This document shows, piece after piece, positions 1 through 61,175 of a stretch of 61,175 bases of DNA. The DNA lies in assembly GCA_029862925.1 (NCBI GenBank), contig JAOTWJ010000005.1:1-61175 (forward strand), given 5' to 3'. How positions within the stretch are numbered: position 1 is the stretch's first letter; every line of letters starts with the position of its first letter. Origin of the DNA: Gemmatimonadota bacterium (GTDB lineage: Bacteria; Gemmatimonadota; Gemmatimonadetes; Gemmatimonadales; GWC2-71-9). Under the pieces are notes generated by a model. The model had not been told where the DNA came from and ran no database searches. It saw nothing but the letters and a program-made list of their open reading frames with translations. The position numbers and the translations under genes are program-made.

Positions 1-3460
<3,460 letters not shown>

Positions 3461-3524
3461 TCTCTCCCTTTGGTATCCACGCACGCATCACCACTACCCA
3501 TTCGTTCCGTTTGTCACTTCAGCC

Positions 3525-3645
3525 ATGGCTGGTGACCAGCGCGACGGGGCCACACCCGTTCCCATCCCGAACACGGTCGTTAAGCCCGTCAGCGTCGATG
3601 GTACTTGGAGGGAGACCTCCTGGGAGAGTAGACCGTCGCCAGCCT
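3525..3645 (+). rRNA. rrf: 5S ribosomal RNA
   Basis: About 119-121 bases. Helix I is closed by GGCTGGTGAC (3526-3535) and GTCGCCAGCC (3635-3644). The internal CCCATCCCGAACACGG loop B/C segment and GGGAGAGTAG are typical of bacterial 5S rRNA. It is the last gene of the rRNA operon. Confidence 0.95.
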
Positions 3646-3652
3646 CCACTTG

Positions 3653-3686
3653 CGAAGCCCGCACCGAACCCTCGGTGCGGGCTTCG
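3653..3686 (+). terminator. rRNA operon terminator hairpin
   Basis: A perfect 15-bp inverted repeat (CGAAGCCCGCACCGA / TCGGTGCGGGCTTCG) with a 4-base loop starts 8 bases after the 5S gene. It is followed by a T/C-rich TCGTCTCGTC tail rather than a clean T-run. Confidence 0.85.
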
Positions 3687-3861
3687 TCGTCTCGTCCCCC
3701 CGGAGCCCCCGCCCAGGGACGCGCCCCGGCAGGCCTGCGTCCCCGCCCGGCGTCGAGCCGGCGCCGGTCAGGGCCGGCGCCGAGCCCGCCGCCGTCTGGG
3801 TCGGGGATTGCGTTGCGGGTGGGATCGGGCTGATTGTGCAGAGCGCGCCGATGGGGTAGCC

Positions 3862-4122
3862 ATGCACGAGTTGAGCCTCGCGATGGAGATCTGCCGGATT
3901 GCCGAGTCCCACGTGGAACCGGGGCAGGCGCGCCGGATCGTGGAAGTCGGGGTTGAGGTCGGTGACGACGCCGGCGTGGAGGCCGACAATCTCGCCTTCT
4001 GCCTCGAGGTGCTCCTCGGGCAGCCGCCGTTTGCGGGCGCGCGGGCCCGGCTGAACCGCCAGGTGGGCGACGTGCTGCGAGTCAGCTATTTGGAGGTCGA
4101 GGATGGCCGTGCGGACGATTGA
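3862..4122 (+). CDS. hypA: HypA-like nickel chaperone lacking the zinc loop
   Basis: An 86-residue protein beginning MHELSLAMEICRIAESH, the HypA nickel-binding N-terminus, where His2 and Glu3 are the family's Ni ligands. HypA delivers nickel to [NiFe]-hydrogenase with HypB. Family members are about 113 residues and carry two CxxC pairs in a zinc loop near residues 70-95. Here that segment is missing: the chain runs from LNRQVGDVL straight into VSYLEVEDG, which matches the strand after the loop, and no CxxC occurs. The ATG is chosen because it gives the conserved MHE start. The end overlaps hypB by 20 bases. No hydrogenase gene is in the window, so its client is unknown. Confidence 0.8.
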   Translation: MHELSLAMEICRIAESHVEPGQARRIVEVGVEVGDDAGVEADNLAFCLEVLLGQPPFAGARARLNRQVGDVLRVSYLEVEDGRADD

Positions 4123-4774
4123 CGTACGCGAGCGGGTGATGGCGAAGAACGACCGGCTGGCGGCCGAGGTGCGGCACCGGCTCGCCGAGCACGGGGTGGC
4201 CGCGCTCAACCTCGTGTCGGCACCGGGGTCGGGCAAGACCATGCTGCTCGAGCGCACGCTCGAACGGCTCGGCGACGACCTGCGCATGGCGGTCATCGCC
4301 GGAGACGTGCAGACCCAGAACGACGCCGATCGGATCGCGCGCCGGACCCCGCGGCTCGTTCAGGCGGTCGTCACCGGCGGCGCGTGTCATCTCGATGCGC
4401 GGCAGGTGCTGACGGCCCTCGACGCCATCGACCTGGACGACACCGACATCGTCTTCGTCGAGAACGTCGGCAACCTCGTCTGCCCGGCCAGCTGGGATCT
4501 GGGGGAGGCGGCGAAGGTGGTGATCTTCTCGGTCACGGAAGGAGAGGACAAGCCGCTCAAGTACCCCAAGATGTTCCAGCAGGCCCGCTACGCGGTGCTC
4601 AACAAGATCGACCTCCTGCCGCATCTGTCGTTCGACCGGGACCTCGCGGTGCGGCACGCGCGCACGGTGAACCCGGACCTGCGGTTCTTCTTCACCTCGG
4701 CGCTGACGGGCGAGGGGCTCGACGCGTGGCTCGACTTCGTGCGAGCGACAGCGGCGCGCCCGGCACCCCGGTGA
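4103..4774 (+). CDS. hypB: HypB GTPase, hydrogenase nickel incorporation protein
   Basis: A 223-residue SIMIBI-class GTPase that powers nickel transfer with HypA. The P-loop APGSGKT lies near residue 41-47, GDVQTQNDADRI follows, and the metal-binding GACHLDA (Cys and His) is near residue 94-100. The guanine-specificity NKID is near residue 168. The N-terminus lacks the His-rich nickel-storage stretch seen in some HypB proteins. It overlaps hypA by 20 bases, indicating coupled translation. In the absence of hydrogenase genes nearby it may serve hydrogenase genes elsewhere or another nickel enzyme. Confidence 0.9.
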   Translation: MAVRTIDVRERVMAKNDRLAAEVRHRLAEHGVAALNLVSAPGSGKTMLLERTLERLGDDLRMAVIAGDVQTQNDADRIARRTPRLVQAVVTGGACHLDARQVLTALDAIDLDDTDIVFVENVGNLVCPASWDLGEAAKVVIFSVTEGEDKPLKYPKMFQQARYAVLNKIDLLPHLSFDRDLAVRHARTVNPDLRFFFTSALTGEGLDAWLDFVRATAARPAPR

Positions 4775-4804
4775 GGGCCGCTCGCCGGGACGCCGGGCGC
4801 TGAC

Positions 4805-5698
4805 ATGTTCGCCCGCCAGGAGCCTCACACCCCGAGCCGCTGCGGCACGGTCGCCCTCGCGGGACGGCCCAACGCCGGCAAGTCCACGCTCCTCAACGCG
4901 CTCGTCGGGGAGTCGCTCGCCATCGTCAGCCCCAAGCCGCAGACGACGCGCCTGCCCGTCATCGGCCTCTGGACCGAGGGGCCCGTGCAGCTGGTCTTCG
5001 TCGATCCGCCGGGCCTCCTCGATCCGCGCTACCTGATGCAGGAGGCGATGCTGACGGCGGCCCACGACGTGCTGCGGCGGGTCGATCTGGTGCTGTTTCT
5101 CCACCCCGCCGGAGCCGAGCCGGTCCCGACCCTGGCCAGCCTGCTGCCCGACGGGGCGGTGCCGCACGCCCCCGTGCTCACCGTCCGTACCAAGTGCGAT
5201 TTGGTCGACGCCGTCCCCGCCGCGACGGCGGACGTTGCCTGGGTCTCGGCCCTTACCGGTCACGGGCTCGCCGAGCTCCGGACGACGTGCGCGGCGCACG
5301 CCCCCCCAGGGCCGTTTCGCTATGCGGAGGATGACCTCTCCACGCAGCCGGTGCGCTTCTTCGTGGCGGAGTTCGTGCGCGAGGCCGCGTTTGCTCACCT
5401 CGAGGAGGAGCTGCCGTACGCACTCGCCGCGGAGGTGGACGAGTTTCGGGAAGGCTCGGATCCCCTGTATATTCGGGTCGTCCTGTACACCGAGCGCGAC
5501 TCCCAGAAGGGTATGGTCGTGGGGCGTGGCGGCCGCACGATCAAGCGGATCGGCACGGACGCCCGTCGCCGCATCGAAGCTTTTCTGGGCGTGGCGGTGT
5601 ACTTGGAGCTATGGGTCAAGACGCTGCCCAAGTGGCGTTCGCAGCCTGCGAGCCTCGAGCGCTTCGGCTTTCACGTTCCGCCCCCGAGGTCACGATGA
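4805..5698 (+). CDS. era: GTPase Era
   Basis: A 297-residue Era-type GTPase used in 30S subunit maturation, binding the 16S 3' end. The G1 motif GRPNAGKST is at about residues 20-28, and QTTR matches the switch I region. A C-terminal KH domain shows [19 protein letters not shown] and [11 protein letters not shown]. Two G motifs depart from the usual form: G3 is DPPG instead of DTPG, and G4 is TKCD instead of NKxD. [NT]KxD variants exist in other GTPases, so function is probably kept. The stop overlaps the next ATG as ATGA. Confidence 0.92.
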
Positions 5699-5865
5699 GT
5701 GTTCCCCCCGATCTCCTCGATATTCTCGTGTGCCCCAAGTGCCACGGTGATCTCGAGCATCGGCTGGAGCCCGACGAAGCGCTCGTCTGTCACGCGTGCC
5801 GCCTGACCTACGCCGTCGAGGACGACATCCCGATCATGCTGATCGATGAGGCGAAGCCCTTCTAG
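5695..5865 (+). CDS. Trm112-family (UPF0434) small zinc-ribbon protein
   Basis: A 56-residue protein starting at the ATG that overlaps the era stop. Two cysteine pairs, CPKC near residue 14-17 and CHAC near 30-33, followed by the DDIPIML end, match the Trm112/YcaR family. Family members are small partner proteins of methyltransferases and other enzymes. No specific partner can be named here. The end overlaps the next gene by 20 bases. Confidence 0.85.
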
Positions 5866-6829
5866 GCGCCTCGCCCTCGTTCTCGCCTGCGCGGCGCTGC
5901 CGTCGACGCTCGCCGCGCAGGACGAGCTCCCGGCATCGGGCGGAGCCGCGTTCCTCCTCGTGCCGGTCGGCGCGCGCGCGACGGCCCTGGGACAGGCGGC
6001 CGTCGCCGACGCCGGCAGCGGCGAAGCGGCGTTCTGGAATCCGGCGGGCCTCGCCACGCTGGGCGAGAGCGAGTTCGGCGCGCACTACGCCTCCACGTTC
6101 ATCTCCAACAACGCCGCCCTCACGTTCCACGTGGTCAACCGTCACCTCGGGACCGTTGGGATCGCGGCCTACCTCGTGGACTACGGGTCGCAGGACGCGG
6201 TGCCCGGCGGCGGCGGGCCACCCACGGGACGCAGCGCGTCGAAGAACGTCGAGCTCATCGCCTCCTATGCGACGGACGTGGGCCGCACGGTCGCGCTCGG
6301 GGTCAGTTACAAGCTGATCCAGTTTCGCCAGGAGTGTCAGGGCGACTGCGGGACGCTGCGGTCCCTGACCGGGACCACCCACGCCGTGGACATCGGCGCG
6401 CAGATCGTGCTGGGTGGGGGGGACGCCCTGCGCCTCGGCGTGGCCGTGCGCCACGCGGGCTTCAAGCTCCAGCTCGAGAATCGGGACCAGGCCGATCCGC
6501 TCCCGACCCACGTCGCCGTCGGCGTGGCCTATCGTCTCCCGCTGCCCGAGAGCCTCACCCGGGAAGCATTGGGTGCACGCCTGCTGGTCGATCTCCAGGA
6601 CGAATGGGGCGAATACCAGGATCCCGACGCGCGGGTGGGGCTCGAGTTCGCCTACGCCGACCTCGTGCAGCTGCGTGCCGGGTACGCGTTCGTCGAGTCG
6701 GCGGCCCGCGGCCCGTCGATCGGGATCGGACTCCGGCTCGAGCGGGTGATGATCGATTTCGCTCGCGTCTTCTATGACTCGGGCACCTTCGACGAGCCGG
6801 TCTACCTGTCGCTGCGGGTGCAGCTCTGA
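5846..6829 (+). CDS. PorV/PorQ-family outer-membrane protein
   Basis: A 327-residue secreted protein. A signal peptide ([19 protein letters not shown]) is followed by [19 protein letters not shown] and [11 protein letters not shown], the N-terminal pattern of PorV/PorQ (UPF0164) beta-barrel proteins. Repeated glycine-flanked amphipathic strands run to the aromatic/hydrophobic C-terminus YLSLRVQL. In Bacteroidota PorV works in type IX secretion, but many phyla have family members without that system and no T9SS gene is present here. The role is therefore only outer-membrane barrel. Confidence 0.75.
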
Positions 6830-6830
6830 C

Positions 6831-7682
6831 GTGCGCCGCGGTCTGGCGTGGGTCGCGGGTCTGGCGGCGGCGGTGGCCCTGTCACCGCCACCCGCGGCGG
6901 CCCAGGACGCCGATGCGACTGACGAGGGCGTCCCCGGCGCCAGCCCGGCCTGGCGCGTGGTACAGAGCCCCGAGCGCGCCACGTGGGTGCGGCCGCTGGC
7001 GTCGGCCCTCGTCCCGGGAACCGGGCAGCTCCTCGCCGCCCGGGAGCGGGGCGCACTCTATCTCGTCGCCGAAGCGTTCTTCCTGACCCGGTTTCTCGCG
7101 CGGAACGCGGAGGGGCGGCGCGAGCGGGAGCGCTACCGCGAGCTGGCGCTGGTGGTCGCGCGGGGACCGTTCGGCGCCCTCGTTGCCGACACCACGTTCG
7201 AGTACTACGAGCAGATGGCGAAGTTCGTCGAAAGCGGGCCGTTCGACACCGACCCGGGACCGCTGGTCCAGCCCCCGACCGACGAGCGCACCTACAACGG
7301 CCAGATCTGGGCGCTCGCCCGGCGCACGTTCTTCGTCGACCCGGATGCGCCGCCGCCCCCGGACTCGCCCGAGTACGAGCGGGCGCTGGCCTTCTACCGG
7401 GAGCGCGCCATCGGGCCCAACTTCGAGTGGTCCTGGCGCAATGCCGGACTGGAGCAGGATCTGTTTCGGCAGACCATCCGGCAGAGTGACGAGGCCTTCC
7501 GGCAGGCGTCGCAAGAGCTCGGGCTCCTGCTCGCGAACCACGTGCTCAGCGCCGTCGACGCGTTCATCTCCGAGCGCCTGTCACGATCCGGGCGGGACGT
7601 CACCGTCACGAGCGGGATGCGCGTCCTCCCGGGTTGGGGGCGCGGACTCGACTTCGCGGCCAGTGTGCGGATCGCCTTCTGA
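6831..7682 (+). CDS. exported protein of unknown function, downstream of PorV-like gene
   Basis: A 283-residue protein. The GTG start at 6831, one base after the preceding stop, gives a signal peptide (LAWVAGLAAAVALSPPPAAAQ). The mature part has a hydrophobic SALVPGTGQLLAARERGALYL segment at about residues 58-75, resembling the SxxxPGxGQ hairpin of DUF5683-type envelope proteins. Charged helices follow, and the C-terminus RGLDFAASVRIAF ends in Phe like an outer-membrane barrel. The tight spacing suggests it acts with the PorV-like protein. I do not recognise a definite family. Confidence 0.7.
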   Translation: MRRGLAWVAGLAAAVALSPPPAAAQDADATDEGVPGASPAWRVVQSPERATWVRPLASALVPGTGQLLAARERGALYLVAEAFFLTRFLARNAEGRRERERYRELALVVARGPFGALVADTTFEYYEQMAKFVESGPFDTDPGPLVQPPTDERTYNGQIWALARRTFFVDPDAPPPPDSPEYERALAFYRERAIGPNFEWSWRNAGLEQDLFRQTIRQSDEAFRQASQELGLLLANHVLSAVDAFISERLSRSGRDVTVTSGMRVLPGWGRGLDFAASVRIAF

Positions 7683-7752
7683 GTCATTTGACTTCCGTTG
7701 GGGCGACTCCTAAGTTTTTTGCGGACTTAAGATTACGAGCGAGAGCCATCGA

Positions 7753-8706
7753 GTGCGGACGCGTCCGACCGTAGTGTATTTCGCGCCGGCGGGGCGTATC
7801 GTGCCCGACCTGGTTGCGGCGTGGGTGGAGGGGCGGGGACTGCCGCTGCTGCACTATGCCGAACGGCAGGCGGTGGAGATGCTCGCGCTGCGGAGTCTGC
7901 CGGCGCTGATTCTCGTGGCGGCAGAGCTCGAAACCGAGGGCCGTGCCCTCTGTGGGCAGCTCAAGTCCGATCCCTATACCGGCATCATCCCGGTAGCGGT
8001 CTTGGCCGGGGGGCATGGGTCGGATGCCACCCGCGCCTGGTTCGAGGCGGGCGCGGACGAAGTGATCACCCCGCTCTTCGAGCCGGCGGAGCAACGGGCG
8101 CGGCTCGACGCCCTGCTGATTCGCGCACAGACGTCCGTCTCCGTGCATCCCTCCACGCGGCTCGCCGGCACGACGGAAATCGAGCGGGAGATCCGGCGGC
8201 GCATGGATGGCGGCCGTCCGTTCGCCGTGTGCTACGCGGACCTCGATCACTTCAAGGAGTTCAACGACCGCTATAGCTACTACGACGGCGACCGCGTGAT
8301 CTACCTGCTGTCGCGCATGCTCCGCGACGTCGTGCGGGGCATGTGTCCCGACGACGCGTTCGTGGGCCACATCGGCGGTGACGACTTCATCTTCATCTTG
8401 CCGACCGAACGGGTCCACGAGATTTGCGCGGAAGTGATCGGCGTGTTCGACACGTTGGTTCCGTTTCAGTACTCTGAACAGGACCGTCGGGCCGGGTACT
8501 ACTTCGGCAAGGACCGCCGGGGCCAGCTGTACCGCGTCCCGCTCATGACCCTGTCGATCGGGATCGTCACGAATGAGCGCCGCCATTTCGCGCATCCGGC
8601 GCAGGTGAGCGGTCTCGCGACCGAGATGAAGAGCTATGCCAAGACGCTGCCGGGGTCCGTGTTCGTGGTGGATCGTCGCCACGATGAGACGCCGGATCCG
8701 GCGTAG
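7753..8706 (+). CDS. degenerate receiver plus GGDEF-like domain protein
   Basis: A 317-residue protein from a GTG start. Residues 1 to about 125 look like a response-regulator receiver fold, but the phosphoacceptor position after the third strand (LILVAAEL) lacks Asp. Residues about 135-310 resemble a GGDEF domain: YADLDHFKEFND carries the metal-binding Asp region, and the signature is GGDDF rather than GGDEF or GGEEF. No RxxD inhibitory site precedes it. It may be a weak or inactive cyclase, or a c-di-GMP or nucleotide sensor. A possible promoter TTGACT-N17-TAAGTT lies at 7688-7716. Confidence 0.7.
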   Translation: MRTRPTVVYFAPAGRIVPDLVAAWVEGRGLPLLHYAERQAVEMLALRSLPALILVAAELETEGRALCGQLKSDPYTGIIPVAVLAGGHGSDATRAWFEAGADEVITPLFEPAEQRARLDALLIRAQTSVSVHPSTRLAGTTEIEREIRRRMDGGRPFAVCYADLDHFKEFNDRYSYYDGDRVIYLLSRMLRDVVRGMCPDDAFVGHIGGDDFIFILPTERVHEICAEVIGVFDTLVPFQYSEQDRRAGYYFGKDRRGQLYRVPLMTLSIGIVTNERRHFAHPAQVSGLATEMKSYAKTLPGSVFVVDRRHDETPDPA

Positions 8707-8721
8707 GGAGGATCGGAAGTC

Positions 8722-9557
8722 ATGAACGTCCGCTGTCCCTCGTGTCGGACGGTGTATCGTGTCGATCCGGCGAAGGTTCCGGAGGCGGGTATCCGGGCGC
8801 GGTGCACGAGCTGCGGCGCCACGATTCCGGTGCGCCGGGAGGCCGCGAGCCAGGTCGGCGCGGTGGGGCAAGTGGGCCCGCAGCGGCTCGAGGCACCGGT
8901 CCAGGCGGCGGTCGCCCCGCGGCCGGCCCCCCCACCCGCGGTGCCGGCCCCGCCACGGCCGGCGCCCCAGGCCCCCGCGCGCCCGCCGGCCGCCCCGCTC
9001 GCCGCGGAGGTACCGGTAGCGGCGCCGCGCCTGACCCAGCCGTTCATTCCGCCACGCGCGCCGCAGCGGCCGGCCGCCCCGAGCCCCCAACCGGCGCCCC
9101 GGCCGGCAGCCCCGTGTTCCGCCCCACGCCGGGGCAGCCGGTCATGAAACCGCCCGTTCCGCCGGCGCCACCCGCCGCCCCGCGCCCCGTCACCGCGACC
9201 CCCGCGCCCGCGAGCGCGCCCCCGCCGGTGAGCACGCCCAAACCGGTGAGCGCACCCACGCCGGTGGCCCCGGCGGCGGCGCCGCCGCGCAAGCCCATCA
9301 ACCCGTTCCTGCAGCAGGATCCGCAGCAGAAGGCCCGTCGGCTGGCGCGGGCGCTGGTCTCGGACATGATCGTCTACCAGCCCGACAAGCGGCAGCGGGC
9401 CTTGGCGGAGGGGAACCTCAAAGAGGCGTTCGAGGAGGAGATCGAGAAGAGCTGGGAGGAATACGTCGAGCAGGTGGGCGAAGAGCTGGCTACGTCGACG
9501 GCCTACTGGCGGGAGGCGCTGAACGAGATCCTCGCGGGTGGGCGCCCCGTGTTCTGA
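8722..9557 (+). CDS. zinc-ribbon (MJ0042-type) protein, frame-disrupted in its proline-rich linker
   Basis: Two reading frames together make one protein. The first starts at ATG 8722 with a zinc ribbon, CPSC near residue 5-8 and CTSC near 28-31, of the MJ0042 type, then runs into a Pro/Ala-rich linker and stops at 9147. The second frame carries the rest from about 9100: SPVFRPTPGQPVMKPP, more linker, and a well-formed acidic helical C-terminal domain (RLARALVSDMIVYQPDK through ILAGGRPVF) ending at 9557. One missing base among the C-runs at about 9060-9115 would rejoin them. This is likely a sequencing slip in GC-rich DNA, or a genuine mutation. Its function is not known. Confidence 0.65.
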
Positions 9558-9562
9558 TCCGC

Positions 9563-9591
9563 TGTTCCCAAGCCTCGACGGGGCTTATATT
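9563..9591 (+). promoter_or_regulatory. possible promoter upstream of prfB
   Basis: TATATT at 9586-9591 is a 5/6 match to the -10 hexamer in otherwise GC-rich DNA, about 80 bases upstream of the prfB start. The matching -35 region near 9563 (TGTTCC) is poor, so only the -10 element is persuasive. Confidence 0.35.
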
Positions 9592-9670
9592 TCCCTGACA
9601 TCCGAGCCGTCCTTCCGACCCCCGGAGGCGACGGCTCGACTGCATACGGCCCCGAGGGGAGACCAGCGCC

Positions 9671-10777
9671 GTGATCGAGACGAATCTTCAGGATCGGCTG
9701 GACGAGCTGCAGCAGGGACTGGACGAACTCCGAGGTTATCTTTGACCTCGATGCCAAGCTAAACCGACTCGGCGAACTCGAAGCGCGCATGATCGCGCCG
9801 GGGTTCTGGGACCAATCGGATCGCGCGCGCACGGTCGTCGAGGAGGCCCGGCAGCTCAAGCGCTGGATCGAGCCCTACCAAGACCTGGTGCAGCGCGTCG
9901 CCGACGCGCGGGAGCTGGCGACCCTCAACGCGGACGAGCCGGACCCCGCGATCGGAGCAGGCCTGGTGCAGGAGCTTGCCCGCGCCACGACCGATCTGCA
10001 CGCGCTCGAGCTTCGCACGATGCTGCGCGGCCCGGACGACCAGCGGTCGGCCCTGCTCACCATCCACCCCGGGGCCGGCGGGACCGAATCGCAGGACTGG
10101 GCCGAGATGCTCATGCGCATGTACACGCGCTGGGCCGAGCGGCATGACTACACGGTCCGGATTCTCGACCTGGTGGCCGGCGAGGAAGCCGGGATCAAGT
10201 CCACGACCCTCGAGATCACGGGTGACTACGCGTACGGTTACCTGAAGGCCGAAAAAGGGGTCCACCGGCTGGTGCGCATCTCGCCGTTTGACGCGCAGGC
10301 CCGGCGGCACACGTCGTTCGCCTCCGTGTTCGTCTATCCGGTGGTCGATGACACCATCGAGATCGAGGTGCGGGACGAAGACATCGAGATGGAAGTGTTC
10401 CGGGCCTCGGGCGCGGGCGGGCAGCACGTCAACAAGACCTCGTCGGCGGTACGTCTGCGCCATCTGCCCTCCGGGATCGCGGTGTCCTGCCAGCAGGAAC
10501 GGAGCCAGTTCAAGAACCGGGCGGTGGCGCTCAAGATGCTGAAGGCCGCGCTGTATCAGCGGGCCATCGAGGAGCAGGAGAAGAAGAAGGCCGAGCTCGA
10601 GGCGACCAAGACGGACATCAGCTGGGGGAACCAGATCCGGTCGTACGTCTTTCAGCCCTACACGATGGTCAACGATCACCGCACCGAAATGAAGGTGGGG
10701 GACGTGCAGGCCGTGATGGACGGCGAGATCGACGACTTCATCGAGACCTTCCTCAAGAAGTTCGGGGGGAAGGCGGC

Positions 10778-10781
<4 letters not shown>
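9671..10781 (+). CDS. prfB: peptide chain release factor 2 (programmed +1 frameshift)
   Basis: Release factor 2 ends translation at UGA and UAA. A first frame from GTG 9671 encodes 24 residues ending LRGYL and then meets TGA at 9743. The rest continues in the +1 frame from GAC at 9744, giving about 369 residues in total. The SPF stop-codon recognition tripeptide (RISPFDAQ) and the GGQ peptidyl-hydrolysis motif (GAGGQHVNKT) are both present. The in-frame UGA makes synthesis depend on RF2 level, as in E. coli. The end overlaps lysS as GTGA. Confidence 0.96.
9732..9746 (+). promoter_or_regulatory. prfB programmed +1 frameshift site
   Basis: The bases read GAGG TTAT CTT TGA C. A GAGG stretch that can act as an internal Shine-Dalgarno precedes the slippery CTT, followed by an in-frame TGA and C. 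The tRNA-Leu slips one base forward so that GAC is read next. This is the autoregulatory RF2 site known from E. coli, with the spacing between AGG and CTT slightly different. Confidence 0.92.
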
Positions 10782-12258
<1,477 letters not shown>

Positions 12259-12262
<4 letters not shown>

Positions 12263-13505
12263 GACGCCTCGAGGTGGCGATCGCCGCCCGGTACCTCCGC
12301 AGCCGGGGCTCGACCCGCATGGTCTCGCTCATCACGTTCATCGCGACGAGCGGGGTCACCGTGGGAGTGATGGCGCTGATCGTCGTTCTCGGTGTGATGA
12401 ACGGCCTGCAGCACGACCTGCGGGAGAAGATCCTGGTCGCCAGTCCGCACCTGCGCCTGCTCACGTTCGGCGAGGGGCTGCGTATGGACGCGTGGCGGGA
12501 GGTCCTCCCGCGCGTGCGGCAGGAGACGGCCGTGGTCGCGGTGGCGCCGTTCGTGCTGAGTCAGGGGCTGCTCTCGGGCGGTCACGACTACGCCGAGGGG
12601 GCCTACGTGCTCGGGATCGAGCCGGATACGGGGGACGTGGCGGTGACCCGGCTCCCTGGGGCGTTCGTCCGTGGGGATCTCACCTTCACGACGACCCGCG
12701 ACGACGTGGACGGCGGAATCGTGCTGGGCAGTCGCCTGGCGGAGCGCCTCATGGCGTTCCCCGGGGCCATGGTGACCGTCATCGCGCCGGCCGGCAGCCG
12801 GTTCAACTCCGCGGTGGGCGCGTTCGTGCCGAAGTACTGGCAGTTCGAGGTCACGGGGTACTTCGAGACCGGTATGTACGAGTACGACAACGGCTACGCC
12901 GTGCTGCCGCTGGCGGCGGCCCAGGCGTTCGCCGGCCTGGGCGACGCGGTCACGGGGCTGGAGCTCCGCTTGCGCGATCCCACGCAGGCGCCCCTCGTCG
13001 GGCGGCGGCTGGAGGAGGCTCTCGGGTACCCCTACCGGGCTCTCGACTGGCAAACGCAGAACGCATCGCTGTTCTCCGCGCTCCAGCTCGAGAAGCTCGC
13101 GATGGGATTGATCCTGCTGCTCATCGTCGTCGTGGCGGCCTTCAACATCGTGAGCACGCTCACGATGGTGGTCACCGACAAGACGCGCGAGATCGGGATT
13201 CTGCGGGCGATGGGACTGTCCGCCGCGGGGATCCGCCGCATCTTCGTCCTGCAGGGCGCCGTGATCGGTGTGGTGGGCACTGCCCTTGGCAGCGGCCTGG
13301 GGCTGGCGGTGGCGCGGTTCGTGGACCGCAGCCAGTTGATCCGGCTCGATCCGACGGTCTACTTCATCGACCGGTTACCGGTGCGCGTCGATCCGGTCGA
13401 TGTGGCGATCGTCGTGCTCGCGAGCCTGGTCGTCGCCGTGGTGGCGACGCTGCACCCGGCGCGGCGGGCGGCGCTGCTCCACCCCGTCGACGCGATTCGG
13501 CACGA

Positions 13506-13509
<4 letters not shown>
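12259..13509 (+). CDS. LolC/LolE-type lipoprotein-releasing ABC permease
   Basis: A 416-residue permease of the FtsX/MacB family. A first transmembrane segment (about residues 20-45, SLITFIATSGVTVGVMALIVV) precedes a periplasmic domain. Three C-terminal transmembrane helices begin near 275 (MGLILLLIVVVAAFNIVSTL). The coupling-helix sequence TREIGILRAMGLS is typical. With the downstream ATPase it probably extracts outer-membrane lipoproteins for LolA. Only one permease gene is present, so a homodimer (LolF style) is likely. The GTG start overlaps lysS by 4 bases. Confidence 0.88.
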
Positions 13510-14206
<697 letters not shown>

Positions 14207-14207
<1 letters not shown>

Positions 14208-14713
14208 TGCGGTGCGACCAGTGCGGCGAGCGGCCCGCGGCGATTCATCTCACGCAGATCGTGGACAACACGGTCTCGCAGCAGCACCTGTGCGAGGTGT
14301 GCGCCGCCGAGAAGGGCGTGCAGACCGAGGCCAGCGTGGCCAAGTTCCCGCTCTCCGATTTCCTCGCGTCCATGGGGAAGACGGTCGGGCCGGCGGCGCC
14401 GGCGGCCAAGGAAGGAGGGCGCTGCGCCTCGTGTGGGGCCACCCTGGAGGATTTTCGCGAGACGGGGCGCTTGGGCTGCCCCGACTGCTACCGGACGTTC
14501 GAGGCGCATCTCCGCACGCTGCTGCGACGGGTGCACGGCGCCAGCCGGCACGTGGGTGAGCCGTACGTCGTCGCGACCGCCGGGGGAACGCCCGAGGCGG
14601 ACGCCGACGACTCCGATGTCGACGGCCTGCGCGAGCAGCTGCGCCGCGCCGTGGACGCCGAGAACTTCGAATTGGCCGCGCGGCTGCGCGACCAGATCCG
14701 CGGGATGGAATGA
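14207..14713 (+). CDS. mcsA: McsA-like activator of protein arginine kinase
   Basis: A 168-residue protein with paired zinc-binding cysteines, CDQC (3-6) and CEVC near the N-terminus, and CASC and CPDC in the middle. The C-terminal UVR motif (LREQLRRAVDAENFELAARLRDQI) ends near residue 166. This is the McsA architecture. McsA stimulates McsB and tunes Clp proteolysis in Bacillus. It lies directly before mcsB, overlapping by 4 bases, and clpC follows. The ctsR repressor gene usual in Firmicutes is absent. Confidence 0.88.
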
Positions 14714-15819
14714 CGCTCGACCTCGATCTGCTGCCAGACGGCGGTGTGCCGTGGCTGGACGCGAGCGGTCCCGATGCCGCGATCGTGCTGTCCACTCGCA
14801 TCCGGCTCGCCCGCAACCTCCAGGGTCACGTGTTCACACCGCGCGCCGGGGATGGCCAGCGCGACGAGATCCTCACCATGGTGGTGGCGGCCAGTCGCGC
14901 GACCCCGCGGCTCGAGCAGGCCGTGGTGATCAACGTGGACCAGCTGGCGCGGCTCGAGCGGCAGCTGCTGCACGAGCGCCATTTGATTTCCAAGGAGTTG
15001 GCGGGACTCGAAGGGCCCACCGGCGTGCGCCACGGGGCGGCCCTGCTGACCACGGGCGACGTCGGGGTCATGATCAACGAGGAGGACCACGTCCGCCTCC
15101 AGGTCCTCATGTCGGGCTTCGCCCCGAGCCGCGCCTACGCCGAGCTGGAACGTGTCGATCGCGAGCTGGGGGGGTACGTCCCGTTCGCCTTCCATCCCGA
15201 GTTTGGTTACCTTACGTCCTGTCCCACCAACGCGGGGACGGGGCTCCGCGCGTCGGTGCTGATCCACCTGCCGGGCCTCGTGCTCACCAAAGAGATCGCC
15301 AAGGTGCTGCAGGGCCTCACCCAGGTGGGGCTCACGTTCCGCGGATTGTACGGCGAGGGCAGCGAGGTCGTCGGCAACTTCTTTCAGCTGTCGAACCAGA
15401 CGACGCTCGGCAAGTCGGAAGAGGAGCTGTTGGATCACCTGGGCAAGATCGTGCGCCAGGTGATCACCTATGAGCTCCAGGCGCGTGAGGTGCTGCAGCG
15501 CAACGCGCCCACGGTCATCGCCGACAAGGTATGGCGGGCGTATGGCCTGCTGCGCTACGCGCGCAGCCTGTCGTTCGACGAGACGATGAATCTGCTGAGC
15601 GGTGTCCGACTCGGCGTGGGGCTGAACTTGATTGGCGACCTGAGTGTATACACCTTGAACAAGCTGCTCGTTTTCAGCCAGCCGGCCCACGTGGCCCGCC
15701 GCGCGGAACGCGCCCTGACGGATCCGGACCTTCCCGCGATTCGGGCGGACTTCGTGCGTGCATTGCTGGACGACGACGCGCAGCGCCGGCCGCGCAACGG
15801 GCCGGCGGCCGAGGCCTGA
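14710..15819 (+). CDS. mcsB: protein arginine kinase McsB
   Basis: A 369-residue member of the guanido phosphotransferase family. It phosphorylates arginines on proteins and marks them for ClpC-ClpP degradation in Bacillus. Visible family motifs are STRIRLARNLQG near residue 28, the catalytic NEEDH region (INEEDHVRLQ) near 122, and CPTNAGTGLRAS with the catalytic Cys near 174. The length matches McsB (about 360), and there is no creatine-kinase N-terminal domain. It is encoded between mcsA and clpC. Confidence 0.93.
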   Translation: MTLDLDLLPDGGVPWLDASGPDAAIVLSTRIRLARNLQGHVFTPRAGDGQRDEILTMVVAASRATPRLEQAVVINVDQLARLERQLLHERHLISKELAGLEGPTGVRHGAALLTTGDVGVMINEEDHVRLQVLMSGFAPSRAYAELERVDRELGGYVPFAFHPEFGYLTSCPTNAGTGLRASVLIHLPGLVLTKEIAKVLQGLTQVGLTFRGLYGEGSEVVGNFFQLSNQTTLGKSEEELLDHLGKIVRQVITYELQAREVLQRNAPTVIADKVWRAYGLLRYARSLSFDETMNLLSGVRLGVGLNLIGDLSVYTLNKLLVFSQPAHVARRAERALTDPDLPAIRADFVRALLDDDAQRRPRNGPAAEA

Positions 15820-15830
15820 GCGAGACTGCC

Positions 15831-18308
15831 ATGAACGGGTACAACTTCACGGATCGCGTGCGCAAGGTGCTGCAAATGGCTCGGGAGGAGGCGGCACGCC
15901 TCCATCACGAGTACGTCGGCACCGAGCACATCCTGCTTGGCCTCATCCGCGAAGGAGAGGGCGTGGCGGCCGCCGTGCTGACCAACCTGAGCGTCGATCT
16001 CGAGGACATTCAGCAGAAGATCGAGGAGACGGTCAAGAAGGGGAAAGCCCCGGCCGCCGCCGGACCGCCGGACCTGCCCTATACGTCCCGCGCCAAGAAG
16101 GTGCTCGAGCTCGCGATGAGCGAGGCCCGCGAGTTGAACCACTCCTACGTCGGCACCGAGCACCTGCTGCTGGGTCTGCTGCGGGAGGAGAAGGGCATTG
16201 CCGCGCAGGTGCTCACCGACGCCGGCGTCAGTCTCGAGCAGGCTCGGGCCGAGACCCTGCGACTGCTCGGCAGTGACGTGCCGCAGACGGCCAAGCCCGG
16301 GACCCAGGCCGCGCCGAGTGGGCGGGGCGAGAAGAAGTCGAAGACACCGGCGCTGGACCACTTCTGCCGCGACCTGACCGCCCTGGCGGCCGAAGCGCAG
16401 CTCGATCCGACGATCGGGCGGCAGAAGGAGATCGAGCGAGTCATCGAGGTGCTGTCGCGGCGAAAGAAGAACAACCCGGTGCTGATCGGCGAAGCCGGCG
16501 TGGGCAAGACCGCGATCGTGGAAGGGCTCGCGCAGCTGATCGCGGCGGGCAACGCCCCCGACTCGCTCCGCACGCACCGTGTGCTGGCGCTGGACATGGC
16601 CGCCGTGATCGCCGGCACGAAGTATCGCGGCCAGTTCGAAGAGCGCCTCAAGGCGGTGATGAACGAGATTGCACAGAACCGCAATGTCGTGCTGTTCATC
16701 GACGAGCTGCACACGCTGGTCGGGGCCGGCGCGGCCGAGGGCGCCATCGACGCGTCGAACATGCTCAAGCCGGCGCTGGCCCGCGGCGAGCTGCAATGCG
16801 TCGGCGCGTCGACCTTGAACGAGTACCGCAAGTACATCGAGAAGGACGGCGCGCTCGAGCGGCGCTTCCAGACGGTCATCGTGGATCCGCCGACGGTGGA
16901 CGAGACCGTGGAGATCCTGAAGGGGCTGCGCCAGCGCTACGAGGATCACCATCGCGTCACGATTCCGGACGACACGCTGGACGAGGCGGCCCGCCTGTCC
17001 GAGCGGTACATCACCGACCGGTTCCTGCCGGACAAGGCGATCGACGTCATCGACGAGGCCGCCGCCAGGGCCCGGCTCGCCGCCCAGGTCCCGCCGGCGG
17101 ATGTGGCCGAGCTCAAGGGGAAGCTGGAGCAGATCAATCACGACAAGGAGGAGGCCGTCCGCGACCAGAACTTCGAACGGGCGGCGGCGCTCCGCGACGA
17201 CGAACGCGAGCTGCAGGGCGATATCCGGCGGCGCCACGAGGAATGGGACCGGGAGCGCGAGACGCATCGCCCCGTGATCGGTATCGAGGAGATCGCGTTC
17301 ATCGTGTCGCGCTGGACGGGGATCCCGGTGACGCGGCTGCAGGAGGCCGAAACGCAGCGCCTGCTGCGCATGGAGGAGGAGATTCACCGGTCGGTCGTTG
17401 GCCAGGAGCAGGCGATCGAGGCCATCTCGCGGGCGATCCGCCGCTCCCGGGCCGGCCTGAAAGACCCACGCCGCCCCATCGGCAGCTTCGTGTTCAGCGG
17501 CCCGACCGGGGTCGGGAAGACGGAACTCGCCCGCGCGCTCGCCCGGTTCCTGTTCGCCGACGAGCAGGCGCTGATCCGGGTCGACATGTCGGAGTACATG
17601 GAGAAATTCTCGGTGAGCCGGCTGATCGGTGCCCCCCCCGGGTATGTGGGCTACGAAGACTCCGGGACGCTCACCAAGGCCGTCCGCCGCAAGCCGTACT
17701 CGGTCGTGTTGCTCGACGAGATCGAGAAGGCGCACCCGGATGTGTTCAACATCCTGCTGCAGGTGCTCGACGAGGGCCGGCTGACCGACAACTACGGGCG
17801 CGTGATCGACTTCAAGAACACCGTCGTGATCATGACCTCCAACGTCGGCGCCCGGGATATCGTGAAGAGCAAGTCCCTGGGGTTTGCCGAGCCCGACGCC
17901 GGCACGTCGTTCGAAAAGATGGCCGAGAAGGTCCGGGACGAGATCAACAAGGTCTTCAATCCCGAGTTCCTGAACCGGCTCGACGACGTCATCGTGTTCC
18001 ACCCGCTGGACCGCACGCACATCGCGTTGATTGTGGACATTCTGTTCGTGCAGGTGGCGTCCCGGGTGGCCGAGGAGGGATTCGCGCTGCGACGGACTGA
18101 TGCCGCCACCGAGTTTCTCGTGGAGCACGGGTACGACGAGCAGTACGGTGCCCGGCCGCTCAAGCGCGCCATTCAGCGCTACGTCGAGGATCCGCTCTCC
18201 GAGAAGATCCTGATGGGCGAGATCGGCAAGGGAGACGAGATCGAGGTGGACGTGGCTCCCGACGGCGACACTCTCACCTTCCGGGCGCTTTCCGGAACGC
18301 AGGCCTAG
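15831..18308 (+). CDS. clpC: ATP-dependent Clp protease ATP-binding subunit ClpC
   Basis: An 825-residue HSP100 unfoldase. Two Clp_N repeats occupy residues 1-150 ([12 protein letters not shown] and [12 protein letters not shown]). The first AAA+ module has Walker A GEAGVGKT at 220-227. A middle UVR-type coiled segment lies near 427-460. The second AAA+ module has GPTGVGKT near 557-564, then the C-terminal D2-small domain. The UVR segment and the mcsAB context mark it as ClpC rather than ClpB or ClpA. It feeds substrates to ClpP, which is not in the window. The start is the ATG giving [14 protein letters not shown]. Confidence 0.95.
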
Positions 18309-20705
18309 TTGCGCGGCGGCACGCTCCTGCTGGGTGCCGCGCTGCTCGGCGCGGTCTCGACCGTCCTGCCGGCGCAGGAACGCGGCGAGCTGACCACCGT
18401 GCTCGACAGCATCGCGGTGGTGGGGGCCCGGCGCGTGGCCGTCACCCGCATCCTCGCCGTCTCCGGCCTCCCCGTGGGCCAGGAGATCTCCTATCGGGAC
18501 GTCCAGCGCGCGATCACGGCCCTCTACGAGACCGGCCAGTTCGACGACGTCCGCATCTCCCAGGGGGAAGTCGACGGACGCCGGATCCTCCAGATCGAGG
18601 TCGTGGAACGGCCGCAGCTGGCCGGCTGGAGCGTCCGTGGCGTGGAACGGCTGGGCGAGCGGTCGGTCCGGGGGAAGATTCGCCTGCAGGAGGGGCGTCC
18701 CTACGACCCGGCCGCCGTGCGGCGGTCCCTGGCGGCCGTCGACTCGCTCTACCGCCGCGAGGGCTACTATCGGGCCTCCATCCGGGCGCGCGAGCTGCCG
18801 CAAAGCGACGGCTCGCTGCGCCTGGTCTTCGATGTCGACGAAGGACGGCGGGTGGCCATCAGCCAAATCGTCGTCGAAGGCAACGAGGTGTTCGACGACG
18901 GCACGGTGGCGGGCCGCATGAAGACCGGCACCGAGGGCTTTTGGTGGTTCCAGCGCGGCGAATACAACGAGACCGACCTGGATCGCGATCTGCGCGAACG
19001 GCTGCCCGCGTTCTACGGCTCCCGGGGCCACATCGACTTCCGGGTCCGGCGCGACACGCTCCTCGTCAACGAGGCGACGGGGAAGGGGACGCTGGTGCTC
19101 GCGGTGGACGAGGGGGCGCGCTACGACGTGGGCTCCCTGGAGATCATCGGGAACCGGCGATTCTCCACGGAGCAGCTCGAGCAGTTCTACCCCTTCACCC
19201 CGACCGGCGGCGGGTTCCTCGGCCTCGGCGGGACGCGCGAGGGGCCGGTGGTGTTCGACGAAGAGAAATGGGACCGCGCGACGCAGGACGTCCGCACCCT
19301 GTACGGCAACAACGGCTACCTCTATGCCGACGTGCGACCGATCGTCACCCGCCGCACGAGCGGGGCCGGTGCCAACCTCGTCGACCTGCGGTGGCAGATC
19401 CTCGAGGGCGATCCGGCCACGATCCGGAGGGTGGACATCGTCGGGAACTCGGTGACGCACGAAAGCGTGATTCGGCGCGCCACCTTCCCGCTGGTGCCGG
19501 GAGACGTGTTCCGGCAGGATGCCCTCATCCGCGCCTATCAGAACGTGTCCAACCTCGGGTTCTTCCAGCAGCCGCTCGAGATTCCGCAGATTCAGCCGAC
19601 GGAGAACCGGGTCGACGTGGACGTCGTGTTCCGGGTCGAAGAGCGACGGACCGGCAACATCAACTTCGGCGCCTCGGTCGGGCAGGGCACCGGGTTGGGT
19701 GGCTTCATCGGGCTGGACGAGCCGAATGTGCTGGGGCGCGGGAAGCGTATCCAGTTTCAGTGGCAGTTCGGCCGCAACATCTCCGACTTCAATATCACCT
19801 ACAGCGACCCCGCGATCCGCGGGAGCCTGATCTCCGGGTCGCTCAACCTGCACAGTACGCGCCTGCGCTACACGATTGCCGACCTCGGGCGCATCCGGAC
19901 CCGGGGGGGGAGCATCCAGGTGGGATTCCCGTTCTTCGGGTCCCGCTACACGCGCATGCTCACCACGTACACGATCGAAGAGTCCGACTACGACTCGCCG
20001 ACCCTTTCGCCGCGGTTCAACTGCACCAACTGCCTGTTGTCGGCCGTGGGCGTGGCCCTCGTGCGTGACACGCGGGTGGACCTGCCGTTCGCCACGGGCG
20101 GCGCGTACCACGAGGCGCGGTTCTCCCTGAATGGCGGTCTGCTGGGCGGGGATGGCGCGTTCCGCCGCGCGACCTTCGAGGGCCGCTGGTACGCCCCGCT
20201 TGGGCAGCTCGGTGGGAGTCGGCCGGGCAGCAACCCGATCAAGTTCGTCCTCGCGCTGAAGGCCGAGGCCGGGTTCGTGTGGGGCGACGCGGGACCGCAC
20301 TTCCGGCAACTGTTCGCGCTGGGCGGCACGCAGTACGGCGTTCAGTTGCGGGGCTACGACGAGTTCTCGGTCACGCCGGCCGGGTTCGACCCCGGGGCCA
20401 GCGGTTCCCGCGCGAATACCGTGGACGCGTTCGGGGCCTCGTACTTCACGTCGACGTCCGAGATCGGCATGCGGATCAGCCAAATGCTGTATCTCTCGGC
20501 CTTCTTCGATGCCGGCAACGTGTGGTCCACCCCGGGGCGCTTCAACCCGACCCGCCTGTTCCGGGGCGCGGGGCTCGGCATCGCCGTGGTCTCCCCCCTG
20601 GGCCCGATCGGCATCGACTACGCGTACGGGTTCGATCGCACGAATTTCATCGGCGATCCCGCGCCGGGCTGGAAGCTGCATTTCAAGCTCGGCAATATCT
20701 TCTAA
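18309..20705 (+). CDS. bamA: outer membrane protein assembly factor BamA
   Basis: A 798-residue Omp85 protein that inserts beta-barrels into the outer membrane. A TTG start immediately after clpC gives a signal peptide (LLLGAALLGAVSTVLPAQ). About five POTRA repeats fill residues 25-430, for example VVGARRVAVTRILAVSG and VDIVGNSVTHESVIRRA. The 16-strand barrel begins near 448 (INFGASVGQGTGLGGFIG) and ends in LHFKLGNIF with the C-terminal Phe sorting signal. Neighbours ompH and lpxD are the classical bamA companions. Confidence 0.95.
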   Translation: MRGGTLLLGAALLGAVSTVLPAQERGELTTVLDSIAVVGARRVAVTRILAVSGLPVGQEISYRDVQRAITALYETGQFDDVRISQGEVDGRRILQIEVVERPQLAGWSVRGVERLGERSVRGKIRLQEGRPYDPAAVRRSLAAVDSLYRREGYYRASIRARELPQSDGSLRLVFDVDEGRRVAISQIVVEGNEVFDDGTVAGRMKTGTEGFWWFQRGEYNETDLDRDLRERLPAFYGSRGHIDFRVRRDTLLVNEATGKGTLVLAVDEGARYDVGSLEIIGNRRFSTEQLEQFYPFTPTGGGFLGLGGTREGPVVFDEEKWDRATQDVRTLYGNNGYLYADVRPIVTRRTSGAGANLVDLRWQILEGDPATIRRVDIVGNSVTHESVIRRATFPLVPGDVFRQDALIRAYQNVSNLGFFQQPLEIPQIQPTENRVDVDVVFRVEERRTGNINFGASVGQGTGLGGFIGLDEPNVLGRGKRIQFQWQFGRNISDFNITYSDPAIRGSLISGSLNLHSTRLRYTIADLGRIRTRGGSIQVGFPFFGSRYTRMLTTYTIEESDYDSPTLSPRFNCTNCLLSAVGVALVRDTRVDLPFATGGAYHEARFSLNGGLLGGDGAFRRATFEGRWYAPLGQLGGSRPGSNPIKFVLALKAEAGFVWGDAGPHFRQLFALGGTQYGVQLRGYDEFSVTPAGFDPGASGSRANTVDAFGASYFTSTSEIGMRISQMLYLSAFFDAGNVWSTPGRFNPTRLFRGAGLGIAVVSPLGPIGIDYAYGFDRTNFIGDPAPGWKLHFKLGNIF

Positions 20706-20723
20706 CCTCTGACGGCCTCCCCC

Positions 20724-21275
20724 ATGACCCGATTTCGCCTTGTGTCGACCCTTCACGTTCTCGCGCTCACCGCGACGGCGGCACTCGTTGCCGCCCCGGC
20801 AGCGGCGCAGCAGCCCGCGGCCGCGTCCCGGTTTGCCTGGGTGAATTCCCAACTGATCATTCGGCAGGTGCCGGGGTACGCGCAGGCAGAGTCCACGCTG
20901 AACGCCGAAGTGGCCGGCTTCCGCGTCGAGGTGCAGCGGATGCAGACGCAGCTGGACTCCATGGTGCGCGTCTACGATCAGCAGCAGATCGCGCTGTCGC
21001 CGTCCAACCGGCAGGCCAAGCAGCAGGAAATCCGCGACATGCAGCAACGGCTCGAGCAGCGGTACGGCGAGTTGCAGAACCAGGCCGCCGAACGGGAGCG
21101 CGAGCTCGTGGCGCCGCTCGAAGAGCGCGTCAAGGGCGTGATCGAGGGGCTGCGGGCGGAACGGAACCTGCTGTTCATCTTCGATGTCGGAGCGCCGGGC
21201 AACAACATCGTGGCCGCCGACCGGACGCTGGACCTGACGGCGCTGGTCGTGCAACGGTTGCAGGCCGCGCAGTGA
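20724..21275 (+). CDS. OmpH/Skp-family periplasmic chaperone
   Basis: A 183-residue protein with a signal peptide ending APAAAQ. A Skp-type start ([16 protein letters not shown]) is followed by a long glutamine-rich coiled-coil at about 50-135. Short strands close the trimer base ([13 protein letters not shown]). Skp chaperones hold unfolded outer-membrane proteins on the way to BamA, and the gene sits between bamA and lpxD as in many Gram-negative bacteria. Confidence 0.88.
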
Positions 21276-21279
21276 CGCC

Positions 21280-22326
21280 GTGTCAGCGCGGGGCCTGACC
21301 GCGCGTAGAATCGCGGCGCTGGTGGGCGGGGAGCTGCTTGGCTCTCCGGATGTCCTCGTCGCCGGGGCCGCTCCGCTGCCGGATGCCGGTCCCGGCGACG
21401 TTTCGTTTCTCGCGACGGGCCGGCACGTGCCGGCCCTCGCCGCGTCGCGTGCCGGCGTCGTGCTGCTGGCCGCGGCCTTCCGCGGCGCGCCCGGCCCCCC
21501 GACACGCGTCGTGGTGGCCGACCCACGGGCCGCCCTCGCCACCGTGCTCGCCGCCCTCCACCCCGCGGCGCCCCCCAGGTGGGACGTGCACCCGACGGCC
21601 CGCCTCGGGCCGAGATGCCGGTGGCGCGGTCGGCTCGCGTTGGGACCCCACGCGGTGCTCGGCCACGACGTCCAGCTGGGTACGGACTGCCGACTAGGCG
21701 CGCACGTCGAGATTGCGGACGGGGCGCGACTGGGGGACCACTGCCGGCTCGATGACGGGGTCTCCATCGGGCCCGGCGTCGAACTCGGTCATCGGGTTGC
21801 CGTCCAGAGCGGCGCGCGCATCGGCACCGACGGCTTTGGATACGTGGCGGCAGAGGACGGGCACACCCGGCTCCCCCATGTGGGCGCCTGCCGCGTGGGC
21901 GACGACGTGGAAATCGGAGCCAACACGACCGTCGATCGCGGCTCGATTGGGGCCACGGTCATCGGGGCCGGCACCAAGATCGACAACCTCGTGCACGTCG
22001 CGCACAATGTGCGCATCGGCGCGCGGTGCGTGATCATGGCGCAGGTGGGGCTGGCGGGCAGCACGATCGTCGGGGACGACGTCCTGATCGCCGGGCAAGC
22101 GGGTCTGGCCGGACAGCTCCGCGTCGGAGACGGCGCCCGCGTGGCCGCGCAAAGCGGGGTGATCGGGGACGTGCGGGCCGGGGCGACGGTGTCCGGCTAC
22201 CCGGCGCGCGACCACCGTGCGGTGCTGCGGCAAGCGGCGGCCCTTGCGCGTCTCACCCCGCATGTCGCCACCCTCGAACACCTGGTGCAGAGTCATGACG
22301 ACCGCCTCCCGACGCACGCTCGCTAA
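21280..22326 (+). CDS. lpxD: UDP-3-O-(3-hydroxyacyl)glucosamine N-acyltransferase
   Basis: A 348-residue enzyme of lipid A step 3. An N-terminal uridine-binding domain ([16 protein letters not shown]) leads to left-handed beta-helix hexapeptide repeats from about residue 105 ([13 protein letters not shown]) to 290. A C-terminal helix follows. The conserved core [20 protein letters not shown] contains the catalytic His region. GTG start. Its 3' end overlaps the next gene by 32 bases. Confidence 0.95.
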
Positions 22327-23575
22327 GCCCGCCACGGTCACGGGGACCGGCCTGCACACCGGCCGACCCGCCACCGTGCGCCTGCAGCCGGCCGAGGCCG
22401 GCCACGGCCTCGTGTTCCGACGGACGGATGTCGCCGGGGCGCCGCCGATCCGCGCCCTGGTGGATACGGTGCGCTCGACTGACCGGGGCACGCTGCTGGG
22501 CGACGCCGACCACGGCGTGCAGACGGTCGAGCACCTGCTCGCGGCCAGCCACGCGCTCGGGCTCGACGATCTGCTGATCGACGTCGACGGGCCGGAGGTG
22601 CCGGCGGGGGATGGCAGCGCGGCCGATCTGTTTGCGGCACTCCAATCGGCCGGCGTCGTCGAGCAGGACGGGGAGCCGACGGTGTGGCGCGTGCAGGCGC
22701 CGCTCACCGTGCGTGAAGGGGAGGCCACCTATCTGGTGGCGCCGGGTGCCGGACTGCGGCTCACGGCCACGATCGAGTGGTCCCACCCGCTGATCGGGCG
22801 CCAGAGCCGCTGCGTCGACGTCACGTCCGCGACCTTCGGGGCCGAATTGGCGCGGGCCCGTACGTTCGGCCTTGCGCGCGAGCACGCGGACCTCGCCGCC
22901 CGCGGACTGGCGCGCGGCGCCTCACCGGCGGCGGCGATCGTGCTGAGTGACACGGGGCTCGTGGACGGCGCACTGCGCTGGCCCGACGAGTTCGTGCGCC
23001 ACAAGCTGCTCGACCTCGTGGGAGACCTCGCCCTCACGGGCGGCCGCGTGGAGGCGGACATCGTCGCGTTCCGGCCCAGCCACGCGGGCAATGTCGCCCT
23101 CGCCCGCGTGCTGCGCCGCCTCGCGCACCCGACGGCTCCGCCCGCGCGCGGGATCGAGGACATCCTCGGCACGCTGCCGCACCGCTACCCGATGCTGCTG
23201 GTCGATCGCATCATCGAAGTCCACGGTCGCGAACGGATCGTCGGCCTCAAGAACGTCACGTTCAACGAGCCGTTCTTCCAGGGCCATTTTCCCGGGCACC
23301 CGGTGATGCCCGGCGTGCTCATCCTGGAAGCCATGGCGCAGGCCGGGGGCATGCTGCTGATGGGCGCAGTGGACGACCCGGCAGGGAAAGTCGTGTACTT
23401 CATGACGCTCGACAACGTGAAGTTCCGGCGGCCAGTGGTGCCGGGCGACCAGCTGCGGTTCGAGCTCGAGATGCTGCAGTTCCGCGGCCGCAACTGCCGG
23501 ATGCGCGGAGTGGCGACCGTCGACGGCCAGCCGGTCGCGGAGGCCGAGATGGCGGCGCGCATCGTCGACCGGTGA
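22295..23575 (+). CDS. bifunctional LpxC deacetylase / FabZ dehydratase
   Basis: A 426-residue fusion. Residues 1 to about 283 are LpxC, the committed Zn-dependent deacetylase of lipid A synthesis: [15 protein letters not shown], the metal ligand in [24 protein letters not shown] with a second His and an Asp, and the catalytic HAGN. Residues about 286-426 are FabZ, (3R)-hydroxyacyl-ACP dehydratase: [13 protein letters not shown] and [20 protein letters not shown] with catalytic His and Glu. Such fusions are known from Bacteroidota and relatives. LpxC and FabZ compete for the hydroxyacyl-ACP branch. The ATG gives [13 protein letters not shown]. Confidence 0.95.
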
Positions 23576-24351
23576 CCATCGCCCTCCACCCGACGGCGGT
23601 GGTGGACCCCGACGCGGACCTGGCGGCCGACGCCGTCGTGGGCCCGTACGCGGTGATCGGTCCCGGCGTCGTCGTTGGCGCGGGATCGGAGATTCAGGCA
23701 CACGCCGTGCTCGAACGCGACGTCTGGCTCGGCCGCCACTGTCTCGTGGGGTACGGCAGCGTGCTCGGCAGCGCTCCACAGGATCTGCAGGACGCCGGCG
23801 TCGGGACGCGCGTCGAAATCGGTGACGAGACGCGGCTGCGCGAGTACGTGACGGTCCATCGCGGGACTCTGGCGTCCCAGGCGACACGCATCGGGGCCCG
23901 CTGCTATCTCATGAGCTACGTGCACGTCGCCCACGACTGTGTGATCGGGGACGATGCGGTCCTCGCCAACGCGGTGCAGCTGGCCGGCCACGTGCAAGTG
24001 GGGCGTCAGGCGTGGATCGGCGGTCAAACGCCCATTCACCAGTTCGTGCGGATCGGCGAGCACGCGTTCGTGGGCGGCGGCTCGCGGGTCCCCCAGGACG
24101 TCCCGCCCTACGCGCGCGTGGCCGGGGTTCCCCTGCGCCTCTACGGGGTGAACGTGCTCGGCCTGCGCCGCGCCGGCATCGCGCCCGACGTGCGGCTCGC
24201 CCTGCAGCGTGCCTTCCGCCTGCTGTTCAACTCCGATCTCACGACGTCCGCGGCCCTCGAGCGGCTGCGGGCCGAGCCCGATCGTCCGCGGGAAGTGGAT
24301 CGCCTGCTCGAGTTCATCGCGGCGTCGCCCCGCGGCGTGCTGCGAGGCTGA
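23572..24351 (+). CDS. lpxA: acyl-ACP--UDP-N-acetylglucosamine O-acyltransferase
   Basis: A 259-residue enzyme of lipid A step 1. The left-handed beta-helix starts HPTAVVDPDADLAADAVVG. The catalytic His region is MSYVHVAHDCVIG near residue 120, and the C-terminal helical domain GLRRAGIAPDVRLALQRAFR is typical of LpxA. GTG start overlapping fabZ as GTGA. The stop shares one base with the lpxB ATG. Confidence 0.95.
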   Translation: MTIALHPTAVVDPDADLAADAVVGPYAVIGPGVVVGAGSEIQAHAVLERDVWLGRHCLVGYGSVLGSAPQDLQDAGVGTRVEIGDETRLREYVTVHRGTLASQATRIGARCYLMSYVHVAHDCVIGDDAVLANAVQLAGHVQVGRQAWIGGQTPIHQFVRIGEHAFVGGGSRVPQDVPPYARVAGVPLRLYGVNVLGLRRAGIAPDVRLALQRAFRLLFNSDLTTSAALERLRAEPDRPREVDRLLEFIAASPRGVLRG

Positions 24352-25454
24352 TGCCACCGACCGTCTACGTGTCTGCCGGGGAGCCATCGGGTGACCGCTA
24401 CGCCGCCGGGGTCGCTCTCGCCCTCCGACGGGCGATGCCCGGTGTACGACTCGAGGCCATGGGCGGACCGGCGCTCGCCGGCGCCGATGTAGCGCTCCGG
24501 CACCGCATGGAGCGGCTCCAGGCCCTGGGGTTGGTGGAAGCCGCGGATACGCTGCCCGCTCACCTCCGAATCCTCGCCGATCTCCGGCGGTGGTTTCGCG
24601 CGGAGCCGCCCGAGCTGGTCGTGTTGGTGGACTACCCCGGGTTCCACGCCAGGGTGGCGCGCGCGGCACGGACGGCCGGCATCCCCGTCCTGCAATACGT
24701 GGCGCCGCAGCTCTGGGCGTGGGGGCGCTGGCGCGCACGCCGGTGGCGCCAGTCGGTCGATCGCCTGGCCGTCATCCTGCCCTTCGAGGAGCCGTTCTTC
24801 CGTGCGTTGGGCTTCCCCGTCCAGTTCGTCGGCCACCCACTCCTGGATGGCGCGGCACCGGACCGGCCGGCGGCCAGGGCCACGCTGGGTCTGGGGGCGA
24901 CCACCCCCGTGCTCGGGCTGTTCCCGGGGAGCCGCCCCCGGGAGATCGCGCGGCTGTGGCCCGGCTTCCGGGATGCGGCGGCCATCCTGCGGCGGGACGC
25001 CCCCGCCCTCCACGTCGTCGTCGCCGGGGTGCCCGGCGCGAGTTATCCCGGTCTCGAGCGCACGGGCATCACCGTGGCGGCACCCGAGCTCGCGCGAGCG
25101 GCGGCGGACGCCGCGTTGGCCAAGTCGGGGACCACGACCCTCGAGTTGGCGCTGACGGACACCCCCCATGTCGTCGCGTATCGGATGCCTCGGCTGACCT
25201 ACGCGGTGGCGCGCCGCGTGGTGGACGTGCCATGGGTCGGGTTGGTGAATCTCCTCGCCGGTCACGCGGTCGTCCCCGAGTTGCTGCAGGACGAAGTGAC
25301 GCCGGCCCGGCTGGCCGAGGGGGTGCGGCCGCTGTTCGAGAGAGGGGCGGGGGCCGCCGGGCAACGCGCCGGGTTTGCGGCGGTGCGGGCGCAACTCGGC
25401 GCGCCCGGCGCGGCGGACCGCGTGGCCGCCACGGCGCGGGAGCTGGTGTCGTGA
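24351..25454 (+). CDS. lpxB: lipid-A-disaccharide synthase
   Basis: A 367-residue GT19 glycosyltransferase joining UDP-diacylglucosamine and lipid X. The start VYVSAGEPSGDRYAAGVA is diagnostic. YVAPQLWAWGRWRARR, FVGHPLLD and LFPGSRPREI follow, and SGTTTLELAL is the nucleotide-sugar-binding end motif. The gene after it, where waaA (kdtA) often lies, encodes an acyltransferase instead. Confidence 0.95.
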   Translation: MPPTVYVSAGEPSGDRYAAGVALALRRAMPGVRLEAMGGPALAGADVALRHRMERLQALGLVEAADTLPAHLRILADLRRWFRAEPPELVVLVDYPGFHARVARAARTAGIPVLQYVAPQLWAWGRWRARRWRQSVDRLAVILPFEEPFFRALGFPVQFVGHPLLDGAAPDRPAARATLGLGATTPVLGLFPGSRPREIARLWPGFRDAAAILRRDAPALHVVVAGVPGASYPGLERTGITVAAPELARAAADAALAKSGTTTLELALTDTPHVVAYRMPRLTYAVARRVVDVPWVGLVNLLAGHAVVPELLQDEVTPARLAEGVRPLFERGAGAAGQRAGFAAVRAQLGAPGAADRVAATARELVS

Positions 25455-26071
25455 GAACGACCCTTCAGGCGTCGGTGCTGCTCGTGGCGCTCCGGCTGCT
25501 CGCGGTTACGTGGCGCGTGCGCGTGCTTGGGGCGGAACACCTGCACGGCGTCCGGCGCAGCGGGCGGGGGTTTGTCTTCGCCTTGTGGCACGGTGGGCTG
25601 ATTCCCCTGTTGTGGCACCATCGCCGGCAACACGTGACGCTGCTGGTGAGCCAGCACGGGGACGGGGAGGTGCTCGCGCGCGCCGCGCGGCGCCTGGGCT
25701 ACACGCTCGTGCGGGGCTCGAGCACGCGGGGTGGCGTAGGTGGGCTGCGGGCAGCCGTGCGCATTCTCCGCCTGGGCGGTGCCGTCGCGATCACGCCGGA
25801 CGGGCCGCGGGGGCCCGCCCGAGCCGTGAAGCCCGGGGTTCTGGCGGCGGGCCGCCAGGCGGGGGTGAGCATCCTGCCGGTTGCGGCGGCGGCGTCGCGG
25901 GCGTGGACGGTCGCGAGTTGGGATCGCCTGATCGTGCCACGCCCTTTCGCGCGGATCACGATCGCGTACGGGCCCGTGATCGCGCCCGAGACCGCCGCGA
26001 CGGCGGTTGCCGAGTCGGACCTCGCCAAGCGCCTCGACGCCGTGTCGCACGCGGCGGCGGCGGCCGCGTGA
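25451..26071 (+). CDS. DUF374 lysophospholipid-acyltransferase-like protein
   Basis: A 206-residue protein from a GTG start. FALWHGGLIPLLWHHR near residues 42-57 has the DUF374 form of the acyltransferase HxxxxD-like block. RGSSTRGGVGGLRAAVRIL and ITPDGPRGPARAVKPGV are the conserved DUF374 signatures. It overlaps lpxB by 4 bases and shares one base with lpxK, so an acylation role in lipid A or inner-core lipid assembly is likely. The acyl acceptor cannot be told from sequence. Confidence 0.82.
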   Translation: MRTTLQASVLLVALRLLAVTWRVRVLGAEHLHGVRRSGRGFVFALWHGGLIPLLWHHRRQHVTLLVSQHGDGEVLARAARRLGYTLVRGSSTRGGVGGLRAAVRILRLGGAVAITPDGPRGPARAVKPGVLAAGRQAGVSILPVAAAASRAWTVASWDRLIVPRPFARITIAYGPVIAPETAATAVAESDLAKRLDAVSHAAAAAA

Positions 26072-27141
26072 TGCCACTGTGGCGGGCCCGGTCGGTCTGG
26101 GCGCGGGCGAGTCGGGTGGCGCTGTTGCCGGCGGCGGCGGCGTATGCCGGGGTGATGGTCACGCGGCGCCGGCTCTACGCGGGCGGATGGCTCGAGCGGC
26201 AGTCACTGCCCTTGCCGTCCGTGGGGGTTGGGAATCTCACCGTCGGCGGGGCCGGGAAGACGCCTGTCGCCGCCTGGGTGGCGAGATGGTACGTGGCGCA
26301 GGGACACGCGCCGGCGATCCTCCTGCGGGGCTACGGCGGCGACGAGGGTGCCATCCACCGCGCCCTGGTACCCCAGGCGCAGGTGCACGAGGACCCCGAC
26401 CGCCGGCGGGCCGGGGCCCGGGCGGCGGCCGCTGGCGCGGACGTGCTCGTGCTGGACGACGCGCTGCAACATCTCCGGGTGCGACCCACGGTGAGCGTCG
26501 TCCTGGTGAGCGCCGAATCGTGGGCGTGGGCACCTTGGCCGCTCCCGGCCGGTCCGTGGCGCGAGCGCTGCGGCGCGCTGCGGGAGGCGGATCTCGTGCT
26601 CGTGACCCGGCGGGTCGTGTCGCGTACGGGTGCGGACGTCGTCGCGAGAGCCCTGGCTCCCCACGCGGGGCGGGCGAGCGTGGGGCTGCTGCACCTGCGG
26701 CTGGCCGGCTGGCACGGCCTGCGGAGTGGGCGTGCCTACCCGCTCGACACGGTGCGCGGGGCCTCGGTGCTGGCGGCCTGCGGCATCGCCGATCCCGACA
26801 GCTTCCAGGGCCAGGTCGCGGGCTGCGCGGGTCGCGTCCGGCGAATGGTGTGGCCGGATCACCACCCGTACGGCGCACGCGACGTGCGCCGGCTCCTCGG
26901 CGCCGCCCGGGAAGTTGATTACGTTGTGGTCACTGCGAAGGACGCCGTGAAACTGCGCCGGTGGTGGCCGCCGGAGGGTCCGGAGCCCCTCGTCGCGGAT
27001 CTGGAGGTCGGATGGGAGCGCGGGCTCGCCGAGGCGACCGCGCTCTTGGAACGGTGCCTCGGCAGCCCAGGGCCCACCGCCCCGCGCAGCGCCGGGGCGC
27101 GGCCCGTTGACGCGGCGGCATCCGCCGCAGAGCGCACATGA
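26071..27141 (+). CDS. lpxK: tetraacyldisaccharide 4'-kinase
   Basis: A 356-residue P-loop kinase adding the 4'-phosphate of lipid A. The family P-loop is [19 protein letters not shown] near residues 52-70. The usual DDGFQH appears as DDALQHLRV, a milder variant. The C-terminal [16 protein letters not shown] and VTAKDAVKL blocks are conserved. The last 20 or so residues are Ala/Arg-rich and probably disordered. The stop overlaps gdhA as ATGA. Confidence 0.93.
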
Positions 27142-28457
27142 GCGACGGCCGGACCGCCGCCGGTGTCCGCACGGCCCGTGAACTGGTGGGCCGCAGCAAG
27201 GACCCGGTCCTCAGCGAAGACAATCCCTTCGAAGCCATGATGGCCCGCTTCGATTTCGCCGCGGAGCAATTGCGGCTCGATCCGGGCATCTACAAGGTCC
27301 TGCGCGAGCCCGAGAAACAGATCATCGTGGCCGTGCCCGTCCAGCAGGACAGCGGGGAGATCGAGGTCTACACCGGATACCGGGTTCTGCACAACACGTC
27401 GCGGGGACCGGGCAAGGGCGGCATCCGCTTCGACCTCAACGTGACGCTCGACGAGGTCAAGGCCCTGGCGGCCTGGATGACCTGGAAGTGCGCGGTGGTG
27501 AACATCCCGTTCGGCGGGGCCAAGGGCGGGGTCGTGTGCGACCCCAGCGGGCTGTCGATCGGCGAACTGGAGCGCCTGACGCGGCGGTACACCGCCGCGC
27601 TGATCGAGACGCTGGGGCCCGATTCCGACATCCCGGCCCCGGACGTGAACACGAACGAACGGGTCATGGCCTGGGTGATGGACACCTACTCCATGCACAA
27701 GCGGCACGCGGTGACCGCGGTGGTCACCGGCAAGCCGGTGGAGATGGGTGGCTCGCTGGGGCGGCGGGAGGCGACCGGGCGGGGCTGCATGATCACGACG
27801 CGCGAAGCGCTGAAACACCTCGGGCTGCCGTTGCGCGGCACCAAGGTCGCGGTGCAGGGGTTCGGGAACGTCGGGTCCGTCACGGCGACTCTGCTCGAAC
27901 AGGAAGGCCTCACGATCGTCGGGCTCAGCGACAAGACCGGGGCGATGTACAATCCCAACGGGATCTACATCGGGGACGCCCTGAAGTGGGTGCACGAGCA
28001 CCGCTATCTCGCGGGGTATCCGAACGCCGATCCCATCAGCAACGACGAGCTGTTGGAACTGGACGTCGACGTGCTGGTGCCGGCGGCCGTCGAGAATGCG
28101 ATCACGCGGAAGAACGCCGCGCGCGTCAAGGCGCGGGTCATCTGCGAGGGCGCCAATGGCCCCACGACCCCGGGGGCCGATCGGATCCTGGAGGAGCAGG
28201 GCGTCTTCGTGATCCCCGACATTCTCGCCAACGCCGGGGGCGTGACGGTCAGCTACTTCGAGTGGGTTCAGGACCGGGCCGGGTACTTCTGGGACGAGCC
28301 CACGGTCAACGAGCGTCTGGAGTCGGTCATTCGTCGCTCGTTCCACGACGTGCTCTCGGTCGCGGACCGCTACGAGGTCAACATGCGCACCGCCGCGTAC
28401 ATGCTGTCCGTGGAACGCGTGGCAGCCGTCCATCGGCTGCGCGGCATCTATGCCTGA
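27138..28457 (+). CDS. gdhA: glutamate dehydrogenase (Glu/Leu/Phe/Val family)
   Basis: A 439-residue enzyme interconverting glutamate and 2-oxoglutarate with NAD(P). The substrate domain has [14 protein letters not shown] and [14 protein letters not shown], the catalytic Lys region. The Rossmann dinucleotide motif [12 protein letters not shown] is near residue 240. The length matches hexameric bacterial GDH. Overlapping ends with lpxK and rlmH show that it is co-transcribed with envelope genes although it is a central-metabolism enzyme. Cofactor preference was not decided. Confidence 0.92.
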
Positions 28458-28930
28458 TGGTGGTGCACGTCGTCGCGGTCGGCCGAGTCCGCGACGCGGC
28501 GCTGCGCGCGGCGTGTGAGGACTACCTGCGGCGCGCACGGCGCGGGCTGAAGATCCGCGTTGCCGAGGTCCCGGACGCCGGTCGGCGGGCGCCAACGCCT
28601 GCGGCGGCCCGGCGGCTCGAAGCGATGCGCCTGGACGCCGCCGTGCCGCCGGGTGCCTACACCGTGGCGTTGACGCGCACCGGCCGCCCCCTCTCGAGCG
28701 ACGCGTTCGCGCGGCTGCTCGGGCAGTGGCGCGAGGGCGCCCGGGACGTCGCCGTCCTGCTGGGCGGGGCGTTCGGACTCGACGACCGGCTCCTCGCGGC
28801 CGCAGACCTCCAGCTGAGCCTCTCGCCGCTGACGCTCCCGCACGATCTCGCCCGACTGCTGGTGCTCGAGCAGATCTACCGTGCCGGGACCATCCTGCGG
28901 GGCGAGCCGTATCACAAGGGTCGGGGATGA
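28457..28930 (+). CDS. rlmH: 23S rRNA pseudouridine(1915) N3-methyltransferase RlmH
   Basis: A 157-residue SPOUT methyltransferase that acts on the 70S ribosome. The C-terminal knot carries VLLGGAFGLDDRLL, SLSPLTLPHDLARLL and the end EQIYRAGTILRGEPYHKG, which is the RlmH signature. The ATG shares a base with the gdhA stop, and its end overlaps the next gene as ATGA. Confidence 0.93.
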   Translation: MVVHVVAVGRVRDAALRAACEDYLRRARRGLKIRVAEVPDAGRRAPTPAAARRLEAMRLDAAVPPGAYTVALTRTGRPLSSDAFARLLGQWREGARDVAVLLGGAFGLDDRLLAAADLQLSLSPLTLPHDLARLLVLEQIYRAGTILRGEPYHKGRG

Positions 28931-29649
28931 CCGAGTGGTTCGAGCAGTGGTTCGGCGAGGAGTATCTCCGCCTGTACCCCCACCGGGACGAACGCGATGC
29001 GGCGGAAGCCGTGGCGCTGGTCGATCGGACGGTACCCCTCGCGGGCCGGCGTGCGCTCGACCTCGCCTGCGGGCCCGGACGCCATGCGACGCACTTGGCG
29101 GCGCGTGGGGCTCGCACGGTGGGCTTCGACCTCTCGCTGCCGCTCCTCGCCCGCGCCCGCAGCCGCGCCGGGCGGGCGGTGCAGTTCGTGCGCGGCGACA
29201 TGCGGCGGCTGCCCTTCGGCCCGGCGACGTTCGACGTCGTCGTGAACCTGTTCACGAGCTTCGGGTACTTCGCGGAGGACGCCCAGCACGCCGCCGTTCT
29301 CCGTTCGGTCGCGACGCTGCTGACGCGCGGCGGGACGTTCGTCCTGGACTATTTCAATGCGCCGTGGGTCCGGCAGGCGCTCGTCCCGCGGGAGGAGCGC
29401 GTGGTGGGGCGCCAGCGCGTGATCGTCGAACGCCACATCTCGGCGGATGAGCGGTTCGTGACGAAGGAGATGCACCTGCTCGACGACGGTCGCAGTTTCC
29501 TCGAACGAGTGCGGCTGTTCACTCCCGACGATCTCGAACGTCTGCTGGGATCGGCCGGGTTGCACATCACCCATCGCTTCGGCGACTACGGCGGCGCGCC
29601 GCTGACGCCCGCGACGCCCCGCGCGATCCTCGTGAGTTGCCGCCGATGA
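28927..29649 (+). CDS. class I SAM-dependent methyltransferase
   Basis: A 240-residue methyltransferase. The SAM-binding motif I LDLACGPGRHATHLAARG is near residue 40-57, a motif II acidic residue is in VGFDLS, and the post-motif sequence is FDVVVNLFTSFGYF. The substrate is unknown. The gene lies between rlmH and bshC with 4-base overlaps on both sides. Confidence 0.85.
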   Translation: MTEWFEQWFGEEYLRLYPHRDERDAAEAVALVDRTVPLAGRRALDLACGPGRHATHLAARGARTVGFDLSLPLLARARSRAGRAVQFVRGDMRRLPFGPATFDVVVNLFTSFGYFAEDAQHAAVLRSVATLLTRGGTFVLDYFNAPWVRQALVPREERVVGRQRVIVERHISADERFVTKEMHLLDDGRSFLERVRLFTPDDLERLLGSAGLHITHRFGDYGGAPLTPATPRAILVSCRR

Positions 29650-31187
29650 CCCTCGAGCTGCAGCCCACGCCGATCGGCGACTTCCCGCGCGTGGATTGGC
29701 CCACGCAGGCCACCCGCGCGGCCCGACCGATCCCCGCTGAGCTGCGGGAGGCGTGTCTCGCGCCGGATGCGGCCGCGGCCCAGCTGGACCGGCTCTCGGC
29801 TCCGGGAGCGCTGTGCGTGACGACGGGCCAGCAGCCGGGACTGGTGCTCGGCCCCCTGTACACGGTGTACAAGGCGCTGACGGCCGTGGCCCTCGCCGGG
29901 CGGCTCGAGGCGCTGCTGGGCCGTCCGGTCGTGCCCGTGTTCTGGACCGCTGGGGATGACCACGACTTCGCCGAAGCGAATCACCTGCATCTCCTCACGG
30001 TGACGAACGAGGTGCGCCAGCTGGAGCTCCGCGCGCGCCCGCCGGAGGCACCGCTCACGCCGCTCTACCGCGAGCCCGTCGGACCGTCCATCGACGGCGT
30101 GCTGCGACAGCTGCGGGAGCATACGCCCGCGACGGAGTTTCGCGACGAGGTGTTCGCCTGGATCGGGCAGCACTACGTGCCGGGGGCCGACCTCGCGGGG
30201 GCGTTCGCGGGCGCCCTGAGCCAGCTGCTGGCTCCCACGGGCCTGGTCGTGCTGCGCCCGACGCACGCCGCCGTCAAGCGGGTCATGCGTCCCTGGCTGC
30301 TGCAGGCGCTCGAACGGGCGGGCGAGCTCGACCGGGCGCTGGCCGCGCGGGCGGGCGCACTGCGGGCCGCGGGCGCAACCACACCGGTGCCCGTCGGCGA
30401 CGGGGCGACGCTGGTCATGCTGGAAAGCGATGCCGGCCGCGACCGCCTCGTGATGGACGACGGCGCGTTCCACGCCCGGCGCTCCGGCCACCGGTACACG
30501 CTGGCGGAGCTGGCGCAGCTTGCCCAGCAGGCGCCCGAGCGGTTTTCCCCGAACGTGCTGCTGCGGCCCGTCGTCGAAGCCGCCGTGCTCCCGACGCTGG
30601 CCTACGTGGCGGGCCCCGGCGAGCTCGCCTACCTGCCACAGTGCGCGCCCGCGTACGAGGCGCTACGGGTGGCGCCGCAAGTGCCCGTGCCGCGGTGGTC
30701 CGGTCTCGTCGTCGAGGCGCGGGTGCGGAAGGTGCTCGACAAATATGCGGTGGCGCCCGCGGACCTTCAGCTGCCCGACGGACAGCTGGAACAGCGGCTG
30801 GTGCGGGAGGACATGCCGCCGAGTGCCCAGGCGGCGCTCACCGCGCTGCAGACCGCGCTCGAGACGGAGTACGGCCGATTGCGGGACGCCGCCGTCGGCG
30901 TCGATCCGACCCTTCGGAAGCCGGTCGAGGCCGCACTGCGCACCGCGTTGGGGGCCCACCGCGACGTCGAGAAGAAGCTCGTGCACCATCTCAAGCAGCA
31001 AAACGAGATCCTCGTGCAGCAGCTGGCCAAGGCGCGGATGAACCTGTTCCCCCTTGGGAGCCCGCAGGAGCGAGTCCTCAATCCGGTGCCGTATCTCGTC
31101 CGCTACGGGCCGACGTTCCTCACGGACGTGCGGGCGGCGGTCGAGCGCTGGGCCGCCGGCCTTGTAGCGGACCCCGGCGCCCCGTAG
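29646..31187 (+). CDS. bshC: BshC, putative cysteine ligase of bacillithiol synthesis
   Basis: A 513-residue protein. VTTGQQPGLVLGPLYTVYK near residues 58-76 and FWTAGDDHDFAEANH near 100-114 are BshC hallmarks. A coiled segment near 435-465 precedes the conserved end (MNLFPLGSPQERVLNPVPYL). BshC adds cysteine to GlcN-malate to make the thiol bacillithiol. BshA and BshB are not in the window, but a GT4 enzyme on the - strand shows that related folds occur here. Confidence 0.92.
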   Translation: MTLELQPTPIGDFPRVDWPTQATRAARPIPAELREACLAPDAAAAQLDRLSAPGALCVTTGQQPGLVLGPLYTVYKALTAVALAGRLEALLGRPVVPVFWTAGDDHDFAEANHLHLLTVTNEVRQLELRARPPEAPLTPLYREPVGPSIDGVLRQLREHTPATEFRDEVFAWIGQHYVPGADLAGAFAGALSQLLAPTGLVVLRPTHAAVKRVMRPWLLQALERAGELDRALAARAGALRAAGATTPVPVGDGATLVMLESDAGRDRLVMDDGAFHARRSGHRYTLAELAQLAQQAPERFSPNVLLRPVVEAAVLPTLAYVAGPGELAYLPQCAPAYEALRVAPQVPVPRWSGLVVEARVRKVLDKYAVAPADLQLPDGQLEQRLVREDMPPSAQAALTALQTALETEYGRLRDAAVGVDPTLRKPVEAALRTALGAHRDVEKKLVHHLKQQNEILVQQLAKARMNLFPLGSPQERVLNPVPYLVRYGPTFLTDVRAAVERWAAGLVADPGAP

Positions 31188-31190
31188 AAT
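31162..31190 (+). promoter_or_regulatory. candidate promoter giving a leaderless transcript
   Basis: TTGTAG (31162-31167), a 17-base spacer and TAGAAT (31185-31190, 5/6 to the -10 consensus) lie over the bshC stop. Initiation seven bases after the -10 would fall at 31197, the A of the next ATG, and no Shine-Dalgarno precedes that ATG. Confidence 0.45.
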
Positions 31191-31196
31191 GCTGAT

Positions 31197-31478
31197 ATGA
31201 TCTGGGTGATCGGCTTCCTCATTCTGATCGTCTTCTTGATGATTCCGATCCTCGCCATCGTGCTCGACTCGCCGGTGCTGCACCGGCTGGCCGAGTCTCG
31301 GCGCTCGACCGCGCTGGACGATGGCGAGGTGGAGGAGTTCAAGAAGCGACTGGGCGTGCTCGAGGACGAAGTGGCCGACCTCGGGCAGGCCCTCGAAAGC
31401 CTCAAGGAGGAGACCCAGTTCATCCAGCGCCTCCTCGAGAGCGGCGACGGACCGCCCAGGCTTCCCCCCAGCGCCTGA
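31197..31478 (+). CDS. small membrane-anchored coiled-coil protein, unknown function
   Basis: A 93-residue protein. Residues 3-24 are a strongly hydrophobic transmembrane helix (IGFLILIVFLMIPILAIVL). A charged coiled-coil follows at about 43-80 (EVEEFKKRLGVLEDEVADLG). It resembles PspB-type single-pass helical proteins in layout only. The next gene is murJ, 4 bases after the stop. Base composition is ordinary. Confidence 0.75.
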   Translation: MIWVIGFLILIVFLMIPILAIVLDSPVLHRLAESRRSTALDDGEVEEFKKRLGVLEDEVADLGQALESLKEETQFIQRLLESGDGPPRLPPSA

Positions 31479-31482
31479 TCCC

Positions 31483-33033
31483 ATGGCGCCATCCCACGCC
31501 CGTCTGGCGACACGCGTCGCGGCGGGCATTCTCCTCACGCGGATCGTCGGGTTCGTCCGCGAGCGCGTCTTCGCGCACTACTTCGGCAACAGTGCCACGG
31601 CCGATGCCTTCCGGGCTGCCCTGCGGATCCCCAACGCGATCCGCAACCTGCTGGGGGAAGGCACGCTCTCCGCCTCCTTCATCCCCGTGTACGCCGGGAT
31701 GATCGCGCGCGGCGAGACGGCAGACGCCCGCCGGCTCGCCGGCACGATTGCGTCGCTTCTGGTGCTCGGCAGCGCCGTGGCGGCCGGTCTCGGCATTCTG
31801 CTCGCCCCCGTGATCACGGATGTCGTCGCCCCAGGGTTCGATCAGGGAAGGCGCGACCTCACCGTGCGGCTCGTGGAAATCCTCTTCCCGATGTTCGGGA
31901 TTACGATTCTGGCGGCGTGGTGCCTCGGCATTCTCAACACCCACCGGCGGTTCTTCCTTTCCTATGCCGCCCCGACGGTCTGGAACATCGCGCAGATCGC
32001 CACGCTCGTCGCGCTGGGTGGGGTGCTCGCCGGCGCGCGGCTCGCGGTGGCGCTAGCCGTGGGTGCGCTGGTGGGGAGCCTGCTGCAGCTCGCCGTCCAG
32101 CTGCCGTCGACCCTGCGGCTGGTGGGACGCTTCGAGTGGAGTCTTGACCTCGCGACCCCAGGCGTGCGACCCGTGCTGCGCGCGTGGGGTCCCGTGGTGG
32201 TGGGCGCCGGCGTCGTGCAGATCTCGAGCATCGTCGACACGCAGCTGGCCTCGCTCCTTGGCGCGGGGGCCGTGGCCGTGCTGGGGTACGCCCAGCTCGT
32301 GGCGCTGCTCCCGATCTCGCTGTTTGGCGCGAGCGTGGCGGCGGTCGCACTGCCGGAGCTGAGTCGCGACGCGGCGACCACCGACCCGGCCGTGCTCCGA
32401 CGCCAGCTCGGCGACGGAGCCCGGCGCATCGTGTTCTTCGTGGTGCCCTCGGCCTACGCGTTTGCCGCCCTCGGCGTGCCGATCATCGCGACCCTGTTCC
32501 AAACGGGCCGGTTTGGCGCCGCCGACACGGAGGTCACGAGTGGCGTGCTGGCGGCGTACGCGATCGGGCTGCTCGGACAGGCGTCGGTGAAGCTGTTCGC
32601 GTCGGGGTTCTACGCCCTGCGGGACACGCGGACGCCCGTGCGCGTGGCGGTCCTGGCGGTCGCCCTGGCGGCGGCGCTCGCCGCATGGCTGATGCAATAC
32701 CTCGGACCGGCCGGCATCGCCCTCGCCGCGGCGATCGGCGCTTATGTGAACGTGGGGCTGCTCGTCGCTCGCCTCGAACGGCGCGTCGGGCCGCTCGTGG
32801 GCGCGGGCGACCGACGGCCGCTCGTGGCCGTGCTCGTCGGCGCGCTGGGTGGCACCGTGGCGGGGGTCGTCACCGCCGGCGCGCTGAGCGGCCGCCCGGT
32901 GGGAATCGTCTGCCTCGCCGCCCTGGGCGCGTTCGGCCTGGTGTATGGGACCGCGACGCTTGCCCTGGGGCACCCGGAAGCTCGGCGGCTGCTCGGCCCG
33001 CTCCGCGGCGCCGCGCGCCGTGACGGTGCATGA
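31483..33033 (+). CDS. murJ: lipid II flippase MurJ
   Basis: A 516-residue MOP-superfamily polytopic membrane protein with about 14 helices. The start RIVGFVRERVFAHYFGNS followed by ADAFRAALRIPNAIRNLLGEG is the MurJ/MviN signature, including the essential Arg residues of TM1. It flips lipid II for peptidoglycan synthesis. ATG 31483 is chosen because the signature region begins soon after it and the upstream small gene has just ended. It overlaps uvrC by 4 bases. Confidence 0.94.
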   Translation: MAPSHARLATRVAAGILLTRIVGFVRERVFAHYFGNSATADAFRAALRIPNAIRNLLGEGTLSASFIPVYAGMIARGETADARRLAGTIASLLVLGSAVAAGLGILLAPVITDVVAPGFDQGRRDLTVRLVEILFPMFGITILAAWCLGILNTHRRFFLSYAAPTVWNIAQIATLVALGGVLAGARLAVALAVGALVGSLLQLAVQLPSTLRLVGRFEWSLDLATPGVRPVLRAWGPVVVGAGVVQISSIVDTQLASLLGAGAVAVLGYAQLVALLPISLFGASVAAVALPELSRDAATTDPAVLRRQLGDGARRIVFFVVPSAYAFAALGVPIIATLFQTGRFGAADTEVTSGVLAAYAIGLLGQASVKLFASGFYALRDTRTPVRVAVLAVALAAALAAWLMQYLGPAGIALAAAIGAYVNVGLLVARLERRVGPLVGAGDRRPLVAVLVGALGGTVAGVVTAGALSGRPVGIVCLAALGAFGLVYGTATLALGHPEARRLLGPLRGAARRDGA

Positions 33034-34886
33034 CCGCCCAGATCCCCCCCGCCCTGGAACGCACACTCGACGGGCTGCCCGATCAGCCCGGCGTGTACCT
33101 GTGGAAGGACCGGCAGGGCAGCGTCATCTATGTCGGCAAAGCCAAACGGCTGCGCCAACGGGTGCGCAGTTACTTCACGGCGGACGTGACGTCGAGCGCC
33201 AAGCTGCGCATGCTGCAACGGGTGATCGCGGATCTCGAGACGATTGTGGTCCCGTCGGAATCGCAGGCGTTGCTGCTGGAGAACAACCTGATCAAGGAGC
33301 ACGCGCCCCGGTTCAACATCCAGTTGCGTGACGACAAGAGCTACCCGTCGATCGCGGTCACCCTGGGAGAGCCGTTCCCGCGCGTGCTGGTCGTCCGCCG
33401 CGTGGCGATTCCCGGCGCGCGCTACTTCGGGCCGTACACGGACGTCGGCACGCTGCGGCGCGCCCTGCGCATCATTCGGCGCATCTTCACGGTGCGGTCG
33501 TGCCACTACGCGTTGCCCCACGAGGCGCCGGACCGGCCGTGCCTCGACTATCACATCCACCGCTGCCTGGCGCCGTGCGTGGGCTACCAGGCGGAGGCCG
33601 ACTATCGCGGGATGATCGACGATGTTCTGGCGTTTCTCGAGGGCCGCACCGTCGAAGTCCGCCGCCGGCTGCGCGAGCGCATGGATGCCGCCTCGGCCAA
33701 GCTCGACTTCGAGCGGGCGGCGGAGTTGCGCAACGCCATTCGCTGGTTGGAGCAGCTGGAACAACCGGCGGCCGTCGAACGGGTGGGTGGGGGGGATGCG
33801 GACGCGGTGGGATACGCCCGGGATGGGGATGACGCCGCGGTGACCGTATTGCGTGCCCGCGACGGGAAGGTCGTCGCCCGGGACGAGCGCTTCCTGCACA
33901 CACTCGCCGAGGAAGCCGATGCGCGGGTCCTGAGCGCCTTTCTCGTCCGGTCCTACCGACTGATGGAGGGACGGGCCCGACGCGCCGCCTTGCCATTCGA
34001 GCCGGCGGACTTCACCGAGCTCACCGAACTGCTGGCCGACGTCGATTGGGTGCTCCCCCACCGCGGCGCCCTGCGGCGGCTCGTGGACCTGGCCGACCAG
34101 AACGCCCGGCATGCGCTCGAGAGCTTCCGCATCGAGGCGCTCGAGACCGAAGAGCGCGCGGCCGACCCCGTGTATGCGTTGGGTCGCGACCTCGGACTGA
34201 CCACGGTTCCGCGGAGCCTCGTGTGCGTGGACGTCTCGACCAGTCAGGGACGGGACACGGTGGGGAGCCTCGTCTGGTTCGAAGCCGGCCGGCCCAAGAA
34301 GAGCGAGTACCGCAAGTTCAAGATCCGCGGGGAAGCGGCGGAGGAACCGGAGGAAACGGAGGGAGCGGGGGCGGCCGAGCGGCGACAGGACGACTACGCG
34401 GCCATCAGCGAGGTGGTCGGGCGCTATCTGCGCCGACGCGTGGACGAGGAGAAGCCGTTGCCGGATCTCCTGGTCGTGGATGGCGGAAAAGGGCAGCTCG
34501 GCGCCGCCGCCGAGGCGGCCCGGGCCGCCGGTCTGACGGACCTGCCGCTGGCCAGCCTGGCGAAGCGTGAGGAGGAAGTCTACCTGCCCGGGCGGGCCGA
34601 GCCGCTCCGTCTCACGCGGCGGAGCCCCTCGCTGCGGCTCCTCCAGCAGGCCCGCGACGAGGCGCATCGATTTGCCGTCACCTACAATCGCAAACGGCGG
34701 ACGGAGCGCACCGTGACGTCGGAACTGCTCAACATCCCCGGCGTGGGTCCCGCGCGGCGCCGGGCCCTGCTCGAGCGATTCGGCAGCCTCGCCGGTGTAC
34801 GGCTCGCGAGCGTCGAAGAACTGACTGCCGTCCCGGGCGTCTCCGCGCGGCTCGCAGAGCGCATTCTCCGGCACCTGCGGGCATGA
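33030..34886 (+). CDS. uvrC: excinuclease ABC subunit UvrC
   Basis: A 618-residue dual-incision nuclease for nucleotide excision repair. An N-terminal GIY-YIG domain (PGVYLWKDRQGSVIYVGKA) makes the 3' cut. A UVR motif near 205-240 (AKLDFERAAELRNAI) binds UvrB. The RNase H-like half has VCVDVSTSQGRDTVGSLVWF and LVVDGGKGQL. C-terminal helix-hairpin-helix pairs (LNIPGVGPARRRALLERFG) bind DNA. It is full length and overlaps thrC. Confidence 0.95.
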   Translation: MTAQIPPALERTLDGLPDQPGVYLWKDRQGSVIYVGKAKRLRQRVRSYFTADVTSSAKLRMLQRVIADLETIVVPSESQALLLENNLIKEHAPRFNIQLRDDKSYPSIAVTLGEPFPRVLVVRRVAIPGARYFGPYTDVGTLRRALRIIRRIFTVRSCHYALPHEAPDRPCLDYHIHRCLAPCVGYQAEADYRGMIDDVLAFLEGRTVEVRRRLRERMDAASAKLDFERAAELRNAIRWLEQLEQPAAVERVGGGDADAVGYARDGDDAAVTVLRARDGKVVARDERFLHTLAEEADARVLSAFLVRSYRLMEGRARRAALPFEPADFTELTELLADVDWVLPHRGALRRLVDLADQNARHALESFRIEALETEERAADPVYALGRDLGLTTVPRSLVCVDVSTSQGRDTVGSLVWFEAGRPKKSEYRKFKIRGEAAEEPEETEGAGAAERRQDDYAAISEVVGRYLRRRVDEEKPLPDLLVVDGGKGQLGAAAEAARAAGLTDLPLASLAKREEEVYLPGRAEPLRLTRRSPSLRLLQQARDEAHRFAVTYNRKRRTERTVTSELLNIPGVGPARRRALLERFGSLAGVRLASVEELTAVPGVSARLAERILRHLRA

Positions 34887-36034
34887 CGGTCGATTGGACG
34901 CTCGAGTGTTCGGCCTGCGCGGCGGTGAGCGGTGCGGACGGGTTGCCGACGGTCTGCTCCGCGTGCGGGCAACCCTGGCTGGTGCGCTATGACCGGCGGC
35001 CCGACCCGGCGCTGCGCGGCGTCCTGCGCGAACGCCCGGCCACCATGTGGCGCTACCGCGAGTGGCTGCCGGTGGGCCAGGGCGAGGAGCCCGTCTCGCT
35101 CGGCGAAGGCATGACACCGCTGGTGCGGGCCCCGACGCTGGAGCGCGCGCTGGGCGTGGCGACCGTGTGGATCAAGGACGAGGCGCAGAATCCCACGGGT
35201 TCGTTCAAGGCCCGCGGGATGTCGGCGGCCGTCACACGCGCCGCCGCCGCCGGCACCCCCCGCTTCACCGTGCCGACGGCGGGCAACGCGGGCGTGGCGC
35301 TCAGTGCCTACGGGGCGCGCGCCGGCCGGGCCGTCCGGATCTACGCGCCGCGCACCACCCCCGGCCGCCTGCTCGAGCAGATGCGGATCCACGGGGGTGA
35401 GGTGGTGGTGCAGGATGGGCACATCGGCGACTGCGGGCGCGCCTCGCGCGCCTGGGCCGAGGACAGCGGCGCCTTCGACGTGTCCACGCTGCGCGAGCCG
35501 TATCGGATCGAGGGCAAGAAGACCCTGGGGCTCGAGATTGCGGAGCAACTAGGGTGGACGCTGCCGGACGTGATCGTGTACCCCACGGGCGGGGGAACGG
35601 GCCTCATCGGGATGTGGAAGGCCTTCACCGAGCTTCGGGCCGCTGGGTGGCTCGCCGCCGAGGCGCGGACGCGCCTCGTCAGCGTGCAGGCGACCGGCTG
35701 CGCCCCCGTCGTGCGGGCGTGGCAGGCTGGCACTCCCCGGACGTCCGCCTGGGAGGATCCGGTGACGGTGGCCAGCGGTCTGCGCGTGCCCGCTCCGTTG
35801 GGCGGGGCCCTCGTGCTGCGGGCCCTGCGGGAGACCGGGGGAACGGCGGTGGCGGTGACGGACGAGGTGCTCAGCGCGGCCGAGCGCCGGGTGGCGGTGG
35901 AGGAAGGGCTGGACATGTGTCCCGAGGGCGGTGCGGCGGTGGCCGCGCTCGGCGATCTCGTCCGCACCGGCTTCGTGCGGGCCGACGCGCGGGTGGTGGT
36001 GTTCAACACCGGTGCCGGGTGGCTTTACCGGTAA
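34883..36034 (+). CDS. thrC: threonine synthase
   Basis: A 383-residue PLP enzyme making threonine from O-phosphohomoserine. An N-terminal zinc-ribbon-like piece has CSAC (9-12) and a second CSAC near 30-33. SLGEGMTPLV precedes the PLP-lysine motif NPTGSFKARGMSAAV near residue 105-118. The TPTGGGTGLIG-type phosphate loop (YPTGGGTGLIGMWK) lies near 232. This is the short archaeal/Thermus-like class of ThrC. It overlaps uvrC by 4 bases. Confidence 0.9.
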   Translation: MTVDWTLECSACAAVSGADGLPTVCSACGQPWLVRYDRRPDPALRGVLRERPATMWRYREWLPVGQGEEPVSLGEGMTPLVRAPTLERALGVATVWIKDEAQNPTGSFKARGMSAAVTRAAAAGTPRFTVPTAGNAGVALSAYGARAGRAVRIYAPRTTPGRLLEQMRIHGGEVVVQDGHIGDCGRASRAWAEDSGAFDVSTLREPYRIEGKKTLGLEIAEQLGWTLPDVIVYPTGGGTGLIGMWKAFTELRAAGWLAAEARTRLVSVQATGCAPVVRAWQAGTPRTSAWEDPVTVASGLRVPAPLGGALVLRALRETGGTAVAVTDEVLSAAERRVAVEEGLDMCPEGGAAVAALGDLVRTGFVRADARVVVFNTGAGWLYR

Positions 36035-36063
36035 CCGCTGGTGATATTTCAAGGTTGGGTTAC

Positions 36064-37305
36064 ATGCGCATCGCCATTCTCGATCCCGCCGCGGGCATCA
36101 GCGGCGACATGCTGCTCGGCGCCCTGATCGATGCCGGCGCGCCGCGCACGTGGCTCGAGGGACTGCCGGCCCGACTTGGCTTTCCGGACGTGCGGATGCG
36201 CGTGCGCAAGGTCCAGCGGACCTCGCTCGCGGCGACGAAGGTCGATGTCGAGCTGCCCGATGGCGCGATCGCGCGGGACGAGCACCACGCGCCCGACGCC
36301 GCGCACGGGCGCCACGTCGGCGAGTTGATGGAACTCGTGCGTCGGGCGCCGCTCTCCGCCGCCGTGCAAGAACGGGCGCTCCGAGCGTTCGAGTTGATCG
36401 GGGTGGCGGAAGCGCGGGTGCACGGCACGACGCCGGAGCGGGTGCACCTGCACGAAGTCGGGGCGATGGACGCGGTGCTCGACATCGTCGGCGGCATCGA
36501 GGGGTTCGAGCGGTTGGGTGTCGGGGCCGTGTACAACCTGCCGGTTGCCACCGGCACCGGGTGGGTCACCACGGCGCATGGGCGACTCCCGGTGCCGGCT
36601 CCGGCGACGGCGGTGCTGCTCGAAGGCGTGGCGGTCGTCTCGGGCGGTCCGGTGGAGGGCGAGGCGACCACGCCCACCGGCGCGGCACTGCTGCGCGTCC
36701 TGTCCCAGGGGCGGCCGCCGTCGGCGTGGCGGATGGTCGGCTCGGGTTGGGGAGCCGGGGAGCGTGATCCGGCCGCCTATCCCAACGCGCTGCGGCTGCT
36801 TCTGGCGGAGGCGGCGGGCGAAGCCGGGGTGGTCGAGGTGCTCGCCACCGACCTCGACGACCTGAGCCCGGAATACGTGGAGCCGCTGCGCGCCGCCGTG
36901 CTGGCGGCCGGGGCGGTGGACTGTCTGGCCTGGCCCGTATATGGGAAAAAGGGCCGGGTCGCCACTCGCGTGGAGGTGCTGGTCGCGGCCGAACGCGCGG
37001 ACCACGTGGTGGAGACGCTGTTCCGCCACAGCCCGACGGCGGGCGTGCGGCGCGCGACGACGACGCGCGTGACGCTGCCTCGCCGCGAAGAGATCGTGGA
37101 ACTCCAGGCGGGCGTGCAGGTACGCGTCAAAGTGTGGCAGGGGCCGGATGGCCCGCGGCTCAAAGCGGAGTATGACGATGTCCTGACCGCCGCCGACCGC
37201 CTGGGAGTGCCGGCGTGGCAATTGGCCCGCGAGGTGGAACGCCGGGCTTCGGGCGAGGTAATCGAGGGAAGGACCAACAACCAGCGCAACGAGGAGCGAG
37301 CATGA
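36064..37305 (+). CDS. larC: LarC-type nickel insertion protein (nickel-pincer cofactor)
   Basis: A 413-residue protein of the TIGR00299/LarC family. LarC inserts nickel into pyridinium-3,5-bisthiocarboxylate mononucleotide. The start DPAAGISGDMLLGALIDAG and HLHEVGAMDAVLDIVG are diagnostic, as is DLDDLSPEYVEPL in the C-terminal nickel-binding half. In Lactobacillus LarC comes from larC1/larC2 by a ribosomal frameshift; here it is one continuous frame. larA, larB and larE are not in the window. It starts 29 bases after thrC and overlaps the TPR gene. Confidence 0.9.
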   Translation: MRIAILDPAAGISGDMLLGALIDAGAPRTWLEGLPARLGFPDVRMRVRKVQRTSLAATKVDVELPDGAIARDEHHAPDAAHGRHVGELMELVRRAPLSAAVQERALRAFELIGVAEARVHGTTPERVHLHEVGAMDAVLDIVGGIEGFERLGVGAVYNLPVATGTGWVTTAHGRLPVPAPATAVLLEGVAVVSGGPVEGEATTPTGAALLRVLSQGRPPSAWRMVGSGWGAGERDPAAYPNALRLLLAEAAGEAGVVEVLATDLDDLSPEYVEPLRAAVLAAGAVDCLAWPVYGKKGRVATRVEVLVAAERADHVVETLFRHSPTAGVRRATTTRVTLPRREEIVELQAGVQVRVKVWQGPDGPRLKAEYDDVLTAADRLGVPAWQLAREVERRASGEVIEGRTNNQRNEERA

Positions 37306-38729
37306 GGCAGTTGGTGATCGCGGTAACGGCAGCCCTCTGCGTGGCGGCACCGACGGGTGCGGCGGCGCAGGCACGCGGCTTCATCCCGCCGGACTGCGAC
37401 TTGAACAAGGGACACTACTTGGTCAACAGCGCCAACCTGTACCTGCAGAATGCGGCGCGCACCCGCTTTCAGGATCAGCGGGAACGGGACTTGAAGGACG
37501 CCCGGCGCGTGTTGCTCCAGGCCATCGATCAGGGGCAGGACCAGAACGGCGCCGTGTGGTATTTCCTAGGACGCTACTACGCGGAGATGAACGACCTCGA
37601 CGGCGTGGACTCGTCGTTCACGCGCGCGGCGTCGCTCATCCCCCAGTGTGGCGCCGATATCAACACCCATCGCCGGCGGCTGTGGGTGCCGTTGCTCAAC
37701 GCCGGCGTGGACGCCATCCGGTCAGGGGACACGGAGACGGCGATGGCCCGACTCCGCCGCGCCAACCAGATCTTCGGCGGCGAGCCGCCCGGGTTCTACT
37801 ACCTCGGGCAGTTGTACGCGGGCCGGCAGGAGCGTGACAGCGCGGTGACGTACTTCCGGCGCGCGCTCGCCGTCGCTTCGGACAGCGCCAACCGGGAGAA
37901 CGCGCAGTACGCGGAAGTCCGGCGCGATGCGGTGTTCAACCTGGCGCTCCTGTACCAGCGGGCGCAGTTGTACGATTCCGCGATCGTGTGGTTCCGGCGC
38001 TACCGGACCATGCAGCCCAACGACCAACAGGCGCTGACGGGGATGGCGGCGACCCTCGAAGAGGCGGGCCGGGAGGCCGAGGCGCTGGCGCTCTACGACA
38101 GCGTGCTGATGCGGGCGGATTCGATGCCGCCGCTCAACCTGTTCGAGGCCGGTGTCGCCATGTTCCGGGCCAAGCGCTACCAGCGTGCGGCGGAGGCGTT
38201 CTCCAGCGGCCTGCAGCGCAACCCCCACTACCGGGACGCGCTGTTCAATCTCGCGAACACGTACCTCTCGCTCGCGAACACCATCGACACGACGCTGCCC
38301 AAGGCGCAGCAGGCCACGCTGCGGAAGGAGTACGGCGAGAAGATGGGGCCGGTCCTGGCTCAGCTCCTGGCCGTCGATCCGCAGAACAATTCGGTGCGCC
38401 GGTTGCTCGCGGCCTCCTACCAGCTGCGGGACCTGTCGGATTCGACGCTGGCCGTGCTCGAGCGGATCGAGGCCATGCCCTTCGACGTGACCGTCAGCCA
38501 GTTTCAGCGACTCGCGCGGGGGTACGACGTCCGGGGGCTTCTGACCAACATGAAGGCGGCCGAGACCGCCGTGCCGGCCCTCACGTTCGAGTTCCTGAAC
38601 GCGCAGGGGGAAACCGTCGAGACGATTGCGGTCGACGGGCGCACGCTCGAGCCGGAGGGCCTGGCGCCGTTCGCGATGGCCCCCACGGCCGAGGGAATCG
38701 TGGCCTGGCGGTACCGCGTCGGCACCTGA
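37302..38729 (+). CDS. secreted TPR-repeat protein (copy 1 of a paralogous pair)
   Basis: A 475-residue protein with a signal peptide (AVTAALCVAAPTGAAAQ). Mature residues carry a conserved start, GHYLVNSANLYLQNAARTRF and WYFLGRYYAEMNDLDGVDS, then several tetratricopeptide repeats (about 140-380). A beta-rich C-terminus (PALTFEFLNAQGETVETI to VAWRYRVG) follows. The protein at 38987 has the same order and matching ends, so they are paralogues. The function is unknown; it is probably a periplasmic scaffold. The ATG overlaps larC as ATGA. Confidence 0.8.
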   Translation: MRQLVIAVTAALCVAAPTGAAAQARGFIPPDCDLNKGHYLVNSANLYLQNAARTRFQDQRERDLKDARRVLLQAIDQGQDQNGAVWYFLGRYYAEMNDLDGVDSSFTRAASLIPQCGADINTHRRRLWVPLLNAGVDAIRSGDTETAMARLRRANQIFGGEPPGFYYLGQLYAGRQERDSAVTYFRRALAVASDSANRENAQYAEVRRDAVFNLALLYQRAQLYDSAIVWFRRYRTMQPNDQQALTGMAATLEEAGREAEALALYDSVLMRADSMPPLNLFEAGVAMFRAKRYQRAAEAFSSGLQRNPHYRDALFNLANTYLSLANTIDTTLPKAQQATLRKEYGEKMGPVLAQLLAVDPQNNSVRRLLAASYQLRDLSDSTLAVLERIEAMPFDVTVSQFQRLARGYDVRGLLTNMKAAETAVPALTFEFLNAQGETVETIAVDGRTLEPEGLAPFAMAPTAEGIVAWRYRVGT

Positions 38730-38735
38730 CGTTGC

Positions 38736-38765
38736 TTGACAATCGGGGCGGAGGCTCGGCATACT
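38736..38765 (+). promoter_or_regulatory. promoter of tRNA-Gly
   Basis: TTGACA (38736-38741, perfect -35) is separated by 18 bases from CATACT (38760-38765, 4/6 to the -10). Initiation would fall just before the tRNA at 38779. Confidence 0.75.
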
Positions 38766-38778
38766 CCGCCCCGCACAC

Positions 38779-38851
<73 letters not shown>

Positions 38852-38853
38852 CT

Positions 38854-38886
38854 GACGCCGGCTCGGCGAAGACCCGAGCCGGCGTC
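38854..38886 (+). terminator. terminator after tRNA-Gly
   Basis: A 13-bp perfect stem (GACGCCGGCTCGG / CCGAGCCGGCGTC) with a 7-base loop starts two bases after the tRNA. A short GCCGTTTG tail follows. Confidence 0.75.
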
Positions 38887-38986
38887 GCCGTTTGTGGCCG
38901 AGGTGGCTCGACCGCCTTCCGCCCGCCGGTCCCGCCCGTAGCTTTCCCAACGCGCACGCGACGGATCCCATGCCTGGGGAGTGCCC

Positions 38987-40615
38987 ATGCCGACACTGGG
39001 TCGCACCTTCGTCGTGGTCGCGTGGACAGGCCTCGCCGCAACGCCTCTCGCGGCGCAAGGCACGTGGGTTGGGCATCAGGACCCCTGCCGTGTGTCCACC
39101 GGCCACTTTCTCGTCAAGAGTGCCGTCCTGTACCTCAAACAGGCGGTGGAAACCCGGTTCCCGGATCAGCGTGACGGGCGCCTGAACGAGGCGTACCGCG
39201 TGCTCATGCGCGCGTTCAGCGAAGCGGGGCAGGGGGACAACGCGGCGGCGTGGTACTACCTGGGTCGCTACTACGTGGAGCGCGCCGATCCGAGCGGGGC
39301 CGACTCGGCCTTCCGGCGGACGCTGGAGCTGGCGCCGGAGTGCCAGCCGGATGTCGCGCTGTACACCGGCCGGTTGGCGGCGTTGGCGCTCGCCGAGGCG
39401 CTCACGGCCTGGGGCGCCGGCCATCGCGACTCCGCCGTCGCGGCGTTCCGGCTGGCGCGGGGTCTGGACCCCATGGACGCGGAGATCCCACTGTACGCCA
39501 GCATCATGTACGCCTCGATGAGCGAGCCCGATTCGGCGGCCGCGCTCCTCGAGGTCGGGCTGAAAGCGGCCGAGACGGATACGACGCACGCGACCCGGAT
39601 GAAGCAGGCCGAGCTGGAGGTCGCCCGCGCCTACGAGACGCGTGCCTGGAGCCTGCCCGCCGTGCAGACCGTCGCGCAGACCCGCGCCCGACGCGACTCC
39701 ACGGCGCCACGCGTGGCCCCGGACTCCGCGCTCCGCGCGCGCATGCTGGCGGATGTGGCGGAGATTCGCGCCCGGGGGCGGCATCTCGACGCGCAGTCCC
39801 TGGCCACCTTCCAACGGGAGTCGACGCTGGTCGAGGATCGGCTTGCGGCGACGCGGCGCACGCTCGACAGCCTCACCGCCAAAGCCGCCGCCGACAGCCA
39901 GGCCGTCGTCGAGGCGCTCGCGCCGGCCATCCGCTACTACCGACGATACGGCGAGCGGTACCCCGACGACGCGACGGCGGCGCTGCAGCTGCTGCGGCTC
40001 GAAACGGCGGCAGGCGACCAGCCGGCGGTCCGGAGGCTGGTCGAGCGGCTCGCGGCGAGCAAGGCAGACGGTGCGGCCCTGGTGCAGGCCGCCCTGGGGC
40101 TCTACGGCGACGGGCTGGCCGAGCCGGCGGGGACGCTGCTCGACGCGGTCCTCGGGCGGAACCCGTTTGATCACCGGGCGCTTTCCGTCCTCGTGCACGT
40201 GCGGTACGCCACCGGTCAGGCGGAGGCGCTGCGAGACGCGGCCGAGCGGCTCGTCGCCATCGATCCTCTCAACCCGTCCGGCGCGCGCGCCATGGCGCTG
40301 GTGTGGGACCTGGCGGGCCAACCGGACTCCGTGCGACGCTACCTCGCCCAGGCCGACACCGGGCTCGCGTGGCACATCACCATCACGCAGTTTGCGTCCA
40401 CCGACCGGAGCACGTCGGTGAACGGGTCCGTGCGCAACGGCGCCGGACGCGCGCTGCCCGCCCTTACGCTCGACTTCGAGTTTCTCGACGCCGCCGGCAC
40501 GGTCCTGTACACGGCCAGCGCCGACATCCCCCCGATCGAGCCCCGGCGGACGGCGACGCTCTCCGTCCGCGTTGAAGAGGGCGGCGCGGTGGCTTGGCGG
40601 TACCGGAAGCGCTGA
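38987..40615 (+). CDS. secreted TPR-repeat protein (copy 2 of a paralogous pair)
   Basis: A 542-residue protein. ATG 38987 sits 5 bases after GGGGAG and gives the signal peptide TFVVVAWTGLAATPLAAQ. GHFLVKSAVLYLKQAVETRF and WYYLGRYYVERADPSGADS align with the copy at 37302. The C-terminus PALTLDFEFLDAAGTVLY to VAWRYRKR aligns too. The middle is longer, with an Arg/Ala-rich helical insertion near residues 230-310. It has its own upstream gap after the tRNA terminator and ends before a strong terminator. The function is unknown. Confidence 0.8.
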   Translation: MPTLGRTFVVVAWTGLAATPLAAQGTWVGHQDPCRVSTGHFLVKSAVLYLKQAVETRFPDQRDGRLNEAYRVLMRAFSEAGQGDNAAAWYYLGRYYVERADPSGADSAFRRTLELAPECQPDVALYTGRLAALALAEALTAWGAGHRDSAVAAFRLARGLDPMDAEIPLYASIMYASMSEPDSAAALLEVGLKAAETDTTHATRMKQAELEVARAYETRAWSLPAVQTVAQTRARRDSTAPRVAPDSALRARMLADVAEIRARGRHLDAQSLATFQRESTLVEDRLAATRRTLDSLTAKAAADSQAVVEALAPAIRYYRRYGERYPDDATAALQLLRLETAAGDQPAVRRLVERLAASKADGAALVQAALGLYGDGLAEPAGTLLDAVLGRNPFDHRALSVLVHVRYATGQAEALRDAAERLVAIDPLNPSGARAMALVWDLAGQPDSVRRYLAQADTGLAWHITITQFASTDRSTSVNGSVRNGAGRALPALTLDFEFLDAAGTVLYTASADIPPIEPRRTATLSVRVEEGGAVAWRYRKR

Positions 40616-40643
40616 GGCCGTGGCGGAGGAACGGCGGCAGCGG

Positions 40644-40649
40644 TAGAAT
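40644..40649 (+). promoter_or_regulatory. possible -10 element upstream of the DUF512 gene
   Basis: TAGAAT is a 5/6 match to the -10 hexamer, but the region 17 bases upstream (TGGCGG) is a poor -35. If used, transcription would run straight into the hairpin at 40672. Confidence 0.3.
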
Positions 40650-40671
40650 ACGACGGCGCCGATGGCGCCCC

Positions 40672-40701
40672 GGAGGGAGGGGAGGACCCCTCCCTCCTTT
40701 T
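40672..40701 (+). terminator. intrinsic terminator (possible attenuator) before DUF512 gene
   Basis: A perfect 11-bp stem (GGAGGGAGGGG / CCCCTCCCTCC) with a 4-base loop is followed by TTTT. It lies 56 bases after the TPR stop and 29 bases before the next start, so it ends the TPR transcript. It could also attenuate a transcript starting near 40656. Confidence 0.85.
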
Positions 40702-40730
40702 GCTCCCCGTCCCCGAGTGCGGTCCGCCCG

Positions 40731-42008
40731 ATGATCCGCGTCCAATCCGTCAGCCCCGACAGCCTCGGCGCCGAGTTGGGCCTAGCGCCCGGCACCGAGC
40801 TGCTGGCGATCGGCGGTCGCGCGCTGGAGGACTTCCTCGACTGGGAGTTCCTCTCGGCCGACGAGCACTTCGTGCTGCTGGCGCGGCTTCCCGACGGCGA
40901 GACCGTCGAATTCGACGTCGAGCGCCCGGAAGGGCTGCCGATGGGGGTCGAACTCGAGCCGCCGCGCATCCGCCGCTGCGCCAACCGGTGCGATTTCTGC
41001 TTCGTCGACGGCCTGCCTGCGGGCCTGCGCGACAACCTCTACATCCGCGACGACGATTACCGGCTCTCGTTCCGCTACGGCAACTTCGCGACGCTCACCA
41101 ACCTCAAGCCGAAGGACATCGCCCGGATTTTGGAGTACCGGCTCTCGCCGCTGTACGTGTCCGTCCACGCGACCGATCCGGTGATCCGACGCCGTCTGCT
41201 GCGGAACCCGCGCGCGCCGGCGATCATCCCGCAGCTGCGCTCGCTGGCCGCGGGCGGCATCTCCGTCCACACGCAGATCGTGCTGCAGCCGGGCGTGAAC
41301 GACGGCGCGGTGCTCGAGCAGAGCCTCGAGGATCTGTGGGCGCTGGGTGACCCGGTGCTGTCGGTCTCGGTGGTGCCGGTCGGACTCACCGAGTTCAGCA
41401 AGCTCCATCTGGTGCACGAGCCCGGACGGGATGCCTGCCGGGCCGCCGTGGACGTCGTCCACCGCCAGGCGGAGCGGGCCGAGCCCGCGCGCGGGCACCG
41501 CTGGGTCCATGGTTCGGACGAGCTCTATCTGGTGGCCGAGCGCGAGCTGCCGCCGGCCGAGTGGTACGGCGACTTCGAGCAGGTCGAGAACGGGGTCGGG
41601 AGCGTGCGCTTCCTGCAGGGGCGCGTGGCTGCCTACCGCGACGCGCTGCCGCGGCTGGTGGGGCGGCGGGTGGGGGTGCTCACGGGGACCGCGATGGGCC
41701 GCCTCATGCCCCAGGTGATGGCGGACCTCGAAGCGCGCACCGCCGCGCGGTTCGAGGTGATCGCGCTCGCGAACGAACTCTTCGGACCCTCGGTGACGAC
41801 CGCGGCACTGCTGCCGGGTCGGGCCTTCGCGCAGGCGCTCGCCGCCCGCGCCGATCTCGATCTCGCCCTGCTGCCGGCGGAGGCGGTGAACGATGCGGGA
41901 CTGTTCATGGACGACCTCTCCAGCGCCGACCTCGCGGCGGGCGTCCCGTGCCCCATCCGCTTCTCCCACGATTTTGGTGATGCGCTGATCGCATCGGATT
42001 GGGTATGA
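40731..42008 (+). CDS. DUF512 radical-SAM-like Fe-S protein with PDZ-like N-terminus
   Basis: A 425-residue protein. A PDZ-like N-terminal segment (SPDSLGAELGLAPGTELLAI) leads to a cysteine cluster CANRCDFCFVDGLP near residues 84-97, the CxxxCxxC layout of radical SAM enzymes. FRYGNFATLTNL and YVSVHATDPVIRRRLLRNP follow, then the DUF512 domain (VGVLTGTAMGR) to the end. DUF512 genes are commonly adjacent to der, as here. The reaction is not known. Confidence 0.85.
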   Translation: MIRVQSVSPDSLGAELGLAPGTELLAIGGRALEDFLDWEFLSADEHFVLLARLPDGETVEFDVERPEGLPMGVELEPPRIRRCANRCDFCFVDGLPAGLRDNLYIRDDDYRLSFRYGNFATLTNLKPKDIARILEYRLSPLYVSVHATDPVIRRRLLRNPRAPAIIPQLRSLAAGGISVHTQIVLQPGVNDGAVLEQSLEDLWALGDPVLSVSVVPVGLTEFSKLHLVHEPGRDACRAAVDVVHRQAERAEPARGHRWVHGSDELYLVAERELPPAEWYGDFEQVENGVGSVRFLQGRVAAYRDALPRLVGRRVGVLTGTAMGRLMPQVMADLEARTAARFEVIALANELFGPSVTTAALLPGRAFAQALAARADLDLALLPAEAVNDAGLFMDDLSSADLAAGVPCPIRFSHDFGDALIASDWV

Positions 42009-43333
42009 AGCGGGCCACCATCGCCATCGTGGGACGGCCCAACGTGGGCAAGTCCACGCTGTTCAATCGCCTCGTCGGGGGCCGGCGCGCCATCGTCCAC
42101 GACCGCCCCGGGGTCACCCGGGATCGGCACTTCGCGCCGGCAACCTGGAACGGGCGGGACTTCTGGCTCGTGGACACGGGGGGATGGCTGGTCGGCGAGG
42201 AGGATCCGCTCACGGTCGCCATCCGGCGCCAAGTGGCCGTCGCGATAGCCGAGGCGGACGTGATCCTGTTCATGGTGGATGCCCGGGACGGGGTGCACCC
42301 GGCCGATCTCGCGGTCGCCGACCAGTTGCGTCCGTACCAGGATCGGGTCCTCGTCGTTGCCAACAAGATCGACGACCCGGCCGATGAACCCCTGGCCCAC
42401 CTGCCGTTCCACGAGCTGGGGCTTGGAGACCCCTGTCCCGTATCGGCGGGGACAGGCAAGGGGACCGGGGACCTGTTGGACCGCACCGTGGCCCTGCTGC
42501 CACGGGCGGCGCCGCACGACGATGACGCGGATGTGATCCAGGTCGCGGTCGTGGGGAGGCCAAATGTGGGAAAATCGAGCTTGGTCAATCAGATGCTGGG
42601 GGAGGAGCGCAACGTGGTGGCCCCGGAGGCCGGCACGACGCGCGACGCGGTGGACTCCCCCTTGCGGTATCAAGGTCTGACGCTCAACTTCATTGATACT
42701 GCGGGTTTACGGAGGCGGTCGAAAGTAGTGGATGAGGTCGAGTACTACTCGAGCCTCCGAACCGAGCGCGCCGTCGAGCGCGCCGACGTGTGCGTGCTCG
42801 TCGTGGATGCCAACGACGGCGTGCACGCGCAGGACCTGCGGGTCGCTGCGCACGTGTGGGACCGGGGGGCTGGGCTCATCATCGCCGTCAACAAGTGGGA
42901 CCTGATTCCGGAGAAGGACCCCAACACGGCGGAGCGAGGTCGGGCCGTCGTGACCGAGCGAGCGGCGTTTCTTGGTGACGTGCCTTTCGCGTACGTCTCG
43001 GCCCTGACAGGCCAGCGGGTACGGAAGATCCTGGACCTGATCGTCGCCGTTGCCGAGAGCCGGCAGCGGCGGGTGGCCACGGCGGACGTGAATCGTGTGC
43101 TGGAGGGACTGCTGCAGCGGCAGCAGCCGCCGCAGCGCGGCGGCCGGGAGGTCAAGATCCTGTACGGGACCCAGATCGGCACCGCGCCGCCCACGTTCGC
43201 GTTGGTCTCGAACGCACCGGAGGCGATTCCAGAGAACTACCAACGCTTCCTGGTGCATGGGTTCCGGGAGGCCTGGCGGTTTGAGGGGGTGCCGATCCGT
43301 CTCAAACTCCGACGCAAACGGGGCCGCCGATGA
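42005..43333 (+). CDS. der: ribosome-associated GTPase Der (EngA)
   Basis: A 442-residue tandem GTPase needed for 50S assembly. First G domain: GRPNVGKST near 9-17, DTGG, NKID. Second G domain: GRPNVGKSS near 182-190, DTAGLRRRSKV, NKWDLIP. The C-terminal KH-like domain ends KLRRKRGRR. ATG 42005 overlaps the upstream stop by 4 bases. An upstream in-frame TTG at 41999 is less likely. Confidence 0.96.
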   Translation: MKRATIAIVGRPNVGKSTLFNRLVGGRRAIVHDRPGVTRDRHFAPATWNGRDFWLVDTGGWLVGEEDPLTVAIRRQVAVAIAEADVILFMVDARDGVHPADLAVADQLRPYQDRVLVVANKIDDPADEPLAHLPFHELGLGDPCPVSAGTGKGTGDLLDRTVALLPRAAPHDDDADVIQVAVVGRPNVGKSSLVNQMLGEERNVVAPEAGTTRDAVDSPLRYQGLTLNFIDTAGLRRRSKVVDEVEYYSSLRTERAVERADVCVLVVDANDGVHAQDLRVAAHVWDRGAGLIIAVNKWDLIPEKDPNTAERGRAVVTERAAFLGDVPFAYVSALTGQRVRKILDLIVAVAESRQRRVATADVNRVLEGLLQRQQPPQRGGREVKILYGTQIGTAPPTFALVSNAPEAIPENYQRFLVHGFREAWRFEGVPIRLKLRRKRGRR

Positions 43334-43929
43334 GCCTGTGGCTCGCGCTCGCGGTGTCCTATCTCCTCGGGGCGATCCCGATGTCGTGGCTGGTCGGCCG
43401 GATCGGCGGCGTCGACTTGCGGGCGCACGGGAGCGGCAACCTGGGGGCAACCAACCTCTATCGGGTGCTCGGGTGGCGCTTTGCGATTCCGGCTGGGCTC
43501 TTCGATGTCGGGAAGGGCGCCCTGCCCACGCTCGTGTTGCCCGCCCGCGTGGGCACCGCGGATTGGCTTCCGCTGGCGGTGGGAGCCGCCGCCATCGTGG
43601 GGCACGTGTTCTCGGTGTTCGTGCGCTTTCGGGGAGGGAAGGGGGTGGCGACGGCGGCTGGTGTGGTGCTCGCGTTGGCACCAATCCCGCTGCTGGCAAG
43701 CGCCGTCGTCTGGGGGGCGGTGCTCAAGACCACGGGCTACGTGTCGCTCGCCTCGATGCTGGGTGCCGTGGCGTTCCCGTTCGCGGCCCTGGGCCTGGGG
43801 GCGGCAAACCCGTATGTGGTGCCGGTCGGGGCCGCGCTCGCGGCCTTCATCCTCTACACCCATCGCGCGAACATCCGTCGGCTGCTGGCGGGAACCGAAA
43901 ACCGGTTCGGCCGGCGGCGGGAGGCCTGA
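43330..43929 (+). CDS. plsY: acyl-phosphate glycerol-3-phosphate acyltransferase PlsY
   Basis: A 199-residue membrane acyltransferase starting phospholipid synthesis. LLGAIPMSWLVGRI, GSGNLGATNLYR near residue 36-47 and VRFRGGKGVATAAGVVLA near 98-115 are the three PlsY motifs. Multiple transmembrane helices are visible. It overlaps der by 4 bases and precedes gpsA, whose product is its substrate. Confidence 0.94.
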   Translation: MSLWLALAVSYLLGAIPMSWLVGRIGGVDLRAHGSGNLGATNLYRVLGWRFAIPAGLFDVGKGALPTLVLPARVGTADWLPLAVGAAAIVGHVFSVFVRFRGGKGVATAAGVVLALAPIPLLASAVVWGAVLKTTGYVSLASMLGAVAFPFAALGLGAANPYVVPVGAALAAFILYTHRANIRRLLAGTENRFGRRREA

Positions 43930-43930
43930 C

Positions 43931-44929
43931 GTGCAGGCGGCGGTGATCGGGGCCGGCAGCTGGGGGACGACCCTGGCGCACCTGCTCGCGGGCAACGGGC
44001 ACACGGTGGCCCTGTGGGCGCGAGAGGCCGAGGTTGTGGGATCGATCAACCAACGCCATGTCAACGAGCTCTTCCTCCCGAACGCGCCCCTCGCGCCAAC
44101 CCTGGTCGCGCACGCCCAGCTGGCAGAGGCGGTGCGGGACGCCGAGGTGGTCGTGTCCGCGCCGCCGTCGCTTGCGGTGCGCTCGATGGCCCGCGGAATC
44201 CGGGCGGGGCTGGGCGGCCGGCGGCCCCTGATCGTGAGCGTCTCGAAGGGACTCGAGCCGGAGTCGCATCGGTTCCTCAGCGAGGTGCTGCGGGAGGAAC
44301 TGCCCGATTGCGCGGTGGCGGTCCTGTCCGGCCCGAGCTTTGCTCGGGAGGTCTACGAGGGGCAGCCGACCGCGGTGGTCGCCGCCTCCCGCGATCCGGA
44401 GGCCGCACAGCAAACACAGGCCGCGTTCTCGAACCCACGGTTCCGGGTGTACACGTCGGCTGACGTGGTCGGGGTGCAGCTCGGCGGCGCGCTCAAGAAC
44501 GTGATCGCTTTGGCGGCCGGGATTTTGGTTGGTCTGGGACTCGGATACAACACGCAGGCGGCCCTGATCACGCGGGGCCTGGCCGAGATCAGCCGGCTGG
44601 GGGTGGCCTTGGGAGCGGACCCCCTCACGTTCGCCGGCCTGGCCGGCATGGGGGATCTTGTCCTCACCGCCACCGGATCGCTCAGCCGGAACCGGACGGT
44701 CGGGGTGGAGCTCGGTCGCGGGCGGCGCCTGGACGATATCCTGGGCGAACGGCGAACCGTGGCGGAGGGCGTAACGACGGCGCGCATGGCCGTCGAACTT
44801 GGCCACCAGGCCGGCGTGGAGCTACCGATCGCGCGGGAGGTCGAGCGGGTGCTGTTCGAGACCAAGGCGCCCCGGCAGGCGATTGCCGACCTCATGGAAC
44901 GGACTCTCAAAGCGGAGCAGTGGCGGTGA
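43931..44929 (+). CDS. gpsA: glycerol-3-phosphate dehydrogenase [NAD(P)+]
   Basis: A 332-residue enzyme making sn-glycerol-3-phosphate for PlsY. The Rossmann motif AVIGAGSWGTTLAHLLA is at the N-terminus. VSVSKGLEPE, GPSFAREV and GALKNVIALAAGI carry the catalytic Lys region. GTG 43931, one base after the plsY stop, gives the correct Rossmann start. Confidence 0.95.
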   Translation: MQAAVIGAGSWGTTLAHLLAGNGHTVALWAREAEVVGSINQRHVNELFLPNAPLAPTLVAHAQLAEAVRDAEVVVSAPPSLAVRSMARGIRAGLGGRRPLIVSVSKGLEPESHRFLSEVLREELPDCAVAVLSGPSFAREVYEGQPTAVVAASRDPEAAQQTQAAFSNPRFRVYTSADVVGVQLGGALKNVIALAAGILVGLGLGYNTQAALITRGLAEISRLGVALGADPLTFAGLAGMGDLVLTATGSLSRNRTVGVELGRGRRLDDILGERRTVAEGVTTARMAVELGHQAGVELPIAREVERVLFETKAPRQAIADLMERTLKAEQWR

Positions 44930-45303
44930 CGACGTCGCGCCCGGTGCAGGAGTTCTTCGCGATAGGGGACGTCTGCCAGCTGACGGACCTCAAGCCGCAC
45001 GTGCTGCGCTATTGGGAGAGCCAGTTCCGGTTTCTGAATCCGGCGAAGAACCGCTCGGGCAACCGCGTGTATCAGCGTCGCGAGATCGAGCTGATCATGC
45101 TCGTCAAGCACCTGCTCTATACCGAGAAGTACACCATCGAAGGGGCCCGTCAGAAGATCGACCACTACCGCCGGACCGGGCAGTTGAAATCCGAGGCCCG
45201 CATGGCGCTGCAGCACGAGACCATCCAGAACCTCCACGCGCAGGTGCGCGAGATCCTCGAGATCCTCGACGGCACGACGGCCATTGCACATCCTGGTGAG
45301 TAA
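44926..45303 (+). CDS. MerR-family transcriptional regulator
   Basis: A 125-residue regulator. The N-terminal winged helix-turn-helix FAIGDVCQLTDLKPHVLRYW is followed by the NRVYQRREIELIMLVKHLLY recognition and wing region, then a dimer helix near 95-118. There is no metal-binding Cys set, so the effector is unknown. GTG 44926 overlaps gpsA as GTGA; an alternative GTG at 44920 adds two residues. Its gene overlaps surE by 20 bases. Confidence 0.85.
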   Translation: MTTSRPVQEFFAIGDVCQLTDLKPHVLRYWESQFRFLNPAKNRSGNRVYQRREIELIMLVKHLLYTEKYTIEGARQKIDHYRRTGQLKSEARMALQHETIQNLHAQVREILEILDGTTAIAHPGE

Positions 45304-46033
45304 CGACGACGGCATCCTGGCCCAGGGGATCGGGGTGCTCGCCGACGTATGCCGCACGGTTGCCCGGGTGACCGTGGTGGCGCCGGACCGCGAGCAGAGC
45401 GGGGCGAGCCACTCACTCACGCTCCAGCGACCCTTGCGGCCCGTGCGCCGCGGGTCGGATGCGTTTCAGGTCGACGGCACCCCCACCGATTGCGTGCTCC
45501 TCGGGCTCGGGGCGCTGCTGGACGCAAAGCCCGACTACGTGTTCTCCGGCATCAACCACGGTCCCAACATGGGCGAGGACGTCCTGTATTCGGGAACGGT
45601 GGCCGCCGCCATGGAAGGGCTGTCGGCCGGTGTGCCCGGCGTGGCGGTCTCGTTCGCGGGTGGGGAGATCGAGCTGCTCGACTCCCACCGCCCGTGGCTG
45701 GAGCGGTTGATCCACGACATCGTCCAGGTGCGGAGCTTCCCCGAGGAAACCCTGCTCAACGTCAACCTGCCCCCGATTCCCGGCGACCAAATCCGGGGCA
45801 TTCGGGTCACCACCCTTGGCAATCGCGTCTTTGAGGGCTCGCTCGTGCGAACGACCGACCCCTGGGGCCGTGAGGTCTTCTGGATCGGCGGCGGGCAGAT
45901 TTCGTGGTCCGGACGGGAGGACTCGGATTTTCGGGCGGTCAGCGAAGGCTGGATCTCGGTCACCCCCCTCCACCTCGACCTCACGAACTACGGCCTGCTC
46001 GAGGCCGTCGACCGATGGCACCTCGGCGGGTAG
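45284..46033 (+). CDS. surE: 5'/3'-nucleotidase SurE
   Basis: A 249-residue metal-dependent phosphatase for nucleotides, linked to stationary-phase survival. LVSNDDGILAQG near the N-terminus holds the metal-binding Asp pair. DREQSGASHSLTL and SGINHGPNMGEDVLYSGTV are the other SurE signatures. The TTG at 45284 gives the standard MHILVSNDDG start inside the merR end. It overlaps pcm by 19 bases. Confidence 0.94.
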   Translation: MHILVSNDDGILAQGIGVLADVCRTVARVTVVAPDREQSGASHSLTLQRPLRPVRRGSDAFQVDGTPTDCVLLGLGALLDAKPDYVFSGINHGPNMGEDVLYSGTVAAAMEGLSAGVPGVAVSFAGGEIELLDSHRPWLERLIHDIVQVRSFPEETLLNVNLPPIPGDQIRGIRVTTLGNRVFEGSLVRTTDPWGREVFWIGGGQISWSGREDSDFRAVSEGWISVTPLHLDLTNYGLLEAVDRWHLGG

Positions 46034-46701
46034 CCGACAGCTTCGGCGGCTACCGCGCCCGCTTGGTCGAGCAGCTCCGGGCGCAGGGGGTTGCCGATCT
46101 GGCGGTCCTGCGAGCCTTCGGCGAGATCCCGCGGCACCGCTTCGTTCCGGCCGTGCTCGAGCGCCAGGCCTACGAGGACACCTCGTTGCCCATCGGGAGC
46201 GGGCAGACCATCTCCCAACCGTCCACCCAGGCCCGCTACCTGGAGGCCCTGCAACTCGCGGGGACGGAGCGGGTGCTCGAGATCGGCACGGGCTCCGGCT
46301 ACCAGGCGGCGCTGCTCTCGATGCTGGCGTCGCACGTGGTGTCCATCGAACGGATCCCCGCACTGGCCGCCCGGGCCAAGGCGACGCTCGCCGAGCTCGG
46401 GATCGACAACGTGCTCGTCGTGACGGGAGACGGAAGTCTGGGATGGCGGCCGAACGCGCCGTATGAGGCCGTCCTGGTGGCGGCCGCGGCGCCGAGCGTG
46501 CCGCAACCGCTGCTCGACCAGCTGCGGGCCGGGGGGCGCTTGGTCGCGGCAATCGCGCACGGCGAGCGGCAGCGCCTGGTGCGACTGACGCGGACGGCGG
46601 CGGGCGCCGATCGCGAGGACCTGGGGCCGGCGCAGTTCGTCCCGCTGATCGGACGCCATGGGTATGACGCCGGGGGCGCGGCCGAGGTGAGGGACCGGTG
46701 A
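46015..46701 (+). CDS. pcm: protein-L-isoaspartate O-methyltransferase
   Basis: A 228-residue repair enzyme methylating isoaspartyl residues. The substrate loop GSGQTISQPSTQARY is near 62-76, the SAM motif is VLEIGTGSGYQAALLS near 87-102, and VTGDGSLGW follows. It stands next to surE as in E. coli (surE-pcm). ATG 46015 overlaps the surE end. Confidence 0.94.
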   Translation: MAPRRVADSFGGYRARLVEQLRAQGVADLAVLRAFGEIPRHRFVPAVLERQAYEDTSLPIGSGQTISQPSTQARYLEALQLAGTERVLEIGTGSGYQAALLSMLASHVVSIERIPALAARAKATLAELGIDNVLVVTGDGSLGWRPNAPYEAVLVAAAAPSVPQPLLDQLRAGGRLVAAIAHGERQRLVRLTRTAAGADREDLGPAQFVPLIGRHGYDAGGAAEVRDR

Positions 46702-47351
46702 TCGAGATCCTCATCCAGGGGTTCGGTCAGCTCGTCACGTGGCTGACCGACGCGATCTTCGCGCTGGGGTATCCCGGGATCGTGGTGCTCATGGCACTGG
46801 AGTCGTCCTTCTTCCCGTTCCCCAGCGAGGTCGTGCTGCCGCCCGCCGGCTACCTCGCGGCGCAGGGCCGCATGAACGCCTGGCTGGCCTTCGCTTGTGG
46901 GGTCGGCGGAAGCGTGATTGGCGCGGTCTTCAACTACGTGGTTGCGGTCCGACTGGGACGCCCGCTCCTCCACCGATACGGGCGCTATCTCCTGATCAAG
47001 GAGACCGCCCTCGACCGCGCGGAAGCGTATTTTCGCGACCATGGGGAGATCAGCACCTTCATTGGACGTCTGATCCCCGTGATTCGGCAGTACATCTCCC
47101 TGCCGGCCGGGCTGGCCCGCATGCGGCTCGGTTTGTTTGCCGCGTATACGGCGCTCGGGGCAGGGATCTGGTGCGCGATCCTCACCTGGGTCGGGTGGTA
47201 CCTCGGCCGCAAGGCCGAGGTGCTCGGAGGCCTCCCCGCGGACGAGGTCCATCGGTATATCGGTCGCGCGATGATCGTTATGGTGCCCGTGCTGGTCCTG
47301 ATCGTGGTGGCGTACGTCATCTGGCACCGGCGTCGGAGGGTCCGGGCATGA
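46698..47351 (+). CDS. DedA-family membrane protein
   Basis: A 217-residue membrane protein. ESSFFPFPSEVVLPPAGYLA near residues 35-54 and FIGRLIPVIRQYISLPAGLARM near 118-139 are DedA (SNARE-associated) motifs. The second holds the conserved Arg pair. DedA proteins include undecaprenyl-phosphate and phospholipid flippases. GTG start overlaps pcm by 4 bases. The substrate is not determined. Confidence 0.9.
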   Translation: MIEILIQGFGQLVTWLTDAIFALGYPGIVVLMALESSFFPFPSEVVLPPAGYLAAQGRMNAWLAFACGVGGSVIGAVFNYVVAVRLGRPLLHRYGRYLLIKETALDRAEAYFRDHGEISTFIGRLIPVIRQYISLPAGLARMRLGLFAAYTALGAGIWCAILTWVGWYLGRKAEVLGGLPADEVHRYIGRAMIVMVPVLVLIVVAYVIWHRRRRVRA

Positions 47352-47638
47352 GCCGCGAGGCTGAGGCCACGACCCGATGGCTGATCTCCGGGCGGGTGCA
47401 GGGAGTGGGGTTTCGGTGGTTCGTCTTGAAGCTGGCAGACGCGTACGGCGTCACCGCAGGGTGGGCGGCGAATCTGGCCGACGGTCGGGTCGAGGTCGTG
47501 GCCCGGGGACCGCACGCCACGCTTGAGCGCTTTGGGACGGAGCTCGCCAAAGGGCCCAGGTTCGCCAGGGTAGATCATGTGGAGAAATCTGACGTTCCAC
47601 ATGATATGGCAGTGCCTAACACGTTTGAAGCGCGCTAG
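47348..47638 (+). CDS. acyP: acylphosphatase
   Basis: A 96-residue alpha/beta sandwich hydrolase of acyl phosphates. The catalytic Arg is in SGRVQGVGFRWFV near residues 15-27, and the catalytic Asn is in WAANLADGRVEV near 39-50. The C-terminus is unusually AT-rich for this genome and contains a 10-bp inverted repeat. The start overlaps dedA by 4 bases. Confidence 0.92.
   Translation: MSREAEATTRWLISGRVQGVGFRWFVLKLADAYGVTAGWAANLADGRVEVVARGPHATLERFGTELAKGPRFARVDHVEKSDVPHDMAVPNTFEAR
47574..47605 (+). repeat. 10-bp perfect inverted repeat in the acyP 3' end
   Basis: ATCATGTGGA (47574-47583) and TCCACATGAT (47596-47605) are exact reverse complements with a 12-base loop, inside the coding region of acylphosphatase and 33 bases before its stop. 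It could form a stem-loop in the RNA. No T-run follows. Confidence 0.6.
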
Positions 47639-47830
47639 TTATAGATATCGCGCAGAGTTGTTCAACAATTTGTGCGACTTCGAGATGGGACCTGCCGACT
47701 TGGTAATCCCCAGGCCGTCGGGCCACCGCTGCGAGCGACGCCCGCCATCACCCGAGGGCTCGCCCGCGGGTCTCGGGTTTCCGTTTCGGTGATACCACCG
47801 CGGTATCCGGCCCGTTAGTTTCTAGCGCGT
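47639..47830 (+). other. intergenic region between acyP and tRNA-Arg
   Basis: About 190 bases without a gene. The first 40 are AT-richer than the surroundings. A 7-bp stem ACCCGAG (47750-47756) / CTCGGGT (47772-47778) followed by TTCCGTTTC may be a weak terminator. GATACC/GGTATC around 47791-47807 is a second short hairpin. No clear tRNA promoter was found. Confidence 0.5.
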
Positions 47831-47904
47831 GCCCCTGTAGCTCAGATGGATAGAGCAGCGGTTTCCTAAACCGTTGGCCGGGTGTTCGAGTCACCCCAGG
47901 GGCA
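47831..47904 (+). tRNA. tRNA-Arg (anticodon CCT)
   Basis: A 74-base cloverleaf. The acceptor is GCCCCTG/CAGGGGC, the D-arm contains TAGCTCAGATGGATAGAGC, the anticodon stem GCGGT/ACCGT holds loop TTCCTAA giving CCT, and the T-arm is GGGTG TTCGAGT CACCC. Discriminator A, with no encoded CCA. It reads AGG codons. Confidence 0.95.
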
Positions 47905-47975
47905 CCTGTTCCGAGGTGTCCGGTCGGGGCACCGGGGTCAGCGGTCGCAGGCCTTTTGATCAGGGATGAGGGATC

Positions 47976-48650
47976 GTGGCAGCCGATACGAAAGTGAAGA
48001 GCCCGACGCCACCAGCGGACACGGAACGTGCCGAGAAGTTCGTTGGCTGGTTTCAGAAGAACCGGCGGCCCCTGACCATCGCGGGGTTCGTGGCGCTCGT
48101 CGTGGCTGGCGGAACCTGGTTCGCGGTCACGGCGAAGGCCCGGCGTGAGGCGTTTGCCGGGCGGGAACTCGCCGATGCCAGAGCGGCGGCTGAGTCGGGA
48201 AACCTGCCGCTGGCCGCGAGCGGCCTGTCACGGGTCATCGCCAGCTATGGGGGCACGGCCGCGGGTCAGGAGGCGCGTCTGCTTCTCGGCCAAGTGCGGC
48301 TGCTCCAAGGGCAGGCGGCCTTGGCGGTCGCCGACCTTCAGGACTTCGTCGCGGCCGGTCCGTCCGAGCGGTACCGGGCCCAGGCGTACGGCCTCTTGGG
48401 GGCCGGCCTCGAGCAGACCGGTCAGTTCGGATCGGCGGGGCAAGCCTACGAGGAGGCTGCCAGGGCTTCGGGTTATCGGCTCGAGCAGGCCAGGCAGCTC
48501 CTGAACGCCGGGCGCGCGTTTACAGCGGCTGCCGACACGGCAGCCGCCATGCGGGTGCTCGATCGCGTTGTGGCCGAGCAGGCTGGTTCCGCGGCGGCTG
48601 CCGAAGCCAAGATCCGGCTGGGGGAGCTCGGCAAGTACACGTCGGGCTAA
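47976..48650 (+). CDS. YfgM-like single-pass TPR protein
   Basis: A 224-residue protein from a GTG start preceded by GAGGGA. A cytoplasmic N-terminus (VGWFQKNRRPLTIAG) is followed by a transmembrane helix near residues 34-52 (IAGFVALVVAGGTWFAV). Ala/Gly/Leu-rich TPR-like helices fill the rest, as in the YfgM/TPR_21 family. E. coli YfgM associates with the Sec translocon and periplasmic chaperones. This is the last + strand gene before dif. Confidence 0.75.
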   Translation: MAADTKVKSPTPPADTERAEKFVGWFQKNRRPLTIAGFVALVVAGGTWFAVTAKARREAFAGRELADARAAAESGNLPLAASGLSRVIASYGGTAAGQEARLLLGQVRLLQGQAALAVADLQDFVAAGPSERYRAQAYGLLGAGLEQTGQFGSAGQAYEEAARASGYRLEQARQLLNAGRAFTAAADTAAAMRVLDRVVAEQAGSAAAAEAKIRLGELGKYTSG

Positions 48651-48697
48651 GAAGCCGCAGGGACGCCCTCCCAGAAGTCATTTGCAGCCCATCGTGT

Positions 48698-48725
48698 ACT
48701 TCGTATAAGATATGTTATGTTAAGT
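48698..48725 (+). other. dif chromosome dimer resolution site (XerC/XerD)
   Basis: Twenty-eight bases in the dif layout: ACTTCGTATAA (XerC half), GATATG (6-base centre), TTATGTTAAGT (XerD half). The XerD half differs at one base from E. coli TTATGTTAAAT, and the XerC half resembles ACTTCCTAGAA of B. subtilis dif. The partner recombinases resolve chromosome dimers here during division with FtsK. It lies in the only gap where gene direction reverses, so it also marks the replication terminus zone. It is AT-rich in GC-rich DNA. Confidence 0.88.
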
Positions 48726-48740
48726 AATGTGCGGCCAGTC

Positions 48741-48749
48741 TGTGGACAA
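48741..48749 (-). other. single DnaA-box-like nonamer next to dif
   Basis: TGTGGACAA is the reverse complement of TTGTCCACA, a high-GC form of the DnaA box. Only one copy is seen, 16 bases past dif. One nonamer is weak evidence. Confidence 0.3.
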
Positions 48750-48766
48750 CTGTGAGCGGGCACCGC

Positions 48767-48785
48767 ACCGCTACCGGTAAGCGGT
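48767..48785. repeat. hairpin between the converging gene sets
   Basis: ACCGCT (48767-48772) pairs with AGCGGT (48780-48785), and the stem extends outward with one bulge. It may serve as a weak bidirectional terminator for the converging transcripts. No T-run is present on either strand. The rest of 48651-48894 shows no gene. Confidence 0.35.
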
Positions 48786-48894
48786 TGCCGCACCGTGGGT
48801 TCCAGATGGGGTCCTGCGTGAACAGTGAGTTGGCACGGCGGCGGAGCGCCGACAACCCGATGCACGGCTCGGGAAGGAGGGTACCGGGCGGCGC

Positions 48895-49725
48895 CTAGAA
48901 GCCGGCTTCGAGAACCCCCCGAAACACCAGCTTGCCTTCCCCTCCGAGGCTCGGGGTGTGGAGGTGGCGGGTCTCGGGGTCCAGTTTTCCGGAAACGGTG
49001 AGCACGGTGCCCGAGCGGGTGTGGACCGACCACGGCAGCGAGGTTCGTCCGGTCGAGCTCAGGATCAGGCTGCTCGCCACGGCCCCCGTTCCGCACGCCA
49101 GGGTCTCGTCTTCCACGCCTCGCTCGTAGGTCCGCATCGCCCACGAGTCGCCGCTCGCCGCCACGAAATTCACGTTGGCGCCGGCTTCCCCGAGCGACGG
49201 GTGGGCGCGCAGCGCCCTGCCCCGGCCGAGCACGTCGACGGTCTCGAGGTCGTCGACCCGGACGACCAGGTGCGGGACCCCCACCACCGCGTAGCCGATC
49301 TCGTGCTCACCGGGGTTCGGGTCGATTTCGGGGAACCGGACATCCGTCACGTTGGGCAATGCCAATTCGGCGCGATCGCTGGTATCCGGGACGCAACGCG
49401 ACCGCACGAGGCCGGCGTCGGTTTCCAGGCGCACATCGTCGGCAGGCGCGAGTTCCAGAAGGGCCGCGAGCCGGGTGGCGCACAGGGCGCCGTTCCCGCA
49501 CATCGCCCCGCGGGAGCCGTCGGAGTTGAAGAAGTGAAACCGCACGGCGCCCGGACCGCTGCCCGGGCCGAGCACGATCAACCCGTCCGCGCCGACGCCG
49601 GTCCCCCTGGCGCACACACGGCGAATGCGATCCGCGGGCCAGGCGTCCAGCTCGGTCCATCGGCCGTCGAGGAATACGAAGTCGTTCCCCGAGCCGGTCA
49701 TCTTGTAGATGATCTCGCCGCTCAT
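48895..49725 (-). CDS. dapF: diaminopimelate epimerase
   Basis: A 276-residue enzyme converting LL- to meso-diaminopimelate for lysine and peptidoglycan. The start YKMTGSGNDFVFLDGR is diagnostic. The two catalytic cysteines are in MCGNGALC (about residue 76) and LACGTGAVASS (about 217). The usual Arg after GNGA is Leu here. It overlaps the upstream glycosyltransferase gene by 4 bases and is the last - strand gene before dif. Confidence 0.94.
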   Translation of the reverse strand: MSGEIIYKMTGSGNDFVFLDGRWTELDAWPADRIRRVCARGTGVGADGLIVLGPGSGPGAVRFHFFNSDGSRGAMCGNGALCATRLAALLELAPADDVRLETDAGLVRSRCVPDTSDRAELALPNVTDVRFPEIDPNPGEHEIGYAVVGVPHLVVRVDDLETVDVLGRGRALRAHPSLGEAGANVNFVAASGDSWAMRTYERGVEDETLACGTGAVASSLILSSTGRTSLPWSVHTRSGTVLTVSGKLDPETRHLHTPSLGGEGKLVFRGVLEAGF

Positions 49726-50441
49726 AGCCGTCCCAGGAGGGCCAAAAGGCGTAACCGCCAGACCATCCATACGGCCTCGCGGACGATGGCGCCGGACATC
49801 TTGCTTTCCCCGTCTGTCCGATCGACGAAGACAATCGGGATTTCGATGATCCGGAAGCCCTTCCGGGCAGCCCGGAAACTGACCTCGATCTGGAATGCGT
49901 ACCCGTTGGAGCGGACCGCGTCGATATCGATAGCTTCCAAGACGCGCCGCCGGAAGCACTTGTAGCCTCCGGTCGCGTCATGCAGGCGCAGACCGGTCAC
50001 GACCCGGGCGTAGATGTTCGCGGAGTAGCTCAGAAAGAGCCGTGCCATGGGCCAGTTCACGACCGTGACCCGCCCCCCGAGGTACCGGCACCCGAGCACG
50101 AGGTCGGCGTCCCGGATGGCATCCAGGAACTGCGGCAGGTGCTTGGGGTCGTGGGAGAAATCGGCGTCCATCTCGAAAACGAACTCGTAGTCGCGGGCCA
50201 GCGCCCAGCGGAATCCCGCACGGTACGCGGTCCCGAGCCCTTCCTTGCCCGGCCGGTGGAGCACGTGCACGCGTCCCGATTCCTGGGCCAATTCGTCGGC
50301 GGCCTGGCCGGTGCCGTCGGGGGAGTTGTCGTCCACCACGAGGACGTCCAGCGACGGATCCTGGGCGAGAATCTGTGGCACGATTTGCCGCAGGTTCTTG
50401 ATCTCGTTGTAGGTCGGGACGATGACAAGCCCGCGCTCCAT
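49722..50441 (-). CDS. DPM1-like polyprenol-phosphate mannosyltransferase (GT2)
   Basis: A 239-residue cytosolic GT2 enzyme without C-terminal helices. VIVPTYNEIKNLRQIV, VVDDNSPDGTG near 35-45 and MDADFSHDPKHLPQF near 91-105 hold the donor and metal sites. GGYKCFRRRVLEAID and SNGYAFQIEVSFRA are conserved in Dpm1. It probably makes a polyprenyl-phosphate sugar (mannose or glucose). Overlapping neighbours dapF and the YfhO-like gene point to donor supply for the YfhO-like protein. Confidence 0.88.
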   Translation of the reverse strand: MERGLVIVPTYNEIKNLRQIVPQILAQDPSLDVLVVDDNSPDGTGQAADELAQESGRVHVLHRPGKEGLGTAYRAGFRWALARDYEFVFEMDADFSHDPKHLPQFLDAIRDADLVLGCRYLGGRVTVVNWPMARLFLSYSANIYARVVTGLRLHDATGGYKCFRRRVLEAIDIDAVRSNGYAFQIEVSFRAARKGFRIIEIPIVFVDRTDGESKMSGAIVREAVWMVWRLRLLALLGRL

Positions 50442-52873
50442 CAGTGCCTCTGCCGGCGCGCGCGCAGGCGGCGTGTGGCGAGCGGCGCCGCGAAGACGGC
50501 GGCGACGATCAGGAGGCTGACCCACGTGATCGCGCGTCCCCGCTCGTAGTCGGCGCTGCGGAACCGCAGGGTAACGTCCCGCGCCCCTCGGGAAACCGGC
50601 ACCGCAAGCAAGGACGCGTCGCCGCGCAGTACGGTCGTCTCGTGGCCATCCACCATCGCGTGCCAATCGGGATAGAAGTTCTCCGCGACGAGTACGTAGC
50701 CCGCGTCGGGCGCCGCTGGCTCGACGCGCAGGCGCATGGCGCCGGGTTCCCAGGCCTCGACCTCGACCCGGGCATCGAGCGGCGGCGGAAGCGAGTCCAC
50801 GGGCGCCGGCACGAGCGCGGCCGCCGTATCGAGCAGCACCAACCGATCGAACGGCAGTCCCGACCGCGGATCGGCCACGGTCGGAACGGCCCGGTCGTCC
50901 GGGAGCTTGATGGCGGCGGGCACTAGCCGGGCGTAGGGCATCGGCGTCCGGCGCACGAGCAGGTCGGCCGGGCGCCCGCGGGCCGTGGGAACGCCTGCCA
51001 TGGCGGTGTCGAAGTCGGCACCCAAGTTGGCGTAGGCCGGCAGCTGCGTGCCGAGATCGGTGCCGCTGGGCAGCAGGACGAATTCCACCGCGTACAGGTC
51101 CCACAGGCGCCGGCTGCTGAGCAGGTACCGCCATTGGTTCTTGCCGCCCAACAGCTCGTTGAAGTGGTGCAGCTGGTTTCCGTGATGGCCCAACAGCTGC
51201 GGGATGCGATACGCCATGAGCGACGCGCCGGGATAGACCTCCACCCCGGTGTCGGACAGATCGAGTACGCGGGAGGGTCCCGTTCGGGTGCGCAAGGTCT
51301 CGGTGATCGCGTCTCCCCCATACAGGCCGGTTCGTGGGTCCTCGGTGTAATCCCAGAACGCCCGAGCGTTCTGCCACAGATCCGCGCTCACGAGGAGCGG
51401 CAGCGCGAGTGCCAGCCCGATCGCTGGAACCCGCCCGCGATGGGCGGCCCACGCCAGCGCCCCGAGGGCGATCAGGGCCAGTCCGCTGAGGAGCGCCCCG
51501 GTGCGGATGGCTCCCTGCGCGGCGCCAGCGGCGTCGGTGACCGCCCTTCCCTGCTCCAGCTCGATGCCGCGCGCGAGCGACTCGGCGAGACCGCCCACGG
51601 CGCCTACCGCCGCGAGGAGGACGACGATCGCGCCCGCGACGAGCCAGGCCGTGCCCCAGCGCCGCGCTTCCCCCCGCTCGATGCGGTGCACGCCGAACCC
51701 GGCGAACAGCGCGACGACGAGTGCCACCACGTACAGGGCCATGCCCGGTGCCCGCACCTTCTGCATGAACGGCATCACCTGCCACCAGATGCGGTAGAAC
51801 GGCGTGCCGGCACCCAGGCAGATGAGGAGGAACAGGAACGCGACCCCCCCGAGCCACAGTACCAGGCGCCGCCGGGCGCGGTCGGCGACCCCGACGACGG
51901 CGAGGGCCACTGCGGTGAGACCGAAGTATTCGGAGTGCAGCTTCAACGGGTTCGTCGCCCAGTAGGTGCCGTCCTGGGTGGTGCCCGTGAACCCCGCGAG
52001 GAAGAACTCCGGCACGTGCGTCCACGGGATGGCGTAGGACGTCGCCCCCTCGAACCCGTAGTACGTGTCGGCTCTCGGCGAGAATGGCAGGTACGCCATG
52101 AACGGCAGGATCTGGATCATCCCGATGCCGAACCCGACGGCCACGGCCAGCAGGGCGAAGCCGAGCCCGGCGAGCCGGCCCGCCAGGGGGCGCGCGTCGG
52201 TTTCGCCGAACGTGAGGTAGAGTGCGAAGATCCCCGCCGCGACCAGCAGGTAGTAGGTCATCTGGGCGTGGGGCGAGAGGAGGGCGAGCCCCACGCTCAG
52301 CGCGACCAGGCCGTAGCCGGCCGGTCGGCGGTCCCGCATGCCCAGCACCAGACCGATCAGCGCGAGCGGAAGCAGCGTGGTGACGAACAGCTTCCCGTCG
52401 TGGCCCGGCTGCACGTAACTGCCGATCACGCCCGAGAGTTGGTACGCGGCCCCCCCGGCGACGGCGCCGGCCCACGACGTCCGCAGGAGGCGCAGCAGCA
52501 GGTAGACGAACAGGCCGGCCAGCACGTAGTGCACGACGAATCCCAGCCCCATGGCGAAGCCCGTCGGCAACACCAGGCGCAGCCAGGCCGTGGGGTAGAA
52601 GATGTCGCCGTGCATGGCGCCCACGAATGGCAGTCCACCGAACAGCTCGGGGTTCCAGAGCGGGATGGCCCCCGTGCGTTTCCATTCCTGGGCGAGCCAG
52701 TCGCGAAACGCGTAGCCGCTGTGGTACTGGTCGCTGTACGGGCCCGCGAGGAACCGCCCGGTCCACAGCGGCAGCGACAGGATCGCGATCCAGAACGAGA
52801 GCAGGCCGGTCGCCACGAGGGTCGGAAACCGAGGCTCGAAGCCCTGATCACGCTGGTCGGGAACCGTCGTCAC
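50441..52873 (-). CDS. YfhO-like polytopic membrane protein (GT-C type)
   Basis: An 810-residue protein with about 11-13 transmembrane helices in residues 20-470. A large periplasmic C-terminal domain and a final helix near 785 (AITWVSLLIVAAVFAAPL) follow. The first loop holds GPYSDQYHSGYAFRDWLAQ with acidic residues expected of a GT-C catalytic site. LWNPELFGGLPFVG, PHAQMTYYLL and PAAPDAGYVLVAENFYPDWH are YfhO family features. YfhO proteins transfer sugars from polyprenyl phosphate to envelope polymers or proteins. The acceptor is unknown. It shares one base with the DPM1-like gene. Confidence 0.85.
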   Translation of the reverse strand: MTTVPDQRDQGFEPRFPTLVATGLLSFWIAILSLPLWTGRFLAGPYSDQYHSGYAFRDWLAQEWKRTGAIPLWNPELFGGLPFVGAMHGDIFYPTAWLRLVLPTGFAMGLGFVVHYVLAGLFVYLLLRLLRTSWAGAVAGGAAYQLSGVIGSYVQPGHDGKLFVTTLLPLALIGLVLGMRDRRPAGYGLVALSVGLALLSPHAQMTYYLLVAAGIFALYLTFGETDARPLAGRLAGLGFALLAVAVGFGIGMIQILPFMAYLPFSPRADTYYGFEGATSYAIPWTHVPEFFLAGFTGTTQDGTYWATNPLKLHSEYFGLTAVALAVVGVADRARRRLVLWLGGVAFLFLLICLGAGTPFYRIWWQVMPFMQKVRAPGMALYVVALVVALFAGFGVHRIERGEARRWGTAWLVAGAIVVLLAAVGAVGGLAESLARGIELEQGRAVTDAAGAAQGAIRTGALLSGLALIALGALAWAAHRGRVPAIGLALALPLLVSADLWQNARAFWDYTEDPRTGLYGGDAITETLRTRTGPSRVLDLSDTGVEVYPGASLMAYRIPQLLGHHGNQLHHFNELLGGKNQWRYLLSSRRLWDLYAVEFVLLPSGTDLGTQLPAYANLGADFDTAMAGVPTARGRPADLLVRRTPMPYARLVPAAIKLPDDRAVPTVADPRSGLPFDRLVLLDTAAALVPAPVDSLPPPLDARVEVEAWEPGAMRLRVEPAAPDAGYVLVAENFYPDWHAMVDGHETTVLRGDASLLAVPVSRGARDVTLRFRSADYERGRAITWVSLLIVAAVFAAPLATRRLRARRQRH

Positions 52874-52902
52874 CGCACGCTCCGTCGCAAGAAGGACGAA
52901 AC

Positions 52903-53811
52903 TTAACTGCTGGTCGCGGCGTCACGACGCTCGCGCAGGGCCAAGCCCGCCACGGCGGCCAGCGCCTCGGTCAGGGTCAGGAGCAGCCGTGAGGCCACGG
53001 TGAGCGCGAGGGCCGGTCCGCTCCCCAGGGCGGGCGTGAGGAACGCCAGGAACACGGCTTCGCGCACACCCACGCCCCCCGGCGCAACGATGGCGAGGAG
53101 TCCCACGAGATACCCGGCGGCGAACACGCCGGACGCCGTGGCGAGCGACAGGGTGGTGGGCCCCAGGATACCGCGGGCGAGGCACCAGAATGCCGCGCCG
53201 TAACCGACCCACGCCACGGCGGTCGCCCCGGTCGCGCGCAGCACGGCGCCCGGCGACAGCGGGCGCAGGTCGGCTCCGGGGATGATACGGGCCACGAGTT
53301 GCGCCGCGCCGGGCATGGTGAACGTGAGCACCAGGGTCGCGGCGACCACGAGCGCGGCGCCGAACGCGAGTGGCGAGGCGGCTCCGGGGACGGTTGCGAG
53401 GGCGACGATGACGCCGCTGCCGACGGCCACGGCCTGCATGACGATGGCGGACCCGACGGCCGCCCACGGAGCGACACCCCGCCGCTGCGCGAGCACCGCG
53501 AGTCCGGCGACGCTCCACACTTTGCCGGGCAGATACCGGCCCAGGTTCGAGAGCGTCCAGATCCGCACGGCCGGCAGATAGGGGAGGCGCTGATCCCAGC
53601 CCGTGATAATGCCGCGCCACGCGGCAATCAGCAGGCCGTACGTGGGCAGCACCGCGGCGGCGGCCAGGGCGATCCACCCCAGGTGGAGTGTCAGCCGGAC
53701 GTCCAGCGTCCGGAACTGGTCCCAATGCGCGTGCAGGGAGCGCCAGACGAGCACCGCCACGGCGAGGAGCAGCAGGGCTTGGAGCGCCCACACCCACGGG
53801 CGGCGCGTCAC
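52903..53811 (-). CDS. YbhN/AglD-like membrane protein (LPG synthase-like domain)
   Basis: A 302-residue membrane protein with about 7-8 helices, from a GTG start overlapping the GT4 stop. TLSNLGRYLPGKVWSVAGL near residues 85-103 and IVAPGGVGVREAVFLAFLTP near 240-260 are signatures of the YbhN/UPF0104 lysylphosphatidylglycerol-synthase membrane family. There is no catalytic LPG synthase C-terminal domain. In this cluster it could be the flippase for polyprenyl-linked sugars; that role is inference. Confidence 0.8.
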   Translation of the reverse strand: MTRRPWVWALQALLLLAVAVLVWRSLHAHWDQFRTLDVRLTLHLGWIALAAAAVLPTYGLLIAAWRGIITGWDQRLPYLPAVRIWTLSNLGRYLPGKVWSVAGLAVLAQRRGVAPWAAVGSAIVMQAVAVGSGVIVALATVPGAASPLAFGAALVVAATLVLTFTMPGAAQLVARIIPGADLRPLSPGAVLRATGATAVAWVGYGAAFWCLARGILGPTTLSLATASGVFAAGYLVGLLAIVAPGGVGVREAVFLAFLTPALGSGPALALTVASRLLLTLTEALAAVAGLALRERRDAATSS

Positions 53812-54962
53812 TTGGCGACGACTCCGCGCAACGTCTTTTCGAACGCGGCGGCCGCGGCGGCCGGGCGCAGCCGGTCGCGCCAGACCGCCCCGGCCGCGGC
53901 CGCGCGCGCGCGCGCTCCGGGGTCGCGCAGCAGCGTGAGCGTGGCCTCCGCGAGCTTCGCGGGATCGGGGGGAACGATGAGACCAGCTCCCGCTTCCGGG
54001 CGCACGATGTCGAGCACCCCGCCCCCGTCCCCGCACGCCACGACGGGAACCCCCAGCATCAGCGCCTCGGCTGCGGCGAGGCCGAACCCCTCCCCGCGCG
54101 CGGGAAACACGAACACGTCGGCGTCACCGATGGCGTCCGGCACGCCCTCCGGCGGCACCATCCCGACGAATCGGACGGCCTGCGCGATCCGCAGGTGGCG
54201 GGCGCGGGCCTCGAGGGCCGGTCGCTCCGGCCCATCGCCCACGATCGTGACCGGGACGCGCTGCCCCCGGCAGTGCAGCTCCGCGACCGCGTCCAGCAGC
54301 AGGTGAACCCGCTTCTGTCGACTGAGGCGACCGACCGCGGCGATCCCGGCTCCCCCGGCGCTGACGTGCGCGCCGGCCGGCCGGTCTGCCGGCATCGGGA
54401 TCACGGCGGGCGCGCGGTTCAGCCCCGCGCGCCCGGCGAGCGATGCGACGTACGACGAGACGACGGTCACGGCGGCGGCGTCGCGCAGCACCGGCCGACC
54501 GGTCCACCGCGCGATCCGCGACCGCCGGAACAGGGCGGCGTCCGTGCCGTGCAGCGTCACCACGTAGGCCGGGGCACCGCGCCGATGCGCGCGCCGCGCC
54601 GCGAGGCCCGCGGGCACCCACCAATTGGCGTGGACGACGTCGGCCGCGGTCTGCCGCTCGAGGATGGCCGCTTCGAGCGCCCGGAGCAGGCCGAGAAAGA
54701 CCCTGAGCCCGGCGGGGGATCGAACCGCGCGTACCATCGTGCCACGGTAAGCCAGGGTCTCCCGCGCGGGGGCCGCGTAGCGGACCCACGTCGTCACGAC
54801 GCCGTTCCGCGTGGCCGTCCCGCTCCGTCCCTCATCGGCCGGCGCGAGGACCGCGACCTCATGGCCGCGCTCGGCGAGCGCCTGGTAGAGGCGCTCGAGG
54901 AACGCGCCTGCCGGGTCGCCGGCCCACCGCGGATAGGCGTGCGTGACCGCGAGGATGCGCAA
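53808..54962 (-). CDS. glycosyltransferase family 4
   Basis: A 384-residue GT-B enzyme. The N-terminal Rossmann start is RILAVTHAYPRWAGDPAG with a glycine-rich acceptor loop. VHANWWVPAGLAARR, AVGRLSRQKRVHLLLDAV near 210-227 and the GT4 EX7E motif in ARGEGFGLAAAEALMLGVPVV near 290-310 follow. The frame stays open further upstream into the GT2 gene, so the start is uncertain. TTG 54962 is chosen because it leaves a short gap after the GT2 stop and begins at the conserved core. Confidence 0.85.
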   Translation of the reverse strand: MRILAVTHAYPRWAGDPAGAFLERLYQALAERGHEVAVLAPADEGRSGTATRNGVVTTWVRYAAPARETLAYRGTMVRAVRSPAGLRVFLGLLRALEAAILERQTAADVVHANWWVPAGLAARRAHRRGAPAYVVTLHGTDAALFRRSRIARWTGRPVLRDAAAVTVVSSYVASLAGRAGLNRAPAVIPMPADRPAGAHVSAGGAGIAAVGRLSRQKRVHLLLDAVAELHCRGQRVPVTIVGDGPERPALEARARHLRIAQAVRFVGMVPPEGVPDAIGDADVFVFPARGEGFGLAAAEALMLGVPVVACGDGGGVLDIVRPEAGAGLIVPPDPAKLAEATLTLLRDPGARARAAAAGAVWRDRLRPAAAAAAFEKTLRGVVAK

Positions 54963-54970
54963 CGGTCGTT

Positions 54971-55936
54971 CTACGGGCGCGGCCCGCCCCGCCGATCGGC
55001 GAGACGGTCGACCGCGCGCTGCAACGCGCGCACCTCTTCGCGCATGGCGGCCAGGAGTTCGCCCAAGAAGCCGACCCCGAATAGCGCGAGCCCACCCAGG
55101 ACCAGCACGAGCACCAGGTACAGCAGCGGCCGGAAGCCGTAGCCAAACCCGAAGCGGAGCACGAAGGCCACGACGCCGGTAAGCAGGCCCAGCAGCAGGA
55201 GCATGCTGCCCGAGAGGCCGAAGAACAGCAGCGGCTTGCGGCCGAAGCGAAGCTGGAACCACACCGACAGCAGATCGAGCATCCCGACCGGAATGCGTCC
55301 GAGCCCGAACTTCGACCGCCCCGCCAGCCGGGGGCGGAGGGTCACGGGGCGTTCCGTGACGCGGAACCCGTCGGCGGCGCCGATGATCACCATGAACCGG
55401 TGCCAGTCGGGACGGGCCGGCACCACCTCCGCCACTTCACGGCGGTAGGCCTTGACGGCGTTCAGGTCGGTCACGCGGATGCCGAACAGCCAGCGGCACA
55501 AGCGATTGTACACGCCGGAGACGAAGGCCTTCTCGTACGTCCCCTGCTTGGTGCCGGTGACGATGTCGGCCTGGCCGTCCCGAATCGGGGCGACGAGGCT
55601 CGCGATCTCGGACGGCAGGAACTGCAGATCGGCCGGATAGAACACGAACGTCCTGCCGCTGGCGCGCTCGGCGGCCGACCGGAGCGCGTCAGCGATGCCG
55701 CGACAGGCACGGTGGGTCACGACGCGCAGAAACGCGTACTCCCCCGCGAGGCGCTCGAGCACGGCGCCCGTCTCGTCCTCGCTCCCGTCGTTCACGATCA
55801 CGACTTCACACGCGTAGGGCTCGGAGGCGAGCGCCGCCGCACACTGGCGGACGAACTCGGGGAGGTTCTCGGCCTCGTCCTTGGCCGGCACGAGCACGCT
55901 CACCTCGGCTTGCGTGTCGCGATCGGCGAGACTCAT
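54971..55936 (-). CDS. GtrB/CsbB-like membrane glycosyltransferase (GT2)
   Basis: A 321-residue GT2 enzyme. VSVLVPAKDEAENLPEFV and VIVNDGSEDETGAV form the donor site. YPADLQFLPSEI is the metal-site region. The C-terminus has two transmembrane helices near 229-255 and 262-285 plus a charged coiled tail. This GtrB/CsbB layout synthesises undecaprenyl-phosphate glucose or GlcNAc. It overlaps rpoN by 4 bases. Confidence 0.86.
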   Translation of the reverse strand: MSLADRDTQAEVSVLVPAKDEAENLPEFVRQCAAALASEPYACEVVIVNDGSEDETGAVLERLAGEYAFLRVVTHRACRGIADALRSAAERASGRTFVFYPADLQFLPSEIASLVAPIRDGQADIVTGTKQGTYEKAFVSGVYNRLCRWLFGIRVTDLNAVKAYRREVAEVVPARPDWHRFMVIIGAADGFRVTERPVTLRPRLAGRSKFGLGRIPVGMLDLLSVWFQLRFGRKPLLFFGLSGSMLLLLGLLTGVVAFVLRFGFGYGFRPLLYLVLVLVLGGLALFGVGFLGELLAAMREEVRALQRAVDRLADRRGGPRP

Positions 55937-57477
55937 AGGCGTTTGCGCATCCGGGCCGGCAGGATGCCCAGCTGGTCCCGGTACTTGGCGACCGTGCGGC
56001 GCGCGATCCGGACGCCGCGGTCCTTCAACGCATCCACGATCTCGGCATCGGTCAGCGGCTGGTCCGAGGCCTCGTCGCCCACGAGCTTCTCGATCTGCGC
56101 CCGCACGGCCCGCGCGCTCGCATCTTCCCCGGACGTGGTCTCGAGACTGCTCGAAAAAAAGAACTTGAGCGGATATACGCCCCGTGGAGTCTGCACGTAC
56201 TTCTGGTTGGTCACGCGGCTGACCGTGGACTCGTGCATGCCGATGACCTCCGCCACTTCCCGCAGCGTGAGTGGCCGCAGGTACTCGATGCCCTTCTCGA
56301 AAAACTCTCGCTGGCGGTCGACGATGAAGTGCATCACCTTGAGCATCGTCTGGCGGCGCTGTTCGATGGCTTGAATCAGCCATTGCGCCCCGTTCAGCTT
56401 CTCGGTGATGAATTCGCGGGTCTCGCCGGTGAACTGCTTCTTGTTGCCGGCGAGCTCCTGGTAGACCTTGCTGATCCGCAACCGCGGCATGCCCGTGTCG
56501 TTGAGAAAGACCCGGTATTGCCCCTCGATCTTCTCGACGATCAGATCCGGCACCACGTACTCGTCGTCGGACGGGAGGAACCGGAGTCCCGGCTTGGGGT
56601 CGAGCTTGGCCAGCTCGTCGGCGGCGTCCTGCACCGCCTTGGGGTCGATGCCCCGCCGCTTCGCGATATCACTCCAGCGGTGCCCGATCAGATCGTCGAA
56701 CGCCTCGTGCACGAGATGGTACGTGAGCGTGTCCTGCAGGTCCATGTCCTCGAGTTGCAGCAGGAGGCACTCGCGCAAATCGCGCGCGCCGATGCCCGCG
56801 GGGTCGAGCGCGTGGAAGACCCGCAACATCGTCTCCGCCTCGGCCACGGTGAACGGGCCCTGGGTGACAGGCTCCGCGGGCTCGGCGGGCTCTGCGGGCG
56901 CGGTGGATTCGGCGGGCGCGGTGGATTCGGGGACCGGCGTCGCGGCGTCGGTGGCGTCGTCGCTGTGCGTCGTGGTGCCCCCGTTCTCCCACCCGTTGAT
57001 GCCGGCAACGATCTCCTCGAGGGTGGCGTGGAGATAGCCGTCATCACCCAGATTCCCCAGAAACTCCTCCGAAAGGCGACGCTGTCGGTCGGTGAGGTCG
57101 AGCATGAGCAGCTGGTCGCGCAGATGATCGGTCAGGGCCCGGCTCTGCACCGGCGTGCGCTCGAACACCTCATCCGAGTAGGAAAGATCGCGCGCCCCGG
57201 AGCCGGCCTGGAAGCCGTCGAGGATGATCTCCTCCCAATCGGTCTCCTCCTGCTTCTCCGCCTCTTCGCGCTCGCGCTCCGTATCGGCCGTCTCGCCGAG
57301 CGCGACCTCATCTTCCGCCTCGAGCATCTCGAGGAACGGGTTGACGAGCAACTCCTGCTTGAGGTGCTGCTGCAGATCCAGGAGGGGCATGTACAGGAGA
57401 TCCATCGCCTGGTACAGGCGAGGATTCATCCGCAACTCCTGGCGAAGCGTCGCGCTCTGGTGCAGGCCCGGTTTCAT
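55933..57477 (-). CDS. rpoN: RNA polymerase sigma-54 factor
   Basis: A 514-residue sigma-54. Region I (QSATLRQELRMNPRLYQAM) is Gln/Leu-rich, a long acidic region II follows, and the core-binding region is at about 115-340. The helix-turn-helix is TLREVAEVIGMHESTVSRVT. The RpoN box ARRTVAKYRDQLGILPARMR is near the C-terminus. Region II contains a Thr-Ala-Pro-Ala-Glu repeat (about 180-200) from short tandem DNA repeats at about 56877-56935. It lies next to lptB as in many Gram-negatives. No enhancer-binding regulator is in the window. Confidence 0.95.
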   Translation of the reverse strand: MKPGLHQSATLRQELRMNPRLYQAMDLLYMPLLDLQQHLKQELLVNPFLEMLEAEDEVALGETADTEREREEAEKQEETDWEEIILDGFQAGSGARDLSYSDEVFERTPVQSRALTDHLRDQLLMLDLTDRQRRLSEEFLGNLGDDGYLHATLEEIVAGINGWENGGTTTHSDDATDAATPVPESTAPAESTAPAEPAEPAEPVTQGPFTVAEAETMLRVFHALDPAGIGARDLRECLLLQLEDMDLQDTLTYHLVHEAFDDLIGHRWSDIAKRRGIDPKAVQDAADELAKLDPKPGLRFLPSDDEYVVPDLIVEKIEGQYRVFLNDTGMPRLRISKVYQELAGNKKQFTGETREFITEKLNGAQWLIQAIEQRRQTMLKVMHFIVDRQREFFEKGIEYLRPLTLREVAEVIGMHESTVSRVTNQKYVQTPRGVYPLKFFFSSSLETTSGEDASARAVRAQIEKLVGDEASDQPLTDAEIVDALKDRGVRIARRTVAKYRDQLGILPARMRKRL

Positions 57478-58652
57478 GCCGCCGACCCCAGTCTCGTGCG
57501 CAGGCGCTCCGTCAGCGTGGGGCCGAGATACAGGTCGGCCACCTGGTCGTCGAACACCAGCTGCCGTACCGTGCCCGCAACCTGGACGCGGCCCTCGAAG
57601 AGGATGTAGGCGCGATCGACGATATCCAGGGTCTGCTCCACGTTGTGGTCGGTGATCAGGACGCCAATGCGCCGCCGGCGCAGGTCGGCCACGATGGTCT
57701 GGATGTCATTGACCGCGATCGGGTCGACGCCCGCAAACGGCTCATCGAGCAGCATGAACTTCGGTTCGGTCACCAGGGCACGCGTGATCTCGAGCCGGCG
57801 GCGCTCGCCACCCGAGAGCTTGTACGCCTTGACCTCCCGCAGGTGCTTGATCGAAAGCTCGTCGAGCAACTCCTCCAGCCGCTGCTCCCGTTCCGCGGCC
57901 GTCAGCACTTGGGTCTCGAGGATGGCGAGCACGTTCTCCTCGACCGTGAGCTTCCGAAACACCGACGGTTCCTGCGCCAGGTAACCGATCCCGCGGCGTG
58001 CCCGCCGATACATGGGGAGTCCGGACACGTCCTCCCCGTCGATGTAGATCCGGCCCGTGTCCGGGCGCACAAGCCCGACGATCATGTAGAAGGTCGTGGT
58101 CTTCCCCGCCCCGTTGGGTCCCAGGAGTCCCACGATTTCCCCTTGTCGCAGGCTCACGTCGACCGCGTCCACCACGCGGCGCCGCCGGTATACCTTCGTG
58201 AGTCCGCGGCCCGTTAATTCGCTGCCGGAGGCGGCGGTCGCCTCGCCGACCGACTCCGCGGCCGTGGCGCGCTCGGCCGCCGCGGCGACCAGCGCCTGCC
58301 GGAGGCCGTCGCGATCCTCGAGACAGGCGCGCCACCGCGCGGGCAGCATGCGCACCAGGGCGGCGTCATCCCACGACTGGTCGCTGGGCTGCAGGAACCC
58401 GTCGGTCACCAGCCGCGGCAGCACCGACGAGGCCAGGAACCGGCGGACCTCATCCATCGAGAGCGTGCCGCCGCGCGCGCCGGCGCCCAACCCGGTGTCG
58501 CGCATCAGCGCCAAATGGTCCTCCCGGTACGCCACCGCCAGCGTACCGAACGAGGCCGCGCCGCCGTCGTCGGCCACCCGGATGAACGCCGCCAGCGCCA
58601 GCGGCAGCGAGGGGTTGCGCTCCTGCGCGAGCGGGCCCAGGAAGTCCGTCAC
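57474..58652 (-). CDS. lptB: LptB LPS export ATPase with N-terminal extension
   Basis: A 392-residue protein. Residues about 145-392 are a normal LptB (family length about 241): Walker A LGPNGAGKTTTFYMIVG near 178-185, Q-loop YLAQEPSVFRKLTVEEN, signature LSGGERRRLEI, Walker B LLDEPFAGVDPIAV, and switch TDHNVEQTL. Residues 1-140 are an extra domain with helices and a possible winged-helix feel (FGTLAVAYREDHLALMRDTG, SMDEVRRFLASSVLPRLV) that I do not recognise. The GTG at 58652 overlaps the LptA stop as GTGA, which supports the long form. The ATPase drives LPS to the outer membrane with LptC/LptA. Confidence 0.9.
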   Translation of the reverse strand: MTDFLGPLAQERNPSLPLALAAFIRVADDGGAASFGTLAVAYREDHLALMRDTGLGAGARGGTLSMDEVRRFLASSVLPRLVTDGFLQPSDQSWDDAALVRMLPARWRACLEDRDGLRQALVAAAAERATAAESVGEATAASGSELTGRGLTKVYRRRRVVDAVDVSLRQGEIVGLLGPNGAGKTTTFYMIVGLVRPDTGRIYIDGEDVSGLPMYRRARRGIGYLAQEPSVFRKLTVEENVLAILETQVLTAAEREQRLEELLDELSIKHLREVKAYKLSGGERRRLEITRALVTEPKFMLLDEPFAGVDPIAVNDIQTIVADLRRRRIGVLITDHNVEQTLDIVDRAYILFEGRVQVAGTVRQLVFDDQVADLYLGPTLTERLRTRLGSAA

Positions 58653-59947
58653 GGCTGCCGCCTCGGCGCTTCGAGGTAGACGCCGTCACTCTTCCCGGCG
58701 ATGTCCACGCGCAGCAGGCGGTCGTCCCGGAACTGGGCGCGGATCCGGTCGCCGCGCGAATAGCTGATGTCCGGCGTAGTGCTGCGATCGGCCGACGCGT
58801 AGACCCGGTAGCGGGCGCGCGCGGCACCCGCGGCTTCGATCGCGGCCAGCGTCGTCCCGCCGTCGCGGCCTGGGGCGAACCGCGCGACGACGGTGTCCCC
58901 CGCCACCCAATCCTCGTCCGTGTCGAGCGAGTCCTGGCGCGACGCCGCCCGGGCCGCGCCGATGCCCCGCACTTCCCGCAGCAGTTGGGCGGGCGCGGTG
59001 ATCGCGAGCGAGTCGGCCAGAATCGTATTCCGCGCCGACACCGCCACCGGACGGCGCGCGCTGCCCCATGCGGCCCCTCCCTGCACACGGTCGTCCATGA
59101 TGTCGAACTGGACCGTGTCCGACGTCACACGCCACTCGCCGCTGGTGGCGTCGGCCTCGCCCTCGGCCTGTACCCAAGTCAACGCGCGCGCGCGCAGCCG
59201 GTAGCGGATGTCCTGACCCACGAGGCGATAGCCGCTCGCCTCGCCGCCGGCGACGCTCGCTCGCCCCATCAGACGGCCGACCTCCTGACCCGTGTCGAGG
59301 AAGGCGCTGTCGCCCGCCCCGTGGAAGTCACTGCGGTCGATCGTGACCCGACCCCAACCCCGGGCCGCCGTGTTGCCCCGGAAGGACACGCGGTCGGCGA
59401 TGATCAGGTACGGCTCGGCGTCCGGCGGATCGCCTTCCGAGCGGTATTCGATGGTGGGACGGCCGCCCGCCCGCAGCTCGGTCGTGTCGCGGATGCCGAG
59501 GACCCGTCGGTAGTACTGCACGTTGGGACCGCGGAGCACCGAGCCGGTGATCCGATTGCGGAGTCGCGCGTTGCCGGTGGCATCGAGTCGCTCGTCGCGC
59601 AGGAAATAGCTGGCCCGGTCGGCCGTGAGTTCGGCGGTCGCGTCCCGGAAGTTGACGCGGCCCAGCATGTCGAACCGATCGAAATCCTGAAACCACGCGA
59701 CGCTGTCCGAATACCAGAACGTGTCCTGGCCGCGACAGTGGGCCCAGATCCCGCCACCCTGGAACCATCGGACGTACCCGCCCCCCACGTCGATCTGACG
59801 CCCGACGCCGCCCGTGCTGTCGACCACCACGAAGCAGGTGCTCGCGGTTTGGGCCGCGGCGGGACCGGCGGTCGCCAGGGCCAGCGCGGTCAGGACGGGC
59901 GCGGCGCCCGCGACGGAGCGACACCGGGATCCCCGCATCGCGCGCAC
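58649..59947 (-). CDS. LptA/OstA-like periplasmic LPS transport protein
   Basis: A 432-residue exported protein with signal peptide APVLTALALATAGPAAAQ. Repeated OstA beta-jellyroll units are seen: GQDTFWYSDSVAWFQDF, GRVNFRDATAELTADRASYF, GNARLRNRITGSVLRGPNVQYY. They are spread over residues 50-300, far longer than E. coli LptA (about 185). It resembles the long OstA-like proteins of Bacteroidota. With LptB and LptC it forms the bridge that carries LPS to the outer membrane. GTG 59947 is 2 bases after the lptC stop; ATG 59938 is possible. Confidence 0.8.
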   Translation of the reverse strand: MRAMRGSRCRSVAGAAPVLTALALATAGPAAAQTASTCFVVVDSTGGVGRQIDVGGGYVRWFQGGGIWAHCRGQDTFWYSDSVAWFQDFDRFDMLGRVNFRDATAELTADRASYFLRDERLDATGNARLRNRITGSVLRGPNVQYYRRVLGIRDTTELRAGGRPTIEYRSEGDPPDAEPYLIIADRVSFRGNTAARGWGRVTIDRSDFHGAGDSAFLDTGQEVGRLMGRASVAGGEASGYRLVGQDIRYRLRARALTWVQAEGEADATSGEWRVTSDTVQFDIMDDRVQGGAAWGSARRPVAVSARNTILADSLAITAPAQLLREVRGIGAARAASRQDSLDTDEDWVAGDTVVARFAPGRDGGTTLAAIEAAGAARARYRVYASADRSTTPDISYSRGDRIRAQFRDDRLLRVDIAGKSDGVYLEAPRRQP

Positions 59948-59949
59948 CG

Positions 59950-60516
59950 CTAGCGGTCGATCTGCACGCGGCCGATGGCACCGCGCGCCCGGGTGGTCTG
60001 GACGTTCCGCAGGTCGGGATCGCTGGTGAACGCGTCGCCCTCGACGCGCTGCTCCGGCGTGATCCAGACGAACGCCTCCGGCCCGACGATCTCGTTGCGC
60101 GTCCGGCTGTAGCGCAGCACGGACGTCTCGAGCCGGCGGCCATCGGGGCTCAGGGCGACGACGTTGCCCCGCGCCTCCATGTCACCGGTCCGCCATTCGT
60201 AGGTCCCGTCGCGCGCCGTGAGCGTGGACGTCTCTCGCCCCTCCGGCGAGTAGAACGTGACCCGGAGACCGAACAATCGATGGCGCTGGGCGCGATGGTA
60301 GGCGTAGGCGGAGTCGGCGGTGAGCCGCATGCGGCGCATGCCGTCTTCGGTGAGGAAGTGCATGATGCCGTAGCCGATCTGATCGGCCGAGTCGGCCTCG
60401 GTGGCCGTCGTGGGCGGCTGTTCCACGCCCGCGCAGGCCGCCAGTTGCAGCGCCGCCCAGGCAAGCACGCCCGCACCCGCGCTAGCGCGACTGGGCGACA
60501 CTGGGCCGCGCGGCAC
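59950..60516 (-). CDS. lptC: LptC-like LPS export protein with lipoprotein-type signal
   Basis: A 188-residue protein. A lipobox-like LQLAAC near residues 22-28 follows a hydrophobic stretch, so it may be lipid-anchored rather than tethered by a helix as in E. coli LptC. The body, GLRVTFYSPEGRETSTLTA, GTYEWRTGDMEARGNVVA and WITPEQRVEGDAFTSDPDL, is the LptC/LptA jellyroll. The start may be GTG 60516 or GTG 60501; either overlaps kdsC. Confidence 0.85.
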   Translation of the reverse strand: MPRGPVSPSRASAGAGVLAWAALQLAACAGVEQPPTTATEADSADQIGYGIMHFLTEDGMRRMRLTADSAYAYHRAQRHRLFGLRVTFYSPEGRETSTLTARDGTYEWRTGDMEARGNVVALSPDGRRLETSVLRYSRTRNEIVGPEAFVWITPEQRVEGDAFTSDPDLRNVQTTRARGAIGRVQIDR

Positions 60517-61060
60517 GCTCGCCGCGCTCCGTCAGGTAGGCTTCCACCGTGCGCTCCCAGTGGCCGCGGGCGCGCAGGAACTCCTCGACGAATTCCCGCA
60601 CCGCGCCGTGCCCGCCCCGGGCCGTCGTCACGTGGCGGGCGGCAGCCTTCGCGTCGGGCGTGGCATTGGCCACCGCGACGGGTAACCCCACGCGCCGCAG
60701 CACGGGTACGTCCGGCAGATCGTCGCCGACAAACGCGGCGTCCTCCCAGCGCACGCCGAACCGCGCCAGCAGGTTCTCGAACGCCGGCAGCTTGCGAGCG
60801 TGGTCGTCTTGCACGCAGGCATCCACCTGCAACTCGGCGGCTCGCACCTCGGTCGCCTCGGATCGGCGCCCACTCAGGATGACGATCTTGAGTCCGGCGT
60901 GCCGCAATAGCGCCACGCCGATCCCATCCTGGATGTCGAAGCGCTTGAACTCGGTGGGACGGTTGTCCACGAGTCCCACGTACACGCCGTTGTCGGTGAG
61001 GACGCCATCGACGTCCAGACCGACCAGCCGAATCTGCTTGGCCTGCAGGGATTCAAGCAC
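60482..61060 (-). CDS. kdsC: 3-deoxy-D-manno-octulosonate 8-phosphate phosphatase
   Basis: A 192-residue HAD phosphatase (C0 subfamily) releasing Kdo. The nucleophile motif is LDVDGVLTDNG near residue 14-24, motif 2 ILSGRR, the Lys in DDHARKLPAFE, and motif 3 VGDDLPDVPVL. The GTG at 61060 overlaps the kdsA stop by 8 bases and follows GGGGAG. An in-frame ATG at 61084 would add eight residues. It acts directly after KdsA in Kdo synthesis. Confidence 0.92.
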   Translation of the reverse strand: MLESLQAKQIRLVGLDVDGVLTDNGVYVGLVDNRPTEFKRFDIQDGIGVALLRHAGLKIVILSGRRSEATEVRAAELQVDACVQDDHARKLPAFENLLARFGVRWEDAAFVGDDLPDVPVLRRVGLPVAVANATPDAKAAARHVTTARGGHGAVREFVEEFLRARGHWERTVEAYLTERGERAARPSVAQSR

Positions 61061-61175
61061 GGACCATTCTCCCCTGGGCGGCATGCCACACGTCGAGCAC
61101 GCGGGTCATGAGCTCGTCGAGGTCGGCGAGGGGCCACATCGAGGAGCCGTCGCTGGGGGCGGTCTCGGGCGCCGG
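61053..61175 (-). CDS. kdsA: 3-deoxy-8-phosphooctulonate synthase KdsA, C-terminal end (partial)
   Basis: The last 40 residues of a protein running off the right edge. APSDGSSMWPLADLDELM matches the KdsA end, where SDGPNM and PL are conserved after the last strand of the TIM barrel. KdsA condenses PEP with arabinose-5-phosphate to Kdo-8-phosphate. It is followed directly by kdsC, whose enzyme uses its product. The call rests on a short segment plus context. Confidence 0.72.
   Translation of the reverse strand, partial: PAPETAPSDGSSMWPLADLDELMTRVLDVWHAAQGRMVRA

Follow-up and report, generated by a model that had tools for sequence, protein, structure and literature searches.

Chromosomal dif sites have been collected across bacteria by Kono et al. 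2011, who predicted one in the sole Gemmatimonadetes genome then available (PMC3025954); among the closest known systems is XerCD-FtsK of E. coli. For Gemmatimonadota, a conserved region of 600 kb with high strand bias has been described around ter and contains rRNA operons and core genes (Tomasch et al. 2024, PMC11237797), and the main text of that paper places the strand switch together with the GC-skew switch at ter. In the same main text dif is treated in general terms only, and neither a dif sequence nor Xer genes are named. A search of the open literature gave no paper that joins Gemmatimonadota, a dif site and Xer.

Here we describe a window of 61,175 nucleotides, which is all of contig 107 of a 3.49-Mb Gemmatimonadota MAG assembled in 290 contigs; the assignment of the window to Gemmatimonadota rests on named relatives in the genome collection. 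One 28-mer in it (Table 1) is predicted from its sequence and setting to be the chromosomal dif site of this bacterium, recognized by XerCD, and we put the probability of this reading at about 0.96.

Table 1. Features of the window around the predicted dif site, with a DnaA-related protein recorded beside them
Feature	Position	Strand	Remarks
Predicted dif site, 28 bp, ACTTCGTATAAGATATGTTATGTTAAGT	48698..48725	+	exact, single-copy, conserved across the phylum
Predicted XerC half-site ACTTCGTATAA	48698..48708	+	aligned with the two confirmed dif sites (E. coli, B. subtilis) given in PMC3025954
Central region, 6 bp, GATATG	48709..48714	+	
Predicted XerD half-site TTATGTTAAGT	48715..48725	+	TTATGT nearly invariant in 41 sites
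TPR-repeat protein gene	47976..48650	+	weak TPR_21/TPR_6 matches; ends 47 bp before dif
dapF, diaminopimelate epimerase	48895..49959	-	Pfam PF01678, E 2.5e-35; first gene on the XerD side
YfhO-like, LPG synthase-like, glycosyltransferases, rpoN block	50441..57477	-	Pfam; synteny in relatives
rRNA operon (3' part of 16S, 23S, 5S), toward dif	1..3644	+	Rfam
KOPS-like GGGNAGGG cluster	43510..43643	+	copies at 43510, 43631 and 43636 point to dif; opposing copy at 43520
Other KOPS-like GGGNAGGG copies	1303, 19080, 19680, 39227, 47158	+	
Other KOPS-like GGGNAGGG copies	49215, 51544, 54088	-	
Double-PF00308 protein	G000:C282:3055-4644		homologues in G001, G021, G026, G045, G067, G082, G093, G094, G100

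The 28-mer and its conservation

The earlier note on this DNA had read the 28 bases as an XerC half, GATATG and an XerD half close to the dif sites of E. coli and B. subtilis. Both statements stand: the bases are found exactly on the plus strand with an 11-bp XerC half, a 6-bp centre and an 11-bp XerD half, and the half-sites are identical at 7-10 of 11 positions with the two reference sites, which are the experimentally confirmed ones printed in PMC3025954. The 28-mer is situated in a gap of 244 bp between the end of the TPR gene (48650, plus) and the 3' end of dapF (48895, minus). It was the sole match with up to three mismatches in the window, against none in 100 shuffles. The note had proposed a search for further copies and had named a better dif candidate elsewhere as refuting; neither was found in the own genome, where the motif is single-copy.

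Comparison of 41 sites showed that both arms hardly vary in their inner parts, while the centre and the outer XerC bases are the most variable blocks; within the XerC half, CGTATAA is nearly fixed and the outer bases vary. A more variable XerC half and a more conserved XerD half are reported as typical of dif (PMC3025954). The pattern with fixed arms and an unconstrained centre matched 59 of the 101 genomes in the relatives set. With relaxed arms it was present in 87 of these genomes, almost always as one copy per genome, and phylum-wide in 330 of 395 genomes, nearly always once; the control pattern read backwards was near zero, occurring in almost no genomes. Fourteen of the 101 relatives, some of them more than 95% complete, gave no match at the relaxed-arm threshold.

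In five genomes (G039, G062, G203, G206, G209) contigs end no more than about 100 bases from dif, and two apparent copies result. Integrated elements were considered as the source of these extra copies and rejected, since the copies lie at the ends of contigs and resemble overlaps from assembly; they may represent strain variation at dif. The second copies in G146, G157, G302, G324 and G394 differ in sequence, and G305 also has a second copy.

Recombination proteins, KOPS and gene direction

The own genome encodes an XerD above the NCBIfam cut-off and a second close, XerC-like paralogue, which is presumably XerC. All catalytic residues of XerD (R, K, HxxR, H, Y) are present in the expected motifs. 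The FtsK of the own genome carries a gamma domain, and this domain can be aligned with FtsK gamma domains of solved structure, the stretch RIGYxRAARI included.

Besides this gamma domain, KOPS converging on dif were found. Eleven of the 12 E. coli-type KOPS GGGNAGGG in the window point to dif, and in the flanks of 40 relatives 194 of 213 copies are directed toward dif with 19 opposing. Among 56 patterns of the same composition, GGGNAGGG had the strongest leading-strand bias both in G067 and in the flank set; in G093, where its bias does not depend on gene strand, it ranked fourth. The KOPS signal might stem from coding-strand bias, but in G093 the 56-pattern comparison and the gene-strand split speak against this. 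Where genes are nearly all co-directional, part of the signal may come from codon use, which makes the flanks less clear than G093.

All Pfam-supported genes from 4103 to 48650 are on the plus strand and all those from 48895 to 61084 on the minus strand, and the rRNA operon and two tRNAs are likewise on plus. This bears out the earlier claim that genes left of dif run on plus and genes right of it on minus; the plus block, given before as 3862-48650, keeps its direction, and its start is extended to base 1 by the rRNA operon. Two minus ORFs proposed by a crude caller in the left arm (13359-14165 and 28448-28915) were rejected because they have no Pfam match, while the plus ORFs overlapping them match an ABC transporter and a methyltransferase. 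At the loci of relatives, genes left of dif were 243 plus and 29 minus, and genes right of it 17 plus and 198 minus. Most relatives have genes converging on dif, and there are a few exceptions. Plus-strand ORFs against the general direction were seen right of dif in L079 and L072. The switch of gene direction would mark the meeting of two replichores, the genes of both arms being transcribed in the direction of replication.

Terminus position and neighbouring genes

In four gap-free relatives the distance from dif to dnaA amounts to 41.6% (G067), 43.8% (G094), 45.0% (G082) and 47.9% (G093) of the chromosome. Between dnaA and dif, 7 of 8 stretches sampled in G067 had positive GC skew, and on the way back from dif to dnaA all 12 were negative; G093 was similar and noisier, and in both the sign changes at dnaA and at dif. 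The dif-dnaA distance and the skew of G021 and G058 were discarded, and these two genomes were left out as scaffolds joined by 100-N runs and not chromosomes. Their sequences G021:C1 and G058:C1 are presented as single chromosomes, and the order of the 100-N-spaced scaffolds is not evidently chromosomal.

Locally, 38 of 41 loci had higher GC skew left of dif, on the XerC side, than right of it, and the cumulative maximum fell within 500 bp of dif in at least 21 of 41. In the window alone, cumulative GC skew forms a broad plateau with its maximum at 53981, about 5 kb off dif, and the T-A skew reaches its highest value at 48599, which is 99 bases from dif. The GC-skew inflection, which the note expected at about 48.7 kb of the window, is found at dif in complete relatives; the window's own maximum is elsewhere, and the sharp inflection is visible in relatives and not in this contig alone. 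The terminus and the GC-skew switch were located in closed relatives, the own assembly being fragmented. As far as the observations named beforehand as refuting could be checked (a skew inflection elsewhere, a better site, many copies), the dif reading of the earlier note is supported.

The neighbourhood of dif is conserved in three families (f1, f2, f3). There dapF is on the XerD side of dif at every one of the 41 loci, never more than 4 kb away and in 38 of them within 400 bp; the TPR gene was found left of dif in 37 of 41. After dapF usually come YfhO, LPG-synthase-like, glycosyltransferase and rpoN genes. In L079, L098 and L072, extra DNA of 0.9-4 kb separates dif from dapF. In other families of the class the motif persists, dapF was not detected beside it and a TPR gene was detected in some. 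Further out on the XerD side, five relatives have xerD about 17-21 kb from dif. As in the window, a 16S gene directed toward dif lies about 47-53 kb away on the XerC side in G067, G082, G093 and G094, and no further 16S turned up in G067 or G093.

Besides the normal DnaA, a second protein has two matches to the DnaA AAA+ domain (PF00308) in one open frame (Table 1); it is about 200-290 kb from dif in G067, G082, G093 and G094.

It is possible, and we suggest it tentatively, that dif, the TPR gene, the genes from dapF to rpoN, xerD at about 20 kb and the rRNA operon at about 47-53 kb make up a terminus module that kept its place while an order diverged. The terminus, which is usually fluid, might then be a stable anchor of chromosome organisation.

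Interpretation and comparison with known systems

By analogy with the E. coli pathway, at division FtsK would load on KOPS and translocate toward dif, FtsK would contact XerD, and XerCD would recombine two dif copies and resolve the chromosome dimer.

A dif-like attachment site of an integrated Xer-dependent mobile element or phage could in principle give the same motif, as mobile elements with dif-like sites exist (PMC3025954) and extra DNA separates dif and dapF in a few relatives (L079, L098). But the site occurs once per genome with no second site flanking an insert, the second copies in some MAGs lie at the ends of contigs and have the look of assembly overlaps, and housekeeping genes on both sides are kept across three families. 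This conserved synteny already largely refutes an element, and we consider that origin very improbable. Equally little weight is given to another conserved non-coding element, such as a bidirectional terminator or promoter with a chance likeness to dif, even though the site is intergenic between two convergent genes and has an AT-rich core similar to a -10 box. Neither a terminator nor a promoter was matched at the site, and the motif persists in other families without a detected dapF neighbour. Base conservation follows the XerC/XerD layout, which counts against a chance resemblance of that kind.

A chromosomal dif at this position would mark the terminus at base level in a phylum that is known mainly through fragmented MAGs; with it, contigs can be oriented and claims of strand bias checked across hundreds of genomes. 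The strand-bias region published for Gemmatimonadota is now tied to a specific site and to KOPS, and models of its conservation therefore become testable against FtsK/Xer function. With the region of Tomasch et al. 2024 the window shares the strand switch at ter and the rRNA operon inside; gene directions, with nearly all genes on the leading strand, and rRNA position are those of a high-strand-bias terminus, of which 61 kb of 600 kb is seen here.

With E. coli, the predicted site shares the 28-bp 11-6-11 layout, and an XerC-like protein, XerD, FtsK gamma and GGGNAGGG KOPS are all present here. By eye, the XerD half is identical at 10 of 11 positions, whereas the XerC half is identical at 7 of 11 and the neighbouring genes differ. 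Compared with the dif of B. subtilis (RipX/CodV), each half is identical at 9 of 11 positions by eye, and the central region and flanks are different. The nearness of xerD to dif in the five relatives differs from its usual place near the origin as given in PMC3025954. The finding is a well-supported example of a site already known, within an architecture already known, and mostly ordinary. What goes beyond the earlier papers, as far as their main texts show, is dif at base level in hundreds of genomes and its coincidence with the strand switch, together with KOPS converging on dif, xerD nearby and the order-wide neighbourhood of TPR-dif-dapF-YfhO-rpoN.
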